Assembly: GCA_021806615.1 (NCBI GenBank)
Contig: JAJZRB010000002.1
Location: 1 to 54,528 of the forward strand
DNA: 54,528 bases
Direction of reading: 5' to 3'
Source of the DNA: a bacterium
Lineage (GTDB): Bacteria; Patescibacteriota; Patescibacteriia; Patescibacteriales; UBA12465
The notes below the pieces were generated by a model that was given only the letters and a program-made list of their open reading frames with translations, was not told where the DNA came from and made no database searches. Shown piece by piece: positions 1 to 54,528 of this stretch (positions are counted from its first letter, which is position 1; every line of letters starts with the position of its first letter). The position numbers were made by a program, and so were the translations under genes.

Positions 1-69
1 AAGTAAAAAACTAATCAGTTTATCAGTTTTATTAGATATTAAGTTGTTTATTTTTTTTATATAAGCCAT

Positions 70-1110
70 ATGGAAAATTTACTAGAAAAAATGGTTAAGG
101 AAAAAAAATCTGAAGAATTGGCCCGCTTGGATGCTACCGGCATAGTTGATTCTTTGTTCAGTGAACTTTTAGACCGGGAAAGAGACATCTTATCCCGTCG
201 TTTCGGCTTGAAAGGCGATAAAGGAGAAACTCTGGAGAAGATAGGCGGCTTACATAAATTAACTCGGGAACGCGTACGCCAGATAGAAGCGGCGAGCATC
301 AAGAAAATAAAGAAGCTGGAGAAATTAGAAACTTCCATCGCGACCCTGAAAGAAGTCGTAAATAGCCTACTTGCTGAACACGGCGGACTTATCAGACGCG
401 ATTATCTTTTGGATATTTTGACGGTCGTTTGCTTAGAGCTTAACGATGAGGCGAACGCCGGCCAGCCGGAATATGAAGTGAATCGCCAAGTATACCGCAA
501 CCATTTTAATTTTTTGATTTCCAAACTGATGAACGACGAACTGGAGCTGGTAGACGACGCCGGTCACTTCAACCCTTCTTTCAAGAAGAAAGATCAGGCG
601 GTCGACCATTTGGAAGAGCTCGCGGCCGACCTCTTGCAGAAAGTAGAGGGTCTGAAGAAGACCATGACGACCGAAGAATTATTGGCGCTTTTGAAGGATC
701 TGGCCGCTTATAACAAGCACCAGGAAAGATTGAACCAGGCCGATAGCTCCGATATCACCACGGTCTTCAAGAGTAAAGTCTTTCCGGATAAGGCCGAGCT
801 CATAAATAGCAATAAGGTCTTATATTCCTTGCTTCAGGCCGTGAAGAACCTGGAGCAGAATAAATACGGTGAATGGGGCATTGCCAATTGGGGCGAAGTC
901 AAGCCGAAGACGGTTAACGATAAGATCTATCTTATCCTGAAACATGCCGGCGAACCTTTGCACTTTACGGAGATCGCCAAAAAGATAAATGACATGAAAT
1001 TTGATAAGAAAACGGCCAATGCCGCTACTGTCCATAATGAACTTATTCTGGACGGCCGCTACGTGTTGGTAAATCGCGGTACTTATGGCCTGAAAGAATG
1101 GCAGAAATAA
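70..1110 (+). CDS. Sigma-70 region 4-like / HARE-HTH regulator
   Basis: Predicted DNA-binding regulator of 346 residues. Residues about 30-85 match sigma-70 region 4: DRERDILSRRFGL followed by a helix-turn-helix with TRERVRQIE, the part that contacts the -35 element. The last 70 residues (from KTVNDKIYLIL to YGLKEW) look like a HARE-HTH domain, the fold also found in the RNA polymerase delta subunit RpoE. Regions 1 and 2 are absent, so it cannot be a complete sigma factor; the middle is a helical linker of unknown function. The start is the ATG after CCAT, with no Shine-Dalgarno. It is monocistronic, closed by a terminator at 1156-1190. Proteins of this architecture recur in Patescibacteria. 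The role as a transcription modulator is inferred. Confidence 0.8.
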   Translation: MENLLEKMVKEKKSEELARLDATGIVDSLFSELLDRERDILSRRFGLKGDKGETLEKIGGLHKLTRERVRQIEAASIKKIKKLEKLETSIATLKEVVNSLLAEHGGLIRRDYLLDILTVVCLELNDEANAGQPEYEVNRQVYRNHFNFLISKLMNDELELVDDAGHFNPSFKKKDQAVDHLEELAADLLQKVEGLKKTMTTEELLALLKDLAAYNKHQERLNQADSSDITTVFKSKVFPDKAELINSNKVLYSLLQAVKNLEQNKYGEWGIANWGEVKPKTVNDKIYLILKHAGEPLHFTEIAKKINDMKFDKKTANAATVHNELILDGRYVLVNRGTYGLKEWQK

Positions 1111-1155
1111 AGTTTTTATCCCGGAAACCCCAAGATAATTTTAATAAAAATTTAG

Positions 1156-1190
1156 GAAATCCGTCTTTAACCAGGCGGATTTCTTTTTAT
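1156..1190 (+). terminator. Rho-independent terminator of the sigma4/HARE gene
   Basis: A perfect 8-bp stem, GAAATCCG (1156-1163) with CGGATTTC (1176-1183), has a 12-nt loop and is followed directly by TTTTT. Confidence 0.8.
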
Positions 1191-1222
1191 TCGGCCTTAG
1201 ATTTCTTCTTTTTCTGAAAATA

Positions 1223-1231
1223 TGCTAAAAT
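1223..1231 (+). promoter_or_regulatory. Extended -10 promoter for the envelope-gene operon
   Basis: TGCTAAAAT is an extended -10 element lying 15 nt before the ATG at 1247 and just downstream of the previous terminator. No convincing -35 is seen at the usual distance. Confidence 0.5.
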
Positions 1232-1246
1232 AAACGTATAAAAATT

Positions 1247-2686
1247 ATGGATATTGTCATTAATACTGCCAGCATCAGCCAATTTCTTAATTTGCCTGCC
1301 GACCAGATGGTTTGGGTTTTTTTCCGTGATTTCGGCTGGCTGATATTGGCTCTTATTTATCTTTTCGGCGTCCGTGAAGTCTATCTTCTTTGGATCCGGC
1401 AGAAATGGGCCGGAACCCATCAGAGCATATTATTGGCCATTGATATTCCGCGGGGTAACGAGCAATCGCCCAAGGCCGTAGAGAATATCTTTACTTATCT
1501 GGCCGGCGCGCACGGCTCGATAAATTTCTTTGAAAAATGGTTTGAAGGGAAATTCCAAAAATCTTTCAGTTTCGAAGTCGTCAGCTTGGAGGGCTATACG
1601 CAATTCCTGATTGACACGCCCGTAGAATTCCGCAATCTCGTAGAATCCGCCGTCTATTCGCAGTATCCGGATGCGGAAATTTCCGAGGTAGACGACTATA
1701 CCGAGACCGTCCCCCATGTTTATCCGGATGAGGAATACGATGTCTGGGGTTCGGAATTCATACAGGCTAAGCCCTGGGTCTATCCGATCAAAGGTTATCA
1801 GGAATTCGAACATACTATGGGACCGAGCGAGACTCAATTCAAGGATCCGATGGCGAGCTTCATGGATCTCTGCGGCTCTCTGCGCCAGGGCGAACAGCTA
1901 TGGTTCCAGATGATCATCATCCCTATCGGTTTTGATTGGGTCAAGGATTCGGAAAAGGAAATCAATAAGATTTTCGGCCGCAAGGAAAAGGCCAGCTCCG
2001 GAGCGGCCAGCAAGCTCATTGAGTGGATGGGCGAAGCGAGCGAGGCGGTCTACTCTATCTGGGGAGACATCGTCAAGAAGGAAGAGAAATCGCGGACGAT
2101 GATGGACCTTACGCCGAGCGAAAAGCGGCGGGTAGAGAGCATCCAGCTTAAATCCGCCAAATTAGGCTTTGAAGCTAAATTCCGGGTCGTCTATGTCGCC
2201 AAGAAAGAAGTGATGAATAAAGCGAAGGTCGCGAACGGCATCGTCGGTTTCATGAAGCAGTTCGCCGCCTTGGACCTGAATAACCTGAAGCCGGATATTG
2301 ATATGACCTTTACTAAGACCGTTTATTTCTTTACCGAAGCGCGATTGAACCTGAAGAAACAGAAGATTTTCAGCGCCTATATCAAGCGTTCTGATTCGCG
2401 CGGGCGACGGCCGGGAATCTATAATATCGAAGAGCTCGCGACTGTCTGGCATTTCCCGATTGAGGCTAACGTGAAGGCAGCCATGGTCCAGAAAGCGCCG
2501 GGCCGCAAAGCCGACGCTCCGGCCGCTCTGCCGCTCGCGGAAGAAGCCGCTCAGCCGCTTCCGGATATCTTCAGAGGCGGTAATGGTAACGGCAACGGCC
2601 ATGGGCATGAGGGTTCATATGGACACGTTTCTGGACACGTAGAAGCGCCTACCCCTCCTTTACCGCCGAATTTACCTTTTGTTTAA
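1247..2686 (+). CDS. Conserved patescibacterial membrane-anchored protein
   Basis: Protein of 479 residues with no function I can assign. An N-terminal hydrophobic segment (about residues 22-50, rich in W, F, I and L) should anchor it, leaving a large soluble mixed alpha/beta domain (about 60-420) with conserved-looking aromatic stretches. The tail is low complexity: Ala/Pro-rich, then Gly/Asn/His-rich (GNGNGNGHGHEG), ending Pro-rich. Similar proteins in Patescibacteria sit near type IV secretion-like ATPases, but no ATPase is visible here and no Walker motif is present. It is the first gene of a run with GT4 and DUF4012 proteins, which suggests an envelope role (inference). Confidence 0.6.
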   Translation: MDIVINTASISQFLNLPADQMVWVFFRDFGWLILALIYLFGVREVYLLWIRQKWAGTHQSILLAIDIPRGNEQSPKAVENIFTYLAGAHGSINFFEKWFEGKFQKSFSFEVVSLEGYTQFLIDTPVEFRNLVESAVYSQYPDAEISEVDDYTETVPHVYPDEEYDVWGSEFIQAKPWVYPIKGYQEFEHTMGPSETQFKDPMASFMDLCGSLRQGEQLWFQMIIIPIGFDWVKDSEKEINKIFGRKEKASSGAASKLIEWMGEASEAVYSIWGDIVKKEEKSRTMMDLTPSEKRRVESIQLKSAKLGFEAKFRVVYVAKKEVMNKAKVANGIVGFMKQFAALDLNNLKPDIDMTFTKTVYFFTEARLNLKKQKIFSAYIKRSDSRGRRPGIYNIEELATVWHFPIEANVKAAMVQKAPGRKADAPAALPLAEEAAQPLPDIFRGGNGNGNGHGHEGSYGHVSGHVEAPTPPLPPNLPFV

Positions 2687-2696
2687 TTTGATCGTC

Positions 2697-3902
2697 ATGA
2701 AAATAGGCATTGATGCCCGCTTCTATGGCCCCGTTGGCAAAGGTTTGGGCCGTTATACCCAAGAAGTGGTGGATAATATAATAAAAATAAGCGAAGCTCA
2801 AGCGGCGGATGATCCGGAATCTGGCGATGATTTTCAATATGTTGTTTTTTTAAGCCCGGATAATTTCGACGAATTTACGCCAGCTAGCGATAGAGTCAAG
2901 AAGGTAAAATTGCCTTGCGCCTGGTATTCGCTTTCCGAGCAAATCGTGATGCCTTTCTATTTATGGCGCTCCCGGCTGGATTTAGTGCATTTTCCTCATT
3001 TTAACGTCCCGATCCTGACTCCCAGCAGATTCATAGTTACTATCCATGATCTTATCCTGACTCATTTTCCGACCGTAAGAGCGACGACGCGCGGACCCTG
3101 GCGCTATTTTTTCAAGAATATCGCCTATCGCGCGGTTATCTTTTTCGCGCTGTGGCGGGCGGAGAAGATAATTACCGTTTCCGAGTTTTCCCGTTCCGAC
3201 ATCATCAGTAAATTCGGCGCCGATCCGGCAAAAATAGTCGTGACTTATGAGGGCGTCGCTAATTTATCCAAAGGACGCGATTCTTTATTCGTCGCCAAAT
3301 TAGACAACCAGGAAACGCTGGCGCAGTACCATATCCCGCATAATTTCCTACTGTATGTCGGCAATGCTTATCCGCATAAGAATCTGGAGAACTTATTGAA
3401 GGTTTTCAGCCATTTGCACGCGGAGCGTCCGGAATTTCGCCTGGTCCTAGTCGGGAAAATCGATTATTTTTATGAGCGGATACAGGCCGCGGCCCGCGCT
3501 TTGAATCTCTGGCAAACCGGCAATCTTAACAGTCCCGTTATCTTCCCCGGCTATGTTCCTGACGCGCAGCTAGAAATTTTCTATGCGGAAGCGAAAGCCT
3601 ATGTCTTTCCCTCTCTTTATGAAGGCTTCGGCTTGCCGCCTTTAGAAGCGATGGCCAAGAATTGCCCGGTGGCGAGTTCTGACCGCGCTTCTTTGCCGGA
3701 AGTTTTGGGGGAAGCCGCCTTGTATTTCGATCCTGAAGACACGGCTGACATGTTGGCTAAGATCAAAATGGTCCTGGACGACCAGAAACTACGGGAAGAC
3801 CTGAAACGGCGCGGCTTAGATCAGGCGAAGAAATATAATTGGTGGGAATGCGCCAATAAGACTCTGGCGGTCTATCGTGCGGCGCTTAAATTGAATGATT
3901 AA
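2697..3902 (+). CDS. GT4-type glycosyltransferase
   Basis: Transfers a sugar from a nucleotide-sugar to a cell-surface acceptor; donor and acceptor are unknown. It has a two-domain GT-B fold. The N-terminus MKIGIDARFYGPVGKGLGRY carries the glycine-rich acceptor-domain loop, IHDLILTHFP follows, LYVGNAYPHKN opens the C-terminal domain, and EGFGLPPLEA is the EX7E motif that binds the donor. It has 401 residues, usual for the family. The ORF track begins 18 nt earlier at 2679, but ATG 2697 gives the family-typical N-terminus. It follows the 1247 gene by 10 nt and overlaps the next ORF by 8 nt if that uses its first ATG, so the genes are probably co-transcribed. Confidence 0.85.
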   Translation: MKIGIDARFYGPVGKGLGRYTQEVVDNIIKISEAQAADDPESGDDFQYVVFLSPDNFDEFTPASDRVKKVKLPCAWYSLSEQIVMPFYLWRSRLDLVHFPHFNVPILTPSRFIVTIHDLILTHFPTVRATTRGPWRYFFKNIAYRAVIFFALWRAEKIITVSEFSRSDIISKFGADPAKIVVTYEGVANLSKGRDSLFVAKLDNQETLAQYHIPHNFLLYVGNAYPHKNLENLLKVFSHLHAERPEFRLVLVGKIDYFYERIQAAARALNLWQTGNLNSPVIFPGYVPDAQLEIFYAEAKAYVFPSLYEGFGLPPLEAMAKNCPVASSDRASLPEVLGEAALYFDPEDTADMLAKIKMVLDDQKLREDLKRRGLDQAKKYNWWECANKTLAVYRAALKLND

Positions 3903-6477
3903 AATGGCTAAGAATAAAGCACAATCTAATTTCGGTTTAGAACGGGAGAGATTCTCTAACTTTGTCGTTGATTTACGGCGTTTAGAGCAGGCCGCCGCTC
4001 CGAAGATAAAAGCGGAAGAGAAAAAAATAAGCCGCCGGATCTTTGAACAATGGGGAAAGGTGGAGCGGAGTTTCCAACAAGTGAAGCCTAACCTATTAGC
4101 CGCTTCCCAAGCGGCTCGCTCTAGCCGGATTATCTTCCGCCGTCCCAAGCTAGACTTCAGCCGGTGGAAGAAGATTATCAGTTCCGCCTTTACCATCTTA
4201 GCCGCGGAATTGAGAGCCAGGAGTTCTAAGCCTTCCATCCAAAAGAACGCTTGGCGATCTTTTATCAGGTCGCAAGAACGGATCCTGGGCGCGCCGCCGA
4301 AATTAAAGATCGCTTCTCCGCGCGAGACGGCCAGCCTGGAACGGACTGAACGCTTGGAGACGACAGAAACGACGGCTGCTTGGTATCGTTCTTTATTCAC
4401 CTTTGCTTTAGTGTTGATCTTGATAATCCTGCCTTTCAAGATCTTGTCTTATTTCCAGCTGATTGATTTCAAAGGCTGGGAAGCGAAGATCATGGGCAAT
4501 TCGGAATCAGCTCTTAATAATCTTATGGCCGCCGCTGATTCGGTCGGCCAGAAAGACTTCAAAGGCGCTGACTCCAGATTCCAGGCGGCGGGCGCTAATT
4601 TCCTGGCGGCGAGCGGGGAACTTGATAAGATAAATGACTCGATCCTTATCCTGGCCTCTCTTTCTAGCAATGAACAGCTGAAAATGGCGGCGGAAAGCAA
4701 GAAATTTTTGACCGCCGGCGTAATCGCCGCTTCGCTCGGACGCAATCTGGTCCTAGCGACCGATAGCCTGTTTAACGGCGATAAGAATGATTTTTCGGCG
4801 ACCTTGGATCATTTTTTAAATTATGGCCATCAAGCGGCTAAGGATGCCCAGGACCTGAAAGCCACGGTTTCCCGGATAAATCCGAATAACTTGCCGTCCG
4901 CTTATCGGGCCAAGTTCATCTCCCTTAATGACCAGGCCGCTTTATTGGCTGATAGCTTGGTTAATTTCGTCGGTTTGGGAGATAAGCTGAAGGAGGTCCT
5001 CGGCGTGAGCCGCGATAAGAGGTATCTCGTCGTTTTCCAGAATAATTCGGAACTCCGGGCGAGCGGCGGTTTCCTGGGAAGCTATGCCTTGGTTGATCTT
5101 CGGGACGGGAAGATAAACAATTTAGAAGTGCCGGGCGGCGGCTCTTATGACACGGAAGCCGGATTGGACGTCCGGGTCGCGGCGCCTAAGCCGCTTTGGC
5201 TCGTTAATACTCTCTGGCATTTTTGGGATGCGAATTGGTGGCCGGATTGGCCGACTACGGCCCAACATCTGATGTGGTTTTATGAACACAGCAACGGCCC
5301 GAGCGTAGATGGCGTGATCAGCGTCACGCCGACCGTCGTGGAAAGGCTTTTGGAAGTAACCGGGCCGATTGATCTGACTAAAGAATATGGGCTGACTATC
5401 ACGTCCGATAATTTTTGGCAGACCGTACAGCTTATCAGCGAACGGGAGAATCTTTTAAAGACTAATCCGACAGCCGTTTTGAATGTGCCGGCGACTTCAT
5501 CGCCGGTCGCGGTCAGCCTGCCCTTGAAACAGGGCCTGGAGAATAATTCTTCCAATAAGCCGAAAAAAATCATCGGCGATCTATTGGCGAAAATCTTAGA
5601 AATCCTGCCCTCTAAATTAGATAAGGATAATCTTTTGAAAATCATCACTATCTTTGAAGAAAACATGTCGGAGAAGCAGATCCTTTTATATTTTACCGAT
5701 CCGGCTCTAGAGGCGGAAGTAGAGAGCCATAATTGGGCGGGCGAGATCCAGGACGCCCCCAAAGACTATCTCCTGGTCGTTAATACTAATATCGCCGGGC
5801 AGAAAACCGACCGCTTGATCAAGGAAAAGATAGAAGAGACAAGCGTAGTTTCGCCGAGCGGAGCGATAATAAATACGCTCATCATTACGCGGACGCATAA
5901 TGGCGTGAAGCATGAGGCTCTCACCGGCGTAAGGAATGTTGACTGGCTGCGCGTCTATGTGCCGGCCGGGAGCGAGCTTTTATCAGCGGAAGGCTTCCTT
6001 TCGCCTGACGCCAAGTATCTGCAGGATAGGCCGGATAGCACTATGGAAAACGATCCGCTTTTAGCCGCGGAAAATTCAGCCGCGGAAGATCCGTCATCCG
6101 GCACCAAAATATATACGGAAAAAGGGAAGACGGTTTTCGCCAATTGGAGCATGGTTGATCCTGGCGAGTCGGTGACGATCACTTTGCAATACCGCTTGCC
6201 TTTTAATTTTTTTACGGCGCCCGCCGATGACAGCTGGCTGAAGCGTTTGAATAATTGGCTCAATCCTGATTCTCAAAAATTATGGCCCTATTCTTTATTG
6301 GTCCAGAAACAGCCGGGAGCGGCCGCGAGCGATTTCCAGGGGCGCCTCGTCCTGCCTACGGGCGCTTCGGTTTTCTGGCATTATCCGGAAAATATGGATA
6401 CGACGGACGGCTGGGAAATAAACGATCAGCTGAATGCCGATAAATATTGGTCAATCTTGGTCCAAAAAAATAAATAA
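3895..6477 (+). CDS. DUF4012-containing membrane protein
   Basis: Large (860 aa) protein of unknown biochemical function. A basic N-terminal cytoplasmic region (about 1-163) leads to one transmembrane segment (about 165-190, FALVLILIILPF), then an extracytoplasmic domain. The signature FQNNSELRASGGFLGSYA marks DUF4012, a family common in Patescibacteria and Actinobacteria and often next to glycosyltransferases. That setting is repeated here, suggesting a part in exopolysaccharide or cell-wall glycan attachment (inference). The first ATG (3895) overlaps the GT stop codon; the in-frame ATG at 3904 (MAKNKAQ) is an equally plausible start. Confidence 0.8.
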   Translation: MIKMAKNKAQSNFGLERERFSNFVVDLRRLEQAAAPKIKAEEKKISRRIFEQWGKVERSFQQVKPNLLAASQAARSSRIIFRRPKLDFSRWKKIISSAFTILAAELRARSSKPSIQKNAWRSFIRSQERILGAPPKLKIASPRETASLERTERLETTETTAAWYRSLFTFALVLILIILPFKILSYFQLIDFKGWEAKIMGNSESALNNLMAAADSVGQKDFKGADSRFQAAGANFLAASGELDKINDSILILASLSSNEQLKMAAESKKFLTAGVIAASLGRNLVLATDSLFNGDKNDFSATLDHFLNYGHQAAKDAQDLKATVSRINPNNLPSAYRAKFISLNDQAALLADSLVNFVGLGDKLKEVLGVSRDKRYLVVFQNNSELRASGGFLGSYALVDLRDGKINNLEVPGGGSYDTEAGLDVRVAAPKPLWLVNTLWHFWDANWWPDWPTTAQHLMWFYEHSNGPSVDGVISVTPTVVERLLEVTGPIDLTKEYGLTITSDNFWQTVQLISERENLLKTNPTAVLNVPATSSPVAVSLPLKQGLENNSSNKPKKIIGDLLAKILEILPSKLDKDNLLKIITIFEENMSEKQILLYFTDPALEAEVESHNWAGEIQDAPKDYLLVVNTNIAGQKTDRLIKEKIEETSVVSPSGAIINTLIITRTHNGVKHEALTGVRNVDWLRVYVPAGSELLSAEGFLSPDAKYLQDRPDSTMENDPLLAAENSAAEDPSSGTKIYTEKGKTVFANWSMVDPGESVTITLQYRLPFNFFTAPADDSWLKRLNNWLNPDSQKLWPYSLLVQKQPGAAASDFQGRLVLPTGASVFWHYPENMDTTDGWEINDQLNADKYWSILVQKNK

Positions 6478-6487
6478 TTATTTTCAT

Positions 6488-8485
6488 ATGCCTGAAGCCA
6501 AAAAAATAAAAAGAGTCTTGCGCGTCGGAAGATCGCTGGATTCCAGCCTCTCTTCTTTCGTAGAACGGCCGGTACCGACTGAACGCGAAGTCGCCAGCTT
6601 TGAGCGCGTCGTCAAAAGAGAAGCGCGCGATCAGGAGATAGATTCTAATTTATCGGAAATCTATAGCGATAAGAACGGCGACCGGGTCAATGTCCAGAGG
6701 TTAAGAGCCAAGAAGCGCCTGCCGTTTATCATCCGCCTCTTAAGCCGCCTCTTAGTCCTGGGATTCCTGGCTCTTATGGCTTATCTTGCCTATTCTTACT
6801 GGTTCAGCGGCACGAATGATATCAGCAGTTTAGATTTTAAGGTAAATGCCCCGGACCAGATCACGGCCGGAGAAGAGTTCTCTTATGAGATAAGCTATCA
6901 TAATCCGACTAAATTGAGCCTGTCGCGCGTCCACTTAGAGATGCAATATCCTGATAATTTTATTTTCATGTCCGCCTCTTCTAACCCGACGAGCGGCAAC
7001 TACGGCTGGGATCTGCCGGATCTAAGCCCGGGAGCGAGCGCTAATCTGACTATCACCGGCAAGCTTATCGCCGCGCCCGACTCAGCCAACGTGGTTTTCG
7101 GCCGCCTGAGCTATTTGCCCGGCAGTTTTACCAGTGAGTTCAAGAAAGAAGCCTCAGCTTCCACGATGATAAGCGGCCTCGGTTTCAATGTCGATTTGAA
7201 TTATTCAGCGACCGCTTTCCTGAATCAGGATAATGAAATGTCCCTTATTTTTTCCAATGTGCAGAATAATTATCTGGGCGATTTCAATATCAGCTTTACT
7301 TTGCCGTCGGACGCGAACGCGGATGTCGGAACGACCGCTGATACGGCATCTTCCACGCCGCCTCTCGCCGCCTCGTCTACTCCGTTCACTATAGTCAAAA
7401 GCGGCGGAGCGAGCTGGCAAGTGAGCGGCTTGAATCAGGCGACCGGTCGCCAGGAAGTGCCTTTGACTTATATCATCAAGCAGAAATCGGCCAATTCGGA
7501 AATCAAAGTCCGTTTAGAGAAAAAACTGGATGACGGCCAGACTTACACTTTCTGGGAAAAATCTTTTACGCCGGAATTAGTGACAAGTGACCTGAATCTG
7601 GCCTTAAGCCTGAATGGTTCGAAAAATGACAGCGCCGTCTCTTTCGGACAGACTTTGCATTATTCTTTAGCCTATGCCAACCGCGGCGCCAATTCCTATA
7701 AGGACGTGGTAATCATGGCGGCTTTAAGCGGCGATTTCCTGAATTGGAATTCTCTAGAGGATAGCAATAAGGGCGCAGTCCAGAACCAGACGATCATCTG
7801 GACTAAGAATGAGATTCCGGCTCTCGCTGAAATAAAGCCCGGCGCGGAAGGAACGATCGATTTCAGCATCGGCTTATTGCCCTTTAGGAGCGGAGATTTA
7901 GGCAAGAAGATGACAGTCGTCGCTTACGGCCAATACGGGATGAACAATAAGCCAGTTAAGGGCCAAGAGAATATGAGTAATACCATAACCAGCCAGATTA
8001 ACAGCAATCTGAACCTGAGCGAAGAAATAAGATATTTCAATTCTGATAATCTGCCGGTCGGTTCCGGCCCTTTGCCGCCGCAAGTGGGAGCTAAGACCAG
8101 CTTCCGGGTTTATTGGACGGTTAAGAATGATCTGCATGAATTAAGCGATGTCCGCGTCGTCTTGCCGCTTCCGAGCTATGTCAATTGGGAGGGGAATAAT
8201 ACGACTAATGTCGGCAGCCTTTATTTTGACGACGCCACCCATCAAGTCATTTGGGAAATCGGCCGTTTGCCCTTATCGGTCTACCGTACTGATGCGGAAT
8301 TCAGCATCAGCATCACGCCGTCTGACAGCGATCGCAATAAGATCTTAGTCATATCTCCCGGTTCCACGGTGAGCGCTATGGACGCTGAAACGAAGAATAC
8401 CATTACCAAGAAAATAAGCTCTAAGACCACGAAGCTGGAAGACGACGATATCGCCAGCCTGAATAATTCCGGCATAGTCCAATAA
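6488..8485 (+). CDS. Single-pass extracellular beta-repeat protein
   Basis: Protein of 665 residues, start ATG at 6488 (MPEAKKIKRV); the track's earlier start would lie inside the DUF4012 gene. A charged cytoplasmic region of about 75 residues precedes one transmembrane helix (about 80-105), and the rest is predicted outside the cell. That part consists of three or four Ig-like/DUF11- or CARDB-like units, recognisable by the recurring pattern of EFSYEISYHNPTKLSLSRVH and LHYSLAYANRGANSYKDVVI. Such units usually serve as surface stalks or adhesins. It sits directly behind the DUF4012 gene and is probably co-expressed with it. The repeat family is assigned by eye only. Confidence 0.65.
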   Translation: MPEAKKIKRVLRVGRSLDSSLSSFVERPVPTEREVASFERVVKREARDQEIDSNLSEIYSDKNGDRVNVQRLRAKKRLPFIIRLLSRLLVLGFLALMAYLAYSYWFSGTNDISSLDFKVNAPDQITAGEEFSYEISYHNPTKLSLSRVHLEMQYPDNFIFMSASSNPTSGNYGWDLPDLSPGASANLTITGKLIAAPDSANVVFGRLSYLPGSFTSEFKKEASASTMISGLGFNVDLNYSATAFLNQDNEMSLIFSNVQNNYLGDFNISFTLPSDANADVGTTADTASSTPPLAASSTPFTIVKSGGASWQVSGLNQATGRQEVPLTYIIKQKSANSEIKVRLEKKLDDGQTYTFWEKSFTPELVTSDLNLALSLNGSKNDSAVSFGQTLHYSLAYANRGANSYKDVVIMAALSGDFLNWNSLEDSNKGAVQNQTIIWTKNEIPALAEIKPGAEGTIDFSIGLLPFRSGDLGKKMTVVAYGQYGMNNKPVKGQENMSNTITSQINSNLNLSEEIRYFNSDNLPVGSGPLPPQVGAKTSFRVYWTVKNDLHELSDVRVVLPLPSYVNWEGNNTTNVGSLYFDDATHQVIWEIGRLPLSVYRTDAEFSISITPSDSDRNKILVISPGSTVSAMDAETKNTITKKISSKTTKLEDDDIASLNNSGIVQ

Positions 8486-8492
8486 TCTCTTT

Positions 8493-9587
8493 ATGTTCAA
8501 AATAATCAAAGTTACGCCGGCCGGCATCCGTCGCGGCTTATTAAGAACCGCCCACGGAGCGCTCGCTACGCCTTTTTATATGCCGGACGCGACGCGCGGT
8601 TTCGTCAAGCTGGTGGATAATGACGCGATAAGAAGAACCGGGACGGAGGCGCTAGTCGTGAATACTTTCCACCTTTATCTGCAGCCGGGATTGGAAGTTA
8701 TTAAGAAAGCCGGCGGGATACATAAGTTCATGGATTGGTCCGGGCCCCTCCTGTCAGATTCGGGAGGATTCCAGGTCTTTTCGCTTATCCATCAGAACAA
8801 GCAGATGGGAAGAATCAGCGATCAGGAAGTGGTTTTCAAATCGCCTTTAGACGGCAGCCGTCATCAGCTGACGCCCGAAAAATCTATCCAGATCCAGTTC
8901 GCTTTAGGAGTGGATATGATGGTCTGCCTTGACGACTGTCCGCCTAACGAGTTTGAGCGGGCCGATTTAGAGCGTGCCGTTATCCGGACTATCGCCTGGG
9001 CTAAGCGCTGCAAGAAAGAATACGAAAGGCAGATTAAGAGACGCGGGCTGCGCGGCTCCAAGCGCCCCTTATTATTCGCGGTTATCCAGGGCGGCGCGGA
9101 AATAGATCTGCGCGAACGCTGTGCCAGAGAATTAGTCGAGATAGGTTTCGACGGCTATGGTTTCGGCGCCCGGCCCGTCGATAAGCAAGGTAATTTTTTA
9201 GAAGAAGTCTTGCGGCGGACAGCCGGATTCATACCGCGGGACGCCCTGCGTTTCGCTCTCGGCATCGGTACGCCGGAAGATATTTATCGCTGCGCCCGCA
9301 TGGGTTGGGATATGTTTGATTGCGTCATTCCGACCCGCGAAGGCCGGCACGGCAAGCTATTCACGGCGGAGCGTCTGCCGCGCTATGGATCCTTGAACAT
9401 CAATAACGCTAAATTCGCCTTGGATTTTTCGCCTATCAATAAGAAGAGCCGCCTGGCAGAATTGCGCCGGCATTCTCGCGCCTATCTGCATCATTTATTC
9501 CGTCTTCAGGAAGGTCTAGGCCATAAGCTGGCGAGTTTGAATAATTTGGAGTTTTATCAAAGTTTGATGGATATTTTGAAAAAATAA
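8493..9587 (+). CDS. tgt: Divergent tRNA-guanine transglycosylase, zinc site absent
   Basis: Family function: exchange of guanine-34 in GUN anticodons for preQ1 or queuine. The TIM-barrel landmarks are present: LLSDSGGFQVFS (about 87-98), LDDCPP (146-151), VIQGG, and DMFDCVIPTR (273-282) carrying the nucleophilic Asp. Two things are odd. The C-terminal zinc motif (CxCxxC...H) reads KKSRLAELRRHSRAYLHHL with SLNNLEFY, so all three Cys and the His are gone. The usual GGLxVGE substrate loop reads GARPVDK. Length (364) is normal and nothing suggests a frameshift. No queuosine biosynthesis gene is in the window, so a salvaged base or altered substrate is possible. Last gene of the envelope run. Confidence 0.85.
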   Translation: MFKIIKVTPAGIRRGLLRTAHGALATPFYMPDATRGFVKLVDNDAIRRTGTEALVVNTFHLYLQPGLEVIKKAGGIHKFMDWSGPLLSDSGGFQVFSLIHQNKQMGRISDQEVVFKSPLDGSRHQLTPEKSIQIQFALGVDMMVCLDDCPPNEFERADLERAVIRTIAWAKRCKKEYERQIKRRGLRGSKRPLLFAVIQGGAEIDLRERCARELVEIGFDGYGFGARPVDKQGNFLEEVLRRTAGFIPRDALRFALGIGTPEDIYRCARMGWDMFDCVIPTREGRHGKLFTAERLPRYGSLNINNAKFALDFSPINKKSRLAELRRHSRAYLHHLFRLQEGLGHKLASLNNLEFYQSLMDILKK

Positions 9588-9600
9588 GGCGTGTTCATAA

Positions 9601-9630
9601 TAAAAAACCCGTTCTTTCTATAGAACGGGT
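9601..9630 (-). terminator. Terminator for the minus-strand gene 9657..10175
   Basis: A 9-bp stem, ACCCGTTCT (9607-9615) with AGAACGGGT (9622-9630), has a 6-nt loop. A run of six T follows on the minus strand only; on the plus strand the stem is followed by GGGAGGAGG, so it should not be an efficient terminator for tgt. Confidence 0.75.
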
Positions 9631-9656
9631 GGGAGGAGGAGCGCGGGATCGCAAGT

Positions 9657-10175
9657 TTAATCATTGAGCGTTTCAGCCGTCTGCAGTCTCGGGTTAGGAT
9701 CGAATAAGACCTCAAATTTTGTGAAGTCTAAGAAGGGAAAGCGGTCGTCAACATCATTATTGATCTGGACGAGTTGTCCCTCTTTGGCTTCTTTAAAGCC
9801 GAGATTTTTCAGGAATGTTTGATCGGTTATCAGGAGAGTTCCTTCTTCCAAGCTGTTCAGGAATGATCGGGCGTCCGGAACCAGGAATTTTTTTTCTGAA
9901 ATTTCCGCGCCGTCCGTCAGGAAGACGATGCCGGCATCGGGGTCCGGGAAACTTTCCGATCCGCATACGACGCTGTAAGCGTCAGGATTCAAGTCCATGA
10001 TGACAGCGACTTGGCTGTGTCTGAAACCGGTGCCGATAATAACTTGCTGGATTTTTATTTCCGGCATTTTCGCTGCAATCGTTCCGGCTATGGACATAGC
10101 TGTCATCGTCAAGCCAGGATTGGCTTTGCCGCTTTCAACTTGTCCGCAGGTGACAACATAAATAGTTTTTTCCAT
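9657..10175 (-). CDS. Degenerate histidine-phosphatase-like protein
   Basis: Small protein (172 aa) of unknown function. The N-terminus MEKTIYVVTCGQVESGKANP followed by GLT and later GFRHSQVA has the spacing of the histidine phosphatase superfamily (usually ...RHGQTE...LT..G...R..QTA). The catalytic RHG is TCG, so the phosphorylated His is missing. The C-terminal half (VVCGSES, LFDPNPR) shows no recognisable catalytic His. It could be a non-catalytic paralogue or an unrelated look-alike. An upstream TTGAGG eight bases before ATG is a moderate Shine-Dalgarno, unusual in this window. It is transcribed divergently from pyk and closed by its own terminator. Confidence 0.5.
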   Translation of the reverse strand: MEKTIYVVTCGQVESGKANPGLTMTAMSIAGTIAAKMPEIKIQQVIIGTGFRHSQVAVIMDLNPDAYSVVCGSESFPDPDAGIVFLTDGAEISEKKFLVPDARSFLNSLEEGTLLITDQTFLKNLGFKEAKEGQLVQINNDVDDRFPFLDFTKFEVLFDPNPRLQTAETLND

Positions 10176-10251
10176 TTTGGGGCCTCAAGTTTAAATTGAA
10201 AAATGAACGTTGATTAAAATCGTTAATTAAAAAATGTCGTTCTTTATTTTT

Positions 10252-10280
10252 ACTTTATAATCTTTATTAGTATTTGTCAA
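10252..10280 (-). promoter_or_regulatory. Candidate promoter for 9657..10175
   Basis: On the minus strand a perfect TTGACA (10280-10275) is followed after 17 nt by TAAAGT. The -10 is poor (4/6), so the call rests on the -35 and on the position in a divergent intergenic region. Confidence 0.35.
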
Positions 10281-10288
10281 TATGAAGA

Positions 10289-10317
10289 TTGGCAAAATTC
10301 CGTTTTTCCTTTATAAT
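10289..10317 (+). promoter_or_regulatory. Sigma-70-type promoter for pyk-eno operon
   Basis: TTGGCA (10289-10294) and a perfect TATAAT (10312-10317) are separated by exactly 17 nt. The predicted transcript has a leader of about 60 nt. Confidence 0.75.
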
Positions 10318-10347
10318 GGAGTTGGCCTAAACAAGGCTCTTTTAGTA

Positions 10348-10369
10348 AAAGACATCTTGGCATGTCTTT
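10348..10369 (+). promoter_or_regulatory. Hairpin in the pyk leader
   Basis: AAAGACAT (10348-10355) and ATGTCTTT (10362-10369) form an 8-bp stem with loop CTTGGC, 17 nt before the pyk ATG. There is no strong U-run after it. It could affect translation initiation or mRNA stability; the function is inferred. Confidence 0.35.
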
Positions 10370-10386
10370 ATTTATAATTATTAGCT

Positions 10387-11415
10387 ATGACTACGAAAAT
10401 TATCGCTACTATTGGACCAAAAACCGATTCGCCGGATCATCTTCTCCCGCTCCTTAAAGCGGGCGTGGACATCGTCCGGGTAAATTTTTCACATGCCGAT
10501 TATGATCAGTATAAAAGCATTAAGAAGACTATTGATGATTTTAATCAAAGCGCGGCTAATCACGTGGATTTGATGCTGGATTTGCAAGGACCGCGTATCC
10601 GCGTCGGCACTTTGCCGGAAGAAGGTATAATCTTGAAAGAAAGGGAAATTTATAAATTTATCTATTCCAAATCCCCTTATGAATCAGGCGGGGTTATTCC
10701 GATAAACAACGCGGAGCTGTACCTAGATATCAAGAAGAACGATCCTTTGTTCTTATGTAACGGCGCTATTGAACTACTGGTGCAAGACGTCAGGCGCGAA
10801 GTGATCACGGCTAAGGTCATTACCGGCGGCCTTTTGACTTCTAAGAAAGGGATAAATGTCCCTCGGACGCATATTAAAAAAGGCGGCATGACTCCTAAGG
10901 ACGTCCAGGATGTTAAGTTTGGCTTGCGCGCCGGCATGGATTATGTGGCGCTTTCTTTCGTCCAGACCGAAGAAGACGTCCTGCGCTTGCGCCGCTTATT
11001 AGGCAAGAAAAGCAAGGTCAAGATAATTTCCAAGATTGAGCGGGCTATCGCTTTGAAGAATATCGATAAGATTATCGCCGCTTCGGATGTGATTATGGTA
11101 GCCCGAGGCGATTTGGGCATTGAAATCCCGATTGAAGACCTGCCGATAATCCAGAAGAATCTGGTCCGGCATGCCCATTGGCACGATAAACCGGCGATAA
11201 TCGCGACCCAGGTCATGACTTCTATGATTCAGAATCCGCATCCGACCCGCGCGGAGGTTTCAGATATCGCTAATGCCGTATTTGATGGCGCTGACATGGT
11301 CATGCTCTCAGACGAGACGGCAGTGGGCGATTATCCGGTTCCGGCCATCAAGACTTTGCGTAAAGTCCTGGACCGGGCGGAACGCTATCTCTATAAAACT
11401 AATGTCACCCTCTAA
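10387..11415 (+). CDS. pyk: Pyruvate kinase, short form
   Basis: Converts phosphoenolpyruvate plus ADP to pyruvate plus ATP, the last step of glycolysis. Recognised by KIIATIGP at the N-terminus, VRVNFSHA, MLDLQGPRIRVG, the ISKIE lysine/glutamate region, VARGDLGIE, and IIATQVMTSMIQNPHPTRAE. It has 342 residues and ends just after the barrel (LSDETAVGDYPVPAIKTL). The C-terminal domain of about 120 residues, which carries allosteric contacts in most bacterial enzymes, is missing. The stop is followed one base later by the eno ATG, so the end is genuine. Short forms are known; loss of allosteric control is inferred. A clean promoter lies upstream. Confidence 0.92.
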   Translation: MTTKIIATIGPKTDSPDHLLPLLKAGVDIVRVNFSHADYDQYKSIKKTIDDFNQSAANHVDLMLDLQGPRIRVGTLPEEGIILKEREIYKFIYSKSPYESGGVIPINNAELYLDIKKNDPLFLCNGAIELLVQDVRREVITAKVITGGLLTSKKGINVPRTHIKKGGMTPKDVQDVKFGLRAGMDYVALSFVQTEEDVLRLRRLLGKKSKVKIISKIERAIALKNIDKIIAASDVIMVARGDLGIEIPIEDLPIIQKNLVRHAHWHDKPAIIATQVMTSMIQNPHPTRAEVSDIANAVFDGADMVMLSDETAVGDYPVPAIKTLRKVLDRAERYLYKTNVTL

Positions 11416-11416
11416 T

Positions 11417-12706
11417 ATGAAGATAAAAGATATCCGAGCTTTGGAAGTTTTAGATTCCCGCGGCAATCCGACTGTCGCCGCGACCGTTATCTTGGATAGC
11501 GGCGTTAGCGCGACGGCCATGGTTCCGAGCGGCGCTTCTACGGGGAGCTATGAAGCCGTAGAATTACGCGATCAGGATGCCGGCCGCTATCACGGCCAGG
11601 GAGTCTTGACCGCGCTCAAGAATATTACGGACAAGATAAGGCCGGTCCTTCTTGGTTTAGATCCGACCGAGCAGGAAAAAATAGATGAACTTATGATCAG
11701 GTTGGACGGTACAGAAAACAAAGCCAATTTAGGAGCGAACGCTATTCTAGCCGTTTCCTTGGCCGTAGCGCGCGCCGCCGCCGCCGGTTCGGGCAAGCCC
11801 CTTTATCAATATTTGACGAAATTCAATCCAGATTTTTCCGGCCGATATACTATGCCGATCCCGATGATGAACGTCCTGAACGGCGGTAAGCACGCTAATT
11901 GGGCGACCGATATCCAAGAATATATGATCCTACCCGTCGGCGCTGAGAATATGGCGGGAGCGGTCAGGATCGGTTCGGAGATCTACCAGAGCTTGAAGAA
12001 GATCATAAAAGACCATGGCTATAGCGTGGCGGTGGGTGATGAGGGAGGCTTCGCCCCGGCCGTGAAGAATAATGAAGAGACTTTCGCTCTCCTGGCAGAA
12101 GCGGTCAAGGCCGCCGGCTATGAATTGGGCCGGGATATAATTTTCGGCATTGATGCGGCCGCTTCGGAATTTTTTAAGGATGGCGCGTATTACTTGAAGA
12201 AGGAAGGAAAGAATCTAAGCGGCTATGAGCTAGCCGGTTTTTATCGCGATTTAGCGACTCGTTATCCTATTTATTCCTTTGAAGATGTCTTTGCCGAGGA
12301 TGATTGGGATAGTTTCCGCGACTTTACCGCGGCGGGCGGCGATAAGATCCAGGTTGTCGGCGATGACTTATACGTTACGAACGTCAAACGCCTGGAACGT
12401 GGCATCGCGGAAAAAACGACTAACTCTATCCTGATCAAGCTCAACCAGATAGGCACCCTGTCGGAAACGATCAAAGCCGTTCTTTTGGCGCACCAAAAGG
12501 GTTTGACTGCGGTTATTTCCCATCGTAGCGGCGAAACCGAAGATGCTTTCATCGCCGATCTGGTAGTCGCGATGGGGAGCGGCCAAATCAAAGCTGGAGC
12601 GCCAGCCAGGTCAGAACGGACCGCTAAATACAACCGCTTAATGGCTATTGAAGACGAATTAAAAGGCCTAGCTTTTTATGCGACCTGGCCTTTCGCCGGA
12701 AAATAA
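11417..12706 (+). CDS. eno: Enolase
   Basis: Interconverts 2-phosphoglycerate and phosphoenolpyruvate. The start is ATG 11417 (MKIKDIRALEVLDSRGNPTV); the track's start at 11273 lies inside pyk. It has 429 residues, the normal length. Motifs in order: PSGASTGSYEA, VGDEGGFAP (catalytic loop), FEDVFAEDDW with Mg-ligand acidic residues, KLNQIGTLSE with the catalytic lysine, and SHRSGETED. One base separates it from the pyk stop, so translation is almost certainly coupled. The two adjacent glycolytic steps therefore share one operon. Confidence 0.96.
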   Translation: MKIKDIRALEVLDSRGNPTVAATVILDSGVSATAMVPSGASTGSYEAVELRDQDAGRYHGQGVLTALKNITDKIRPVLLGLDPTEQEKIDELMIRLDGTENKANLGANAILAVSLAVARAAAAGSGKPLYQYLTKFNPDFSGRYTMPIPMMNVLNGGKHANWATDIQEYMILPVGAENMAGAVRIGSEIYQSLKKIIKDHGYSVAVGDEGGFAPAVKNNEETFALLAEAVKAAGYELGRDIIFGIDAAASEFFKDGAYYLKKEGKNLSGYELAGFYRDLATRYPIYSFEDVFAEDDWDSFRDFTAAGGDKIQVVGDDLYVTNVKRLERGIAEKTTNSILIKLNQIGTLSETIKAVLLAHQKGLTAVISHRSGETEDAFIADLVVAMGSGQIKAGAPARSERTAKYNRLMAIEDELKGLAFYATWPFAGK

Positions 12707-12712
12707 AATCAT

Positions 12713-13822
12713 ATGATGCAAATCATTTTTTTCGCGGTTTCTACAGTCACGCTTTTAGCGAGCCACGCTTTATTCTGGTACATTTTTATCCGTTTCTTCC
12801 ATATCGTTTCTGTCTACGGCCGGATAGCGGCCGCCCTCGTCCTGTTCTTCTTATTTTTAAACGCGATCGTTTCTTCCTATATCATCCATAAGTGGGATAA
12901 TATCTTTACCCGTTATTATTATATCCTTTCCGTCTTCTGGATCGGCCTGTCTTTCAATCTATGCCTGGCCGCCGCGCTTATCGCCGTCTTGAAATTGGCT
13001 GATTGGTCCTTTGATTTCTATCTGCCGGATTTATATTTGAAAATAATCTTTGTCGCCTCCGCCTCGTTCCTGACTCTCATCGGCCTCTATCGCGCTTGGC
13101 GTCCGCAGGTCAAAGAATATACGGTTACCATTAAGGATCTGCCGGAGTCTTGGCAAAATAAGACCATAGTCCAATTATCAGACGTCCATCTGGGAGCGAT
13201 TTATCGTAAAAAATTTTTTTATCGCTTGATTGATAAGATAAATGACCTGGATCCAGCCGCCGTTTTTATCACCGGAGACCTGTTTGACGGCATGGATGCG
13301 GAATTTAGCTGGCTTAACCATCCTTTCGCGCGCCTTAACGCTCCGCAAGGGATCTATTATAGCTTCGGCAACCACGATTTGTACCTCGGCTTCAATCGCG
13401 TCATCGATCTATTGAAAGAAAACCCGGTCAAGATCTTGGATAATAGCATGGCTGTCGTAGACGGCTTGCAGATAATCGGTATCAGCTATTCTTTCAATAG
13501 CGATTTCAATCTGGAAGCAGAGATTTTAAAACAGATAAATTACAGCGCGGCTAAACCCAGCATTCTCTTGCTGCACGCGCCGAAAAATATAGATTTAGCT
13601 AAGAAGGCCGGCATTGATTTGCAGCTTTCCGGCCATACGCACGACGGACAGCTCTGGCCCTTTAATTATATCGTGAGCTGGGCGCATAAGGGTTATGGCT
13701 ACGGATTTTTCCATGAAGGCGATTTTTCCCTGGTCGTCACTTCCGGCGCCGGTTCCTGGGGTCCGCCGATCAGGACGGCGGCGCGGAGCGAGATAGTCAA
13801 GATCACTTTGCGTAGAAAATAG
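12713..13822 (+). CDS. Membrane-anchored metallophosphoesterase (YkuE/YaeI-like)
   Basis: Calcineurin-like phosphoesterase with a membrane N-terminus. About four hydrophobic segments occupy residues 1-125. The phosphoesterase domain follows with all metal-ligand blocks: QLSDVHLG (D, H), ITGDLFDG, FGNHDLY, LLHAPK, and SGHTHDGQ. The substrate is unknown; YkuE/YaeI relatives have been linked to lipid or envelope phosphoesters. Start is ATG 12713 or the adjacent ATG 12716. It lies 6 nt behind eno and is probably read through from the pyk promoter. Confidence 0.85.
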   Translation: MMQIIFFAVSTVTLLASHALFWYIFIRFFHIVSVYGRIAAALVLFFLFLNAIVSSYIIHKWDNIFTRYYYILSVFWIGLSFNLCLAAALIAVLKLADWSFDFYLPDLYLKIIFVASASFLTLIGLYRAWRPQVKEYTVTIKDLPESWQNKTIVQLSDVHLGAIYRKKFFYRLIDKINDLDPAAVFITGDLFDGMDAEFSWLNHPFARLNAPQGIYYSFGNHDLYLGFNRVIDLLKENPVKILDNSMAVVDGLQIIGISYSFNSDFNLEAEILKQINYSAAKPSILLLHAPKNIDLAKKAGIDLQLSGHTHDGQLWPFNYIVSWAHKGYGYGFFHEGDFSLVVTSGAGSWGPPIRTAARSEIVKITLRRK

Positions 13823-13878
13823 CATGATAGCAGGCGCTGAATTATTATTAAATGGATTGTCCGGGCAATCATAATCAT

Positions 13879-14946
13879 ATGGATATCACTAATCTGCACC
13901 ACGTCTTAGCGGACGAACCGAAGTTCCGCTACGCTCAAGCCAATAAAGCTTTATTCCAGGATTTCATATCTGATTGGGCTGAGGCTTCTAATCTGCCGAA
14001 GCCTTTGCGGGAGAAACTCGCAGAGGAATGTCCTTTAGGAATAAAGGCCGAAGTCTTAGAGACCGCTCGCAGCCATAAAAGTTGGAAAGCTCTTATTACT
14101 TTAGCTGACGGCGAGGTAATAGAAACGGTGCTTATTCGTCAGAATAATGATAAGAAAGCCGATGGTATAAAGGGCCAGGAAGAACAAAAAAGCGCCCGGA
14201 ATACGGTCTGTGTTTCGTCCCAGGCCGGCTGTCCGTTGAATTGCTCTTTTTGCGCGACCGGCATGAACGGCTTCCGCCGCAATTTAAGCGCCGAAGAAAT
14301 AGTCGAACAGGTGGTTTTCTGGTCCCGTTATTTGAAACAGGAGGGAAAGAATGAAAAAATCGATAATATTGTCTTCATGGGCATGGGCGAGCCCTTCTTG
14401 AATTATGAACAATTCATCAAGGCCGTGAAATTCATAAATAATCCGGAAACTTTGAATATCGGCGCGCGCCGCCTGTCGGTTTCTACGGCCGGAGTATTAG
14501 AGGGCATCAAGCGCCTGGCCGGCGAAAAATTACAGATCAATTTAGCGATATCGCTCCATGCGGCTAATGATGAACTCCGCCGCGACCTGATGCCTATCGC
14601 TAAGAAGCACTCTTTGTACGAGCTTTTTAAGGCCGTAGATAATTACATCGCTAAGACCGGGCGCCGGGTGATGTTTGAATACCTGATGATAAAAGGCGTT
14701 AACGATCGCGATGAAGACGCGCGGGAACTCGCCCGGCTGATGAAAAAGCCGCTCTATCTCGCGAACCTCATCCCCTATAATCCCACCGGCCGCTTCCAGG
14801 CTTCCGACCGCGGACGCATCGCTGAATTTAAAAAGATATTGGAAGGAGAACGGGTGCCGGTGACTGTGCGCCTGAGTTTCGGGGCGGATATTTCCGCCGC
14901 CTGCGGACAATTAGCCGGAAAGAAGAAAAACCAGGCCGCTGCTTAG
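13879..14946 (+). CDS. rlmN: 23S rRNA (A2503-C2)/tRNA (A37-C2) methyltransferase
   Basis: Radical-SAM enzyme that methylates C2 of A2503 in 23S rRNA and A37 in some tRNAs. The radical-SAM cluster motif is CPLNCSFC, followed by FMGMGEP, LAISLHAAND and, near the C-terminus, the second catalytic Cys in ADISAACGQLAG. The start is placed at ATG 13879 (MDITNLHHVL), giving 355 residues; the ORF track begins at 13852 on a less likely ATG inside an inverted repeat. It is the last gene of the pyk-eno unit, closed by the hairpin at 14988-15016. Confidence 0.93.
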   Translation: MDITNLHHVLADEPKFRYAQANKALFQDFISDWAEASNLPKPLREKLAEECPLGIKAEVLETARSHKSWKALITLADGEVIETVLIRQNNDKKADGIKGQEEQKSARNTVCVSSQAGCPLNCSFCATGMNGFRRNLSAEEIVEQVVFWSRYLKQEGKNEKIDNIVFMGMGEPFLNYEQFIKAVKFINNPETLNIGARRLSVSTAGVLEGIKRLAGEKLQINLAISLHAANDELRRDLMPIAKKHSLYELFKAVDNYIAKTGRRVMFEYLMIKGVNDRDEDARELARLMKKPLYLANLIPYNPTGRFQASDRGRIAEFKKILEGERVPVTVRLSFGADISAACGQLAGKKKNQAAA

Positions 14947-14987
14947 CTAGATCTGGGCCAAGCGCCATAAGAATATTCGGTAAATGA

Positions 14988-15016
14988 AAAAGCTCAACTT
15001 AACTAGTTGAGCTTTT
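14988..15016. terminator. Bidirectional terminator between rlmN and 15028..16089
   Basis: A perfect 12-bp stem, AAAAGCTCAACT (14988-14999) with AGTTGAGCTTTT (15005-15016), has a 5-nt loop. A/T tails lie on both sides, so it can end both convergent transcripts. Confidence 0.85.
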
Positions 15017-15027
15017 GAGTTTGAGAA

Positions 15028-16089
15028 TCAAGGCGATGAGTCGCGGGCATAACGGGCAGGATAGCGCACGACTTCGGCGTTCAGGAGCCGGACCAAAGTC
15101 TTATTGTCTATCTTATCAGCCACGTGCTCTTTGATTATCGGGACGATATCAAGCTTGGCTGAACCGACTTCCATCCGTTCCTGTCCTTGGATGCGATATT
15201 TAACGACGCAAAGCCAGGGAAAACGTTTATAGCCATAGGCGAGAATGTCTTGGACATTGATGAAATTAGGCATTTCGCCCAAATTAACATAACCGACCGG
15301 GCGGCCGATCTTCTTAGCTTGGCGGAAAAAGATTGAAGAGTCGGAGAATTTCAGCTTCGCCTTATTAGTCTCTTTGACTGCTTTCGGGAAAAGGTTGGCC
15401 AGAGAGACTACGTCCGTATTTGGTCGGCTATAGATCAATTCTTGGACTGAAGCCAAAAAATAGAATAGGTAGAAATTACTGTCCCGCAGATTATTGCCGA
15501 TAATGCTGGCGACATAGCTGGCTCCCAGATAGCGGACAGCCAAGCTATTGCCGTTTAAAATATCGGGGTTGTCGGACATTAACGCCGCTTCCGCTTCTTT
15601 CCAGTATCTCGGACTGTGGCATTTGTACCGTTCCAGGAGCTGAAGAGGCGTAATCCCGCGTTGCCATTTGATGATTTCGCGGTATTGGTTCATATAATGC
15701 AGTTCAGCTGGCAGCCAATCATGCTGAGTATCCAGCCACCAGGCGATATCCGCTTCGTGCCGCTCCATAAAAGCGACGAGATTCGGCATATCCTCGTTAT
15801 GCTGAGGTCCGATATTGATAAGATATAGGCTTATCCCCCCGGTATTTATAGGCATCCGGTCTTCATCTTCCAGATAAGGATTATCATCTTCGCGCTGATA
15901 GTGCTTTATTTCCGCGAGAAGAGCTCTTTGAAAACCATCTTCGTCGCCAAGAGATTCAGGCTTGGCATTCATGACGATAATCGTTTCCGGGGATTTCCTG
16001 AATTTACGAAAGATGGCCGCAACCGGGAAAATATTTTCCAGTCTGCTGATATCACATAGGATTACTTTGATTGACGGGTAACTAGGCAT
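15028..16089 (-). CDS. Hypothetical protein of unknown function
   Basis: Protein of 353 residues that I do not recognise. The start (IKVILCDISRLENIFPVAAI) reads like a beta-alpha unit. The middle has TGGISLYLINIGPQHNEDMP and the C-terminal half is mixed, with a CVVKYRIQGQERMEVGSAKL beta region. There is no signal peptide, transmembrane segment or obvious catalytic motif. Its ATG is preceded by GGAGG at 5-nt spacing, one of the few canonical Shine-Dalgarno sequences in the window. It has its own putative promoter and a shared terminator and runs against the surrounding housekeeping genes, so it looks like an accessory gene. Confidence 0.6.
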   Translation of the reverse strand: MPSYPSIKVILCDISRLENIFPVAAIFRKFRKSPETIIVMNAKPESLGDEDGFQRALLAEIKHYQREDDNPYLEDEDRMPINTGGISLYLINIGPQHNEDMPNLVAFMERHEADIAWWLDTQHDWLPAELHYMNQYREIIKWQRGITPLQLLERYKCHSPRYWKEAEAALMSDNPDILNGNSLAVRYLGASYVASIIGNNLRDSNFYLFYFLASVQELIYSRPNTDVVSLANLFPKAVKETNKAKLKFSDSSIFFRQAKKIGRPVGYVNLGEMPNFINVQDILAYGYKRFPWLCVVKYRIQGQERMEVGSAKLDIVPIIKEHVADKIDNKTLVRLLNAEVVRYPARYARDSSP

Positions 16090-16094
16090 GATAT

Positions 16095-16099
16095 CCTCC
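16095..16099 (-). promoter_or_regulatory. Strong Shine-Dalgarno for 15028..16089
   Basis: GGAGG on the minus strand lies 5 nt before the ATG at 16089. It fixes this start and contrasts with most genes here, which have AT-rich, SD-less upstream regions. Confidence 0.8.
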
Positions 16100-16161
16100 G
16101 TTCATTAAATGATTGTTTAAGGACGATTATTTTTAAAATTTTTATCTTATTAACTATAGAT

Positions 16162-16190
16162 AATTTAGCGCAGTTAGCCGCTCGCGTCAA
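16162..16190 (-). promoter_or_regulatory. Candidate promoter for 15028..16089
   Basis: TTGACG and TAAATT on the minus strand are separated by 17 nt, just after the terminator of the preceding gene. Confidence 0.45.
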
Positions 16191-16191
16191 C

Positions 16192-16223
16192 AAAAAAGGT
16201 GCATAACCTCAGCCGGACACCTT
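16192..16223 (-). terminator. Terminator of 16264..16611
   Basis: On the minus strand AAGGTG (16223-16218) pairs with CACCTT (16201-16196) around a 16-nt loop, followed by a T run. Confidence 0.6.
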
Positions 16224-16263
16224 ATATTTCCGTGTTTTAGGGCCGCCGCCTGTTTATAGGCAT

Positions 16264-16611
16264 TCAGCTTAATATGCCAGCTATGTCTTTCTTGAGGCGT
16301 TCAGTCAGCTTTATCGCTTGGCTATATCGGCCGCTACGAGCGGCGGCGCGGGCGGCTGTAAAACGGGCGAAAACCTCTTCGTTGACGCCGCCTACTTGCC
16401 GACCGGTTATCTGTCGCCAAGCTCGATAGTCATTATTTTCAAAAGCGCTGATAATCAGTTCCCGCCGCTCCTGTTTATAAGAGGCTTGATCGTTATTCCA
16501 GTCGATATCAGCGTCGTTATTCAATGGCGCCTGATAGCTGCCCGCCAGGCCAGCCGACAGGAAGAATGTCAAGAAGGCGATATTTATAGCCGCTTTTTTA
16601 TATTTTTTCAT
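16264..16611 (-). CDS. Small secreted protein
   Basis: Protein of 115 residues with a clear signal peptide (MKKYKKAAINIAFLTFFLSA, then GLAG), so it is exported. The mature part is short and helical with the pattern DYRAWRQITG ... EVFARFTAARAAARSGRYSQ. This resembles small exported Patescibacteria proteins in which a W/F-containing helix pair is followed by an Ala-rich helix. Function is unknown. There is no Shine-Dalgarno before the ATG. The overlapping plus-strand ORF 16318..16635 has no such features and is treated as a shadow. Confidence 0.6.
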   Translation of the reverse strand: MKKYKKAAINIAFLTFFLSAGLAGSYQAPLNNDADIDWNNDQASYKQERRELIISAFENNDYRAWRQITGRQVGGVNEEVFARFTAARAAARSGRYSQAIKLTERLKKDIAGILS

Positions 16612-16686
16612 AGGTTGAAGCTAGATATTCATTAGTACGCCGGATGGCTACCGATTTCTTCAAATTTAGGAATTATTCGGATTTTT

Positions 16687-16695
16687 TGGTAAAAT
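16687..16695 (+). promoter_or_regulatory. Extended -10 promoter for the 16713 operon
   Basis: TGGTAAAAT is an extended -10, 17 nt before ATG 16713. No clear -35. Confidence 0.45.
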
Positions 16696-16712
16696 AAGAA
16701 TATTAAGAATAT

Positions 16713-17807
16713 ATGGTATTAAAGCCTGACAATTACGATTATCTCTGGACAGATCATGAAATTAATTTCATTTTTACTTCCTGCTACCTTTTTCCAGAAT
16801 TCAGGCGCGCTGATATTGTCCTAATCTATAATTGGCGTGATAAAGGCCTACGTTTTTTCTTATCTAAGCAAGACCGCCTGAAATTCGCTAATTATGGCGT
16901 AAGGTTCTATCGGCATTATTTTCCGGCCTGGCAGAAAAATATCCTGGAAAACATCAAGCGCGGGAAAGACTTGATTCGGGAAACTGGCGCGGATAGGCTG
17001 AAGGTCGCCCGTTTATCGGAAAGAGAATTAAAGGGAAAAATCCGGCGGCGAGCCAGATTATTCCAAGCTCTTGGCGGGAATTATTTTTATACCGAATTCT
17101 TTTTTTCAGATAAAGTAGAGAGGTCATTTTCCGATCCTCAGATTCGGAAAAATTTTCAAGCTATGGGCCGTCTAAAATTCAGGGCTCGTGGAGTATTAAA
17201 TAGTTTCTACAATTATCACCATATCTTTGAGCCTTATATCGATGAAGCCGGACGGCGCTTGAAACGAAAAGATATCCAATGGCTCAGCTATCAGGAGGTT
17301 TTGGATTTATTATCTGGACGGCACGTTAGAGAAAGCCATCGGGATAGTCGCTCTTGGCTTTTGGCTAAAAATACCGATTGGCAGCTACGGAGCGGCAGGA
17401 ATATCGACAAGACGATAGCCGAATTCGAGCGATATTTCTTTCCGCCGAGTAAGGCGACGTTTTGGCCGGCCGTCATTGCTAATCGGGGTTCGTATAAGGG
17501 GCGGGTTAAGATCATCCGCACCTTATTCAGTAATAAAATTTTAGATGAATTGAAAAAGGTAAAACGCGGCGATATCTTAGTAGCGGAAACGACCGGGCCG
17601 GAGATGATGGTCGCCTGCCGAAAAGCTGGAGCGATTATTACTGACGAAGGCGGCTTGACTTCGCACGCGGCTATTGTCGCCCGGGAACTGGGAGTTCCTT
17701 GCCTGGTCGGCGCCAAGGTCGCCACTAAGGCCCTACAGGATGGCGACCTGGTCAGAGTAGACGCTGACAAAGGCTTGTTCAAAATATTAAAAAAGGCTAA
17801 ACGCTAA
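16713..17807 (+). CDS. Orphan PEP-utiliser mobile (phosphohistidine) domain protein
   Basis: The C-terminal 100 residues are a PEP-utilising-enzyme swivelling domain: GDILVAETTGPEMM and TDEGGLTSHAAIVARELG, with the phosphoryl-carrying His in TSHAA (about residue 317), then PCLVGA. In PEP synthase or PPDK this domain shuttles phosphate between an ATP-grasp and a TIM-barrel domain. Neither is present: the N-terminal 260 residues are basic, aromatic-rich and unlike ATP-grasp. It may cooperate in trans with another protein or have been repurposed. Length is 364. It probably leads an operon with the histidine phosphatase and PfkB genes. Confidence 0.75.
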   Translation: MVLKPDNYDYLWTDHEINFIFTSCYLFPEFRRADIVLIYNWRDKGLRFFLSKQDRLKFANYGVRFYRHYFPAWQKNILENIKRGKDLIRETGADRLKVARLSERELKGKIRRRARLFQALGGNYFYTEFFFSDKVERSFSDPQIRKNFQAMGRLKFRARGVLNSFYNYHHIFEPYIDEAGRRLKRKDIQWLSYQEVLDLLSGRHVRESHRDSRSWLLAKNTDWQLRSGRNIDKTIAEFERYFFPPSKATFWPAVIANRGSYKGRVKIIRTLFSNKILDELKKVKRGDILVAETTGPEMMVACRKAGAIITDEGGLTSHAAIVARELGVPCLVGAKVATKALQDGDLVRVDADKGLFKILKKAKR

Positions 17808-17824
17808 ATGCTAAACGCTAAACG
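17797..17824 (+). repeat. Four tandem 7-bp repeats
   Basis: CTAAACG, CTAAATG, CTAAACG, CTAAACG in direct tandem, starting at the last codons of the 16713 gene. Each contains TAA, and the true stop is inside the first unit. Probably a slippage product. Confidence 0.8.
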
Positions 17825-17838
17825 CCGACAATAAATAT

Positions 17839-18747
17839 ATGATTAATTTTGAAAAAAAAGTCCCGGCAGAAAAAGGACGGGATAAAGACGATAAGTTTTT
17901 CGCGATTCGGCACAGCATCGCCGAATATAAGCTGAACGAAGGCATTGTCAATTCCGATAATCCTGAAGCGGCGCCCAGCGCCGATAAGCAATGGTTCAAT
18001 TCCGATTTGACTCCGGAAGGGAAGGAATTAGCCAAAGAAAAAGCGGAGGAGTTTTTTAAAGGATTAAATCCGGAGAAGGACGCCTTATTTTTCGTTTCCA
18101 GCGATTTAGTCCGAGCGGCCGAAACGGCTAAGATCTATTTAGATATCGCGAGAGAGAAGGGTTTCGAAATAATAAAACCGCGAGAGAAATCCGCCCCAGG
18201 CGGCTATCGCGATAAGGCCGAGGAAATCGGCGAAGGCTATATCCGCAAAGTCGGTGCCCTGACTTTGGACCATTTAGACAATATGTTGCGGGAGCATATC
18301 TTCCAAGGGAAGGACTATTTAAAGGAGGTTATAAAAGACCAAACGCTCGTCAGCCAAGAGACAAAAGAAAAATGGGCTGAAGCCCGGAAAATAATTGAAG
18401 CGGATAACCGCGGCTCCTGGGGCGCCAACTATGCGGTCCATTCCGAAGAGATCGAGAAGATATTTCCTAACGTCAAATCCGCTTCTTCGGTTTATAATAC
18501 AAAATTTAAAGATATGTTGCGCTTGATGAGGTTCGGCCAGGCTAAAATAAATGAGCAGGATCCGGAAAAAGATATAAAGGTCTTAGCATTCAGCCATGAA
18601 AATTCCTTTTTGTATTTTTTAAATGAAAATTTCGGTAAGAATCTAAAAAATTGCGAAAGCATCGCTTTCCAGGTGACTGATAGCGATCATGAGGGCGAGC
18701 ATGGGAAGATGCGGTCCGAATTCAAAGGGGAGACTAAAGAAATATAA
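17839..18747 (+). CDS. Histidine phosphatase family protein
   Basis: Branch-1 histidine phosphatase-like protein of 302 residues. FFAIRHS (about 20-26) supplies the catalytic Arg-His (RHS rather than RHG). LTPEGKELAKEKA and SSDLVRAAETAKIY carry the second Arg, and LAFSHENSFLYF the second catalytic His. A long helical insert (about 115-215) is unusual and could form a specificity cap. The substrate cannot be told. It follows the orphan phosphohistidine protein by about 30 nt and precedes the PfkB kinase by 8 nt. Confidence 0.75.
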   Translation: MINFEKKVPAEKGRDKDDKFFAIRHSIAEYKLNEGIVNSDNPEAAPSADKQWFNSDLTPEGKELAKEKAEEFFKGLNPEKDALFFVSSDLVRAAETAKIYLDIAREKGFEIIKPREKSAPGGYRDKAEEIGEGYIRKVGALTLDHLDNMLREHIFQGKDYLKEVIKDQTLVSQETKEKWAEARKIIEADNRGSWGANYAVHSEEIEKIFPNVKSASSVYNTKFKDMLRLMRFGQAKINEQDPEKDIKVLAFSHENSFLYFLNENFGKNLKNCESIAFQVTDSDHEGEHGKMRSEFKGETKEI

Positions 18748-18755
18748 ATAAAAAT

Positions 18756-19646
18756 ATGAAAGTCGCGGTCTTAGGTCCGATCGCCAAAGACTATGTCACG
18801 ATAGACGGCCGGCGCTCGATCCAAATAGGCGGCATACCTTACTATGTCGCTTTAGCGCTCCAAGCTCTGGGAACCGAGGAAGTCGCTCCTTATGTTAGTT
18901 GCGGCCCAGAAGATAGAAATTGGGTCCAAGATAATTTTTCCGGATTAAACCTTAAATTTCTATCGGCGCGTAAGACAATAGAATCGTATATAAGTTACTC
19001 GGCTTCTGATCCGGACACTAGAGACAGCAATATCAAGTCATATCCTAATACGATCGAAGCGGAGACTAGATTGCTCCAAGAACTGGAAAAATTCGATCAT
19101 ATCATCCTCGGTCCGTTATTCCATGACGATATTTCCTTCGAACTGTTTGAAAGGCTGAAGCATAAACTGTTAGCCATGGATAATTTCGGCTTGTTTACTT
19201 ATAACGAAAACGGGCGGATGATCAGGAAAAACCCGGAAAATTTACATCGGGTCCTGCCATTTTTGAATTATTTATTTTTAGACAAGAGCGAGGCCTTTTT
19301 TGCCAGCGGATACGAAAATATTAAAGAAGCCGGCCGCTTTTTACAAGCCAAGGGTCTTGCTAATATGATTATTACTGAAGGTTCGCAGGGTTCGCACCTC
19401 TTTGTCGGTCCTGATTACTATAAGATTCCGTCTTTCCCGCCGCGCCAAATCGCCGACACGACTGGCGCCGGCGATACCTATATGGCGGCTTTTATCAGGG
19501 CGACGGAATTATTTGATGATCCGGACGAACAGGGCCGTTTTGCCGCCATGGTCGCGACCATGTCTTTAGAGAATAAGGGAGCATTCCGAGAGAACCTAGA
19601 GAAAGTCTTAGAACGCTTGGGACAGATGAGAGGCTTGAATTTTTAA
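18756..19646 (+). CDS. PfkB-family sugar/nucleoside kinase
   Basis: ATP-dependent kinase of the ribokinase/PfkB family, 296 residues. The N-terminus MKVAVLGPIAKDYVTIDG followed by GGIPYYVALAL is the substrate-binding part; ITEGSQGSHLF and the signature DTTGAGDTYMAAF (about 234-246) give the anion hole and catalytic Asp. The substrate could be ribose, adenosine or another sugar; sequence alone does not say. Last gene of its unit. No terminator follows; the trp leader promoter comes immediately after. Confidence 0.85.
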   Translation: MKVAVLGPIAKDYVTIDGRRSIQIGGIPYYVALALQALGTEEVAPYVSCGPEDRNWVQDNFSGLNLKFLSARKTIESYISYSASDPDTRDSNIKSYPNTIEAETRLLQELEKFDHIILGPLFHDDISFELFERLKHKLLAMDNFGLFTYNENGRMIRKNPENLHRVLPFLNYLFLDKSEAFFASGYENIKEAGRFLQAKGLANMIITEGSQGSHLFVGPDYYKIPSFPPRQIADTTGAGDTYMAAFIRATELFDDPDEQGRFAAMVATMSLENKGAFRENLEKVLERLGQMRGLNF

Positions 19647-19654
19647 CTTTGCTA

Positions 19655-19663
19655 TGTTATTAT
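19655..19663 (+). promoter_or_regulatory. Extended -10 promoter of the trpL-trpB unit
   Basis: TGTTATTAT, an extended -10, lies 9 nt before the leader-peptide ATG. The predicted transcript start (about 19670) falls within a few bases of that ATG, so the leader peptide may be read from a leaderless or nearly leaderless mRNA. Confidence 0.55.
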
Positions 19664-19672
19664 AAATTTACT

Positions 19673-19732
19673 ATGAATAACAGTTTCCGGACAATCAGTC
19701 AGGTCTGGTGGACTGCCCATAATATTGGGTAG
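19673..19732 (+). CDS. trpL: trp leader peptide with tandem Trp codons
   Basis: Short ORF not in the track: MNNSFRTISQVWWTAHNIG, then TAG. Two adjacent TGG codons (19706-19711) abut the first stem segment of the attenuator and the stop codon (19730-19732) lies within the second. This is the layout of leader peptides that sense charged tRNA-Trp in classical trp operons. It has no Shine-Dalgarno. Trp is rare in proteins, and two in a row at exactly this position upstream of trpB makes chance unlikely. Function as a Trp sensor is inferred from architecture. Confidence 0.85.
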   Translation: MNNSFRTISQVWWTAHNIG

Positions 19733-19796
19733 TCGTTTTTTGCGTTGGATCCAACTAGTTCAGACTGCCCGATATTTGCTAAGAGGGCAGTTTTTT
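19711..19796 (+). promoter_or_regulatory. Tryptophan transcription attenuator of trpB
   Basis: Four segments are seen. Segment 1 is GACTGCCC (19711-19718), segment 2 GGGTAGTC (19727-19734), segment 3 GACTGCCC (19763-19770, identical to 1) and segment 4 GGGCAGTT (19785-19792), followed by a T run to 19796. The alternative pairings are 1:2 with 3:4 (terminator), or 2:3 (antiterminator). A ribosome stalled at the Trp codons would cover segment 1 and free 2 to pair with 3, allowing read-through. A ribosome reaching the stop codon covers segment 2 and lets 3:4 form. A T tract also follows 1:2. A perfect palindrome GTTGGATCCAAC (19744-19755) lies between segments 2 and 3. Confidence 0.85.
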
Positions 19797-19916
19797 ATTA
19801 CCTAAAATCATTTATGTATTACTATTTCCAAAACCGATCGACCGAACGATGGCGACTCGAGCTATCAGTTTAAACGCCAGTCTTTTATTATTAATTAAAG
19901 ATTTAAATTCAATCAT

Positions 19917-21137
19917 ATGAAAAATACTATCGTTAAGACCGCGACTTCCTTTAAGTCGCTGCCGGATCAGGCCGGCTATTTCGGCCAGTATGGCGGCCAG
20001 ATCATCCCGCCGGAATTAAAACCTATCTTTGATGAAATCGCAGAAGAATATCGCCGAGCCCAAGCCGATCCGGCTTTTCGGGCGGAATATGAAAAGCTCC
20101 TGAAAGATTATGTCGGTCGGCCGTCGCCTTTATACTATGCCCGTAACCTCTCGGAAAAGTTAGGCGGCGCCAAAATTTACTTGAAACGCGAAGATTTGAA
20201 CCATACTGGCGCGCATAAGATAAATCATACCCTGGGCGAGGCGCTCTTGGCTAAACGGATGGGGAAGAAAAAATTATTAGCCGAAACCGGCGCCGGCCAG
20301 CACGGCGTAGCGCTGGCGACCGCCGCAGCCTTGGTCGGGATCGATTGCGAAATACATATGGGAGAGATAGATATCGCCAAACAACATCCGAACGTCATCC
20401 GCATGCAGCTTCTCGGCGCGAAAGTCGTGGCAGTCAAGACTGGCGGCCGGTGCCTTAAGGACGCGGTGGACAGCGCTTTCATGGCTTTTATCCAGGACCC
20501 GAAGAATATCTTCTTTGGCATCGGTTCCGTCGTCGGGCCGCATCCTTTCCCGATGATGGTCCGTGATTTCCAGTCCGTTGTCGGACGTGAAGCGCGCGGA
20601 CAGATATTAGAAGATGCGGGCCGTTTGCCAGACTATCTTATCGCCTGCGTCGGCGGAGGCTCGAATGCTATCGGCCTCTTTCATGAATTTTTAGACGATA
20701 AAGAGGTTAAGATGGTGGGCGTGGAGCCGAGCGGCCGGAGCTTCAAGCCGGGCGAAAACGCCGCGACCCTGACTTTGGGCCAGCCGGGCAATATCCACGG
20801 CATGTTTACCTATCTGCTCCAAGATGAGAAAGGAGAGCCGCTGCCAGTCCACTCTATTGCCTCCGGGTTAGATTATCCCGGCGTCGGGCCGGCCCACTCC
20901 GACCTGAAAGATAAAGGGCGGGTTAGCTATGAGGTGGCAAGCGATGAAGAGGCTCTCCAGGCTTTTCAAGATTTATCCCGGATAGAGGGCATCATACCGG
21001 CTTTAGAGAGCTCTCACGCCTTAGCCTATGCTTCTAAATTAGCGCCTGCATTAAGCCCGGATAAGATTATGATCGTCAACCTTTCCGGAAGAGGCGACAA
21101 AGACATAGACTATGTCGCTGAGAGACTGGGGATGTAG
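19917..21137 (+). CDS. trpB: Tryptophan synthase beta subunit
   Basis: PLP enzyme condensing indole with L-serine to tryptophan. It has 406 residues and is TrpB1-like: [12 protein letters not shown] at the N-terminus, [10 protein letters not shown] with the PLP lysine (K101), AETGAGQHG with the catalytic Glu (E123), GGGSNA phosphate-binding loop, [12 protein letters not shown], and SGRGDKD. No trpA or other trp gene is in the window, so it may use scavenged or externally produced indole, or a partner elsewhere. It is preceded by the leader peptide and attenuator, and followed by a terminator at 21192-21218. Start ATG follows AATCAT with no Shine-Dalgarno. Confidence 0.95.
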
Positions 21138-21191
21138 GGATTGGAGGGCGGCATAATGGTCGTCGTGGTGATAAAGACTAATAAAAATCAT

Positions 21192-21218
21192 AAAAAACGA
21201 GCGGCAAGCTCGTTTTTT
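21192..21218. terminator. Bidirectional terminator after trpB
   Basis: AAAAAACGAGC (21192-21202) pairs with GCTCGTTTTTT (21208-21218) around a 5-nt loop. Confidence 0.85.
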
Positions 21219-21230
21219 ATCTCCTTAATG

Positions 21231-21265
21231 AAAAAAGACAGTTATTCATTGGTTTAACTGTCTTT
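21231..21265 (-). terminator. Terminator of the SWEET-like gene
   Basis: On the minus strand AAAGACAGTTA, which includes the stop codon, pairs with TAACTGTCTTT around a 10-nt loop and is followed by T residues. Confidence 0.75.
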
Positions 21266-21901
21266 GTATTTCCTAAGTAGGATGCTTAGCGGCAGAAGCA
21301 GGGACAGGCCGATGGCGCTGGATGCTTGGAAGGCCCAATCTCTGGTCAGTATGCCATAAATAAGCCAAGAGGCATTAGTTACGACATATACGTCGATCAG
21401 CTTCGGCTCCAAAGAGCCTCTTTTCTTATGGATGATGAGGACGATGAGCTGCCATAAGATGCCGATAAGGACGACCGAGGCGCAGCCCATATAAGCCAGC
21501 TTCTTATCGGGCATGATGATTATGAGAGGTATCATCAAGGAGAAGGCTAGGATAGATAAATAATCAATGGCGCTGATTTTTTTATATCTCCAAGCGGCGA
21601 CAAGGACCCCGAGGATGAAGAACGCGCTCAAGCCGTTAAAGGCGATAGATAACTTGCTGGTATATAGCCCGTATAGTATGGCGATGAGCAGATAAAAAAA
21701 ACTGAAGACGAAAAAAGGAATGATTATCAGCTCAGCCGACTTCTTCCGCTTTATAGTTTTTATCTGCTGCGTAATCCCCCACATTTGGTAACTGCTGAGA
21801 CTGATGGAGAGTAGGGCACTCGCGGTTGTTAAATTGAAGCCTAGATTTTTGGCTTCAACGGAGTTTGTAAAGAACTGCACTATGGCCTGTATTGTTTCCA
21901 T
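21254..21901 (-). CDS. Seven-TM SWEET/PQ-loop-like transporter
   Basis: Membrane protein of 215 residues with about seven hydrophobic segments. Two related triple-helix units can be seen. The first has QIKTIKRKKSAELIIIPFFV ... LYGLYTSKLSIAFNG, the second IIHKKRGSLEPK ... VTNASWLIYGILTRDWAF. This is the layout of SWEET sugar facilitators (3+1+3), whereas most bacterial homologues are three-helix SemiSWEETs. Substrate is unknown. ATG 21901 is chosen over the track's GTG at 21907 because GGAGGTGAT, a near-perfect anti-SD match, lies 5 nt upstream. It is convergent with trpB and transcribed separately. Confidence 0.65.
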   Translation of the reverse strand: METIQAIVQFFTNSVEAKNLGFNLTTASALLSISLSSYQMWGITQQIKTIKRKKSAELIIIPFFVFSFFYLLIAILYGLYTSKLSIAFNGLSAFFILGVLVAAWRYKKISAIDYLSILAFSLMIPLIIIMPDKKLAYMGCASVVLIGILWQLIVLIIHKKRGSLEPKLIDVYVVTNASWLIYGILTRDWAFQASSAIGLSLLLPLSILLRKYKDS

Positions 21902-21902
21902 T

Positions 21903-21911
21903 ATCACCTCC
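21903..21911 (-). promoter_or_regulatory. Near-perfect Shine-Dalgarno for the SWEET-like gene
   Basis: GGAGGTGAT on the minus strand, 5 nt from its GGAGG core to ATG 21901. It decides the start and is the strongest SD in the window. Confidence 0.85.
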
Positions 21912-21976
21912 AGATTGATTTTTAATATTACCCATTATGGCTTATTTTGTCAAATAAATAAAGATAAGATAATTTA

Positions 21977-21985
21977 TGCTATAAT
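21977..21985 (+). promoter_or_regulatory. Extended -10 promoter for the DUF1294 operon
   Basis: TGCTATAAT, a consensus extended -10, 21 nt before ATG 22007; no clear -35. Confidence 0.6.
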
Positions 21986-22006
21986 TAACTATAAATAATA
22001 TAGCAT

Positions 22007-22300
22007 ATGCCTCTCAACCTTCAGACGCTTTATATTTTAATCGTTTTTGCCTTGATGAATCTCGGCGCTTTCTTAGTGATGCTTCTGGATAAGATCAAGT
22101 CAGAAAGCCATGGAGCCGAGCGGATTTCCGAAGGCTTGATGTTTTTTCTGGCCGCCGCCTTCGGTAGCTTCGGTGTCTATCTCGGCATGTTCGTTTTCCG
22201 CCATAAGACGCGGAAATGGTATTTTCTAATCGGCATCCCGCTTTTAATGCTGGAGAATCTCGCCGCGCTTTATTTGGTTTATTTATGGTTTAACCAATAA
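22007..22300 (+). CDS. DUF1294 small membrane protein
   Basis: Protein of 97 residues with about three or four hydrophobic segments. MLLDKIKSE, AERISEGLMFFLAAAFGSFG and the FRHKTRKWYF loop between helices are DUF1294 hallmarks (charged DKxxA.., RIPE-like and HKT motifs). Function is unknown. It begins a compact run: the next gene starts 2 nt after its stop. Confidence 0.8.
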   Translation: MPLNLQTLYILIVFALMNLGAFLVMLLDKIKSESHGAERISEGLMFFLAAAFGSFGVYLGMFVFRHKTRKWYFLIGIPLLMLENLAALYLVYLWFNQ

Positions 22301-22302
22301 TT

Positions 22303-22860
22303 ATGTCCCTTTTAGCCCAATCGCGCCAGATAAAGAAAGAGGCTGACAGCTTATTGCGCCAGACGGCCCTGTTAGAATTCTTGGAGAAACTGGGAAAAAT
22401 GAATTTCGTCGGTAGCTATCGCTATGATCTGATGATAGATGGCGACGTCGACCTGCATATAGTCAATCCGCTTTTTACTAAAGAAAAGAGCGTGGCTGTT
22501 TTGAACGCTCTGATCAAAGCTAATAAATTCAGAGGTTATCTTTATTATGATTTTACGGCGCGCCGGCGCGCCGGTTTCCCCAAAGGCTATTATATCGGCC
22601 TCAAGACTAAATTTAAGGGGCGAAAATGGAAGATCGATATTTGGCTCCTGAAAAAAGCGAGCCGGAATGATGATATAGCTCGATTAGTTGAAAGATATTC
22701 AAACCCCAGGACTAAGCTCCAGATTTTGCGTTTGAAAGATATAGTTAAGGCCAAGCGGCTGCCTTTTACCAGCGTAGAAATATATCGTGCCGTGTTTCTA
22801 AATGATGTTAGAAATTTATCGGATTTAAAGAGGCTGACAGCCGATAAGCTCCTTTTTTAA
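22303..22860 (+). CDS. Putative nucleotidyltransferase-fold protein
   Basis: Protein of 185 residues. FVGSYRYDLMIDGDVDLHIV fits the nucleotidyltransferase-fold start (a GS motif followed by a DxD-like acidic pair). WKIDIWLL could supply the third acidic strand. A helical C-terminal part follows. The substrate is not identifiable; some members of this fold are antitoxins or aminoglycoside-type transferases. It lies 2 nt after DUF1294 and 10 nt before the hydrolase. Confidence 0.55.
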   Translation: MSLLAQSRQIKKEADSLLRQTALLEFLEKLGKMNFVGSYRYDLMIDGDVDLHIVNPLFTKEKSVAVLNALIKANKFRGYLYYDFTARRRAGFPKGYYIGLKTKFKGRKWKIDIWLLKKASRNDDIARLVERYSNPRTKLQILRLKDIVKAKRLPFTSVEIYRAVFLNDVRNLSDLKRLTADKLLF

Positions 22861-22870
22861 TTTTAATAAT

Positions 22871-23626
22871 ATGAAAAAAGTTTACGCTTTACGCACCCTG
22901 ATTAAGAAAGAGATCGTGACGGAATTTGTTCCGCCGGTGCGAAAATCAAATAAGGTCGTTATCGTCTGCGGCGGCCTGCCCAGCTATCCATCCAGAGATC
23001 TGCTATTTCTATTGGCTAGCAAAGGTTATTGGGCTTTCTTTCCGCGTTATCGCGGTTCCTGGGAAAGCGGCGGACGTCTCTTGAAAAAATCTCCCCACCT
23101 AGACATCATTGATGTCATGGATGCCGTGAGTTCAGGTTTTACCGATCTTTGGGATAATAAGAAATATCGCCTGAAGAATCCAAGCTTCTATATTCTGGGC
23201 GGCAGTTTCGGCGGCCCGGCCGCCATTCTTGCGTCTTTAGATAAGCGGGTCAAGAGCGCGGTTGTCTTTTCGCCGGTCATCGATTGGCAGGCGCAGGCTA
23301 AGAGCCCGATTGAGCCCTTGGATAGGCTGGGAAAATTTATTCGCCCAGCTTTTGGCGAGGGATATCGTTTTTCCGATAAAGATTGGGCTAAATTAGGAAC
23401 AGGACGTTTTTATAGCCCCCTGGCCGTTCTGGATAAATTAGATAAGAAGAAGATCTATATTATCCACGCGCAAGACGATGAAATAGTCCCCGCCGCTCCC
23501 TCCATCGGATTTGCCAAAGCTTTGGGCTGTAAATTGACGGTTTTGAAAAAGGGAGGGCATTTATCCCTTTTCAATAATCTCCGGCGCGCCGCTATCTGGA
23601 AAAGAGTTCGGCCTTTTTTACGTTAA
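22871..23626 (+). CDS. Alpha/beta hydrolase
   Basis: Serine hydrolase of 251 residues, prolyl-oligopeptidase or dienelactone-hydrolase-like. The oxyanion strand VIVCGGLPSYPS is followed by FFPRYRGSWES, the nucleophile elbow GGSFGG (Ser near 110), HAQDDEIVP with the acid, and KKGGHLSLF with the catalytic His. The triad looks complete, so it should be active as an esterase or peptidase; the substrate is unknown. No signal peptide, hence cytoplasmic. It is in the middle of the DUF1294-to-Nudix unit. Confidence 0.8.
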   Translation: MKKVYALRTLIKKEIVTEFVPPVRKSNKVVIVCGGLPSYPSRDLLFLLASKGYWAFFPRYRGSWESGGRLLKKSPHLDIIDVMDAVSSGFTDLWDNKKYRLKNPSFYILGGSFGGPAAILASLDKRVKSAVVFSPVIDWQAQAKSPIEPLDRLGKFIRPAFGEGYRFSDKDWAKLGTGRFYSPLAVLDKLDKKKIYIIHAQDDEIVPAAPSIGFAKALGCKLTVLKKGGHLSLFNNLRRAAIWKRVRPFLR

Positions 23627-23632
23627 TAAATT

Positions 23633-24163
23633 ATGATTTTTATGAAAAATCAAGTAATTTGCCATGACGTGAACGGCAAGGAATATGCTGTTCCTTCTGA
23701 TAAGCTAAGTTTCCGTCCCTCGGCCTATGGCTTGTTGATCGAAGACAATAAGATCTTGATGTCCGGCCAATGGGACGGTTATGATTTTCCCGGCGGAGGC
23801 GTGGAGCTCGGTGAATCTTTAGAAGAGGCGGTGACGCGGGAATTTTGGGAAGAGACAGGCCTCAGGATAAGGCCGCTCTACGCTTTCCAGGCCCTGACTT
23901 CCTTCTATAAGCCTATGCCTTTCGACGGCGCTCAGAAGCATTGGAACTGCCAGATGATTTATTTTCTCGTGGAGAGAATAGGCGGTGAATTATCCATAGA
24001 TAATTGCGACAAATATGAAAAGGAGTTCATGAGCATGCCCCAGTGGCTGGATATCGATAAGCTCGACCAATATAGATTCTATAATCATTTGGGCGAGAAA
24101 AGCGCCGCGCTTATCAGGCGAGCTCAGGAGATAAAAGATAAATTTCCGCAGAGCTGGAGCTAG
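23633..24163 (+). CDS. Nudix hydrolase
   Basis: Hydrolyses a nucleoside diphosphate linked to another group; substrate unknown. A full Nudix box is visible: GGGVELGESLEEAVTREFWE followed by ETGL, giving GX5EX7REUXEEXGU. Length is 176. The start could be ATG 23633 (MIF) or ATG 23642 (MKNQVICHDV). Its stop codon TAG overlaps the greA stop codon on the other strand (CTAG at 24160-24163), so the two genes converge with no intergenic space and no terminator hairpin between them. Confidence 0.88.
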   Translation: MIFMKNQVICHDVNGKEYAVPSDKLSFRPSAYGLLIEDNKILMSGQWDGYDFPGGGVELGESLEEAVTREFWEETGLRIRPLYAFQALTSFYKPMPFDGAQKHWNCQMIYFLVERIGGELSIDNCDKYEKEFMSMPQWLDIDKLDQYRFYNHLGEKSAALIRRAQEIKDKFPQSWS

Positions 24164-24678
24164 TCTATCCTGATTATTTTATATCCTGTGAGCTTTCCTC
24201 CCGATTCTATCTGTATCGTTTCGCCGACTCGGCGGCCTAAAAGCGCCGCGCCGAGCGGCGAGCTGTGAGAGACGATGCCGCTTAAAGGATCGCTTTCCGT
24301 TGAACCCAGAATTTTATATGTCTTGAAATGGCCGGCTCCGTCTTTATCGCCGGTTTTTTCTATCTTCACCGAATGGCCGAGCCGGACTTGGTCCGTTTCG
24401 CCTGACGGCGTGATTATTTCCGCTCGTCTCAAGAGATCCTCTAGATCTAAAATACGTTGATTGAGTCCGCGCAGGCGCCCTTTCGCTACCTGGTATCCGG
24501 TATTCTCAGAAAAATCTCCCATGAGCGCGAGCCTGGCCACCTCGGCGGCTTCCCGCGGGCGGTTAATGGTTTTCCATTTATGCAATTTGGCTTTTAATTC
24601 CTCGTATTTTTCCGCCGTCATGAACGGGTCGGCTTTAGGGCGCGGGATCTTATCGCCTCGCCTCGTTGGTACCTGCAT
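24160..24678 (-). CDS. greA: Transcription elongation factor GreA/GreB family
   Basis: Stimulates RNA polymerase to cleave backtracked RNA. The N-terminal coiled coil is recognisable from AEKYEELKAKLHKWKTINRP through ALMGDFSENTGY, where the acidic tip residues D and E of the D-x-x-E-N motif lie. The C-terminal FKBP-like domain includes VRLGHSVKIE, YKILGSTESDP and SPLGAALLGRRVGE. It has 172 residues with an N-terminal extension of about 18 before the usual start, so a downstream start is possible. No Shine-Dalgarno. It is divergent from the gene at 24755. Confidence 0.88.
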   Translation of the reverse strand: MQVPTRRGDKIPRPKADPFMTAEKYEELKAKLHKWKTINRPREAAEVARLALMGDFSENTGYQVAKGRLRGLNQRILDLEDLLRRAEIITPSGETDQVRLGHSVKIEKTGDKDGAGHFKTYKILGSTESDPLSGIVSHSSPLGAALLGRRVGETIQIESGGKLTGYKIIRID

Positions 24679-24696
24679 AAGACTATATTTTTTATT

Positions 24697-24724
24697 TTGT
24701 CAGCGTAGTATATTATGATATAAT
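24697..24724 (+). promoter_or_regulatory. Promoter for 24755-25958
   Basis: TTGTCA (24697-24702), a 16-nt spacer, and the extended -10 TGATATAAT (24716-24724). On the opposite strand TATACT (24712-24707) could serve greA, so the two promoters may overlap. Confidence 0.65.
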
Positions 24725-24754
24725 TTCTAATAATTATCAATTTTCAGCCAGCCT

Positions 24755-25384
24755 ATGACTAAAATACACCCTAAAATGATAGTGCTTTCCGGGGTTATCC
24801 TGCTTATCATCGTTATTATAGCTTACGTCTTCAATTATTGGTGGTCCGGCGTCGGTTTTACCCGCCAAGCGGAGATGCCGCCCATTAACCTTGTCGCCGA
24901 GAATATCATCCCCGTGCCGGACAGCGGAGAGAAGATTCCGGAGGCCGCCGCTTCAACGACGGCCGCTTGGCTGACTTATGCGGATGGAGCGCATGGCTTC
25001 AGTTTCAAATATCCGCCGCAATTAACGGCTAAATATATTACGCCGCAGGTCTGGCCGCCGCAAATCAGCTTCTCTGACGGCCATTTAATCTGCCCCGTTA
25101 CTCCGGCGACTGGTAGCCAGGCCGAGAGAATTTCTCGCGAAAGAATCGGACAGCGCGAATATTGCCTAGACGCGCAGAGCGAAGGCGCGGCCGGATCGGT
25201 CTATACCGACTATAGCTATAAGACGGAATTAGGCGGGCGCCTCGTAGCCGTCAACTTCACTTTGCGTTATCCGCAGTGTTATAACTACGACAACCCGCAA
25301 CAAGCCGAGTGCGTGAATGAACGGCAGATTTTTAATCTGACCGATCTGATAGATAAGATAGTCGGGACTATTCATCCTCTATAA
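24755..25384 (+). CDS. Membrane-anchored extracytoplasmic protein
   Basis: Protein of 209 residues of unknown function. One N-terminal transmembrane segment (about 9-30, VLSGVILLIIVIIAYVFNYW) with few positive charges before it suggests a type II anchor, with the rest outside. TYADGAHGFSFKYPP is the start of a beta-rich domain pattern frequent in Patescibacteria surface proteins. Four Cys residues (HLICP, EYCLD, QCYN, ECVN) could form disulfides in the exported part. It lies 1 nt before the YgjP-like gene. Confidence 0.6.
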   Translation: MTKIHPKMIVLSGVILLIIVIIAYVFNYWWSGVGFTRQAEMPPINLVAENIIPVPDSGEKIPEAAASTTAAWLTYADGAHGFSFKYPPQLTAKYITPQVWPPQISFSDGHLICPVTPATGSQAERISRERIGQREYCLDAQSEGAAGSVYTDYSYKTELGGRLVAVNFTLRYPQCYNYDNPQQAECVNERQIFNLTDLIDKIVGTIHPL

Positions 25385-25385
25385 A

Positions 25386-25958
25386 ATGCTACAGCAGATA
25401 AAACTTCAGGGACGGGAACTGGACTATATCCTGAAAATAAGTTCTCGCGCCCGCCGTCTCCGCCTGACGATTTACGGCGACGGCCGTCTCGTCCTGACTC
25501 AGCCGCGCTTTTTAAGCCGTCGTTTCGCGGAAGATTTTCTCCGAGAAAAAGCCGCTTGGATCTTGGCTCGGTTAGACAAGGCTAAAGAATCTATGTCGCC
25601 CCTTGATAGCGGCCTGTCTGGCGCCGATCTCCGCGCGGATTACCTGGCTAAGAAAGCGGACGCCTATGAATTTGCCCGGACGCGTTTGGAGCATTTCAAT
25701 AAATTTTATAATTTCGCTTATCAAAAGATAAGTATCCGTAATCCGCGGACCCGCTGGGGAAGCTGCTCGCGGAAGGGCAATTTAAATTTTAGCTATCGTC
25801 TCTTAGATCTCACGCCAGAAGCGGCCGATTATATCATCGTCCATGAGCTTTGCCACTTGGCCCAGTTCAACCATTCGCCCCGTTTTTGGCGTCTAGTGTC
25901 CAGGACGATTCCCGATTATGATGAGAGACGGCGGTCTCTGCGTAATAAAATCAGGTGA
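25386..25958 (+). CDS. YgjP-like (DUF45) zinc metallopeptidase domain protein
   Basis: Protein of 190 residues of the YgjP/SprT-like group. The N-terminal part (RARRLRLTIYGDGRLVLTQP) and the block NPRTRWGSCSRKGNLNFSYR precede the zinc motif VHELCHLAQFNHSPRFW, in which HExxH and a third His are present. Predicted to be a metal-dependent hydrolase; the physiological substrate of the family is uncertain. It follows the membrane protein by 1 nt and its stop codon sits at the foot of a terminator hairpin. Confidence 0.88.
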   Translation: MLQQIKLQGRELDYILKISSRARRLRLTIYGDGRLVLTQPRFLSRRFAEDFLREKAAWILARLDKAKESMSPLDSGLSGADLRADYLAKKADAYEFARTRLEHFNKFYNFAYQKISIRNPRTRWGSCSRKGNLNFSYRLLDLTPEAADYIIVHELCHLAQFNHSPRFWRLVSRTIPDYDERRRSLRNKIR

Positions 25959-25974
25959 TTATCCCTGATTTTTT
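25947..25974 (+). terminator. Terminator after the YgjP-like gene
   Basis: AAAATCAGG (25947-25955) pairs with CCTGATTTT (25964-25972), loop of 8 nt, T run to 25974. Confidence 0.8.
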
Positions 25975-26004
25975 CTATTTTTAATCGCTTTTTATTGGAT
26001 TTTT

Positions 26005-26013
26005 TGTTATAAT
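26005..26013 (+). promoter_or_regulatory. Extended -10 promoter for sod operon
   Basis: TGTTATAAT, consensus extended -10, 30 nt before ATG 26044; the -35 region (TCGCTT) is weak. Confidence 0.6.
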
Positions 26014-26043
26014 TATCTTACTAATAATTTAATCTTCAATCAT

Positions 26044-26634
26044 ATGTTTACTTTACCGTTATTACCTTACGACCGCGCGGCCTTAGAGCCTCATATGTCG
26101 GGAAAGACCCTAGATTTCCATTACGGCAAACATCACCAGGCTTATATCGATAATCTTAATAAGCTTATTTCTGGTACGGATTTAGAAAAAGAGACTTTGG
26201 AAAATATCATTAGGCAGACCGCCGGCGATGCGGCCCGTAGCGGTATTTTCAATAATGCCGCCCAGCATTATAATCATGCTTTCTTCTGGCCCGGTCTACG
26301 CCCGACGGCCGAAAAGATGAACCCGGACGCCAAGACCCTGGGCTTGATTAATCAGAGTTTCGGATCCTTGGAGATGTTCTATACTGAATTCAAGGTAGCC
26401 GCAGTCAGCCTCTTCGGCAGCGGTTGGGTCTGGCTAGTTAAAGACGGGGCAGCCTTGAAAATAATGAAGACCTCTAACGGCGACAATCCCGTGGCGCACA
26501 GCTTGAAGCCGATCTGGGGCTTGGATGTCTGGGAGCATTCCTATTATCTTGATTATCAGAACCGCCGCGCGGATTTTGTAGAAGCGGTCTTGAAGAATTT
26601 GATCAATTGGAATTTCATAGCTCAGCAGCTTTAA
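26044..26634 (+). CDS. sodB: Fe/Mn-type superoxide dismutase
   Basis: Disproportionates superoxide to H2O2 and O2. The four metal ligands are visible: H26 (FHYGKHH), H78 (QHYNHAFFW), D161 and H165 (LDVWEHSYYLDYQNRR). Gln74 in AAQHYNH sits where iron enzymes carry the active-site Gln, so an Fe-type enzyme is more likely than Mn. It has 196 residues and no signal peptide. It is the first gene of a run through the PHP and histidine phosphatases. In a genome with an [FeFe] hydrogenase it suggests exposure to oxygen. Confidence 0.93.
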   Translation: MFTLPLLPYDRAALEPHMSGKTLDFHYGKHHQAYIDNLNKLISGTDLEKETLENIIRQTAGDAARSGIFNNAAQHYNHAFFWPGLRPTAEKMNPDAKTLGLINQSFGSLEMFYTEFKVAAVSLFGSGWVWLVKDGAALKIMKTSNGDNPVAHSLKPIWGLDVWEHSYYLDYQNRRADFVEAVLKNLINWNFIAQQL

Positions 26635-26643
26635 CTTACATTT

Positions 26644-27357
26644 ATGATGAAAGTCGATTTGCATACCCATTCTTTGGCGAGCGGCCACGCTTATAATACT
26701 ATTTTAGAGATAGCCAAGGACGCGGCCGACAAGAATTTGGAAGCGGTCGCGATCACCGACCATGGGCCGGCTTTAGGTTTCGTCCAATATCCTAATTATT
26801 TTCATGTTTTGCGCCGTATCCCCGATGAACTGTTCGGCGTGCGCATCTTAAAAGGCTGCGAAGCGAATATCCTGGATACCGAGGGAACGATCGATATCGG
26901 AGAGAAAGTGCAGCGGCGCTTGGATCTGGTTATCGCCGGCCTGCATGTTATTCCAGGGTTTCCTAGAGATCTCGGCCCGGAAGGGAATACAGCGGCCCTG
27001 GTAAAAGCCATAGACAAAAATCGTATCCATATCATTTCCCACCCCTTCCGTCCCGGTTTTCCGGTGAATATCAAGAAGCTCTTTTCGGCTTGCCAGGCAC
27101 GGCACGTCCTTTTGGAAATAAATTTGAGCGTTTTGCGGGACGAATTGGATAACGAGATGGTCGTCGCTAATACGAAAGAACTGGTGGATCTGGCCCTAGA
27201 AAACAAAGCGAAGCTAGTCATTAACTCCGACGCCCATTTCATTAGCGAGGTAGCTGATGATAGCATCTTGAAAGAGCTATCCTTCAAGGTGCCGCCAGAA
27301 ATAGTTTTAGGTGTTGGCGGTTATAAAGAAGTGGCCGAATTTTTAGCCGATAAGTAA
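26644..27357 (+). CDS. PHP-domain phosphatase (YcdX-like)
   Basis: Metal-dependent phosphoesterase of 237 residues. Motifs: DLHTHSLASGHAYNTI, ITDHGPAL, GCEANI, IAGLH, IISHPFRPG and INSDAHF, together supplying the His/Asp/Glu ligands of a trinuclear site. The ASGHAY segment is characteristic of the YcdX subgroup of phosphatases; the natural substrate is not determined. Start at ATG 26644 or the adjacent 26647. It lies 9 nt after sod and 10 nt before the next gene. Confidence 0.85.
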   Translation: MMKVDLHTHSLASGHAYNTILEIAKDAADKNLEAVAITDHGPALGFVQYPNYFHVLRRIPDELFGVRILKGCEANILDTEGTIDIGEKVQRRLDLVIAGLHVIPGFPRDLGPEGNTAALVKAIDKNRIHIISHPFRPGFPVNIKKLFSACQARHVLLEINLSVLRDELDNEMVVANTKELVDLALENKAKLVINSDAHFISEVADDSILKELSFKVPPEIVLGVGGYKEVAEFLADK

Positions 27358-27367
27358 TTTTAGTAAT

Positions 27368-28039
27368 ATGTATAAGAATCCCTATGCTAAGTTAAAGCCG
27401 CCGCTTAGAAAACCGTATACCGAAGTCTATCTTATCCGTCATTGTAATCCCGATTATTCGCTAGAGAAAAAGATTGGCGATTATGATATGCCTTTGTCTA
27501 TAGCCGGCCGGAAACAAAGGAAATATCTGACCAAGAAGCTCTTGGCGATGGATATAGATAAGATTTACGCGAGCGGTTTGGCTAGAGCCCAGGAAACAGC
27601 CGAGCCTTTCGCCGCGGCCGTCAGGAAGACGATTATCATTGATAAGCGCCTGGATGAAATCGACTGGGAAGATTGGTATAGGATAAAGTATTTTAATATG
27701 TCGGAGAAGACGCGCGAGAAAAGGATGAAGCATCATGTCCGGCTCGATAAAGAGCTGGATAAGATGCAGACTATCGCTCGCCGCGCTCTCGCGGATCTGT
27801 TCCGGCGTAATCGCGGCCAGAAGATCGCGGTCTTCTCCCACGGCAATTTTATCAAATCTCTACTAACCGATATCCTGAATGCTGACGTTATCGGTTTCTT
27901 GTCCATGGAGATATTCCAATCGTCCATCAGCAAATTAGTCATTGATCGCGATGGGTATATCAAAATAAGCTATGTAAACGATTATAGCCATTTGCCATCG
28001 CCGCCGACCGAAGATTTATTCGTTACTTTATTAGATTAG
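27368..28039 (+). CDS. Histidine phosphatase family protein
   Basis: Phosphoglycerate-mutase-like phosphatase of 223 residues. VYLIRHCNPDY gives the catalytic Arg-His (RHC in place of RHG), LSIAGRKQ and YASGLARAQETAEPF the second Arg, and AVFSHGNFIKSLL the second His. All catalytic residues are present. The substrate is unknown; cofactor-dependent mutase activity is less likely given the divergent loop. Close spacing on both sides suggests an operon with the PHP phosphatase and the secreted protein. Confidence 0.82.
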   Translation: MYKNPYAKLKPPLRKPYTEVYLIRHCNPDYSLEKKIGDYDMPLSIAGRKQRKYLTKKLLAMDIDKIYASGLARAQETAEPFAAAVRKTIIIDKRLDEIDWEDWYRIKYFNMSEKTREKRMKHHVRLDKELDKMQTIARRALADLFRRNRGQKIAVFSHGNFIKSLLTDILNADVIGFLSMEIFQSSISKLVIDRDGYIKISYVNDYSHLPSPPTEDLFVTLLD

Positions 28040-28045
28040 CAGGTT

Positions 28046-29512
28046 ATGCATCTTTTAAAGGGTAAAATTATTATTGTCTTATTAGCCGGCGCCCTGGTTT
28101 TCCAGATAGCGTCCGCTCAAGCCGCCCTTAATCTGAACGGACGCATCCTTTTGCAAGTTCAGGATAAGGGGCAGGCTTGGTACGTAAACCCGCTTAACAG
28201 CCAGCGTTATTATTTGGGCCGGCCTGATGACGCCTTTAATCTCATGCGTTCTCTCGGCCTGGGTATTACGAACGCTGACGCTGATAATTTTTTGAAAAAT
28301 GGCGCTCCGCTACGCTTGTCCGGGCGCATCCTCTTGCAAGTCCAGGATAAAGGCCAAGCGTATTATGTCGATCCTCAAAACTTAAGATTATCTTATCTCG
28401 GCCGGCCGGCTGACGCTTTTAATCTGATGCGCTCCCGCGGGCTAGGTATTACTAACGCCGATCTAGCCTTGATCGCGATTTTCCAAGACAGCCCGGCGTC
28501 CTCAGCCGGCGTCGCTACGGCCCATGATTTTACCTTTAAATACCAAAATAATAGTTATCAAATCAGCCAGGATCTTTCCGCGGCTTGGTATAGCGCCTAT
28601 AAGGATTCGCCTAAAGTCTATACTTATTCTAGCGCGAATGAGCCGGCGAACCTGCGCGAAGCTTTTTATGGGCTGTTCCTGCAATCTAAAGCCGGCGACA
28701 GCTCTTTAGACGATCTGGTGTCTAAGATGAAAGCCATCGCTGGCCGTAATAATTGGACGAGTGATCAGCTGGCGGAATTCACTTTGGCGTTCGTCCAGTC
28801 CATCCCTTACGACCACGCGAAATTAGCAGCTGATAATAACCGCAATACTGACCCTTACTATCCGTATGAAACCCTGTATCTAGACCGTGGCGTCTGTTCT
28901 GACAAGACTTTTTTGGCTGTCGCCTTATTGCGCCGTCTCGGTTTTGGCGCCGCGATATTAGATTTTCCGGACGCTAATCATTCGGCGGCCGGTATAGCTT
29001 GCCCCGTCGCCGATTCCGTAAACGGTTCGGGTTATTGCTATGGCGAAACGACTAACTATTTCCCGCTCGGCGTCGTTCCGCAGTCGATCAGCGCCGGACA
29101 AGCGCAAACAGCAGCTGATGAATTTACCAATCTCTTCAGCGCCGCCAGCTTAGGCAGGATGGAAATTTATCAGAAGACTAGTGGAAAAACATATGATGGC
29201 GTCGCCGCCACCAAGAGCCAGGTCGCCTATCTTAAAGCTTCTAAGGATGACTTGAGCGCCAGGCAGATAGAATTAAACAGCTTGGAGGCTGATCTCCGGA
29301 TCAAGGAAGCCGATTTGAGCGCTATGAAGACGAATATGGATAATTATTATAATAGCGGTCAGACAGATAAGTATAATAATCTGGTGCCTGATTATAATAA
29401 TCTGGTCAATCAATATAATGCGGCTCTCGCTAATTATCAGGCTAAAATCAATGAATATAATCAAAAAGCCGCCAGTTTTAATCAGGCTGTTAAAAATTTC
29501 TATCAAAAATAA
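28046..29512 (+). CDS. Secreted transglutaminase-like protein with GRILLQV repeats
   Basis: Exported protein of 488 residues. A signal peptide (about 1-26, IIIVLLAGALVFQIASAQA) is followed by two near-identical units of about 55 residues, each starting GRILLQVQDKGQA and ending YLGRPxDAFNLMRSxGLGITN. A transglutaminase-like domain follows: RGVCSDKTFLAVALLRRLGF with the catalytic Cys (about 283) and DANHSAAGI with the His. The C-terminal 110 residues form a predicted coiled coil. The repeat unit recurs in secreted Patescibacteria proteins and probably binds the cell envelope. A peptidase or crosslinking role is inferred. Confidence 0.8.
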   Translation: MHLLKGKIIIVLLAGALVFQIASAQAALNLNGRILLQVQDKGQAWYVNPLNSQRYYLGRPDDAFNLMRSLGLGITNADADNFLKNGAPLRLSGRILLQVQDKGQAYYVDPQNLRLSYLGRPADAFNLMRSRGLGITNADLALIAIFQDSPASSAGVATAHDFTFKYQNNSYQISQDLSAAWYSAYKDSPKVYTYSSANEPANLREAFYGLFLQSKAGDSSLDDLVSKMKAIAGRNNWTSDQLAEFTLAFVQSIPYDHAKLAADNNRNTDPYYPYETLYLDRGVCSDKTFLAVALLRRLGFGAAILDFPDANHSAAGIACPVADSVNGSGYCYGETTNYFPLGVVPQSISAGQAQTAADEFTNLFSAASLGRMEIYQKTSGKTYDGVAATKSQVAYLKASKDDLSARQIELNSLEADLRIKEADLSAMKTNMDNYYNSGQTDKYNNLVPDYNNLVNQYNAALANYQAKINEYNQKAASFNQAVKNFYQK

Positions 29513-29557
29513 GCTAATATCAGTATAAATATTTTTATTTTTAGCTTATCTTAGGAC

Positions 29558-29586
29558 TTGACAATCTTGTCTATTCGCGATATCTT
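29558..29586 (+). promoter_or_regulatory. Promoter of rpsB-tsf
   Basis: Perfect TTGACA (29558-29563), 17-nt spacer, TATCTT (29581-29586). The predicted start is near 29593, at the foot of the hairpin below. Confidence 0.6.
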
Positions 29587-29593
29587 TAAGGTC

Positions 29594-29626
29594 GGAGGTT
29601 AGGCCTCTTAAAGCAACCTCTTTTTT
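29594..29626 (+). terminator. Terminator/attenuator hairpin in the rpsB leader
   Basis: GAGGTT (29595-29600) pairs with AACCTC (29615-29620) and is followed by six T. GAGG can alternatively pair with CCTC (29604-29607). It either ends read-through from the upstream gene or attenuates the rpsB transcript; its position downstream of a good promoter favours the second. Confidence 0.6.
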
Positions 29627-29649
29627 GTATCAAAAACTAATTAATTATC

Positions 29650-29756
29650 ATGCTCCGACTTATTTTCTTCTCCGGTTTTCCGGAGCGGCGGAGCAGAAGC
29701 TAAGGGCGCCGTCAGCCTTCCGTCAGGAAGACCGCCGCCGCTTAAAAAGAAAAAAT
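29650..29756 (+). promoter_or_regulatory. Structured 5' leader of rpsB
   Basis: Nested hairpins: TGCTCCG (29651-29657) with CGGAGCA (29689-29695) encloses CTCCGG-TTTT-CCGGAG (29670-29685). Further on CTTCC-GTCA-GGAAG forms a second hairpin, just before an A-rich stretch and the ATG. rpsB leaders in several bacterial groups bind S2 for feedback control; whether this one does is inferred. Confidence 0.5.
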
Positions 29757-30452
29757 ATGATTAACGTACCCAAAGTGGAAGACATGCTGAAAGCCGGCAT
29801 GCATTTCGGCCATCGGACCAACCGTTGGCACCCGAAGATGAAGCAATTCATCTTCACCTCTAAGAATGGCGTCTATATCATTGATCTGCGCAAGACCCAG
29901 GAAAAATTGCAGGAAGCCCTGGAATTCTTAGCTAAACTGGTGGCTGAAGGAAAGAGCGTCTTATTCATCGGCACCAAGAGCCAGGTTTCCGCGCCTTTGA
30001 AGAAAATGGCCGAAGAAACCGGCCAGCCCTATGTCGTCGGCAAATGGCTCGGCGGATATCTGACTAATTTTGCCATCGTCAAAAAATCCGTCAAGAAATA
30101 TCTCGACTTGATCGAAAAGAGAGAAACCGGCAAATTGGATAAATATACGAAAAAAGAACGTTTAGATTTTGATCGGGAAATTAAAAAATTAGAAGAACGC
30201 GTCGGCGGTTTGAGTACCCTTAACAAGTTGCCGGACGCTTTATTCGTCTGGGATATCAAGGAAGAGGAAACAGCGGTCCGAGAGGCGCAACAGAAGAATA
30301 TCCCGATTATCGCCATTTGCGATACGAACGTCAATCCGGAAGAAGTCAATTATCCGATTCCGGCCAACGACGACTCCACTAAGACCATCAAGCTGATCCT
30401 GGAAGCAGTCAGACACGCTATCCTGGAAGGTAAAAAAAGTTTAAAAAATTAA
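29757..30452 (+). CDS. rpsB: 30S ribosomal protein S2
   Basis: uS2, a component of the 30S subunit near the platform and head. The start is ATG 29757 (MINVPKVEDMLKAGMHFGHR), giving 231 residues; the track's longer ORF runs into the leader RNA. Hallmarks: GMHFGHRTNRWHPKM, LFIGTKSQ, KWLGGYLTN, PDALFVWD, IAICDTNVNP and PIPANDDS. The usual length is about 230-255. It is followed by tsf, as in most bacteria, through a 63-nt gap that can fold into a hairpin. Confidence 0.95.
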   Translation: MINVPKVEDMLKAGMHFGHRTNRWHPKMKQFIFTSKNGVYIIDLRKTQEKLQEALEFLAKLVAEGKSVLFIGTKSQVSAPLKKMAEETGQPYVVGKWLGGYLTNFAIVKKSVKKYLDLIEKRETGKLDKYTKKERLDFDREIKKLEERVGGLSTLNKLPDALFVWDIKEEETAVREAQQKNIPIIAICDTNVNPEEVNYPIPANDDSTKTIKLILEAVRHAILEGKKSLKN

Positions 30453-30462
30453 ATTAGGTCCG

Positions 30463-30500
30463 GGAAGAGGCTGCCGCCGATCGGCGTTCGGCCGTCTTCC
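30463..30500 (+). promoter_or_regulatory. Hairpin between rpsB and tsf
   Basis: GGAAGA (30463-30468) pairs with TCTTCC (30495-30500), enclosing the palindrome CGCCGATCGGCG (30475-30486). No T run follows, so it is not a terminator; it may affect tsf translation or mRNA processing. Confidence 0.45.
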
Positions 30501-30515
30501 AGGGCTGATAACAAT

Positions 30516-31310
30516 ATGGAACTCATCAAACAATTGCGCGAAATGACCGGCGCCGGCATGGTAGATTGCAAGAAAGCGCTGGACGAAGCGGCCAATGATC
30601 TGAATAAGGCCGTAGAAATTTTGCGTAAGAAAGGCATTTCCAAGGCCGCTAAGCGCACGGATCGGGAAACCAATGAAGGCGTAGTCAAAGTGGCGGTAAA
30701 CGAAGCGCGAAACGAAGGCTATATCCTGGAATTAGATTCAGAAACTGATTTTGTCTCCCGCAATGAAAAATTCCAACATTTTGCCGAAGCGGTTTTAAGC
30801 TTAGCCCAGGAAAAGAAGCCGGCTGATTTGGCGGCTCTTTTAGCTTTGCCTTATGACGGAGCTACGGTGGCTGATAGTTTAGCGACTTTATCCGGTACTA
30901 TCGGTGAAAAGATGGAGATCAAACGCTTCGCTATCTTAAGCGGTCAGACCGTAGCGGCCTATTCGCATTTAGGCGGGCGCATCGGCGTCTTAGTCGCTTT
31001 AGACACGGCCGGTAAGGCTGATTTAGCTGGCGATATCGCGATGCAAGTCGCGGCGGCCAATCCGAAATATTTAGTGCCGTCTGAGGTTGACCCGGCGGAA
31101 ATGGCTAAGGAGAAAGAAATCTATAAGGCGCAACTCTTAAAAGAAGGCAAGCCGGAGAATATGGTGGACAAGATCGTGGAAGGGAAAATGGGCAAGTATT
31201 ATTCCGAAGTTTGCTTGGTAGAACAGGAGTATATCAAAGACGACAAGAAGAAAGTCAAAGACATTTTAGGCGGTGCGAATATTTTACGATTCGTCCGCTA
31301 TTCTCTATAA
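30516..31310 (+). CDS. tsf: Elongation factor Ts
   Basis: Guanine-nucleotide exchange factor for EF-Tu. The N-terminal UBA-like domain reads IKQLREMTGAGMVDCKKAL, followed by ILRKKGISKAAKR. The conserved exchange motif LDSETDFVSRNEKF (about 71-84) contains TDF of the Asp-Phe pair that enters the EF-Tu Mg site. A C-terminal core follows, including IAMQVAAANPKYL. It has 264 residues. It sits between rpsB and ricT and is read from the rpsB promoter. Confidence 0.95.
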   Translation: MELIKQLREMTGAGMVDCKKALDEAANDLNKAVEILRKKGISKAAKRTDRETNEGVVKVAVNEARNEGYILELDSETDFVSRNEKFQHFAEAVLSLAQEKKPADLAALLALPYDGATVADSLATLSGTIGEKMEIKRFAILSGQTVAAYSHLGGRIGVLVALDTAGKADLAGDIAMQVAAANPKYLVPSEVDPAEMAKEKEIYKAQLLKEGKPENMVDKIVEGKMGKYYSEVCLVEQEYIKDDKKKVKDILGGANILRFVRYSL

Positions 31311-31316
31311 CTAACA

Positions 31317-32159
31317 ATGCTTATCGCTCAGGTACAATTCGCTCCCTGGGATAAAGTTTATAATTTTTCCGCCGGCGACTTAGAACTCGCCGTCGGTGAT
31401 TATGTTATTGTCAAGACCGAATTAGGGACAGAGTTAGGGAAAGTTAATTCTTTGTTTCCCGTCAGCGCTGAGAGCGGGCTAGTGGCTGGCGCCGATAGCC
31501 GGGAGATAAAGCCAGTCTTGAGGAAAGCTGACTATGACGACGTTTCCAAGCTGCCGGACGCCGCCCGGAAAGAGGAAGTTTTAGAATATTGTCAGGAGAT
31601 GATCCAGAAGCATGACCTTAAGATGAAGCTGGTGGATGTCCATTTCGCTTATGAGGGCAATCGCTATAATTTTGCTTTTATCGCCGATGGTCGCGTTGAC
31701 TTCCGGGAGCTGGTTAAAGATTTAGCCGGCCGCTTCAGCGCCAATATCCGTCTGACGCAGATCGGAACGCGCGATGAGGCTAAAATAGCCGGAGACTGCG
31801 GTCCTTGCGGCCGCGAACTCTGTTGCCGGGGATTTTTGACGGAATTTTCTTCTATTACTTCGGAAATGGCTGAGGCCCAGCAAGTCGTCCACCGCGGCAG
31901 CGAACGGATTTCCGGCATGTGCGGACGCCTGATGTGCTGCTTGTCTTATGAATATGAGGGATATAAGGATATGGCCGGAGCATTGCCTCCTTTGGGCACG
32001 AAAGTGAATGTGGACGGAACGCGGGGCACAGTCGTCGGACATCATATTTTGAAACAGACCGTGGATGTCAAGATTCCCAGCGAAAGAGCCGATGAACGGG
32101 ACGTGATTATAGAAGTGGACATAAATAGGCACAAGAAGAAGCCGAATAATAAACAATAA
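31317..32159 (+). CDS. ricT: PSP1-domain protein, RicT/YaaT-like
   Basis: Protein of 280 residues with the PSP1 C-terminal domain. Cys-rich signatures DCGPCGRELCCRGFL and MCGRLMCCLSYEYEGY match RicT, which in Bacillus joins RicA and RicF in an Fe-S complex that promotes RNase Y processing. The N-terminal VQFAPWDKVYNF and VIVKTELGTELGKV are the usual start. No RicA or RicF is in the window, so the family name rather than the exact function is secure. Last gene of the rpsB operon, 6 nt after tsf, followed by a terminator. Confidence 0.85.
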   Translation: MLIAQVQFAPWDKVYNFSAGDLELAVGDYVIVKTELGTELGKVNSLFPVSAESGLVAGADSREIKPVLRKADYDDVSKLPDAARKEEVLEYCQEMIQKHDLKMKLVDVHFAYEGNRYNFAFIADGRVDFRELVKDLAGRFSANIRLTQIGTRDEAKIAGDCGPCGRELCCRGFLTEFSSITSEMAEAQQVVHRGSERISGMCGRLMCCLSYEYEGYKDMAGALPPLGTKVNVDGTRGTVVGHHILKQTVDVKIPSERADERDVIIEVDINRHKKKPNNKQ

Positions 32160-32175
32160 AGAATAGCTATTTGAT

Positions 32176-32202
32176 AAAAAACCGCTCTAGCAGCGGTTTT
32201 TT
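32176..32202. terminator. Terminator of rpsB-tsf-ricT
   Basis: AAAAAACCGCT (32176-32186) pairs with AGCGGTTTTTT (32192-32202), loop 5 nt. Confidence 0.88.
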
Positions 32203-32238
32203 ATTGAGCTGATTATCTTTAACCTTTTAGCGGTAATA

Positions 32239-32247
32239 TGTTATAAT
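32239..32247 (+). promoter_or_regulatory. Extended -10 promoter of the GAPDH-hydrogenase operon
   Basis: TGTTATAAT, consensus extended -10, 35 nt before ATG 32283, just behind the previous terminator. A weak TTTAAC lies 18 nt upstream. Confidence 0.65.
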
Positions 32248-32282
32248 AATATAGAGAATAATTTAATAATCCTCTTTTATCT

Positions 32283-33293
32283 ATGAAAAAAATCAATATC
32301 GCGATCAATGGTTTCGGGCGTATCGGGCGCGCCGCTTTAAAAGTTATCTGGATGCGTTTTCCTCATCTTAATGTCGTGGCCGTAAACGATCTGACTGATC
32401 CGGCGACTTTAGCCCACTTATTGAAATATGATTCTTGTTATGGGACCACAGACCAGAAAATCATGGCGACTAAAGACGCCCTGATTATCGGCGATCGCAA
32501 GATCCCAGTCTTAGCCATTAAAGATCCTAGCGAGCTGCCTTGGAAGGCTCTTAAAGTAGATATTGTTATCGAGAGTACCGGCCGGTTTACCAATAAAGAA
32601 GGATTGAGCTTACATTTAAAAGCGGGCGCTAAGAAGGTGGTTTTATCAGCGCCGGCCAAGAAGGGCGGCGTGAAGACTATCGTGCCCGGCGTTAATCTGG
32701 ATAAAGTGACAAAGAAAGACAATCTGCTCAGCTGCGCTTCGTGTACGACTAATTGTTTGGCGCCGGCCACCAAGGTAATCAAAGATAATTTTGGCATTAA
32801 GAAAGCGATCATGACCACCGTCCATTCTTATACCGCCGATCAGAATTTAGTGGATGGGCCTCACAAAGACTTGCGGCGCGCCCGGGCGGCGGCCATAAAT
32901 ATTATTCCGACGACGACCGGAGCGGCCATCGCCACGACGGAAACCATCCCTTCTTTAAAGAATAAATTTGACGGCTTAGCCGTACGCGTCCCGACCCCAG
33001 TCGGCTCTTTATGCGATACGGTTTATCTCCTGAATAAGAAAACGACCGTAGAGTCCGTTAATAAGTCTTTCATCAAAGCGGCCAAAGGGAAAATGCGCGG
33101 CATTATCGAAGCGTCTGATGAAGAATTGGTTTCCTCCGATATTATCGGAAATTCGCACAGCTCTATAATCGACCTCAGAAGCACTAAGCTTATCGGCGGA
33201 GATCTGCTCAAGGTGATTTCTTGGTACGATAATGAATGGGGGTATTCCAACCGCTTGGTGGAATTAGCTAATTATTTAGTGAAGTTTATTTAA
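32283..33293 (+). CDS. gap: Glyceraldehyde-3-phosphate dehydrogenase, type I
   Basis: Oxidises glyceraldehyde-3-phosphate to 1,3-bisphosphoglycerate, making NADH. INGFGRIGR is the Rossmann glycine loop, and VNDLTD fits the NAD-specificity region. SCASCTTNCLAP carries the catalytic Cys, HSYTADQ the catalytic His, and ISWYDNEWGYSNR the C-terminal signature. It has 336 residues. It heads a tightly packed series through the NuoF/HydA hydrogenase genes, linking the NADH-forming step to a likely NADH-consuming system. Confidence 0.95.
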   Translation: MKKINIAINGFGRIGRAALKVIWMRFPHLNVVAVNDLTDPATLAHLLKYDSCYGTTDQKIMATKDALIIGDRKIPVLAIKDPSELPWKALKVDIVIESTGRFTNKEGLSLHLKAGAKKVVLSAPAKKGGVKTIVPGVNLDKVTKKDNLLSCASCTTNCLAPATKVIKDNFGIKKAIMTTVHSYTADQNLVDGPHKDLRRARAAAINIIPTTTGAAIATTETIPSLKNKFDGLAVRVPTPVGSLCDTVYLLNKKTTVESVNKSFIKAAKGKMRGIIEASDEELVSSDIIGNSHSSIIDLRSTKLIGGDLLKVISWYDNEWGYSNRLVELANYLVKFI

Positions 33294-33302
33294 ACTAAAA
33301 AT

Positions 33303-34034
33303 ATGAAATTACAAGATAAGGTCGCTATCGTGACCGGCGCCGCCTCCGGCATCGGGCTCGCTATTGCCAACCTGTTCGTAGCCGAAGGCGCCCAGGTCGT
33401 TTATGCCGATATTAATGAAGGCGGCTTGAAGTTAGATTCCGCGCGGGCCATATTCGCTAAATGCGATGTGTCTAGCTCGCTGGAATTAGACGCCCTCATC
33501 AAGACGGCGATAGATAAATTCGGCCATCTGGATATCATGGTCAATAACGCCGGTATCGGTTCTTTGGGCGGTATCTTAGATACGACGGATGAAGTCTGGG
33601 AGAAAACTTTGCGGGTTAATTTATTCGGAGTCTTCTACGGCGCCCGCGCGGCCGCGCGGGCCATGAAAGAGCGCGGCGTTAAAGGGGAGATTATAAGCCT
33701 CAGTTCGATCCTGGGCACGGTCGGTCTGCCGGGAGCCGTCGCCTACTCCGCGACTAAAGGCGGCGTGGTCCAGCTTACGCATGCTGGCGCTTTAGATCTA
33801 GCGCCTTATGGTATCAGGATGAACGCTATCGCCCCGGGCTTCATAGCTACTAATATGACGAAGGATGTATTAGGTAATCCGGACTTCCAAAAGATGGTTA
33901 CTGCTAATACGCCGCTCGGTTACGTCGGCGAACCGAACGATATCGCCCAGGCCGCTTTATATCTGGCAAGCGACGCTTCTAAATATGTGACGGGAACGGT
34001 CCTGTATGTAGACGGCGGCTGGACCGCGCGATAG
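33303..34034 (+). CDS. Short-chain dehydrogenase/reductase
   Basis: NAD(P)-dependent SDR of 243 residues. TGAASGIGLA is the nucleotide-binding loop, YADINE ends the second strand with an Asp suggesting NAD(H) preference, NNAGIG follows, and ISLSSILG with YSATKGG gives the Ser-Tyr-Lys catalytic set. The C-terminus LYVDGGW is typical of the FabG/glucose-dehydrogenase-like classical group. The substrate is unknown. It lies 9 nt after gap and 10 nt before the MazG-like gene. Confidence 0.88.
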   Translation: MKLQDKVAIVTGAASGIGLAIANLFVAEGAQVVYADINEGGLKLDSARAIFAKCDVSSSLELDALIKTAIDKFGHLDIMVNNAGIGSLGGILDTTDEVWEKTLRVNLFGVFYGARAAARAMKERGVKGEIISLSSILGTVGLPGAVAYSATKGGVVQLTHAGALDLAPYGIRMNAIAPGFIATNMTKDVLGNPDFQKMVTANTPLGYVGEPNDIAQAALYLASDASKYVTGTVLYVDGGWTAR

Positions 34035-34044
34035 TCCTGAATAT

Positions 34045-34392
34045 ATGGATTTCAAAGAGTTACAAAAATTCATTAAGCTGGAAGATCGGCGCATTAAAAG
34101 ATATTTTAACGGCCTTGAAGATAAAGATAAGAGGATCCTGGCCCGAACCGTAAAATTAAGCGAGGAAGTCGGCGAGCTCGCCGCTGAAGTCTTGGCCCAT
34201 CATAATTGGCAGCGCCAAGAAAAGCTAGACCGGCGCGCGAACGAAGACCTGGGGCATGAAGTCGCCGATGTCATTATAACTACTTTTCTTTTGGCCGATA
34301 CTTTAGAAATTGATATCGAGAAATCATTACGCGAGAAGATGAAAAAAATAAATTTGCGATATCGGGATAAAGGAAAGAAGAATAAACCTTAG
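34045..34392 (+). CDS. MazG-like nucleotide pyrophosphohydrolase
   Basis: All-alpha NTP pyrophosphatase-type protein, 115 residues. SEEVGELAAEVL supplies the first EExxE-like metal site and EDLGHEVADVIITTFLLA the second (ExxD). Small MazG-like enzymes remove non-canonical or excess NTPs. Why it sits between a dehydrogenase and a hydrogenase subunit is not clear, and it may simply share the transcript. It starts 10 nt after the SDR stop and ends 5 nt before the NuoF-like ATG. Confidence 0.78.
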   Translation: MDFKELQKFIKLEDRRIKRYFNGLEDKDKRILARTVKLSEEVGELAAEVLAHHNWQRQEKLDRRANEDLGHEVADVIITTFLLADTLEIDIEKSLREKMKKINLRYRDKGKKNKP

Positions 34393-34397
34393 TTTTA

Positions 34398-35423
34398 ATG
34401 ACTACCGCCTCTAACATCCTGCTGAAAATTTCTGAAGCCGGCCTGGTCGGCCGAGGCGGAGCCGGCTATCCGACCGCTGCCAAGTGGTCGGCCGTTAAGA
34501 CAGCCTTAAAAGGGAAGAAGCAGGGGTATATTATCTTAAATGGCGCCGAAGGCGAGCCAGGAGTGAAAAAAGACGGCTATATCGTCAAGCATTATCCCGA
34601 CGCCGTTATCGACGGATTGTATTTAGCTGAGCGATTTTTGGGGCCGGAAAAAATAAAAAAAATTTATATCTTTCTTAATCGGGAATATTTTGAAAGTTAC
34701 GGTCCGGGCTTGAAGCGAGTCTTGGCCCAGAAAAAATATCATCTCTTTTCAGAAAAGACGGAATTCTTTATCAAGCCGGAACGGCTGGCCTATATCAGCG
34801 GAGAAGAAAGCGCCCTTTTGAACCTGATCGAGGGCAAGAAGGTCGAGCCGCGCCTTCGTCCGCCATATCCGACTGCACACGGCCTGCACGGCCGGCCGAC
34901 GCTTATTAACAATACAGAAACTTTTTATAACGTCAGCTTAGCGGTCGCCGGACGATATGAGGAAAGAAGATTCTACACTATCGGCGGAGCTATCAAGCAT
35001 CCCGGCGTCTATGCCTTGCCAGAAACTTTAAGCATCGAGGAAGTCTTGAGACGCACGGATAATTGGCCGTCGCGCCCCTTCTTCGTCTCGGTCGGCGGCG
35101 AGGCGAGCGGCGAAATCCTTAATTCCGGCCAGCTGTCTAGCCCGGTTGAGGGGGCAGGGCTGGTCATGGTCTATGATAAAGAACGAACTAGCAGGCATAA
35201 ATTAGTTAAATATTGGCTAAAATTCTATCATGAGCAAAGCTGTGGCCAATGTTCTATCTGCCGTGAAGGGACTTATCGTCTGGAAGAAATCGCCGCCCGG
35301 AAACCTTTTGATCATAAATTATTTTGGGAAATTGTCGATGGCCTGGAAGAAAGCAGCTTCTGCGCCCTCGGCGCCTCAATCCCCATGGTTCTTAAAAGCT
35401 ATCTTAATAATATAAAAAATTAA
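34398..35423 (+). CDS. NuoF/HydB-like NADH-binding flavoprotein subunit
   Basis: Predicted NADH-oxidising, FMN-containing subunit of a hydrogenase complex. GRGGAGYPTAAKW (about 18-30) and NGAEGEPGVKKD bind FMN, YISGEESALLNLIEG and GLHGRPTLINN follow, and the 4Fe-4S cluster is bound by SCGQCSICREGT plus SFCALG. It has 341 residues, shorter than NuoF (about 445) or Thermotoga-type HydB (about 600). The N-terminal thioredoxin-like 2Fe-2S part and the C-terminal ferredoxin domains are missing. No NuoE/HydC gene lies nearby. It precedes HydA by one membrane gene. Confidence 0.88.
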   Translation: MTTASNILLKISEAGLVGRGGAGYPTAAKWSAVKTALKGKKQGYIILNGAEGEPGVKKDGYIVKHYPDAVIDGLYLAERFLGPEKIKKIYIFLNREYFESYGPGLKRVLAQKKYHLFSEKTEFFIKPERLAYISGEESALLNLIEGKKVEPRLRPPYPTAHGLHGRPTLINNTETFYNVSLAVAGRYEERRFYTIGGAIKHPGVYALPETLSIEEVLRRTDNWPSRPFFVSVGGEASGEILNSGQLSSPVEGAGLVMVYDKERTSRHKLVKYWLKFYHEQSCGQCSICREGTYRLEEIAARKPFDHKLFWEIVDGLEESSFCALGASIPMVLKSYLNNIKN

Positions 35424-35434
35424 AAAACAAATTT

Positions 35435-36172
35435 ATGACTGAAGACAAAAAGCCGGAGTTGACGCCCGTCTTCGTTAATCTGGAGTCGGCGCTGAAACTT
35501 TGGTGGAAAAATTTAAAAAAGTTCATTTTCGTCTATCTCTGGGGTCTATTCTTCGCCCTCATCTCTTTGGCGATAGTCGCGGTTTTCGTCGGGCTGGATT
35601 ATTGGCTGGGGCGCGGCAATAATACCCCGCTCCATATTTTAACGATCGCGGTCGCTATCGTCGGCTTTCTGTTCGCTCTTTATTTTTCTATCCGATCTTA
35701 TATGGGTATGTTCCTGCTGGTCAAGAAGAATTATGAGGGGGAGGAATTCGCTATTTTCCAAGAAACCGGCCAATATTTTTGGCCTTATTTGGGCCTGGCT
35801 CTTTTAACAGCTATTTTCGTGCTATTGTGGTGCTTGCTGCTTATCATCCCCGGCATTATTTACGGCGTTTTTTACAGCTTAGCCGTTTATGTCTTCTTTT
35901 TCGAAGATAAGCGCGGGCTCGCGGCTATCCGCCGCAGCGTCCGGCTGATTGAGGGCTATTGGTGGCCGATGTTCGGCCGTTATGTGGTCATCGGTCTATT
36001 ATCCTGGCTGGTAATGATCGTCGTGTCCGCGCCCCTCGCCGGATCTGATATTCATAGCGCTTTTTATCAGATCTGGAATATGGTCGTCCAGATCGTTAGC
36101 TTCCTGATCGGTCCGATCGTCCTCATCTATACTTATAATATTTATCAGGATTTAGTTAAGATAAAAAAATAA
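35435..36172 (+). CDS. Polytopic membrane protein between hydrogenase subunits
   Basis: Protein of 245 residues with about five or six hydrophobic segments (about 28-55, 65-90, 110-145, 175-195, 205-235). The profile LWWKNLKKFIFVYLWGLF ... LIIPGIIYGVFYSLAVYVFF ... IRRSVRLIEGYWW resembles the DUF975/YciC-type membrane domain with its internal IPGI..P motif. Function is unknown. It lies between NuoF-like and HydA; its stop TAA shares a base with the HydA ATG. Co-transcription is near certain; a role in membrane attachment of the hydrogenase is only a guess. Confidence 0.65.
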   Translation: MTEDKKPELTPVFVNLESALKLWWKNLKKFIFVYLWGLFFALISLAIVAVFVGLDYWLGRGNNTPLHILTIAVAIVGFLFALYFSIRSYMGMFLLVKKNYEGEEFAIFQETGQYFWPYLGLALLTAIFVLLWCLLLIIPGIIYGVFYSLAVYVFFFEDKRGLAAIRRSVRLIEGYWWPMFGRYVVIGLLSWLVMIVVSAPLAGSDIHSAFYQIWNMVVQIVSFLIGPIVLIYTYNIYQDLVKIKK

Positions 36173-37923
36173 TGCGCGTAATCATCAATAATAAAGAGCT
36201 ATCTGGCCGAACCGGCCAGACGATTTTGGAGCTGGCGCGTGAAAACGGGATCAAGCTTCCGTCCCTATGCTACCACCCCGACTTAGAAGTAAAAGCTAAT
36301 TGCCGTCTCTGCGTCGTGGAAATCAGCGGCCAGGATAAGCTCGCCGCCGCCTGTTCCACCGCTATCAGGGAGGGCATGGACATCAGGACTGACAGCCTGC
36401 GCGTGAAAAAGGCGCGGGCGATCAACTTAGAGCTCATTCTAGCCGAACATACCAAGAAATGCGGCGATTGTCTCTTATCCCCGGATTGCGAGCTATTGCA
36501 TCTGGCTAAGACCTATAAGATCAAGACTGATCGCTTAGATAATCGGAAGAAGGGCCGGAAGACTTATCGCTTCGCTAATGCCGTAGAAATAGATGGAGAG
36601 CAGTGCATTGACTGCCAAAACTGCGTGGAAGCTTGTTCCAGGCAGGGGGTCCATTATTTGAAAATAGCCGGTTCCGGCAGCCGTCAGGAGATCGTCCCGG
36701 ATAGCCAGGGGAAATCCGCCTGCGTTTACTGCGGCCAATGTACCCTGCATTGTCCGGCGGCTTCAGCCCAGGAACAAAGCGATTGGCCGGCGGTCTTAAG
36801 ATTATTGCAAGATAAAAACAAGATCGCTCTCGCCCAGTTCGCGCCGTCCGTCCGCGTAGCGCTCGGCGAGGAATTCGCTCTGCCCTATGGCACGAATTGC
36901 GAGGGTAAAATAAATAGTGCTTTGAAGAGATTAGGTTTCCGGCAGGTTGCTGATGTAAACTTCGGCGCTGATATCACGACGCTCGTGGAGGCGGAAGAAC
37001 TTCTAGAAAGATTAAAAGATAAAAAAGCCGCCTGGCCGATGATGACCTCCTGCTGTCCGGCCTGGGTCGCTTACGCGGAATATTATCATCCTGAACTGTT
37101 AGACAACCTAACGACGGCTCGTTCGCCGCAGATTCATCTGGCCGGCGCTTTAAAGACTTATTGGGCGGAAAAGAAACAGATGAATCCTAAGAATGTATTC
37201 GTAGTTTCTATCGTGCCTTGCACCGCCAAGAAATATGAAGCGGCTCGTCCGGAATTTCGCCGGAAGGGAAGGCCGCTGGTCGATTATGTCCTGACTACGC
37301 GCGAGTTAGCTTATCTTATCAAGAGGCAGGGGATAGATTTTAAGAAATTATCCCCGTCCAGCGGCGATCGATTATTCAACGCCGGCTCTGGCGCCGCGGC
37401 GATTTATGGCGCTTCCGGCGGCGTGATGGAATCGGCTCTTAGGACCGCGACGGCGCTGCTTGGCCGGGATAACCGCTCTAAGCTTGGCGACAGCCGTTTA
37501 GAATTCAAAGAAGTCAGAGGCTTGGCCGGCTTCAAGGAAGCGACGCTTGATCTGGCGGGACGGAAATTACGCGTCGGCGTCGTCAACGGCTTGAGTAATC
37601 TCCACCGCTTGCTGCCGAGATTGAAAAGATATCATTATATTGAAGTGATGGCTTGTCCGGGCGGTTGTTTGGGCGGCGGCGGACAGCCCCTGCCGACGAC
37701 GGCGGCTATACGCGCGAAGCGATTGGCTGGGTTATATGAAATCGATAAAGGGCGGAATATACGCCGGGCGCATGAGAATACAGCGATGCTCCAGTATAGA
37801 TCCTGGGTTAAGGAGCGGAGATTAGGGAAGGAATTATTGTATACGGGATTCAAGAAGAGCCGGGGTTCTATTTTGACGGTGATTAATAAGAACAAAAAGC
37901 CGCTTTTATCTTTTTTACATTAG
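36172..37923 (+). CDS. hydA: [FeFe] hydrogenase catalytic subunit, HydA
   Basis: Reduces protons to H2 (or the reverse) at an H-cluster. It has 583 residues with CpI-like layout. An N-terminal 2Fe-2S (C33, C44, C47, C61) is followed by a His-ligated 4Fe-4S (H93, C97, C100, C106). Two ferredoxin clusters come next (CIDCQNCVEAC and CVYCGQCTLHC). The H-cluster motifs are TSCCPAW (292-298), VPCTAKKYE (348-356) and EVMACPGGCLGGGGQP (491-506), then the small-subunit-like C-terminus. In the second motif the usual Met is Val. Its partner is probably the NuoF-like protein. HydE, HydF and HydG are not in the window. Confidence 0.93.
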   Translation: MRVIINNKELSGRTGQTILELARENGIKLPSLCYHPDLEVKANCRLCVVEISGQDKLAAACSTAIREGMDIRTDSLRVKKARAINLELILAEHTKKCGDCLLSPDCELLHLAKTYKIKTDRLDNRKKGRKTYRFANAVEIDGEQCIDCQNCVEACSRQGVHYLKIAGSGSRQEIVPDSQGKSACVYCGQCTLHCPAASAQEQSDWPAVLRLLQDKNKIALAQFAPSVRVALGEEFALPYGTNCEGKINSALKRLGFRQVADVNFGADITTLVEAEELLERLKDKKAAWPMMTSCCPAWVAYAEYYHPELLDNLTTARSPQIHLAGALKTYWAEKKQMNPKNVFVVSIVPCTAKKYEAARPEFRRKGRPLVDYVLTTRELAYLIKRQGIDFKKLSPSSGDRLFNAGSGAAAIYGASGGVMESALRTATALLGRDNRSKLGDSRLEFKEVRGLAGFKEATLDLAGRKLRVGVVNGLSNLHRLLPRLKRYHYIEVMACPGGCLGGGGQPLPTTAAIRAKRLAGLYEIDKGRNIRRAHENTAMLQYRSWVKERRLGKELLYTGFKKSRGSILTVINKNKKPLLSFLH

Positions 37924-37956
37924 GTTTTTGGAAATATTTAATTATTTTTTTATAAT

Positions 37957-38568
37957 ATGCCATATTCGCCGGATAACATCGTAGATCCTAATATTCCAGA
38001 AGATCATTCTGGAATCGGCCAAGCGCCCGATACAGAGCTTAGCTCGGTTGGCATTTTGGAAAAAATCAATGTTACCGCCTTGGCTCAGCTCCTAGTCTTG
38101 TCCGGCGTGGCCATCTTTTTGCCGTTCTTTATCCATTTGCCTTTCCTGACCGGGCCGATAGTGAATGCGGTCCTGATTCTCATTCTATTTTTAACTGGCC
38201 GACGTAACGCCATTCTGGTCTCTTGCTTGCCAAGCTTGATGGCTCTTACCGGCGGCTTATTGCCCTTAGCATTAGCTCCCGCCGTACCTTTCATCATCTT
38301 AAGCAATATTATCCTCGTCGTTATCATAGACGAATTTTATAAGAGCTGGAGAGACGATTTCCAGGGTTATTGGCTAGGAGTCTTAGCCGGCGCTGTTTTG
38401 AAATTTGTCTTTTTATTTTTTAGTGTTAATATATTAGCGGCCTTTTTCCTGAAGGAGCCGGCTCTCAAAGCCGTTAGCCAGCTCTTTGGCTGGTCTCAGC
38501 TGGTTACCGCTTTGCTCGGTGGATTAATAGCTTGGGGCGTTCTGAAATTCTTGAAATTTTTTAAATGA
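37957..38568 (+). CDS. Hydrogenase-associated polytopic membrane protein
   Basis: Protein of 203 residues with a soluble N-terminus of about 35 and five or six hydrophobic segments. PFLTGPIVNAVLILILFLTG and LPLALAPAVPFIILSNIILV recall a membrane family found beside [FeFe] hydrogenases in Patescibacteria and sometimes mislabelled 'iron hydrogenase'. It has no H-cluster motif. An ECF-transporter S-component-like fold is possible. It follows HydA by 33 nt, and its stop overlaps the cca start (ATGA). Function is unknown; linkage to the hydrogenase is inferred from position. Confidence 0.6.
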   Translation: MPYSPDNIVDPNIPEDHSGIGQAPDTELSSVGILEKINVTALAQLLVLSGVAIFLPFFIHLPFLTGPIVNAVLILILFLTGRRNAILVSCLPSLMALTGGLLPLALAPAVPFIILSNIILVVIIDEFYKSWRDDFQGYWLGVLAGAVLKFVFLFFSVNILAAFFLKEPALKAVSQLFGWSQLVTALLGGLIAWGVLKFLKFFK

Positions 38569-40031
38569 TTATGAATATTCCCGGTTATATTTTAAAGGTT
38601 GTCAAAGATCTGCAGGTCTCGGGTTACGAGGCCTATATTGTCGGCGGCTGCGTACGCGATATCCTGATGGAACGGGAACCGCAAGATTGGGATATTACGA
38701 CTAACGCCTTGCCCGATCAGATATTGCAAGTCTTTCCGGATGCCAAATATGAGAATAATTTCGGGACAGTCTTGCTCCCAGTCCGGGGCCAAGCTAAGGC
38801 CGGGGAGGCCAAGGGCCTCTTGGAAGATGTCGTGGAAATAACTACTTATCGTAGCGAACAGGACTATTCTGACCGCCGCCATCCCGATGTCGTCCGTTTT
38901 GAGACGGAGTTAGACAAAGATCTGGAAAGACGCGATTTTACGATAAATGCTCTCGCCCTCGATCCTGGCGACCATGAAAAGATCATTGATTATTTCGGCG
39001 GGCGCAAGGATATCAAGGCGAAGATTATCAGGGCGGTCGGTGAGCCGAGCGACCGCTTCAAAGAAGATGCGCTGAGGATGTTGCGGGCTGTCCGGCTTAG
39101 TACCCAGCTCGGTTTTATCCTGGAGCCCAAGACTCAGCGCGCCATCATCAAGCTGGCCGGCAGCCTTAAATTCGTTTCCCAGGAGAGGATCCGCGATGAA
39201 TTGATAAAGATCTTAGCTTCGGAGCGGCCGGCCGAAGGCATTCTGTTGCTCCATGATTGTAAATTGCTTCAGTATATACTGCCGGAATTGATAGAGGGCG
39301 TCGGCGTAAAACCGGCGCGCCACCATGTTTATCCGATCTTTGAACATAATGTTTTTTCTTTGAAGCATTGTCCCAGCTCGGAGTGGCCGGTGCGCCTCGC
39401 CGCCTTGCTCCACGATATCGCCAAGCCGCGGACGCGGAAAATAATCAAAGGCGTCGCTACTTTCTATAATCATGAATATGTCGGCGCTAAGATGGCGGAT
39501 AAAATCATGGGTCGCCTGAAATTTTCTAATAGCGATCGTGAACGGGTCGTGAATCTGGTCAAAAATCACATGTTTTATTATAATGTCGGCGAGGTGACAG
39601 CCGCTTCAGTCCGCCGTCTGATCGTCAAGGTCGGTAAAGATAATTTGCAGGATCTCATCCATCTGCGCGTGGCCGACCGTCTCGGTTCCGGCACGCCTAA
39701 AGCGATGCCTTATAAATTGCGCCATCTCCAGTATATGCTGGAGAAGGTCCAGAACGATCCGGTTTCCGTGAAGATGCTGAAAATAAACGGCGATGATCTG
39801 ATGCGTATCTTAGCGATCGCGCCGGGGCCGAAGATCGGGGCTATCCTAGACGTATTATTGGGCGAAGTGTTGGAAAATCCAGATTTGAACGCCGCCGGCT
39901 ATCTGGCCGGACAGGCCGGGAAACTGAATAAACTAAATTTAGAAGAACTTCGGTCTAGAGCCAAAGAAATTATCGCGGAAAAGCGCGAGGAAGATGATAA
40001 AAAGATAAAAAAACAATATAAAGTTAATTAA
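38565..40031 (+). CDS. cca: CCA-adding tRNA nucleotidyltransferase with HD domain
   Basis: Adds or repairs the 3' CCA of tRNAs. It is a class II enzyme: VGGCVRDILM (GGxVRD), DWDITTNA with the two metal Asp, TTYRSEQ, ERRDFTINALA and DRFKEDALRMLRAVR. It continues with an HD phosphohydrolase domain (LAALLHDIAKPRTR, then NHEY), as in many bacterial enzymes. It has 488 residues. ATG 38565 overlaps the previous stop; ATG 38571 is an alternative. It appears to ride on the hydrogenase transcript. Confidence 0.93.
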   Translation: MIMNIPGYILKVVKDLQVSGYEAYIVGGCVRDILMEREPQDWDITTNALPDQILQVFPDAKYENNFGTVLLPVRGQAKAGEAKGLLEDVVEITTYRSEQDYSDRRHPDVVRFETELDKDLERRDFTINALALDPGDHEKIIDYFGGRKDIKAKIIRAVGEPSDRFKEDALRMLRAVRLSTQLGFILEPKTQRAIIKLAGSLKFVSQERIRDELIKILASERPAEGILLLHDCKLLQYILPELIEGVGVKPARHHVYPIFEHNVFSLKHCPSSEWPVRLAALLHDIAKPRTRKIIKGVATFYNHEYVGAKMADKIMGRLKFSNSDRERVVNLVKNHMFYYNVGEVTAASVRRLIVKVGKDNLQDLIHLRVADRLGSGTPKAMPYKLRHLQYMLEKVQNDPVSVKMLKINGDDLMRILAIAPGPKIGAILDVLLGEVLENPDLNAAGYLAGQAGKLNKLNLEELRSRAKEIIAEKREEDDKKIKKQYKVN

Positions 40032-40056
40032 TTAAATTAAATATTCTATTAAGATT

Positions 40057-40842
40057 ATGAAGAAAGCCCTATTTTTTTTAGCCCTGACCGTCGTCTTCCT
40101 GAGCGTTTCCGCTTGTTCTAGCAGCCAGGAAACCGTTACCGGTACGCCCAGCCAGACAGCCCCGCCAGCTAATACCGGGACTTTCGTGACGCCCGTCCCT
40201 GCTTCCGATGAGAATAATAAATCAGCGTCCGGCCAAGAGGCCGCCGCACCGGAGACTGGCTCAGCCGCCGCGAACCAAGAAACGGCTGCGAACGCCTCAG
40301 CTCCGGTTGATAATAATAAAACTATGTTGAGTCCCAGCGAACAGCCGGATCTTCTTAAGGAGTATTCTCAAGCTGTCATCAAAACGAACCATGGCGACAT
40401 TAAAGTGAAATTTTACAGCAATGATGCGCCGCTATCCGTGAATAATTTTTTGTATCTGGCGAAAGAAGGATTTTATAGTGGCATTAAATTCCATCGAGTC
40501 ATAAAAGATTTTATGATCCAAGGCGGAGATCCCCTGAGTAAGGGGGCCGATACCTCAGTGTGGGGAACTGGCGGCCCAGGCTACCAATTCAAGGATGAGA
40601 TCAATAGCCACAAGTTAGTAGCGGGCAGCTTAGCTATGGCGAACGCTGGCCCAGGCACGAACGGTTCTCAATTCTTTATCGTCACCGCTCCGGAAACGCC
40701 CTGGCTGGACGGCCACCATACTAATTTCGGCGAAGTCGTTTCCGGAATGGATGTAGTCAAGAAAATAGAAGCGGTCGCGACCGGCGCTAATGATCGACCC
40801 GTCCAGGATGTAGTGATTAATAGCGTGGAGCTCATAAAATAA
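40057..40842 (+). CDS. Lipoprotein peptidyl-prolyl isomerase (cyclophilin)
   Basis: Exported cyclophilin-type PPIase of 261 residues. The signal peptide ends in the lipobox LSVSAC, so Cys20 is probably lipidated. A Ser/Thr/Ala/Pro-rich linker of about 85 residues precedes the cyclophilin domain (about 108-260). Visible there are IKFHRVIKDFMIQGGDP (with the Arg of the active site), GSLAMANAGPGTNGSQFFI, and DGHHTNFGEVVSGMDVV. It probably assists folding outside the membrane. Last gene of the GAPDH operon before the terminator at 40879. Confidence 0.9.
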   Translation: MKKALFFLALTVVFLSVSACSSSQETVTGTPSQTAPPANTGTFVTPVPASDENNKSASGQEAAAPETGSAAANQETAANASAPVDNNKTMLSPSEQPDLLKEYSQAVIKTNHGDIKVKFYSNDAPLSVNNFLYLAKEGFYSGIKFHRVIKDFMIQGGDPLSKGADTSVWGTGGPGYQFKDEINSHKLVAGSLAMANAGPGTNGSQFFIVTAPETPWLDGHHTNFGEVVSGMDVVKKIEAVATGANDRPVQDVVINSVELIK

Positions 40843-40878
40843 TAGTAGCCCAGAAAATAATCTCTGAAATGGTCAAAG

Positions 40879-40908
40879 ACCGGATTCATATCTTAAAATC
40901 CGGTTTTT
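40879..40908 (+). terminator. Terminator of the GAPDH-hydrogenase operon
   Basis: ACCGGATT (40879-40886) pairs with AATCCGGT (40897-40904), 10-nt loop, T run. It is the first terminator downstream of gap. Confidence 0.8.
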
Positions 40909-40938
40909 ATTTGAATATTTATATCCAGTAAACTATAA

Positions 40939-40967
40939 TGGACATAATGGCAGGAAGTTGTTATAAT
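40939..40967 (+). promoter_or_regulatory. Promoter of iscS-iscU
   Basis: TGGACA (40939-40944), 17-nt spacer, extended -10 TGTTATAAT (40959-40967). A second TATAAT lies at 40934-40939, so tandem promoters are possible. Confidence 0.7.
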
Positions 40968-41000
40968 TAAATTCCTAATAAAATAAAGTTAAATCAAAAT

Positions 41001-42176
41001 ATGCAAGTTTATTTAGATAATGCCGCGACCACGCGACTGGATCCGCGCGTTTTAGCGAAGATGAAGCCCTATCTGACTACTAAATATGCCAACGCTTCTT
41101 CTATACATAAGCCTGGACAGGAGGCTTATTTAGAGCTCCTTAAGGCCAAGAAATCGGTGGCTAAAATTTTGAATGGCGAACCGGAAAATGTCATCTTTAC
41201 AGCCAGCGCGACCGAAGCCAATAATTTCATCATTAAAGGCGTCGCTCGGGCGAATAAAAGCGGCCAGAAGAATAAGATCATAGTTTCAGCGATCGAGCAT
41301 CCTTGCGTCCGCGAATCAGCCCGCGAGCTAGAGAGCGAGGGCTTCCAGGTAGAGTTTATCCCGGCGACGGCCGAAGGCTTGATCACTCCTGACGCCTTGC
41401 GAGGCTTGATTGACGACAAGACCATCTTGGTTTCAGTCATGATGGTCAATAACGAAATCGGGACGGTCCAGGATGTAACCGCTCTAGCTCGGGTGGCGCA
41501 TGAGTTCGGCGCTTATTTCCATACCGACGCCGTCCAAGCCGTTCCGTATTTAGAGATTGATATTAAAAGAATGGAGTTAGATTTCCTGAGCCTTTCCGGC
41601 CATAAATTTTATGGGCCGAAAGGAGTGGGCGTCGCTTATATAGACCGCCGCAAAAAGATCCGTCCGCTTATAGTCGGCGGCGGGCAGGAAGATAATTACC
41701 GCTCCGGCACTTACAACTTGCCGGGCATTATGGGTTTAGCCTACGCCTTAGAATTAGCTTATAAAGAAAGGAAGGCTTATCTGAAGAAAGTCAAAAGCTT
41801 GCGCGACCATCTTTTGTCGGCTATCCAGGAAGAAATACCCGGGATACAGATAAACGGTTCGCTCATAGATCGCGTGCCGGCTAATCTGAACGTCATGTTC
41901 GGTTATGTGGAAGGGGAAGCTATCCTGATAGATCTCTCCCAGAAAGGCGTCTATGTTTCTACCGGTTCGGCCTGTTCAGCGACGAACCTGAAGGCCTCGC
42001 ACGTCTTAAGGGCGATAGGCTTGAATAAGAATTTTCTGAATAGCAATATCCGTTTTTCTCTCGGCCGCTTCAATACCCGCCAGGAGATCGACTATACGGT
42101 AAAATGCCTGAAAGACACGGTTAAAAGGCTGAGGAAGTTCAGTCCGGTTAAGAAAATCGGCCAGATTCTAAACTAA
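41001..42176 (+). CDS. iscS: Cysteine desulfurase (NifS/IscS family)
   Basis: PLP enzyme that takes sulfur from cysteine for Fe-S cluster and thio-modification pathways. YLDNAATTRLDP at the N-terminus, SATEANNFII, EHPCVRES, NNEIGTVQD, HTDAVQAV, and SLSGHKFYGPKG with the PLP lysine are all present. STGSACSATN carries the persulfide Cys in its loop. It has 391 residues, similar to IscS/NifS. It is followed 21 nt later by IscU, so it most likely feeds the scaffold that supplies the hydrogenase and ferredoxin. Confidence 0.94.
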   Translation: MQVYLDNAATTRLDPRVLAKMKPYLTTKYANASSIHKPGQEAYLELLKAKKSVAKILNGEPENVIFTASATEANNFIIKGVARANKSGQKNKIIVSAIEHPCVRESARELESEGFQVEFIPATAEGLITPDALRGLIDDKTILVSVMMVNNEIGTVQDVTALARVAHEFGAYFHTDAVQAVPYLEIDIKRMELDFLSLSGHKFYGPKGVGVAYIDRRKKIRPLIVGGGQEDNYRSGTYNLPGIMGLAYALELAYKERKAYLKKVKSLRDHLLSAIQEEIPGIQINGSLIDRVPANLNVMFGYVEGEAILIDLSQKGVYVSTGSACSATNLKASHVLRAIGLNKNFLNSNIRFSLGRFNTRQEIDYTVKCLKDTVKRLRKFSPVKKIGQILN

Positions 42177-42197
42177 TTTAAAAAATATTTTACATAT

Positions 42198-42662
42198 ATG
42201 GCGCTTAATTATACCAAGAAGACAATCAATCATTTTTTGAAGCCGAAGAATATCGGCTCTATAAATAAGCCGGATGGCTATGCCCAGATAGGGAATATGG
42301 TCTGCGGCGACCAGCTGGACTTTTTCTTGAAAGTGGAAAAAGGGAAGATAAAGGATGTCAAATTCCTATCTTTCGGCTGCGCTTCTAATATCGCCACCGC
42401 CTCTATCCTGACGGAGAAGGTCAAGGGCCTCACCATTGAACAGGCGAAAAGCTATAATTGGCAGAAGATAGTAGATGAGCTCGGCGGCCTGCCTAGCCAG
42501 AAGATCCACTGTTCGGTGATGGCGGTCCAAGGCTTGAAGAAGGCGATTGAGGATTATGAGAATAAAAACAGCCTCGCATCCGCCCCTTCGGCTAGCGTCA
42601 AGACTAAGGCTAAGGCCAAGGCGGCTAAGAGCGAGGGCAGACTTGCTTCTAAGAAGAGATAA
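42198..42662 (+). CDS. iscU: Fe-S cluster scaffold protein IscU/NifU-N
   Basis: Scaffold on which Fe-S clusters are assembled. The three Cys and the Asp are in place: GNMVCGDQLD, SFGCASNIA and KIHCSVMAVQGL. It has 154 residues; after the usual IscU end a Lys/Ala/Ser-rich tail of about 35 residues (KTKAKAKAAKSEGRLASKKR) is added. This could bind nucleic acid or act as a flexible extension; its role is unknown. It forms a two-gene operon with iscS and no IscA, Hsc or ferredoxin genes adjoin. Confidence 0.92.
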   Translation: MALNYTKKTINHFLKPKNIGSINKPDGYAQIGNMVCGDQLDFFLKVEKGKIKDVKFLSFGCASNIATASILTEKVKGLTIEQAKSYNWQKIVDELGGLPSQKIHCSVMAVQGLKKAIEDYENKNSLASAPSASVKTKAKAKAAKSEGRLASKKR

Positions 42663-42683
42663 CATTTTAAGGTTAGGCCATAA

Positions 42684-42709
42684 AAAACACCCCCGCCAGG
42701 GGGTGTTTT
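42684..42709. terminator. Bidirectional terminator between iscU and the RRM gene
   Basis: AAAACACCCCC (42684-42694) pairs with GGGGGTGTTTT (42699-42709) around GCCA. A T run follows on both strands. Confidence 0.88.
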
Positions 42710-42739
42710 CTGTTATCTGTAAGGAGTCAAGATTCTAAA

Positions 42740-42997
42740 TTAAAATCTCTTTTCCAGAGGACGAGCCTCGTTAACGACCACAGTACGACCATCTAATTCC
42801 TGATTGTTGTACATGGCGATAGCTTTTTCAGCTTCCTCATCATTTTCCATTTCTACGAAACCAAAGCCTTTTGAGCGATGGGTCATCCGGTCCATGATAA
42901 TCACGGCAGAGATAACCTTACCAGCTTTCGCGAACGCATCCGCTAAGCCCTGTTCGGTCGTCTTGAAAGACAAGCCGCCGACAAATAATTTTTTCAT
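42740..42997 (-). CDS. RRM-domain RNA-binding protein
   Basis: Single RNA-recognition-motif protein of 85 residues, essentially only the domain. RNP2 is KLFVGGLS at the N-terminus and RNP1 is KGFGFVEM (about 43-50), with the aromatic residues that stack on RNA. Small bacterial RRM proteins of this type (cyanobacterial Rbp is the best-known case) act as RNA chaperones, often cold-responsive. It has its own strong promoter and a terminator-like hairpin in a leader of about 95 nt, so conditional or auto-regulated expression is plausible. Confidence 0.9.
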   Translation of the reverse strand: MKKLFVGGLSFKTTEQGLADAFAKAGKVISAVIIMDRMTHRSKGFGFVEMENDEEAEKAIAMYNNQELDGRTVVVNEARPLEKRF

Positions 42998-43045
42998 TTT
43001 CTTTTCACTAAAGTTTTTATTAAATTGTAAGACGACCTTTTTCTC

Positions 43046-43070
43046 AAAAAAAGAACGGATGGTCCGCTCT
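43046..43070 (-). terminator. Terminator-like hairpin in the RRM gene leader
   Basis: On the minus strand AGAGCGGA (43070-43063) pairs with TCCGTTCT (43059-43052), one G-U pair, loop CCA. Seven T follow. It lies about 22 nt into the predicted transcript and about 50 nt before the ATG. Confidence 0.7.
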
Positions 43071-43098
43071 TTCTCTGAAAATTGCTTACCTGTATGTC

Positions 43099-43127
43099 AG
43101 TATATCCTACTTTTAATTATAAGTCAA
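43099..43127 (-). promoter_or_regulatory. Promoter of the RRM gene
   Basis: TTGACT, 17-nt spacer, TATACT on the minus strand (43127 to 43099). Confidence 0.75.
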
Positions 43128-43167
43128 TAGCTGATAAAGGGGCGATAAGCCGGGTATTTTAGGGGAT

Positions 43168-43932
43168 TTAAGATAAAGCCACCTTGATGCCCGGGCTCAT
43201 GGAGGAGGATAAGCTGATATTTTTAAGGAAAATACCTTTAGAAGAAGAAGGTTTCGCTTTTTTGACCGTTTCTAACAGAGCCTGGTAATTTTCTAAAAGC
43301 TTCTGATCGTCAAAGCTCATTTTACCGATAACCGTATGGACATTGCCAGTATCATCATTCTTAAAGCTTATTTTGCCCTTTTTTAATTCCTCAATGGTCT
43401 TGACCGGGTTAGTAGTCACAGTATCGTTTTTCGGAGATGGCATTAATCCGCGTGTTCCCAGGATTTTCGCGATAAGCGCTAAATTCTTCATGAGGGCCGG
43501 TTCAGCGATGGCAACCTGGAAATCAGTTTTTTCGGTTTTTTTGATTTCATTGATCAATTCTTCGCCGCCTACGAAATCCGCTCCGGCCGCTTTGGCCGCC
43601 TTTTCATTTTCAGAAGAAACGAAAGCCGCCACCTTGATAGTCTTGCCGGTTCCGTGCGGCAGGCTGACAGCGCCGCGGACCTGCTGGTCTCCTTTCTTAG
43701 TATCGATGCCTAGGCGAAAATGGACTTCCACGGAGGCGTCGAATTTGGCTTTGGATAATTTTTTCAGGATAGTGAGAGCTTCTTCCGGAGAATAGCTCTT
43801 GAGGCGGTCGTAAATGGCGCTGTAATCAGATTTTTTCGGACTACGGGCCGGCTGGCGATCCTTTTTGTCGGTCTTTGTCTTTTTCGCGCTCTTGGCGGGT
43901 TTAAGCTCCGCCTCTTTCTTTTCTTTAGTCAT
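43168..43932 (-). CDS. rplA: 50S ribosomal protein L1
   Basis: uL1, which forms the mobile L1 stalk. SPEEALTILKKLSKAKFDAS, VEVHFRLGIDTKKGDQQVRG, LPHGTGK, GTRGLMPSPKNDTVT and the end region LKNISLSSSMSPGIKV are typical. It has 254 residues because of an extra N-terminal 35 that is Lys-, Ala- and Pro-rich (TKEKKEAELKPAKSAKKTK), probably disordered and RNA-contacting. It is the last gene of secE-nusG-rplK-rplA; rplJ and rplL do not follow. Confidence 0.95.
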   Translation of the reverse strand: MTKEKKEAELKPAKSAKKTKTDKKDRQPARSPKKSDYSAIYDRLKSYSPEEALTILKKLSKAKFDASVEVHFRLGIDTKKGDQQVRGAVSLPHGTGKTIKVAAFVSSENEKAAKAAGADFVGGEELINEIKKTEKTDFQVAIAEPALMKNLALIAKILGTRGLMPSPKNDTVTTNPVKTIEELKKGKISFKNDDTGNVHTVIGKMSFDDQKLLENYQALLETVKKAKPSSSKGIFLKNISLSSSMSPGIKVALS

Positions 43933-43992
43933 AAAATTGTTCGTGGTCAGACGTCAGCGCCTAAAATCAAGCGCTCACTCCCACAATTATAA

Positions 43993-44415
43993 TTATTTAA
44001 TTTCTACTCCCATTTGCCGCGCCGTGCCGGCGATGATCTTCTTAGCGGCCTCTAAATCATTCGCGTTCAGATCGGGCATTTTCACTTTTGCTATCTCTTC
44101 CAGCTGGGTCGCGTTTATTTTTCCTACTTTTTCCGTCAAGGGCTTGCCTGATCCCTTCTTGATGCCTGCGGCTTTTTTTATAAGTTCCGCGGCTGGCGGG
44201 GTCTTGAGGATGAAGTCATAGCTCCTGTCTTCATAGACGGTGATTTCTACCGGGATGATATCGCCCGCCTTATCTTTAGTCTTGTCGTTGAATTCTTTGC
44301 AGAATTGGGCGATATTAAGGCCATGCTGGCCTAAGGCCGGACCGATAGGAGGCGCCGGGTTAGCGGCTGCTCCGGGAATCTGTAATTTTATCTTGGTTTT
44401 TATTTTTTTAGCCAT
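43993..44415 (-). CDS. rplK: 50S ribosomal protein L11
   Basis: uL11, at the base of the factor-binding stalk. [20 protein letters not shown] with [16 protein letters not shown] is the conserved N-terminal domain. The C-terminal RNA-binding domain ends in [20 protein letters not shown]. It has 140 residues, the normal length. Located between nusG and rplA, as in most bacteria. ATG without Shine-Dalgarno (AAATATATGG context). Confidence 0.96.
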
Positions 44416-44454
44416 ATATTTATTTTAGAGAGCGTAGAAGCGCCGCCCAGATTA

Positions 44455-45000
44455 TTAGATTTTTTTTATTTGCAGGAAATCCAGTTCTACCGGCGTTTCC
44501 CGGCCGAACATGGAAACAGAGACTTTGACCTTGCCTTTAGCTTCGTCAATGGCCGTGACCTTGCCCTCCATATTCTTGAAGGGGCCTTCGTTGATATGGA
44601 CCGGCGTGCCGATAACGACGTCAATCTGGAATTTCGGATCTTCCACGCCCATCCGTTTCTGGAGCGATTTTATCTCCACTTCGCTTATCGGCGTCGGAAT
44701 GGTCCCCGTACCGATGAAACCGGTGACGTTCGGAGTATTGCGGACAATATACCAGGATTCGTCCGTCACTTCCATTTCTACTAAGATGTAGCCGGGGAAG
44801 ATCTTTTCCTCGACGACCTTGCGCTTGCCGTTTTTAATCTTGATCTTTTTTTCCGTCGGAATAAGGATGTTGAAGATCTTATCTTCCATATCCAGGGATT
44901 CAACTCTTTGCTTCAGGTTCTGCGAAACGTTTTCTTCATAGCCGGAATAGGTATGTATGACATACCAGCGGCGGCCTTGGTTGAGAAGTTGTTTAGCCAT
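44455..45000 (-). CDS. nusG: Transcription termination/antitermination factor NusG
   Basis: Binds RNA polymerase and couples it to Rho or to ribosomes. The N-terminal NGN domain begins RRWYVIHTYSGYEENVSQNL and includes KIFPGYILVEMEVTDESWY, NTPNVTGFIG. The C-terminal KOW domain has GTPVHINEGPFKNMEGKVTA and VSMFGRETPVELDFLQI. It has 181 residues, no insertions. Second gene of the secE operon. Confidence 0.96.
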   Translation of the reverse strand: MAKQLLNQGRRWYVIHTYSGYEENVSQNLKQRVESLDMEDKIFNILIPTEKKIKIKNGKRKVVEEKIFPGYILVEMEVTDESWYIVRNTPNVTGFIGTGTIPTPISEVEIKSLQKRMGVEDPKFQIDVVIGTPVHINEGPFKNMEGKVTAIDEAKGKVKVSVSMFGRETPVELDFLQIKKI

Positions 45001-45123
45001 ATCTTTTTAGTGTTAACTGCGCTCGTTCGGAAGTAAAAATAAATTTTTCTTCCGCCCGCCCGCTAGTTAAGAGATTTAAGAACTATTTATGAACTAGTTT
45101 ATAAACAGGCGTGCCGCCTCTTA

Positions 45124-45309
45124 TTATCGGTAGATGATGAATTGGAAGCCGGAAGAGAAGAGGTAGTCTAAGAGGCCCAAGAAAAGAGCCGTGCCGATAC
45201 TGATGCCGATAACGAGCAGGGTGTAATTATAGGTTTCTTTTTTGGTCGGCCAGGTTACTTTTTTCATTTCCGCCAAAGACTCCTGGAGATAGGTCGTGAT
45301 TTTGTTCAT
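45124..45309 (-). CDS. secE: Preprotein translocase subunit SecE
   Basis: Small essential subunit of the SecYEG channel. Of its 61 residues, the amphipathic helix YLQESLAEMKKVTWPTKKET is the conserved SecE signature and is followed by one transmembrane helix (about 28-50). This is the one-helix form found in most bacteria outside Enterobacteria. First gene of the operon, directly behind the promoter at 45366-45394, with a 123-nt gap to nusG. Confidence 0.94.
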   Translation of the reverse strand: MNKITTYLQESLAEMKKVTWPTKKETYNYTLLVIGISIGTALFLGLLDYLFSSGFQFIIYR

Positions 45310-45329
45310 ATATTCGTATATTTGTATTT

Positions 45330-45354
45330 AAAAATAGCCCCCTAGGCCATTTTT
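45330..45354 (-). promoter_or_regulatory. Leader hairpin of the secE operon
   Basis: On the minus strand AAAAATGGCC (45354-45345) pairs with GGCTATTTTT (45339-45330), 10 bp with one G-U, loop TAGGG. The U residues lie inside the stem, so it is a weak terminator candidate. It begins about 5 nt after the predicted transcript start. Confidence 0.4.
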
Positions 45355-45365
45355 TATCTGTTAAA

Positions 45366-45394
45366 ATAATACAAAATCCCCGCAAGCCTGTCAA
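45366..45394 (-). promoter_or_regulatory. Promoter of secE-nusG-rplK-rplA
   Basis: Perfect TTGACA, 17-nt spacer, TATTAT on the minus strand (45394 to 45366). Confidence 0.8.
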
Positions 45395-45414
45395 GAGGCG
45401 ATCCCGGGCCTTTA

Positions 45415-45443
45415 TTGCTTTTTACCGATAAAAAAGATACAAT
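45415..45443 (+). promoter_or_regulatory. Promoter of the 45467-53530 operon
   Basis: TTGCTT (45415-45420), 17-nt spacer, TACAAT (45438-45443), 23 nt before ATG 45467; divergent from the secE promoter. Confidence 0.5.
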
Positions 45444-45466
45444 AAAAATGAACTAATAATTAACTT

Positions 45467-47197
45467 ATGGTTAGCCCAAATTTAATAAAACGGTCCGAGG
45501 AGTTACAGCCGGTAGAAGTGAACGAGGACACTAAAAAATTATTTCAGGTAATCTATAGCGAAAAGAATAAGAAAGCGTCGACTGACGATGACGTCGCCCG
45601 GATAAAAGTTTCCACCCTCATTTCCCGCTTAGCGGTTTTTTATGAAAAGATCAGGAATGCCGTCGATTATGATGAAGAGCACTTATTGCGTAAAAATGCC
45701 ATCGCCCGCATCCTGCGTCGCCAGATAATCATTGAGGGAGTCATCAAGGAAGATGACAGTATCCAGATAGCCGAGCATCTGTTAGTAGAGCTTATCCGGG
45801 GTAGCTATTTGCCCAACAACCAGATTCCGGAAAGCAAGATCCCGGAAGTCGCGGCTCGCTTAGAAAAATATATCGCCCTTAAGAATCAGATCTCTAATCA
45901 GATAAATTCGGAGTTGAATCTGAAGATTGATATCAATAAGGCCAAGGACCTCATCAACGAGAAAAATAACCTGACCCATTGGCTTTTAACCTTGGCCGCT
46001 TGCGAAATCGAAGAAGGCCTGGCGCCGAATAAGGTTAAGCAGATGATCGTCGCTAACCTTTTTTCGGTTTTATCAAAGAATATAAAATTGCCGGCGGATC
46101 TGCCTTATGAGCAGGATTTGGAAATACAGATTTATCTGAGTATCAGCCGCAATTTTTTGAAATTTGATGAGGAAATGATCAATTTCGTCCTGTTTAAATA
46201 TTATAATAATGATTGGCTGGAATTGAATAAAGTCGGAGAAACGACAGCGGCTGGCGACGATAAGATCAGGGCCGTGGCCATTGGATTGCGAGAGCTTAAG
46301 AAATCAATAGACTTTCAGCTCAACCACCCGCTGGCCCGCCAGTTAGACAAGATAGTCCGGATGTATTCCCTGTATTTCTCCATCTTGGCGGAAACCGTAG
46401 AATCTGATCCGACTAAGGTTTATGGAGAATTAGAGCGGGGGGAAAAGGCTTTCAGCGCCGCTATCCATAAGATCTGCGACTTGAAGTATAAGAAAGCGAA
46501 AAAACGTTTATGGCGGGTTGCTTTGCGCAGCATCATCTACATCTTCCTGACTAAGTCGATTTTCGTCTTCTTGATAGAGGTGCCGGCTATCAAGTGGTTT
46601 GGCGAGCCGGTTAATCCGGTTTCTCTGGCAATCAATGTCGCTTTCCCGGCCGCCTTATTGTTCTTGATAGTCTTCTTGACGCGCACGCCGGGCGAAGATA
46701 ATACCGAAAAGATAATCAGCGGCATTAAAGAGGTCAGCTTGGTCGGTAATGAGAAGAAGCAGCCGATCGTCCTGCGCCGCCCTGCCAGTCGCAATTGGCT
46801 GAAAAGCCTGGTCTTTAATCTGATTTATATCGCCGCTTTCTTCGTGTCGGTCTATTATATAGTCTGGGCTCTCACTAAAATCAACTTTAATTGGGTCAGC
46901 ATCACTATCTTCTTATTCTTCCTGGCTTTCGTCAGCTTTTTCAGCGTTCGGACGACGAGCGGCATCAAGGATCTCATGGTCGTAGAGCGCCGGGAGAATA
47001 TTCTCACTTTTCTTCTCGATTTATTCTATATGCCGATCATCCTGGTCGGCCGCTGGTTATCCCGCAACGTTTCCAAGATAAATGTCTTTATCTTCTTGTT
47101 TGATTTCGTTATCGAAGCCCCATTCAAGGTCCTGGTCGAAGTGGCTGAAGACTGGACCCGTTACGTCAGGGAACGGAGGGATAATCTCGATCAGTAG
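45467..47197 (+). CDS. Large membrane protein of unknown function
   Basis: Protein of 576 residues that I do not recognise. The first 350 residues are soluble and helical (for example ELNLKIDINKAKDLINEKNN), with no signal peptide. The C-terminal part has four to six hydrophobic segments, near residues 355-375, 390-410, 445-470, 477-497 and 520-545, with a soluble loop between. The final region (VIEAPFKVLVEVAEDWTRYV) is amphipathic. No catalytic motif is evident. It starts the operon that contains rsmI and metG, with 5 nt to rsmI. Confidence 0.6.
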   Translation: MVSPNLIKRSEELQPVEVNEDTKKLFQVIYSEKNKKASTDDDVARIKVSTLISRLAVFYEKIRNAVDYDEEHLLRKNAIARILRRQIIIEGVIKEDDSIQIAEHLLVELIRGSYLPNNQIPESKIPEVAARLEKYIALKNQISNQINSELNLKIDINKAKDLINEKNNLTHWLLTLAACEIEEGLAPNKVKQMIVANLFSVLSKNIKLPADLPYEQDLEIQIYLSISRNFLKFDEEMINFVLFKYYNNDWLELNKVGETTAAGDDKIRAVAIGLRELKKSIDFQLNHPLARQLDKIVRMYSLYFSILAETVESDPTKVYGELERGEKAFSAAIHKICDLKYKKAKKRLWRVALRSIIYIFLTKSIFVFLIEVPAIKWFGEPVNPVSLAINVAFPAALLFLIVFLTRTPGEDNTEKIISGIKEVSLVGNEKKQPIVLRRPASRNWLKSLVFNLIYIAAFFVSVYYIVWALTKINFNWVSITIFLFFLAFVSFFSVRTTSGIKDLMVVERRENILTFLLDLFYMPIILVGRWLSRNVSKINVFIFLFDFVIEAPFKVLVEVAEDWTRYVRERRDNLDQ

Positions 47198-47202
47198 CCC
47201 TT

Positions 47203-47889
47203 ATGAGCACTTTAAGGATCATCGCGACGCCGATAGGCAATTTAGAAGATATCACGCTGCGCGCGCGCCGGGTTTTGGCGGAAGCGGATTTTATCCTGTG
47301 CGAAGATACGCGGGTCACTAGGAAATTATTGGATAATTACCAGATAAAAACGCCGACGATCTCTTATCATCAGCATTCCGGCGTTTTGAAAATCGATAAG
47401 ATCATCGCGCTTCTGCGTAGCGGGAAGAATTTGGCGCTCGTTACAGACGCCGGCACGCCGGGCATTTCTGATCCGGGCGGCCAGCTCGTCTCTTTGGTGC
47501 GAACGGCATTAGGAAATGAGGTGCAGATTGAAAGCGTTCCGGGGGTTTCCGCTCTTACCGCCGCCGTCTCTATCGCCGGATCCGGCTTTGATCGTTTTTT
47601 ATTCCTGGGGTTTCTGCCCCATAAAAAGGGGCGCCAGACGATGCTTAAGGAAATCGTTGCCAGCCGGCACTCCGTCGTTATCTATGAATCTAAGCACCGC
47701 ATCATCAAATTGCTGGCTGAGCTCGCGGCGCTCGGCACTGAGAGCGGGACACTCGATGTCATGGTCGCGAGAGAATTGACCAAATTGCACGAAAGCTTTT
47801 ATAAAGGCGACCCGGGAACGATTTCATCCGCTCTGAAGGACGATCCCCATAACTTAAAAGGGGAGTTCGTTGTCTTGATCCGCAAATAA
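47203..47889 (+). CDS. rsmI: 16S rRNA (cytidine-1402-2'-O)-methyltransferase
   Basis: SAM-dependent methylation of C1402 in the ribosomal P site. It is a tetrapyrrole-methylase-fold protein: ATPIGNLEDITLRA, CEDTRVTRKLL, SYHQHSG, LVTDAGTPGISDPGG, SVPGVSALTAA and GFLPHKKGRQ occur in the family order, then KLHESFYKG. It has 228 residues, slightly shorter than usual (about 280) because the C-terminal extension is missing. Starts 5 nt after the membrane gene. Confidence 0.93.
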   Translation: MSTLRIIATPIGNLEDITLRARRVLAEADFILCEDTRVTRKLLDNYQIKTPTISYHQHSGVLKIDKIIALLRSGKNLALVTDAGTPGISDPGGQLVSLVRTALGNEVQIESVPGVSALTAAVSIAGSGFDRFLFLGFLPHKKGRQTMLKEIVASRHSVVIYESKHRIIKLLAELAALGTESGTLDVMVARELTKLHESFYKGDPGTISSALKDDPHNLKGEFVVLIRK

Positions 47890-47908
47890 CCATTCAAGAA
47901 ATATTTAT

Positions 47909-49357
47909 ATGTCTACGAAAAATTTCTATATTACCACCACTCTTCCTTATATCAATTCCGATCCGCATATCGGTTTCGCGGCGGAGATAATCAAGGCTGA
48001 CGTTATCGCCCGTTACGAAGCGTCTTCCGGCGCGTCCGTTTTTTTCAATACCGGCACCGATGAACACGGCCTAAAGATTTATCAGAAAGCTTCGGAGCTA
48101 GGCTTGGATGTCCAGGCTTTCTGCGATGAGTATTCCGCTAAATTTTTGCCTTTGAAAGAAAAGCTGAATTTGTCTTATAATAAATTTATCCGGACGACCG
48201 ACTCTCGGCATGAGCGGGCTGCCCAAGCTTTCTGGCGGAAATGCGCGGTGAACGGCGACATCTATAAAAAGATATATAAGATAAAGTACTGCGTCGGCTG
48301 TGAGATGGAAAAAACAGATTCCGATCTGGAAAATGGCCGTTGTCCGCTCCACCCTAACAAGGAGCTGGAAGTCATTGATGAGGAGAACTATTTTTTCCGT
48401 TTCTCTAAATATCAGGCGCCGCTTTTAAAATTATATGAAGAACATCCGGATTTCGTCCTGCCGACCAGCCGTTTGAAGGAAATAAGATCTTTCGTGGAAG
48501 CCGGCCTGCAGGATTTCAGCATTTCCCGCGTGAAGTCCAAAATGCCGCATGGCGTACCGGTGCCGGACGACGAAAACCAGGTAATGTATGTCTGGTTTGA
48601 CGCTCTGGTCAATTATATCTCTACCTTAGGCTGGCCGGACGATTTCGACGGATCAGGAAATTTCGAACGTTATTGGCCCGGTCTCCAGGTCTGCGGCAAG
48701 GATAATCTGCGGCCACAGGCGGCTATGTGGCAGGCGATGCTGCTATCTGCCGGCCTGCCTAATTCGCGGCAAGTCTTAGTCTTCGGTTTCCTGACCGCTA
48801 ACGGGCAGAAGATCAGCAAGAGTCTCGGCAATGCCGTTGATCCTTATGAATTAGTCGATAAGTATGGCAGCGATCCTTTGCGTTACTACCTCTTAGCGGA
48901 AATACCGCCTTATGAGGATGGCGACTATTCGGAGAATAAATTCCGCGAGCGTTATAACGCTGATCTGGCTAACGGCCTAGGGAATCTAGTCGCTCGCGTT
49001 TCCAATCTATTGGAAAAAAATAATATTACTACCGGCTTACAAGTCGATTTGTCCGAGCCTTCTATTAAAAACACCGTTCAAGCTTTCACTGATAAGATGA
49101 AGAATTATCATTTTAACGAAGCTCTCGCCGTCATTTGGGAGAAAATCAAGGAAAGCGATGAGATCTTAAGCCGGACCGCTCCTTGGAAAATGAGCCAATC
49201 GTCTGATGTCGCCGCGGTCCTGCGTCCGCTCGCGCAAACTATCCTGAACCTGGCTTATTTATTAGAGCCGTTTTTGCCTCAGAGCGCCCAAAAGATCCAG
49301 ACCCAGTTTTCTGCCGTCCAGATCAAGAAAGACGATCCGCTATTCCCGAGATTATAA
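47909..49357 (+). CDS. metG: Methionyl-tRNA synthetase, divergent active site
   Basis: Charges tRNA-Met. It is a class I synthetase of 482 residues with the N-terminal ITTTLPYINSDPHIGF, TGTDEHGLKIY, the zinc-binding YCVGCEMEK...CPLHPNKEL, YVWFDALVNYIS and GQKISKSLGN. The signature HIGH reads HIGF, and the usual RFHAxYWPAML reads RPQAAMWQAML, so two His that are normally conserved are replaced. Everything else is in order, and as an essential single gene in the window it must work if there is no second copy. No C-terminal tRNA-binding extension. It lies 19 nt after rsmI. Confidence 0.92.
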   Translation: MSTKNFYITTTLPYINSDPHIGFAAEIIKADVIARYEASSGASVFFNTGTDEHGLKIYQKASELGLDVQAFCDEYSAKFLPLKEKLNLSYNKFIRTTDSRHERAAQAFWRKCAVNGDIYKKIYKIKYCVGCEMEKTDSDLENGRCPLHPNKELEVIDEENYFFRFSKYQAPLLKLYEEHPDFVLPTSRLKEIRSFVEAGLQDFSISRVKSKMPHGVPVPDDENQVMYVWFDALVNYISTLGWPDDFDGSGNFERYWPGLQVCGKDNLRPQAAMWQAMLLSAGLPNSRQVLVFGFLTANGQKISKSLGNAVDPYELVDKYGSDPLRYYLLAEIPPYEDGDYSENKFRERYNADLANGLGNLVARVSNLLEKNNITTGLQVDLSEPSIKNTVQAFTDKMKNYHFNEALAVIWEKIKESDEILSRTAPWKMSQSSDVAAVLRPLAQTILNLAYLLEPFLPQSAQKIQTQFSAVQIKKDDPLFPRL

Positions 49358-49378
49358 GAAGATTATAATAAAAAATAT

Positions 49379-49912
49379 ATGTCTATCTTTGACCTCAGCC
49401 TCCTCATCATTTTAATCGGTTTCGTGGTTAACGGCCTATTCAAGGGGCTCATCAGAATCATCGGCCATATCGTCGGCCTCTTAGTCGGCGCTTATGCGGC
49501 CGGCCACTATTATCTGGCTTTCTATGACTGGTGGAAGAACTGGCATTGGTTCCAAGCCTGGGCCCTAGGTCACGATAGCGCCAGCAAGGTCATTTCCTTT
49601 ATTATTCTTTTCGTTCTAGTGACGAGGTTGTCTGATCTGTTCTTCGTGGTCCTGGAAAAAGCTTTCAATTTTATCGCCATTATTCCTGGCAGCCGTTTCC
49701 TTAATAATATTCTCGGCGCTTTTCTGGGCTTTTTAGAAGGTTCATTATTTTTAGGCCTGATTATTTATGTAATTTCCCGCTATGCTTTAATCGGCAATTA
49801 CTTCAGCGATCAGCTGGCCCATTCTATAATGGCCCCTTTTTTGCTGAAGGTAGTCAATCTTATCTTGCCGTTCTTGCCAGCCGCCCTTAAGGCTCTCCAG
49901 TCCGTTATCTAG
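49379..49912 (+). CDS. CvpA-family membrane protein
   Basis: Protein of 177 residues with four hydrophobic segments, beginning SIFDLSLLIILIGFVVNGLF and then GLIRIIGHIVGLLVGAYAAG. Both the start and the later NNILGAFLGFLEGSLFLGL pattern are typical of CvpA (colicin V production protein) proteins. The molecular function of the family is unresolved. It is located between metG and tsaC in the same run. Confidence 0.8.
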   Translation: MSIFDLSLLIILIGFVVNGLFKGLIRIIGHIVGLLVGAYAAGHYYLAFYDWWKNWHWFQAWALGHDSASKVISFIILFVLVTRLSDLFFVVLEKAFNFIAIIPGSRFLNNILGAFLGFLEGSLFLGLIIYVISRYALIGNYFSDQLAHSIMAPFLLKVVNLILPFLPAALKALQSVI

Positions 49913-49941
49913 CCGATGGCGCGTGAGGCGCGATTTTAGCG

Positions 49942-49948
49942 GGAGGAG
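49942..49948 (+). promoter_or_regulatory. Purine-rich Shine-Dalgarno before tsaC
   Basis: GGAGGAG lies 13 nt before ATG 49962, and 1-3 nt before an in-frame GTG (49950). The spacing is long for ATG and short for GTG, so the SD does not settle the start. Confidence 0.4.
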
Positions 49949-49961
49949 AGTGGAACTAGAC

Positions 49962-50570
49962 ATGAAGACAGTCAATATAAAATCTAAAAAAATTACGCCG
50001 GCAATAGTTAAACTTGTTGCCGGCGCTTTAGAGTCGGGGCAGATCCTGGTCTTGCCGACAGATACTATTTACGGTCTTAGTTGCCGGGCCGACGATCCGC
50101 TGGCTATCAAGCGTATTTATAAATTGAAGGAACGGGACCCTAAGCGTCCGCTTATCATCCTGGTCAGTGATTTAGCGATGCTTAAGAGATATGCCTCCCT
50201 TTCTAGCCGCCAGGCTTCATTTTTAAAGAAAATATGGGGGGCGGATGCCCGTCCGACCACGATCGTCTTGGATCCGCTAGATAATTTACCGCGGGAATTA
50301 TACGGCGCTCATGGCAGCTTGGCCTTGCGTTTGCCTAAAAGTGAATTTTTGATTAAAATAATAAAGAAGTTAAAAAGGCCGATCGTCTCTACGAGCCTGA
50401 ATTTAAGCGGTCAAGAGAGCATCATGAGCGTCAAACGACTTTCCGGCTATTTCCCGGCTACACAGAACTGTCCTGATCTAATAGTTGATCAAGGCTATTG
50501 CCGCCGCCGCCGTCCCTCTCGGCTCATTGACCTCCGGGATGGGACAAAACCCTTAATCTTAAGAAAATAA
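49962..50570 (+). CDS. tsaC: Threonylcarbamoyl-AMP synthase (Sua5/YrdC family)
   Basis: Makes L-threonylcarbamoyladenylate for the t6A37 modification of ANN-decoding tRNAs. The N-terminus SGQILVLPTDTIYGLSCRA, KLKERDPKRPLIILVS, GSLALRLPKSEFL and PIVSTSLNLSGQESI are family blocks. The start is placed at ATG 49962 (MKTVNIKSKK), giving 202 residues; the track's GTG 49923 gives an unlikely extra 13 residues. The C-terminal Sua5 domain is missing, as in TsaC. Confidence 0.9.
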   Translation: MKTVNIKSKKITPAIVKLVAGALESGQILVLPTDTIYGLSCRADDPLAIKRIYKLKERDPKRPLIILVSDLAMLKRYASLSSRQASFLKKIWGADARPTTIVLDPLDNLPRELYGAHGSLALRLPKSEFLIKIIKKLKRPIVSTSLNLSGQESIMSVKRLSGYFPATQNCPDLIVDQGYCRRRRPSRLIDLRDGTKPLILRK

Positions 50571-50581
50571 ATAATAACTTT

Positions 50582-51826
50582 ATGATAAATAAGCAAGATA
50601 TTTGGGAAAAAATACGTTGGTCCGGAGTCGCCGTCCTTTTCGCCGTGGCGGTTTTTGTCGGCGGTTATTATGCCGGGCGGGGAACCAGCGAGGCGTCGCC
50701 TGGGAACCGCCCCTTAGCCTTCTCGCCGGAAGCGACGGCAGAAGTTTCTTCCGGTACGAGTACGCCGCTGGACTTCAATCTCTATTGGCAGGTCTGGGAT
50801 AGCTTAAAGAGCAATTATGTTGATAGGAATAAGATAAGCGATCAGGATCTTTTCTACGGTTCCCTGAAAGGCATGGCCCAAGCGACCGGAGATCCTTATA
50901 CCGTTTTCATGTCGCCGCAGGAAGCTAAGGAGTTTTCCGATGAATTAGCCGGTACTTTCGAAGGCATCGGCGCCGAGTTAGGTTTTCGCAACGATACGGC
51001 CACCGTTATTGCGCCTTTAGACGGCATGCCCGCCCAGAAAGCCGGCATACGTTCCGGCGATAAGGTATACGCGGTAGACGGGAAACCGACTATCGGTTTG
51101 AGCCTGGATGCGATAGTCAAGGAGATACGCGGTCCGAAGGATACGAAGGTGACATTAACGATTATCCGCGGCAAGGATAAGCCTAAAGATATCACGATTA
51201 CCCGTTCGGTGATCGTCGTTAGGAGCGTCAAGACGGAGATGCGCCCGGATGGCATATTGGTTATCAGAGTCAGCAATTTCAATAATGATACGGAGGGTCT
51301 TTTCAGCCAGGCGGTCAACCTCGCCCTGACTAAGAATCCTAAGGGGATTATCTTGGATCTGCGTAATAATCCAGGCGGTTATTTAGAGACCGCGGTCAAT
51401 ATGGCGAGCGAGTGGGTTCCGGAAGGCCCGATTGTCGCTGAACAATTCAACGGCAACAAACGCAATGAATATCCTTCTAACGGCAGCGGCCGCTTGCAGC
51501 ATATCCCGACTGTCGTCCTGGTTAACGGGGGCAGCGCTTCCGCGTCCGAGATCGTCGCCGGCGCCTTAAGAGATTATAAGAAAGCGACGCTGGTGGGCGA
51601 AAAGACTTTCGGCAAAGGTTCGGTGCAGACAATCAATGATTTGATGGGCGGCGCGGCTTTGAAAGTCACGATAGCCAAATGGTTGACCCCCGCCGGCGAT
51701 TATATCCACGATAAGGGCCTTGACCCTAATATCGTCGTGCCTCTTACTTCTTCTGACCTAGATAAGAATTTAGATCCGCAATTTAATCGCGCTTTAGATA
51801 TTCTTCTAAAAACGCCGAAGAAATAA
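50582..51826 (+). CDS. ctpA: C-terminal processing peptidase, S41 family
   Basis: Serine protease of 414 residues that trims C-termini of exported proteins. A transmembrane or signal segment (about 14-32) anchors it, then a PDZ domain (about 120-205, GIGAELGFRNDTATVIAPLD, DGMPAQKAGIRSGDKVYAVD). The S41 core follows with LDLRNNPGGYL, NGGSASASEIVAGAL (nucleophile Ser) and GEKTFGKGSVQ (catalytic Lys). The Ser/Lys dyad is intact. It acts outside the membrane, perhaps on the many surface proteins encoded in the region. Confidence 0.93.
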   Translation: MINKQDIWEKIRWSGVAVLFAVAVFVGGYYAGRGTSEASPGNRPLAFSPEATAEVSSGTSTPLDFNLYWQVWDSLKSNYVDRNKISDQDLFYGSLKGMAQATGDPYTVFMSPQEAKEFSDELAGTFEGIGAELGFRNDTATVIAPLDGMPAQKAGIRSGDKVYAVDGKPTIGLSLDAIVKEIRGPKDTKVTLTIIRGKDKPKDITITRSVIVVRSVKTEMRPDGILVIRVSNFNNDTEGLFSQAVNLALTKNPKGIILDLRNNPGGYLETAVNMASEWVPEGPIVAEQFNGNKRNEYPSNGSGRLQHIPTVVLVNGGSASASEIVAGALRDYKKATLVGEKTFGKGSVQTINDLMGGAALKVTIAKWLTPAGDYIHDKGLDPNIVVPLTSSDLDKNLDPQFNRALDILLKTPKK

Positions 51827-51844
51827 CAAAAAAATAAAATATTT

Positions 51845-53530
51845 ATGTCGTCAGAGAAAAAAACCGTTAAAGATCGTCAAAAGTCCGCGGAGTCTGTTAA
51901 GTATATCTTCGTGGTCGGCGGAGTGATGTCCGGAGTCGGGAAAGGCGTGACCACCGCCTCTATCGGCCAAATCCTGCAAGCCCGAGGCTATAAGGTCAGT
52001 TCCATCAAGATGGATCCTTATATTAATGTAGACGCCGGTACCATGAATCCGATAGAGCATGGCGAAGTATTCGTGACCGAAGACGGAGATGAGACCGACC
52101 AGGACATCGGAAATTATGAGCGTTTCCTGAATAAGAATATTTATCGCGAAAATTACATGACGACCGGCCGGGTCTATCAAGCGGTCATAAATCGCGAGCG
52201 TAATTTGGAATATAAAGGGCGTTGCGTCCAGGTCGTGCCGCATATTCCGCAGGAGATCCGCGAGCGCATCGACCGGGCGGTCGAGAAGACCGGCGCCGAA
52301 ATCATGATCATCGAGATCGGCGGGACGGTCGGAGAATATGAGAATCTATTGTTCTTGGAAGCGGCGAGAGTCATGAAGCTGTATAATCCCAAGGATATCC
52401 TGTTCGTCATCGTTTCCTATCTGCCTATTCCTAATAAGATCGGCGAGATGAAAACCAAGCCGACCCAGCATGCGGTACGCAGCCTGCAAGGAGCCGGCAT
52501 CCAGCCGGATTTCTTGATCGCGCGCAGCGAGAAGCCGATTGATAATCATCGCCGGGAAAAATTATCTATCAATTGCAACGTTCCGGTAGAGAATGTCATC
52601 TCGGCGCCCGATGTGGAATCCATTTATGACATCCCTCTTAATTTTGAAAAAGATAATCTGAGCGAAAGGATCCTAGATAAGTTCGGATTGCCGGCGCGCA
52701 ACCGCTATTATGATAACGAAGCTTGGAAAAAGATGGTCGCCGCTTCTAAGATCAAAAGTCCGGCAGTAAACATCGGCATCGTCGGCAAGTATTTCGCGAG
52801 CGGCGATTTTTCTCTCGGCGACTCTTATATTTCCGTCATCGAGGCGATCAAGCACGCGGCGGCGGAAAATAAGTGCCACGCTAATATCCGCTGGCTGAGC
52901 GCCGAAGAGGTCGAGAAAGAGGGAACTAAGGTCTTGCGCGGTTTAGATGGCGTAATCGTGCCCCAAGGTTGGGGCGGTCGCGGAGCGGAGGGGAAGATCA
53001 AGACCATCAAATACTGCCGGGAAAAGGGATTGCCATATTTCGGCTTATGTTACGGCATGCAGATGGCAGTCATTGAATTTGCCCGCCATGTCGCCGGCTT
53101 AAAAGACGCGAATTCGGCAGAAGTCGATCCTAAGACAACTAATCCGGTTATCCATATCATGCCCGGTCAGGAAAAATTGATAAAAGAAAGGGGTTATGGC
53201 GGGACCATCCGTCTCGGCGGCTGGCCTTGTAAGATAAAACCGAAAACCCATTTATTCCAGGCTTATGAAAGGTATAAGGCCAAGCCGATAGTTTCCGAAC
53301 GCCATCGCCATCGTTATGAATTCAATAATGATTATCGGGAAAGCTTTGAGAAACTAGGCTTGACTATTTCCGGAACTTCGCCGGACGGAAAGATAGTGGA
53401 GGCGATTGAACTAAGTAGCCATCCCTTTTTCGTCGGCGTACAGTTCCACCCCGAATATATTTCCCGCCCGCTCGCGCCCCATCCGCTGTTCGTAGAGTTC
53501 ATCAGGGTTTGCAAGGGCAATAAGAAATGA
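51845..53530 (+). CDS. pyrG: CTP synthase
   Basis: Aminates UTP to CTP using glutamine. The N-terminal synthetase domain has VVGGVMSGVGKGVTTASIG (P-loop), KMDPYINVDAGTMNP, EHGEVFVTEDGDETDQDIGN and IEIGGTVGEYEN. The glutaminase domain has GLCYGMQMAVIEFAR with the catalytic Cys and VGVQFHPEY with the His-Glu pair. It has 561 residues, slightly long because of about 15 additional N-terminal residues (SSEKKTVKDRQKSAES). Last gene of the operon, ending in TGA before the terminator at 53587. Confidence 0.96.
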   Translation: MSSEKKTVKDRQKSAESVKYIFVVGGVMSGVGKGVTTASIGQILQARGYKVSSIKMDPYINVDAGTMNPIEHGEVFVTEDGDETDQDIGNYERFLNKNIYRENYMTTGRVYQAVINRERNLEYKGRCVQVVPHIPQEIRERIDRAVEKTGAEIMIIEIGGTVGEYENLLFLEAARVMKLYNPKDILFVIVSYLPIPNKIGEMKTKPTQHAVRSLQGAGIQPDFLIARSEKPIDNHRREKLSINCNVPVENVISAPDVESIYDIPLNFEKDNLSERILDKFGLPARNRYYDNEAWKKMVAASKIKSPAVNIGIVGKYFASGDFSLGDSYISVIEAIKHAAAENKCHANIRWLSAEEVEKEGTKVLRGLDGVIVPQGWGGRGAEGKIKTIKYCREKGLPYFGLCYGMQMAVIEFARHVAGLKDANSAEVDPKTTNPVIHIMPGQEKLIKERGYGGTIRLGGWPCKIKPKTHLFQAYERYKAKPIVSERHRHRYEFNNDYRESFEKLGLTISGTSPDGKIVEAIELSSHPFFVGVQFHPEYISRPLAPHPLFVEFIRVCKGNKK

Positions 53531-53586
53531 GCGCTCAGCGCCTATTTGGGATATTTTGTTTTCCGTATATCGTATTAAAAATAAAA

Positions 53587-53615
53587 AAAACAAGCTCCGA
53601 TTCGGAGCTTGTTTT
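53587..53615. terminator. Bidirectional terminator between pyrG and rpmA
   Basis: AAAACAAGCTCCG (53587-53599) pairs with CGGAGCTTGTTTT (53603-53615), a perfect 13-bp stem with loop ATT. Confidence 0.92.
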
Positions 53616-53632
53616 ATTGATAAATGATTCAT

Positions 53633-53950
53633 TTATTTTTTGACGCTTGCTTTGGCGGCTTTTTTCTCGGCAGTTGGAATGACGACGCTGACTATCTTGC
53701 AGGTTTTCAGGGAATTATCGTATTTTCTCAGTTTTTTGGTAGAGAATTTGACTACGCCATTTTTCAATGCGAACAGAGTATCGTCTTGGCCCTTCTTAAC
53801 GTTAGGTCCAGGATGATATTTCGTGCCGCGCTGCCTGATGATAATCGCGCCAGTCTTAGCTCGGGCGCCGTCAGCCAATTTGACGCCCAAACGTTTGCTT
53901 TCTGATTCGCGGCCAAGGGAGGTAGACCCGGCGGCCTTCTTATGTGCCAT
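53633..53950 (-). CDS. rpmA: 50S ribosomal protein L27
   Basis: bL27, whose N-terminal tail reaches the peptidyl transferase centre. [20 protein letters not shown] and then LGVK begin the protein directly after Met, so no cleavable N-terminal extension of the Firmicutes type is present. [15 protein letters not shown] and [19 protein letters not shown] follow. It has 105 residues, with a Lys/Ala-rich C-terminal end. The usual neighbour rplU is not upstream; instead rpmA is monocistronic with its own promoter. Confidence 0.95.
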
Positions 53951-54037
53951 AGAGTTTTATTCAACACCCGACACGTTACATGGAAATTTGATGATAACGA
54001 GTAGTGTCCGACTAATTAAATTTAATTTTACCAGTTA

Positions 54038-54066
54038 AATATAACAAAAGGCTGAATAATTGTCAA
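54038..54066 (-). promoter_or_regulatory. Promoter of rpmA
   Basis: On the minus strand a perfect TTGACA (54066-54061) and the extended -10 TGTTATATT (54046-54038), with 17 nt between TTGACA and TATATT. Predicted leader of about 80 nt. Confidence 0.72.
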
Positions 54067-54136
54067 ATTAAGCCAGTATTAGCTTTATTTTTTAATTTAA
54101 ATCTTATTTCACAAGTATTTTAATTTTTCTGGAATG

Positions 54137-54145
54137 TGCTATAAT
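54137..54145 (+). promoter_or_regulatory. Extended -10 promoter of the ferredoxin gene
   Basis: TGCTATAAT, consensus extended -10, 44 nt before ATG 54190. Confidence 0.6.
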
Positions 54146-54174
54146 AAAATTATAAAAATAAGAATAAAAAATAA

Positions 54175-54369
<195 letters not shown>

Positions 54370-54408
54370 AATCGTTTTTAACCTCTTGATTTAGGCATTA
54401 ATAAATCT

Positions 54409-54528
54409 ATGGCTGTAGAAAAAATTCTGGAAAAGCCAGCTATTTTAAAAAAGCCAGAAACGCCGCCGCCGGCCGAAAAGCCCGGCCATTTTGAAAATCT
54501 GGCGGAAAAAATCAGATCTCGGACGGAA
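54409..54528 (+). CDS. Partial gene at the window end
   Basis: ORF from ATG 54409 open to the last base, 40 codons seen: MAVEKILEKPAILKKPETPP and then a Pro/Lys/Glu-rich stretch and ENLAEKIRS. The composition is that of a disordered, charged N-terminal tail. The product cannot be identified from this part. It follows the ferredoxin by 39 nt and might be co-transcribed. Confidence 0.55.
   Translation, partial: MAVEKILEKPAILKKPETPPPAEKPGHFENLAEKIRSRTE

Follow-up and report, generated by a model that had tools for sequence, protein, structure and literature searches.

A predicted tryptophan attenuator and a second conserved short ORF upstream of a lone trpB in Patescibacteria

In this study, a predicted ribosome-mediated transcription attenuator was found upstream of trpB in the window, that is, the whole 54,528-nucleotide stretch of patescibacterial DNA that was analyzed. 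The anatomy of this attenuator and its conservation can be stated with high confidence from sequence comparison, and we infer its action in the cell, wherein trpB would respond to charged tRNA-Trp (probability of this reading, about 0.92). In the region that separates the terminator from trpB, we found a second conserved short ORF (ORF2), which had been overlooked in the earlier note on this DNA. The attenuator represents a known kind, for which no report from this phylum was found; ORF2 is the more novel part and could be new in kind. A search for reports of attenuation, leader peptides, leaderless mRNA, trpB, or riboswitches in Patescibacteria or the Candidate Phyla Radiation returned none; the subscription literature was thinly covered, and an earlier prediction is possible. 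Regulation in Patescibacteria is almost uncharted. A 2024 perspective named it as open, with attenuation and tryptophan absent from its text, and stated that an inducible expression system for these bacteria is still to be developed (PMC11665869). The leader is a covariation-supported, predicted amino-acid-responsive RNA switch; it would imply transcription-translation coupling in Patescibacteria cells and offers a natural Trp-tunable tool. ORF2 is a conserved short peptide with a directly testable role.

The lone trpB and its leader

The window belongs to a Patescibacteria genome of about 0.85 Mb whose closest named relatives are Falkowbacteria and Komeilibacteria, in agreement with the earlier note's description of a Patescibacteria-like genome. 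Its trpB (19917..21137, forward strand) encodes the tryptophan synthase beta chain, matched the NCBIfam model trpB TIGR00263 with 561.8 bits (cut-off 392.45), and is the only trp synthesis gene found. The gene that follows (21254-21907) is on the opposite strand, and trpB is thus monocistronic; an inverted repeat bordered by runs of T and A (21190..21220) is the probable terminator after it. The gene had been described as a lone trpB, and this description held: TrpA was found in none of the 39 genomes of the family by a search that was positive in 14/14 control genomes, and neither TrpC nor TrpR was found in the window genome. TrpB by itself is able to join indole and serine. Because the window genome has no TrpA, TrpC, or TrpR, its TrpB probably salvages imported indole, together with serine, to make Trp.

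The leader peptide ORF trpL encodes MNNSFRTISQVWWTAHNIG and extends from ATG at 19673 to TAG at 19732 (19673..19732); like all leader elements described here, it is on the forward strand. Its tandem Trp codons (19706..19711) run into segment 1, GACTGCCCA (19711..19719), and its stop codon (19730-19732) is inside segment 2, TGGGTAGTC (19726..19734), which is followed by a T6 tract (19736..19741). Segment 3, GACTGCCC (19763..19770), pairs with segment 4, GGGCAGTT (19785-19792), to form the terminator 3:4; segment 4 runs into another T6 tract (19791-19796; 19785..19796 in total), which provides the U tract upstream of trpB. The leader ORF, Trp codons, four segments, position of the stop codon, and both T tracts had all been claimed earlier, and each is present in the sequence. 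Segments 1 and 3 are near copies of each other, as are segments 2 and 4. Segment 2 retains TAG because this is the trpL stop codon, resulting in wobble pairing with G in segments 1 and 3. Segment 4 is unconstrained and can be a perfect partner, so that 3:4 would be the better helix on segment 3, judged by sequence alone.

A promoter is predicted upstream of trpL, TTGAAT-17-TATTAT with TG before the -10 (19635..19663, forward strand). Transcription in the window is expected to start at about 19670-19673, at the leader ATG or 2-3 nt before it. A sigma-70-type promoter (TTGACA/TATAAT-like, with the two boxes 16-17 nt apart) that ends 6-9 nt before the leader ATG was found in 22 of 28 leaders, compared with a mean of 2.1 and a maximum of 7 in shuffles; the same placement before trpB and ORF2 was found in 3 or 2 of 25. 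A Shine-Dalgarno-like string was present at trpL in one of 28 leaders. Given how closely the promoter precedes the ATG in most leaders, trpL is probably translated from a leaderless mRNA.

Conservation, folding, and proposed mode of action

The earlier note predicted that leader ORFs with WW and covarying segments 1-4 would occur at related trpB genes, and this was found to be the case. Upon reading of the upstream regions, WW or W leader ORFs were seen before trpB at about 30 Patescibacteria loci. Their Trp codons are located at segment 1 and their stop codons within segment 2 or adjoining it; the encoded sequences include WWTAHNIG, WWTTHNIG, WWTAQNIE, WWTTSLWR, and WWKDFKGWRSL. In an alignment of 14 loci (A1), helix 3:4 showed two-sided compensatory changes at five of seven pairs, with 96.9% of cells paired, and none of 500 shuffles equaled it in paired percentage, in two-sided cells, or in covariation score. 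Two-sided changes were also found at 5/7 pairs of the antiterminator 2:3 and at 5/8 pairs of helix 1:2, both of which beat all slid versions. Across 111 genomes of the order, the strong matches of the element were all directly before trpB. A search of these genomes for other attenuator targets gave weak matches only, and the three of these that were read (L183, L179, and L184) proved to be plain terminators without a WW leader. The N-terminus of trpL, N-[KR/S]-[FL]-[QR], is also kept upstream of WW, for example in L001, L002, L013, and L097, a conservation beyond what simple codon counting requires.

A T4-T7 tract stands directly behind hairpin 1:2 in nearly all leaders, and some near relatives (L004-L007 and L018) have a single Trp codon only. 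Both features would be consistent with a leader that senses translation in general, via 1:2 and its T tract, instead of the Trp codons specifically. Nevertheless, this explanation is improbable, considering that Trp codons are kept at segment 1 throughout the roughly 30 leaders, that the regulated gene makes Trp, and that a sister genus has a T-box in place of the leader. The chance is slighter still that the hairpins, located about 120 nt past the stop (19646) of the upstream pfkB-family gene, are the ordinary terminator of that gene accompanied by a chance WW ORF, as the comparative data already contradict it: leader ORFs with WW were found repeatedly at trpB behind unrelated upstream genes, 2:3 and 1:2 covary as 3:4 does, and the predicted promoter is between the upstream gene and the leader.

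The complete leader was more stable than all 200 dinucleotide shuffles (fold z = -3.45), and the four-segment layout, in which 1:2, 2:3, and 3:4 share segments, was never matched when the 128-nt sequence was dinucleotide-shuffled 300 times. When a strict automatic test with a threshold of helices of six strong pairs was applied to 35 loci, 0/300 was obtained at 13 of them (the window locus and 12 others); the other 22 fell short, partly because the helices there are shorter than the six-pair threshold. The terminator hairpin 3:4 had an energy of -12.7 kcal/mol. After a ribosome footprint was masked up to the Trp codons, 2:3 folded (-25.8 kcal/mol); after masking up to the stop codon, 3:4 formed. 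In masked-base folding, then, the leader adopted the two states that had been expected when a ribosome occupies the Trp codons or the stop codon. Folded as a whole and without constraints, the leader had its energy minimum in 1:4 enclosing 2:3, a consequence of the near identity of segments 1 and 3 and of segments 2 and 4, and the attenuator states show only once the ribosome footprint is masked. According to this modeling, a finished ribosome-free RNA would favor 1:4 around 2:3, yet 1:2 would be made first during transcription.

In the ribosome-mediated attenuator proposed here, transcription would begin at the trpL ATG or no more than 2-3 nt away from it, and the leaderless mRNA would then be loaded with a ribosome. 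When Trp-tRNA is scarce, the ribosome is predicted to stall at the two Trp codons and cover segment 1; the antiterminator 2:3 would then form, and the polymerase would read through to ORF2 and trpB. When Trp-tRNA is plentiful, the ribosome would reach the stop codon in segment 2, 3:4 would pair, and transcription would end at about 19791-19797. An untranslated leader would form 1:2, whose own T tract may pause or terminate the polymerase. After readthrough, TrpB would combine serine with imported indole to make Trp.

ORF2 between the terminator and trpB

ORF2 (19814..19873, forward strand) encodes MYYYFQNRSTERWRLELSV and is a candidate regulatory or arrest peptide. Among the Patescibacteria loci examined, 25 contain it, and it keeps its place even where a T-box has replaced trpL. 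Its Trp is invariant in the 24 compared rows; a Phe eight residues before this Trp is present in 23 of these rows, and a Thr or Ser three residues before it in 22. In frame, the pN/pS of ORF2 was 0.41, compared with 1.23 and 0.80 in the other two frames; past the Trp and its neighboring codon it rose to 1.07. These values are descriptive because the rows are related. The peptide constraint reaches one codon past the Trp and is followed by a tail of 1 to 13 codons. When all loci, with 1.58 million frame positions in total, were scanned with the motif profile, the trpB-associated copies all scored at least 22.3, and nothing outside trpB leaders scored above 17.4. A degenerate ORF2 pattern gave 26 matches in 381 genomes. 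Those at a trpB leader were the known copies; nine of the others were read and rejected, as they did not look like stand-alone ORFs and were mostly, it appeared, inside other genes. A hairpin from TGGCGA to a downstream TCGC was recurrent by eye, but was rejected as a general second terminator because the fold z was unsupportive, averaging -0.52 for the 42 nt after the ORF2 Trp and -0.12 for the stretch from ORF2 to trpB. No conserved RNA structure was found at ORF2. At two loci (L003 and L014), ORF2 and trpB share a reading frame that is not interrupted by a stop codon.

About eleven constrained residues up to one codon, followed by a free tail, is the pattern that an arrest peptide would show, and ORF2 is possibly such a peptide. 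TnaC (PMC8429421) is likewise a short leader peptide, and it too has a link to Trp metabolism and an important Trp residue; in contrast, no sequence similarity between the two was seen, and only the constraint pattern of ORF2 fits TnaC-like arrest. As a tentative proposal, to which we give rather less than even odds, Patescibacteria trpB may be under two-step leader-peptide control, wherein the leaderless trpL attenuator is followed by ORF2 as a new Trp-linked family of arrest peptides with the motif [FY]xF-x-[NHDQ]-[RKH]-[CSA]-[TS]-x-x-W-[RQ].

The main alternative is that ORF2 is a microprotein whose action is on TrpB or in trans, and not a leader or arrest peptide that works in cis. Its constraint is at the peptide level, it was found exclusively with trpB (which has no trpA in the window's family), it continues into trpB in L003, and trans-acting trp leader peptides are known (peTrpL, PMC7298713). 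We regard this explanation as unlikely, at about one chance in four, because a constraint that stops one codon after the Trp and leaves a tail of such variable length is better explained by a nascent chain that extends up to a stall site.

Related systems and variants of trpB control

The earlier note labeled the leader as enteric-type. With respect to its logic, the label was appropriate: similar to E. coli trpL (Rfam Trp_leader), the window leader has tandem Trp codons at segment 1, a stop codon in segment 2, mutually exclusive helices 1:2, 2:3, and 3:4, and a U-tract terminator. In other respects the label did not fit. Compared with E. coli trpL, the window leader has a leaderless mRNA, a T tract after 1:2, a single gene (trpB) under its control, and a second conserved ORF behind the terminator, and its genome is without trpR. 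Moreover, at the gathering threshold no Rfam family, including Trp_leader, was found in the window, and nothing was found at the trpL leaders of relatives.

The trp attenuators of Actinobacteria such as Corynebacterium and Streptomyces also have double or triple UGG and classic alternative hairpins, and in C. diphtheriae a trp attenuator is also found before trpB2A (PMC1262725); the Patescibacteria versions differ from these in being AT-rich, in lacking trpA, and in the presence of ORF2. The rnTrpL/peTrpL system of Sinorhizobium meliloti shares a leaderless attenuator mRNA that starts at the trpL ATG and the lack of TrpR repression, whereas it controls trpE(G) and has no ORF2 (PMC7298713). The trpRBA operon of Chlamydia trachomatis is similar in its reduced genome and indole salvage, and an attenuator between its trpR and trpB has been predicted without firm proof; it differs in that it keeps trpA and has a large intergenic region with YtgR control (PMC6504234).

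The earlier note also took the leader as evidence of retained control in a reduced genome, which the distribution does not suggest. trpB is patchy, being present in 15 of the 111 genomes from the order, 33 of the 381 from the class, and 25 of the 380 in the phylum sample. In a TrpB tree (FastTree only), the leader-bearing Patescibacteria mix with Actinobacteria, eight of whose sequences (L026, L051, L072, L074, L078, L079, L080, and L090) are inside the trpL-bearing Patescibacteria group. One of these, Leucobacter L090, has a leaderless leader, MRIANQWWTA, in the same arrangement before a TrpB of the same wider clade. Considering the patchy distribution of trpB, the actinobacterial members of the TrpB clade, and the WWTA leader of Leucobacter, horizontal spread of trpB together with the attenuator is plausible.

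In one sister genus of the same family (L008, L009, L011, and L012), a T-box (RF00230) was found instead of the attenuator, with E values of 2.7e-9 to 2.2e-6, below the gathering score. It is located some 170-330 nt upstream of trpB, and ORF2 is retained downstream of it. At the expected position of the specifier loop, these T-boxes have a conserved GUUGGGC, and UGG is a plausible specifier. No T-box antiterminator with GGUGGNACCGCG was found in the window. The presence of a T-box in the attenuator's place provides an independent argument for control of trpB by tRNA charging.

Other Patescibacteria have trpR-trpL-trpB operons, with trpL directly behind a TrpR-like gene (L028, L032, L100, L106, and L121), a layout paralleled by that of Chlamydia trpRBA; in four of the five, the leader ATG overlaps the trpR stop. 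TrpR was confirmed by PF01371 for all of these except L032, and also for the upstream gene of L029. One salvage gene thus appears with three interchangeable solutions: the attenuator, the T-box, and TrpR plus attenuator. CTAG palindromes were seen by eye at the promoters of L028, L029, and L032. A further locus, L125, appears to have the order trpS-trpL-trpB, its upstream gene having been named by eye as a tryptophanyl-tRNA synthetase.
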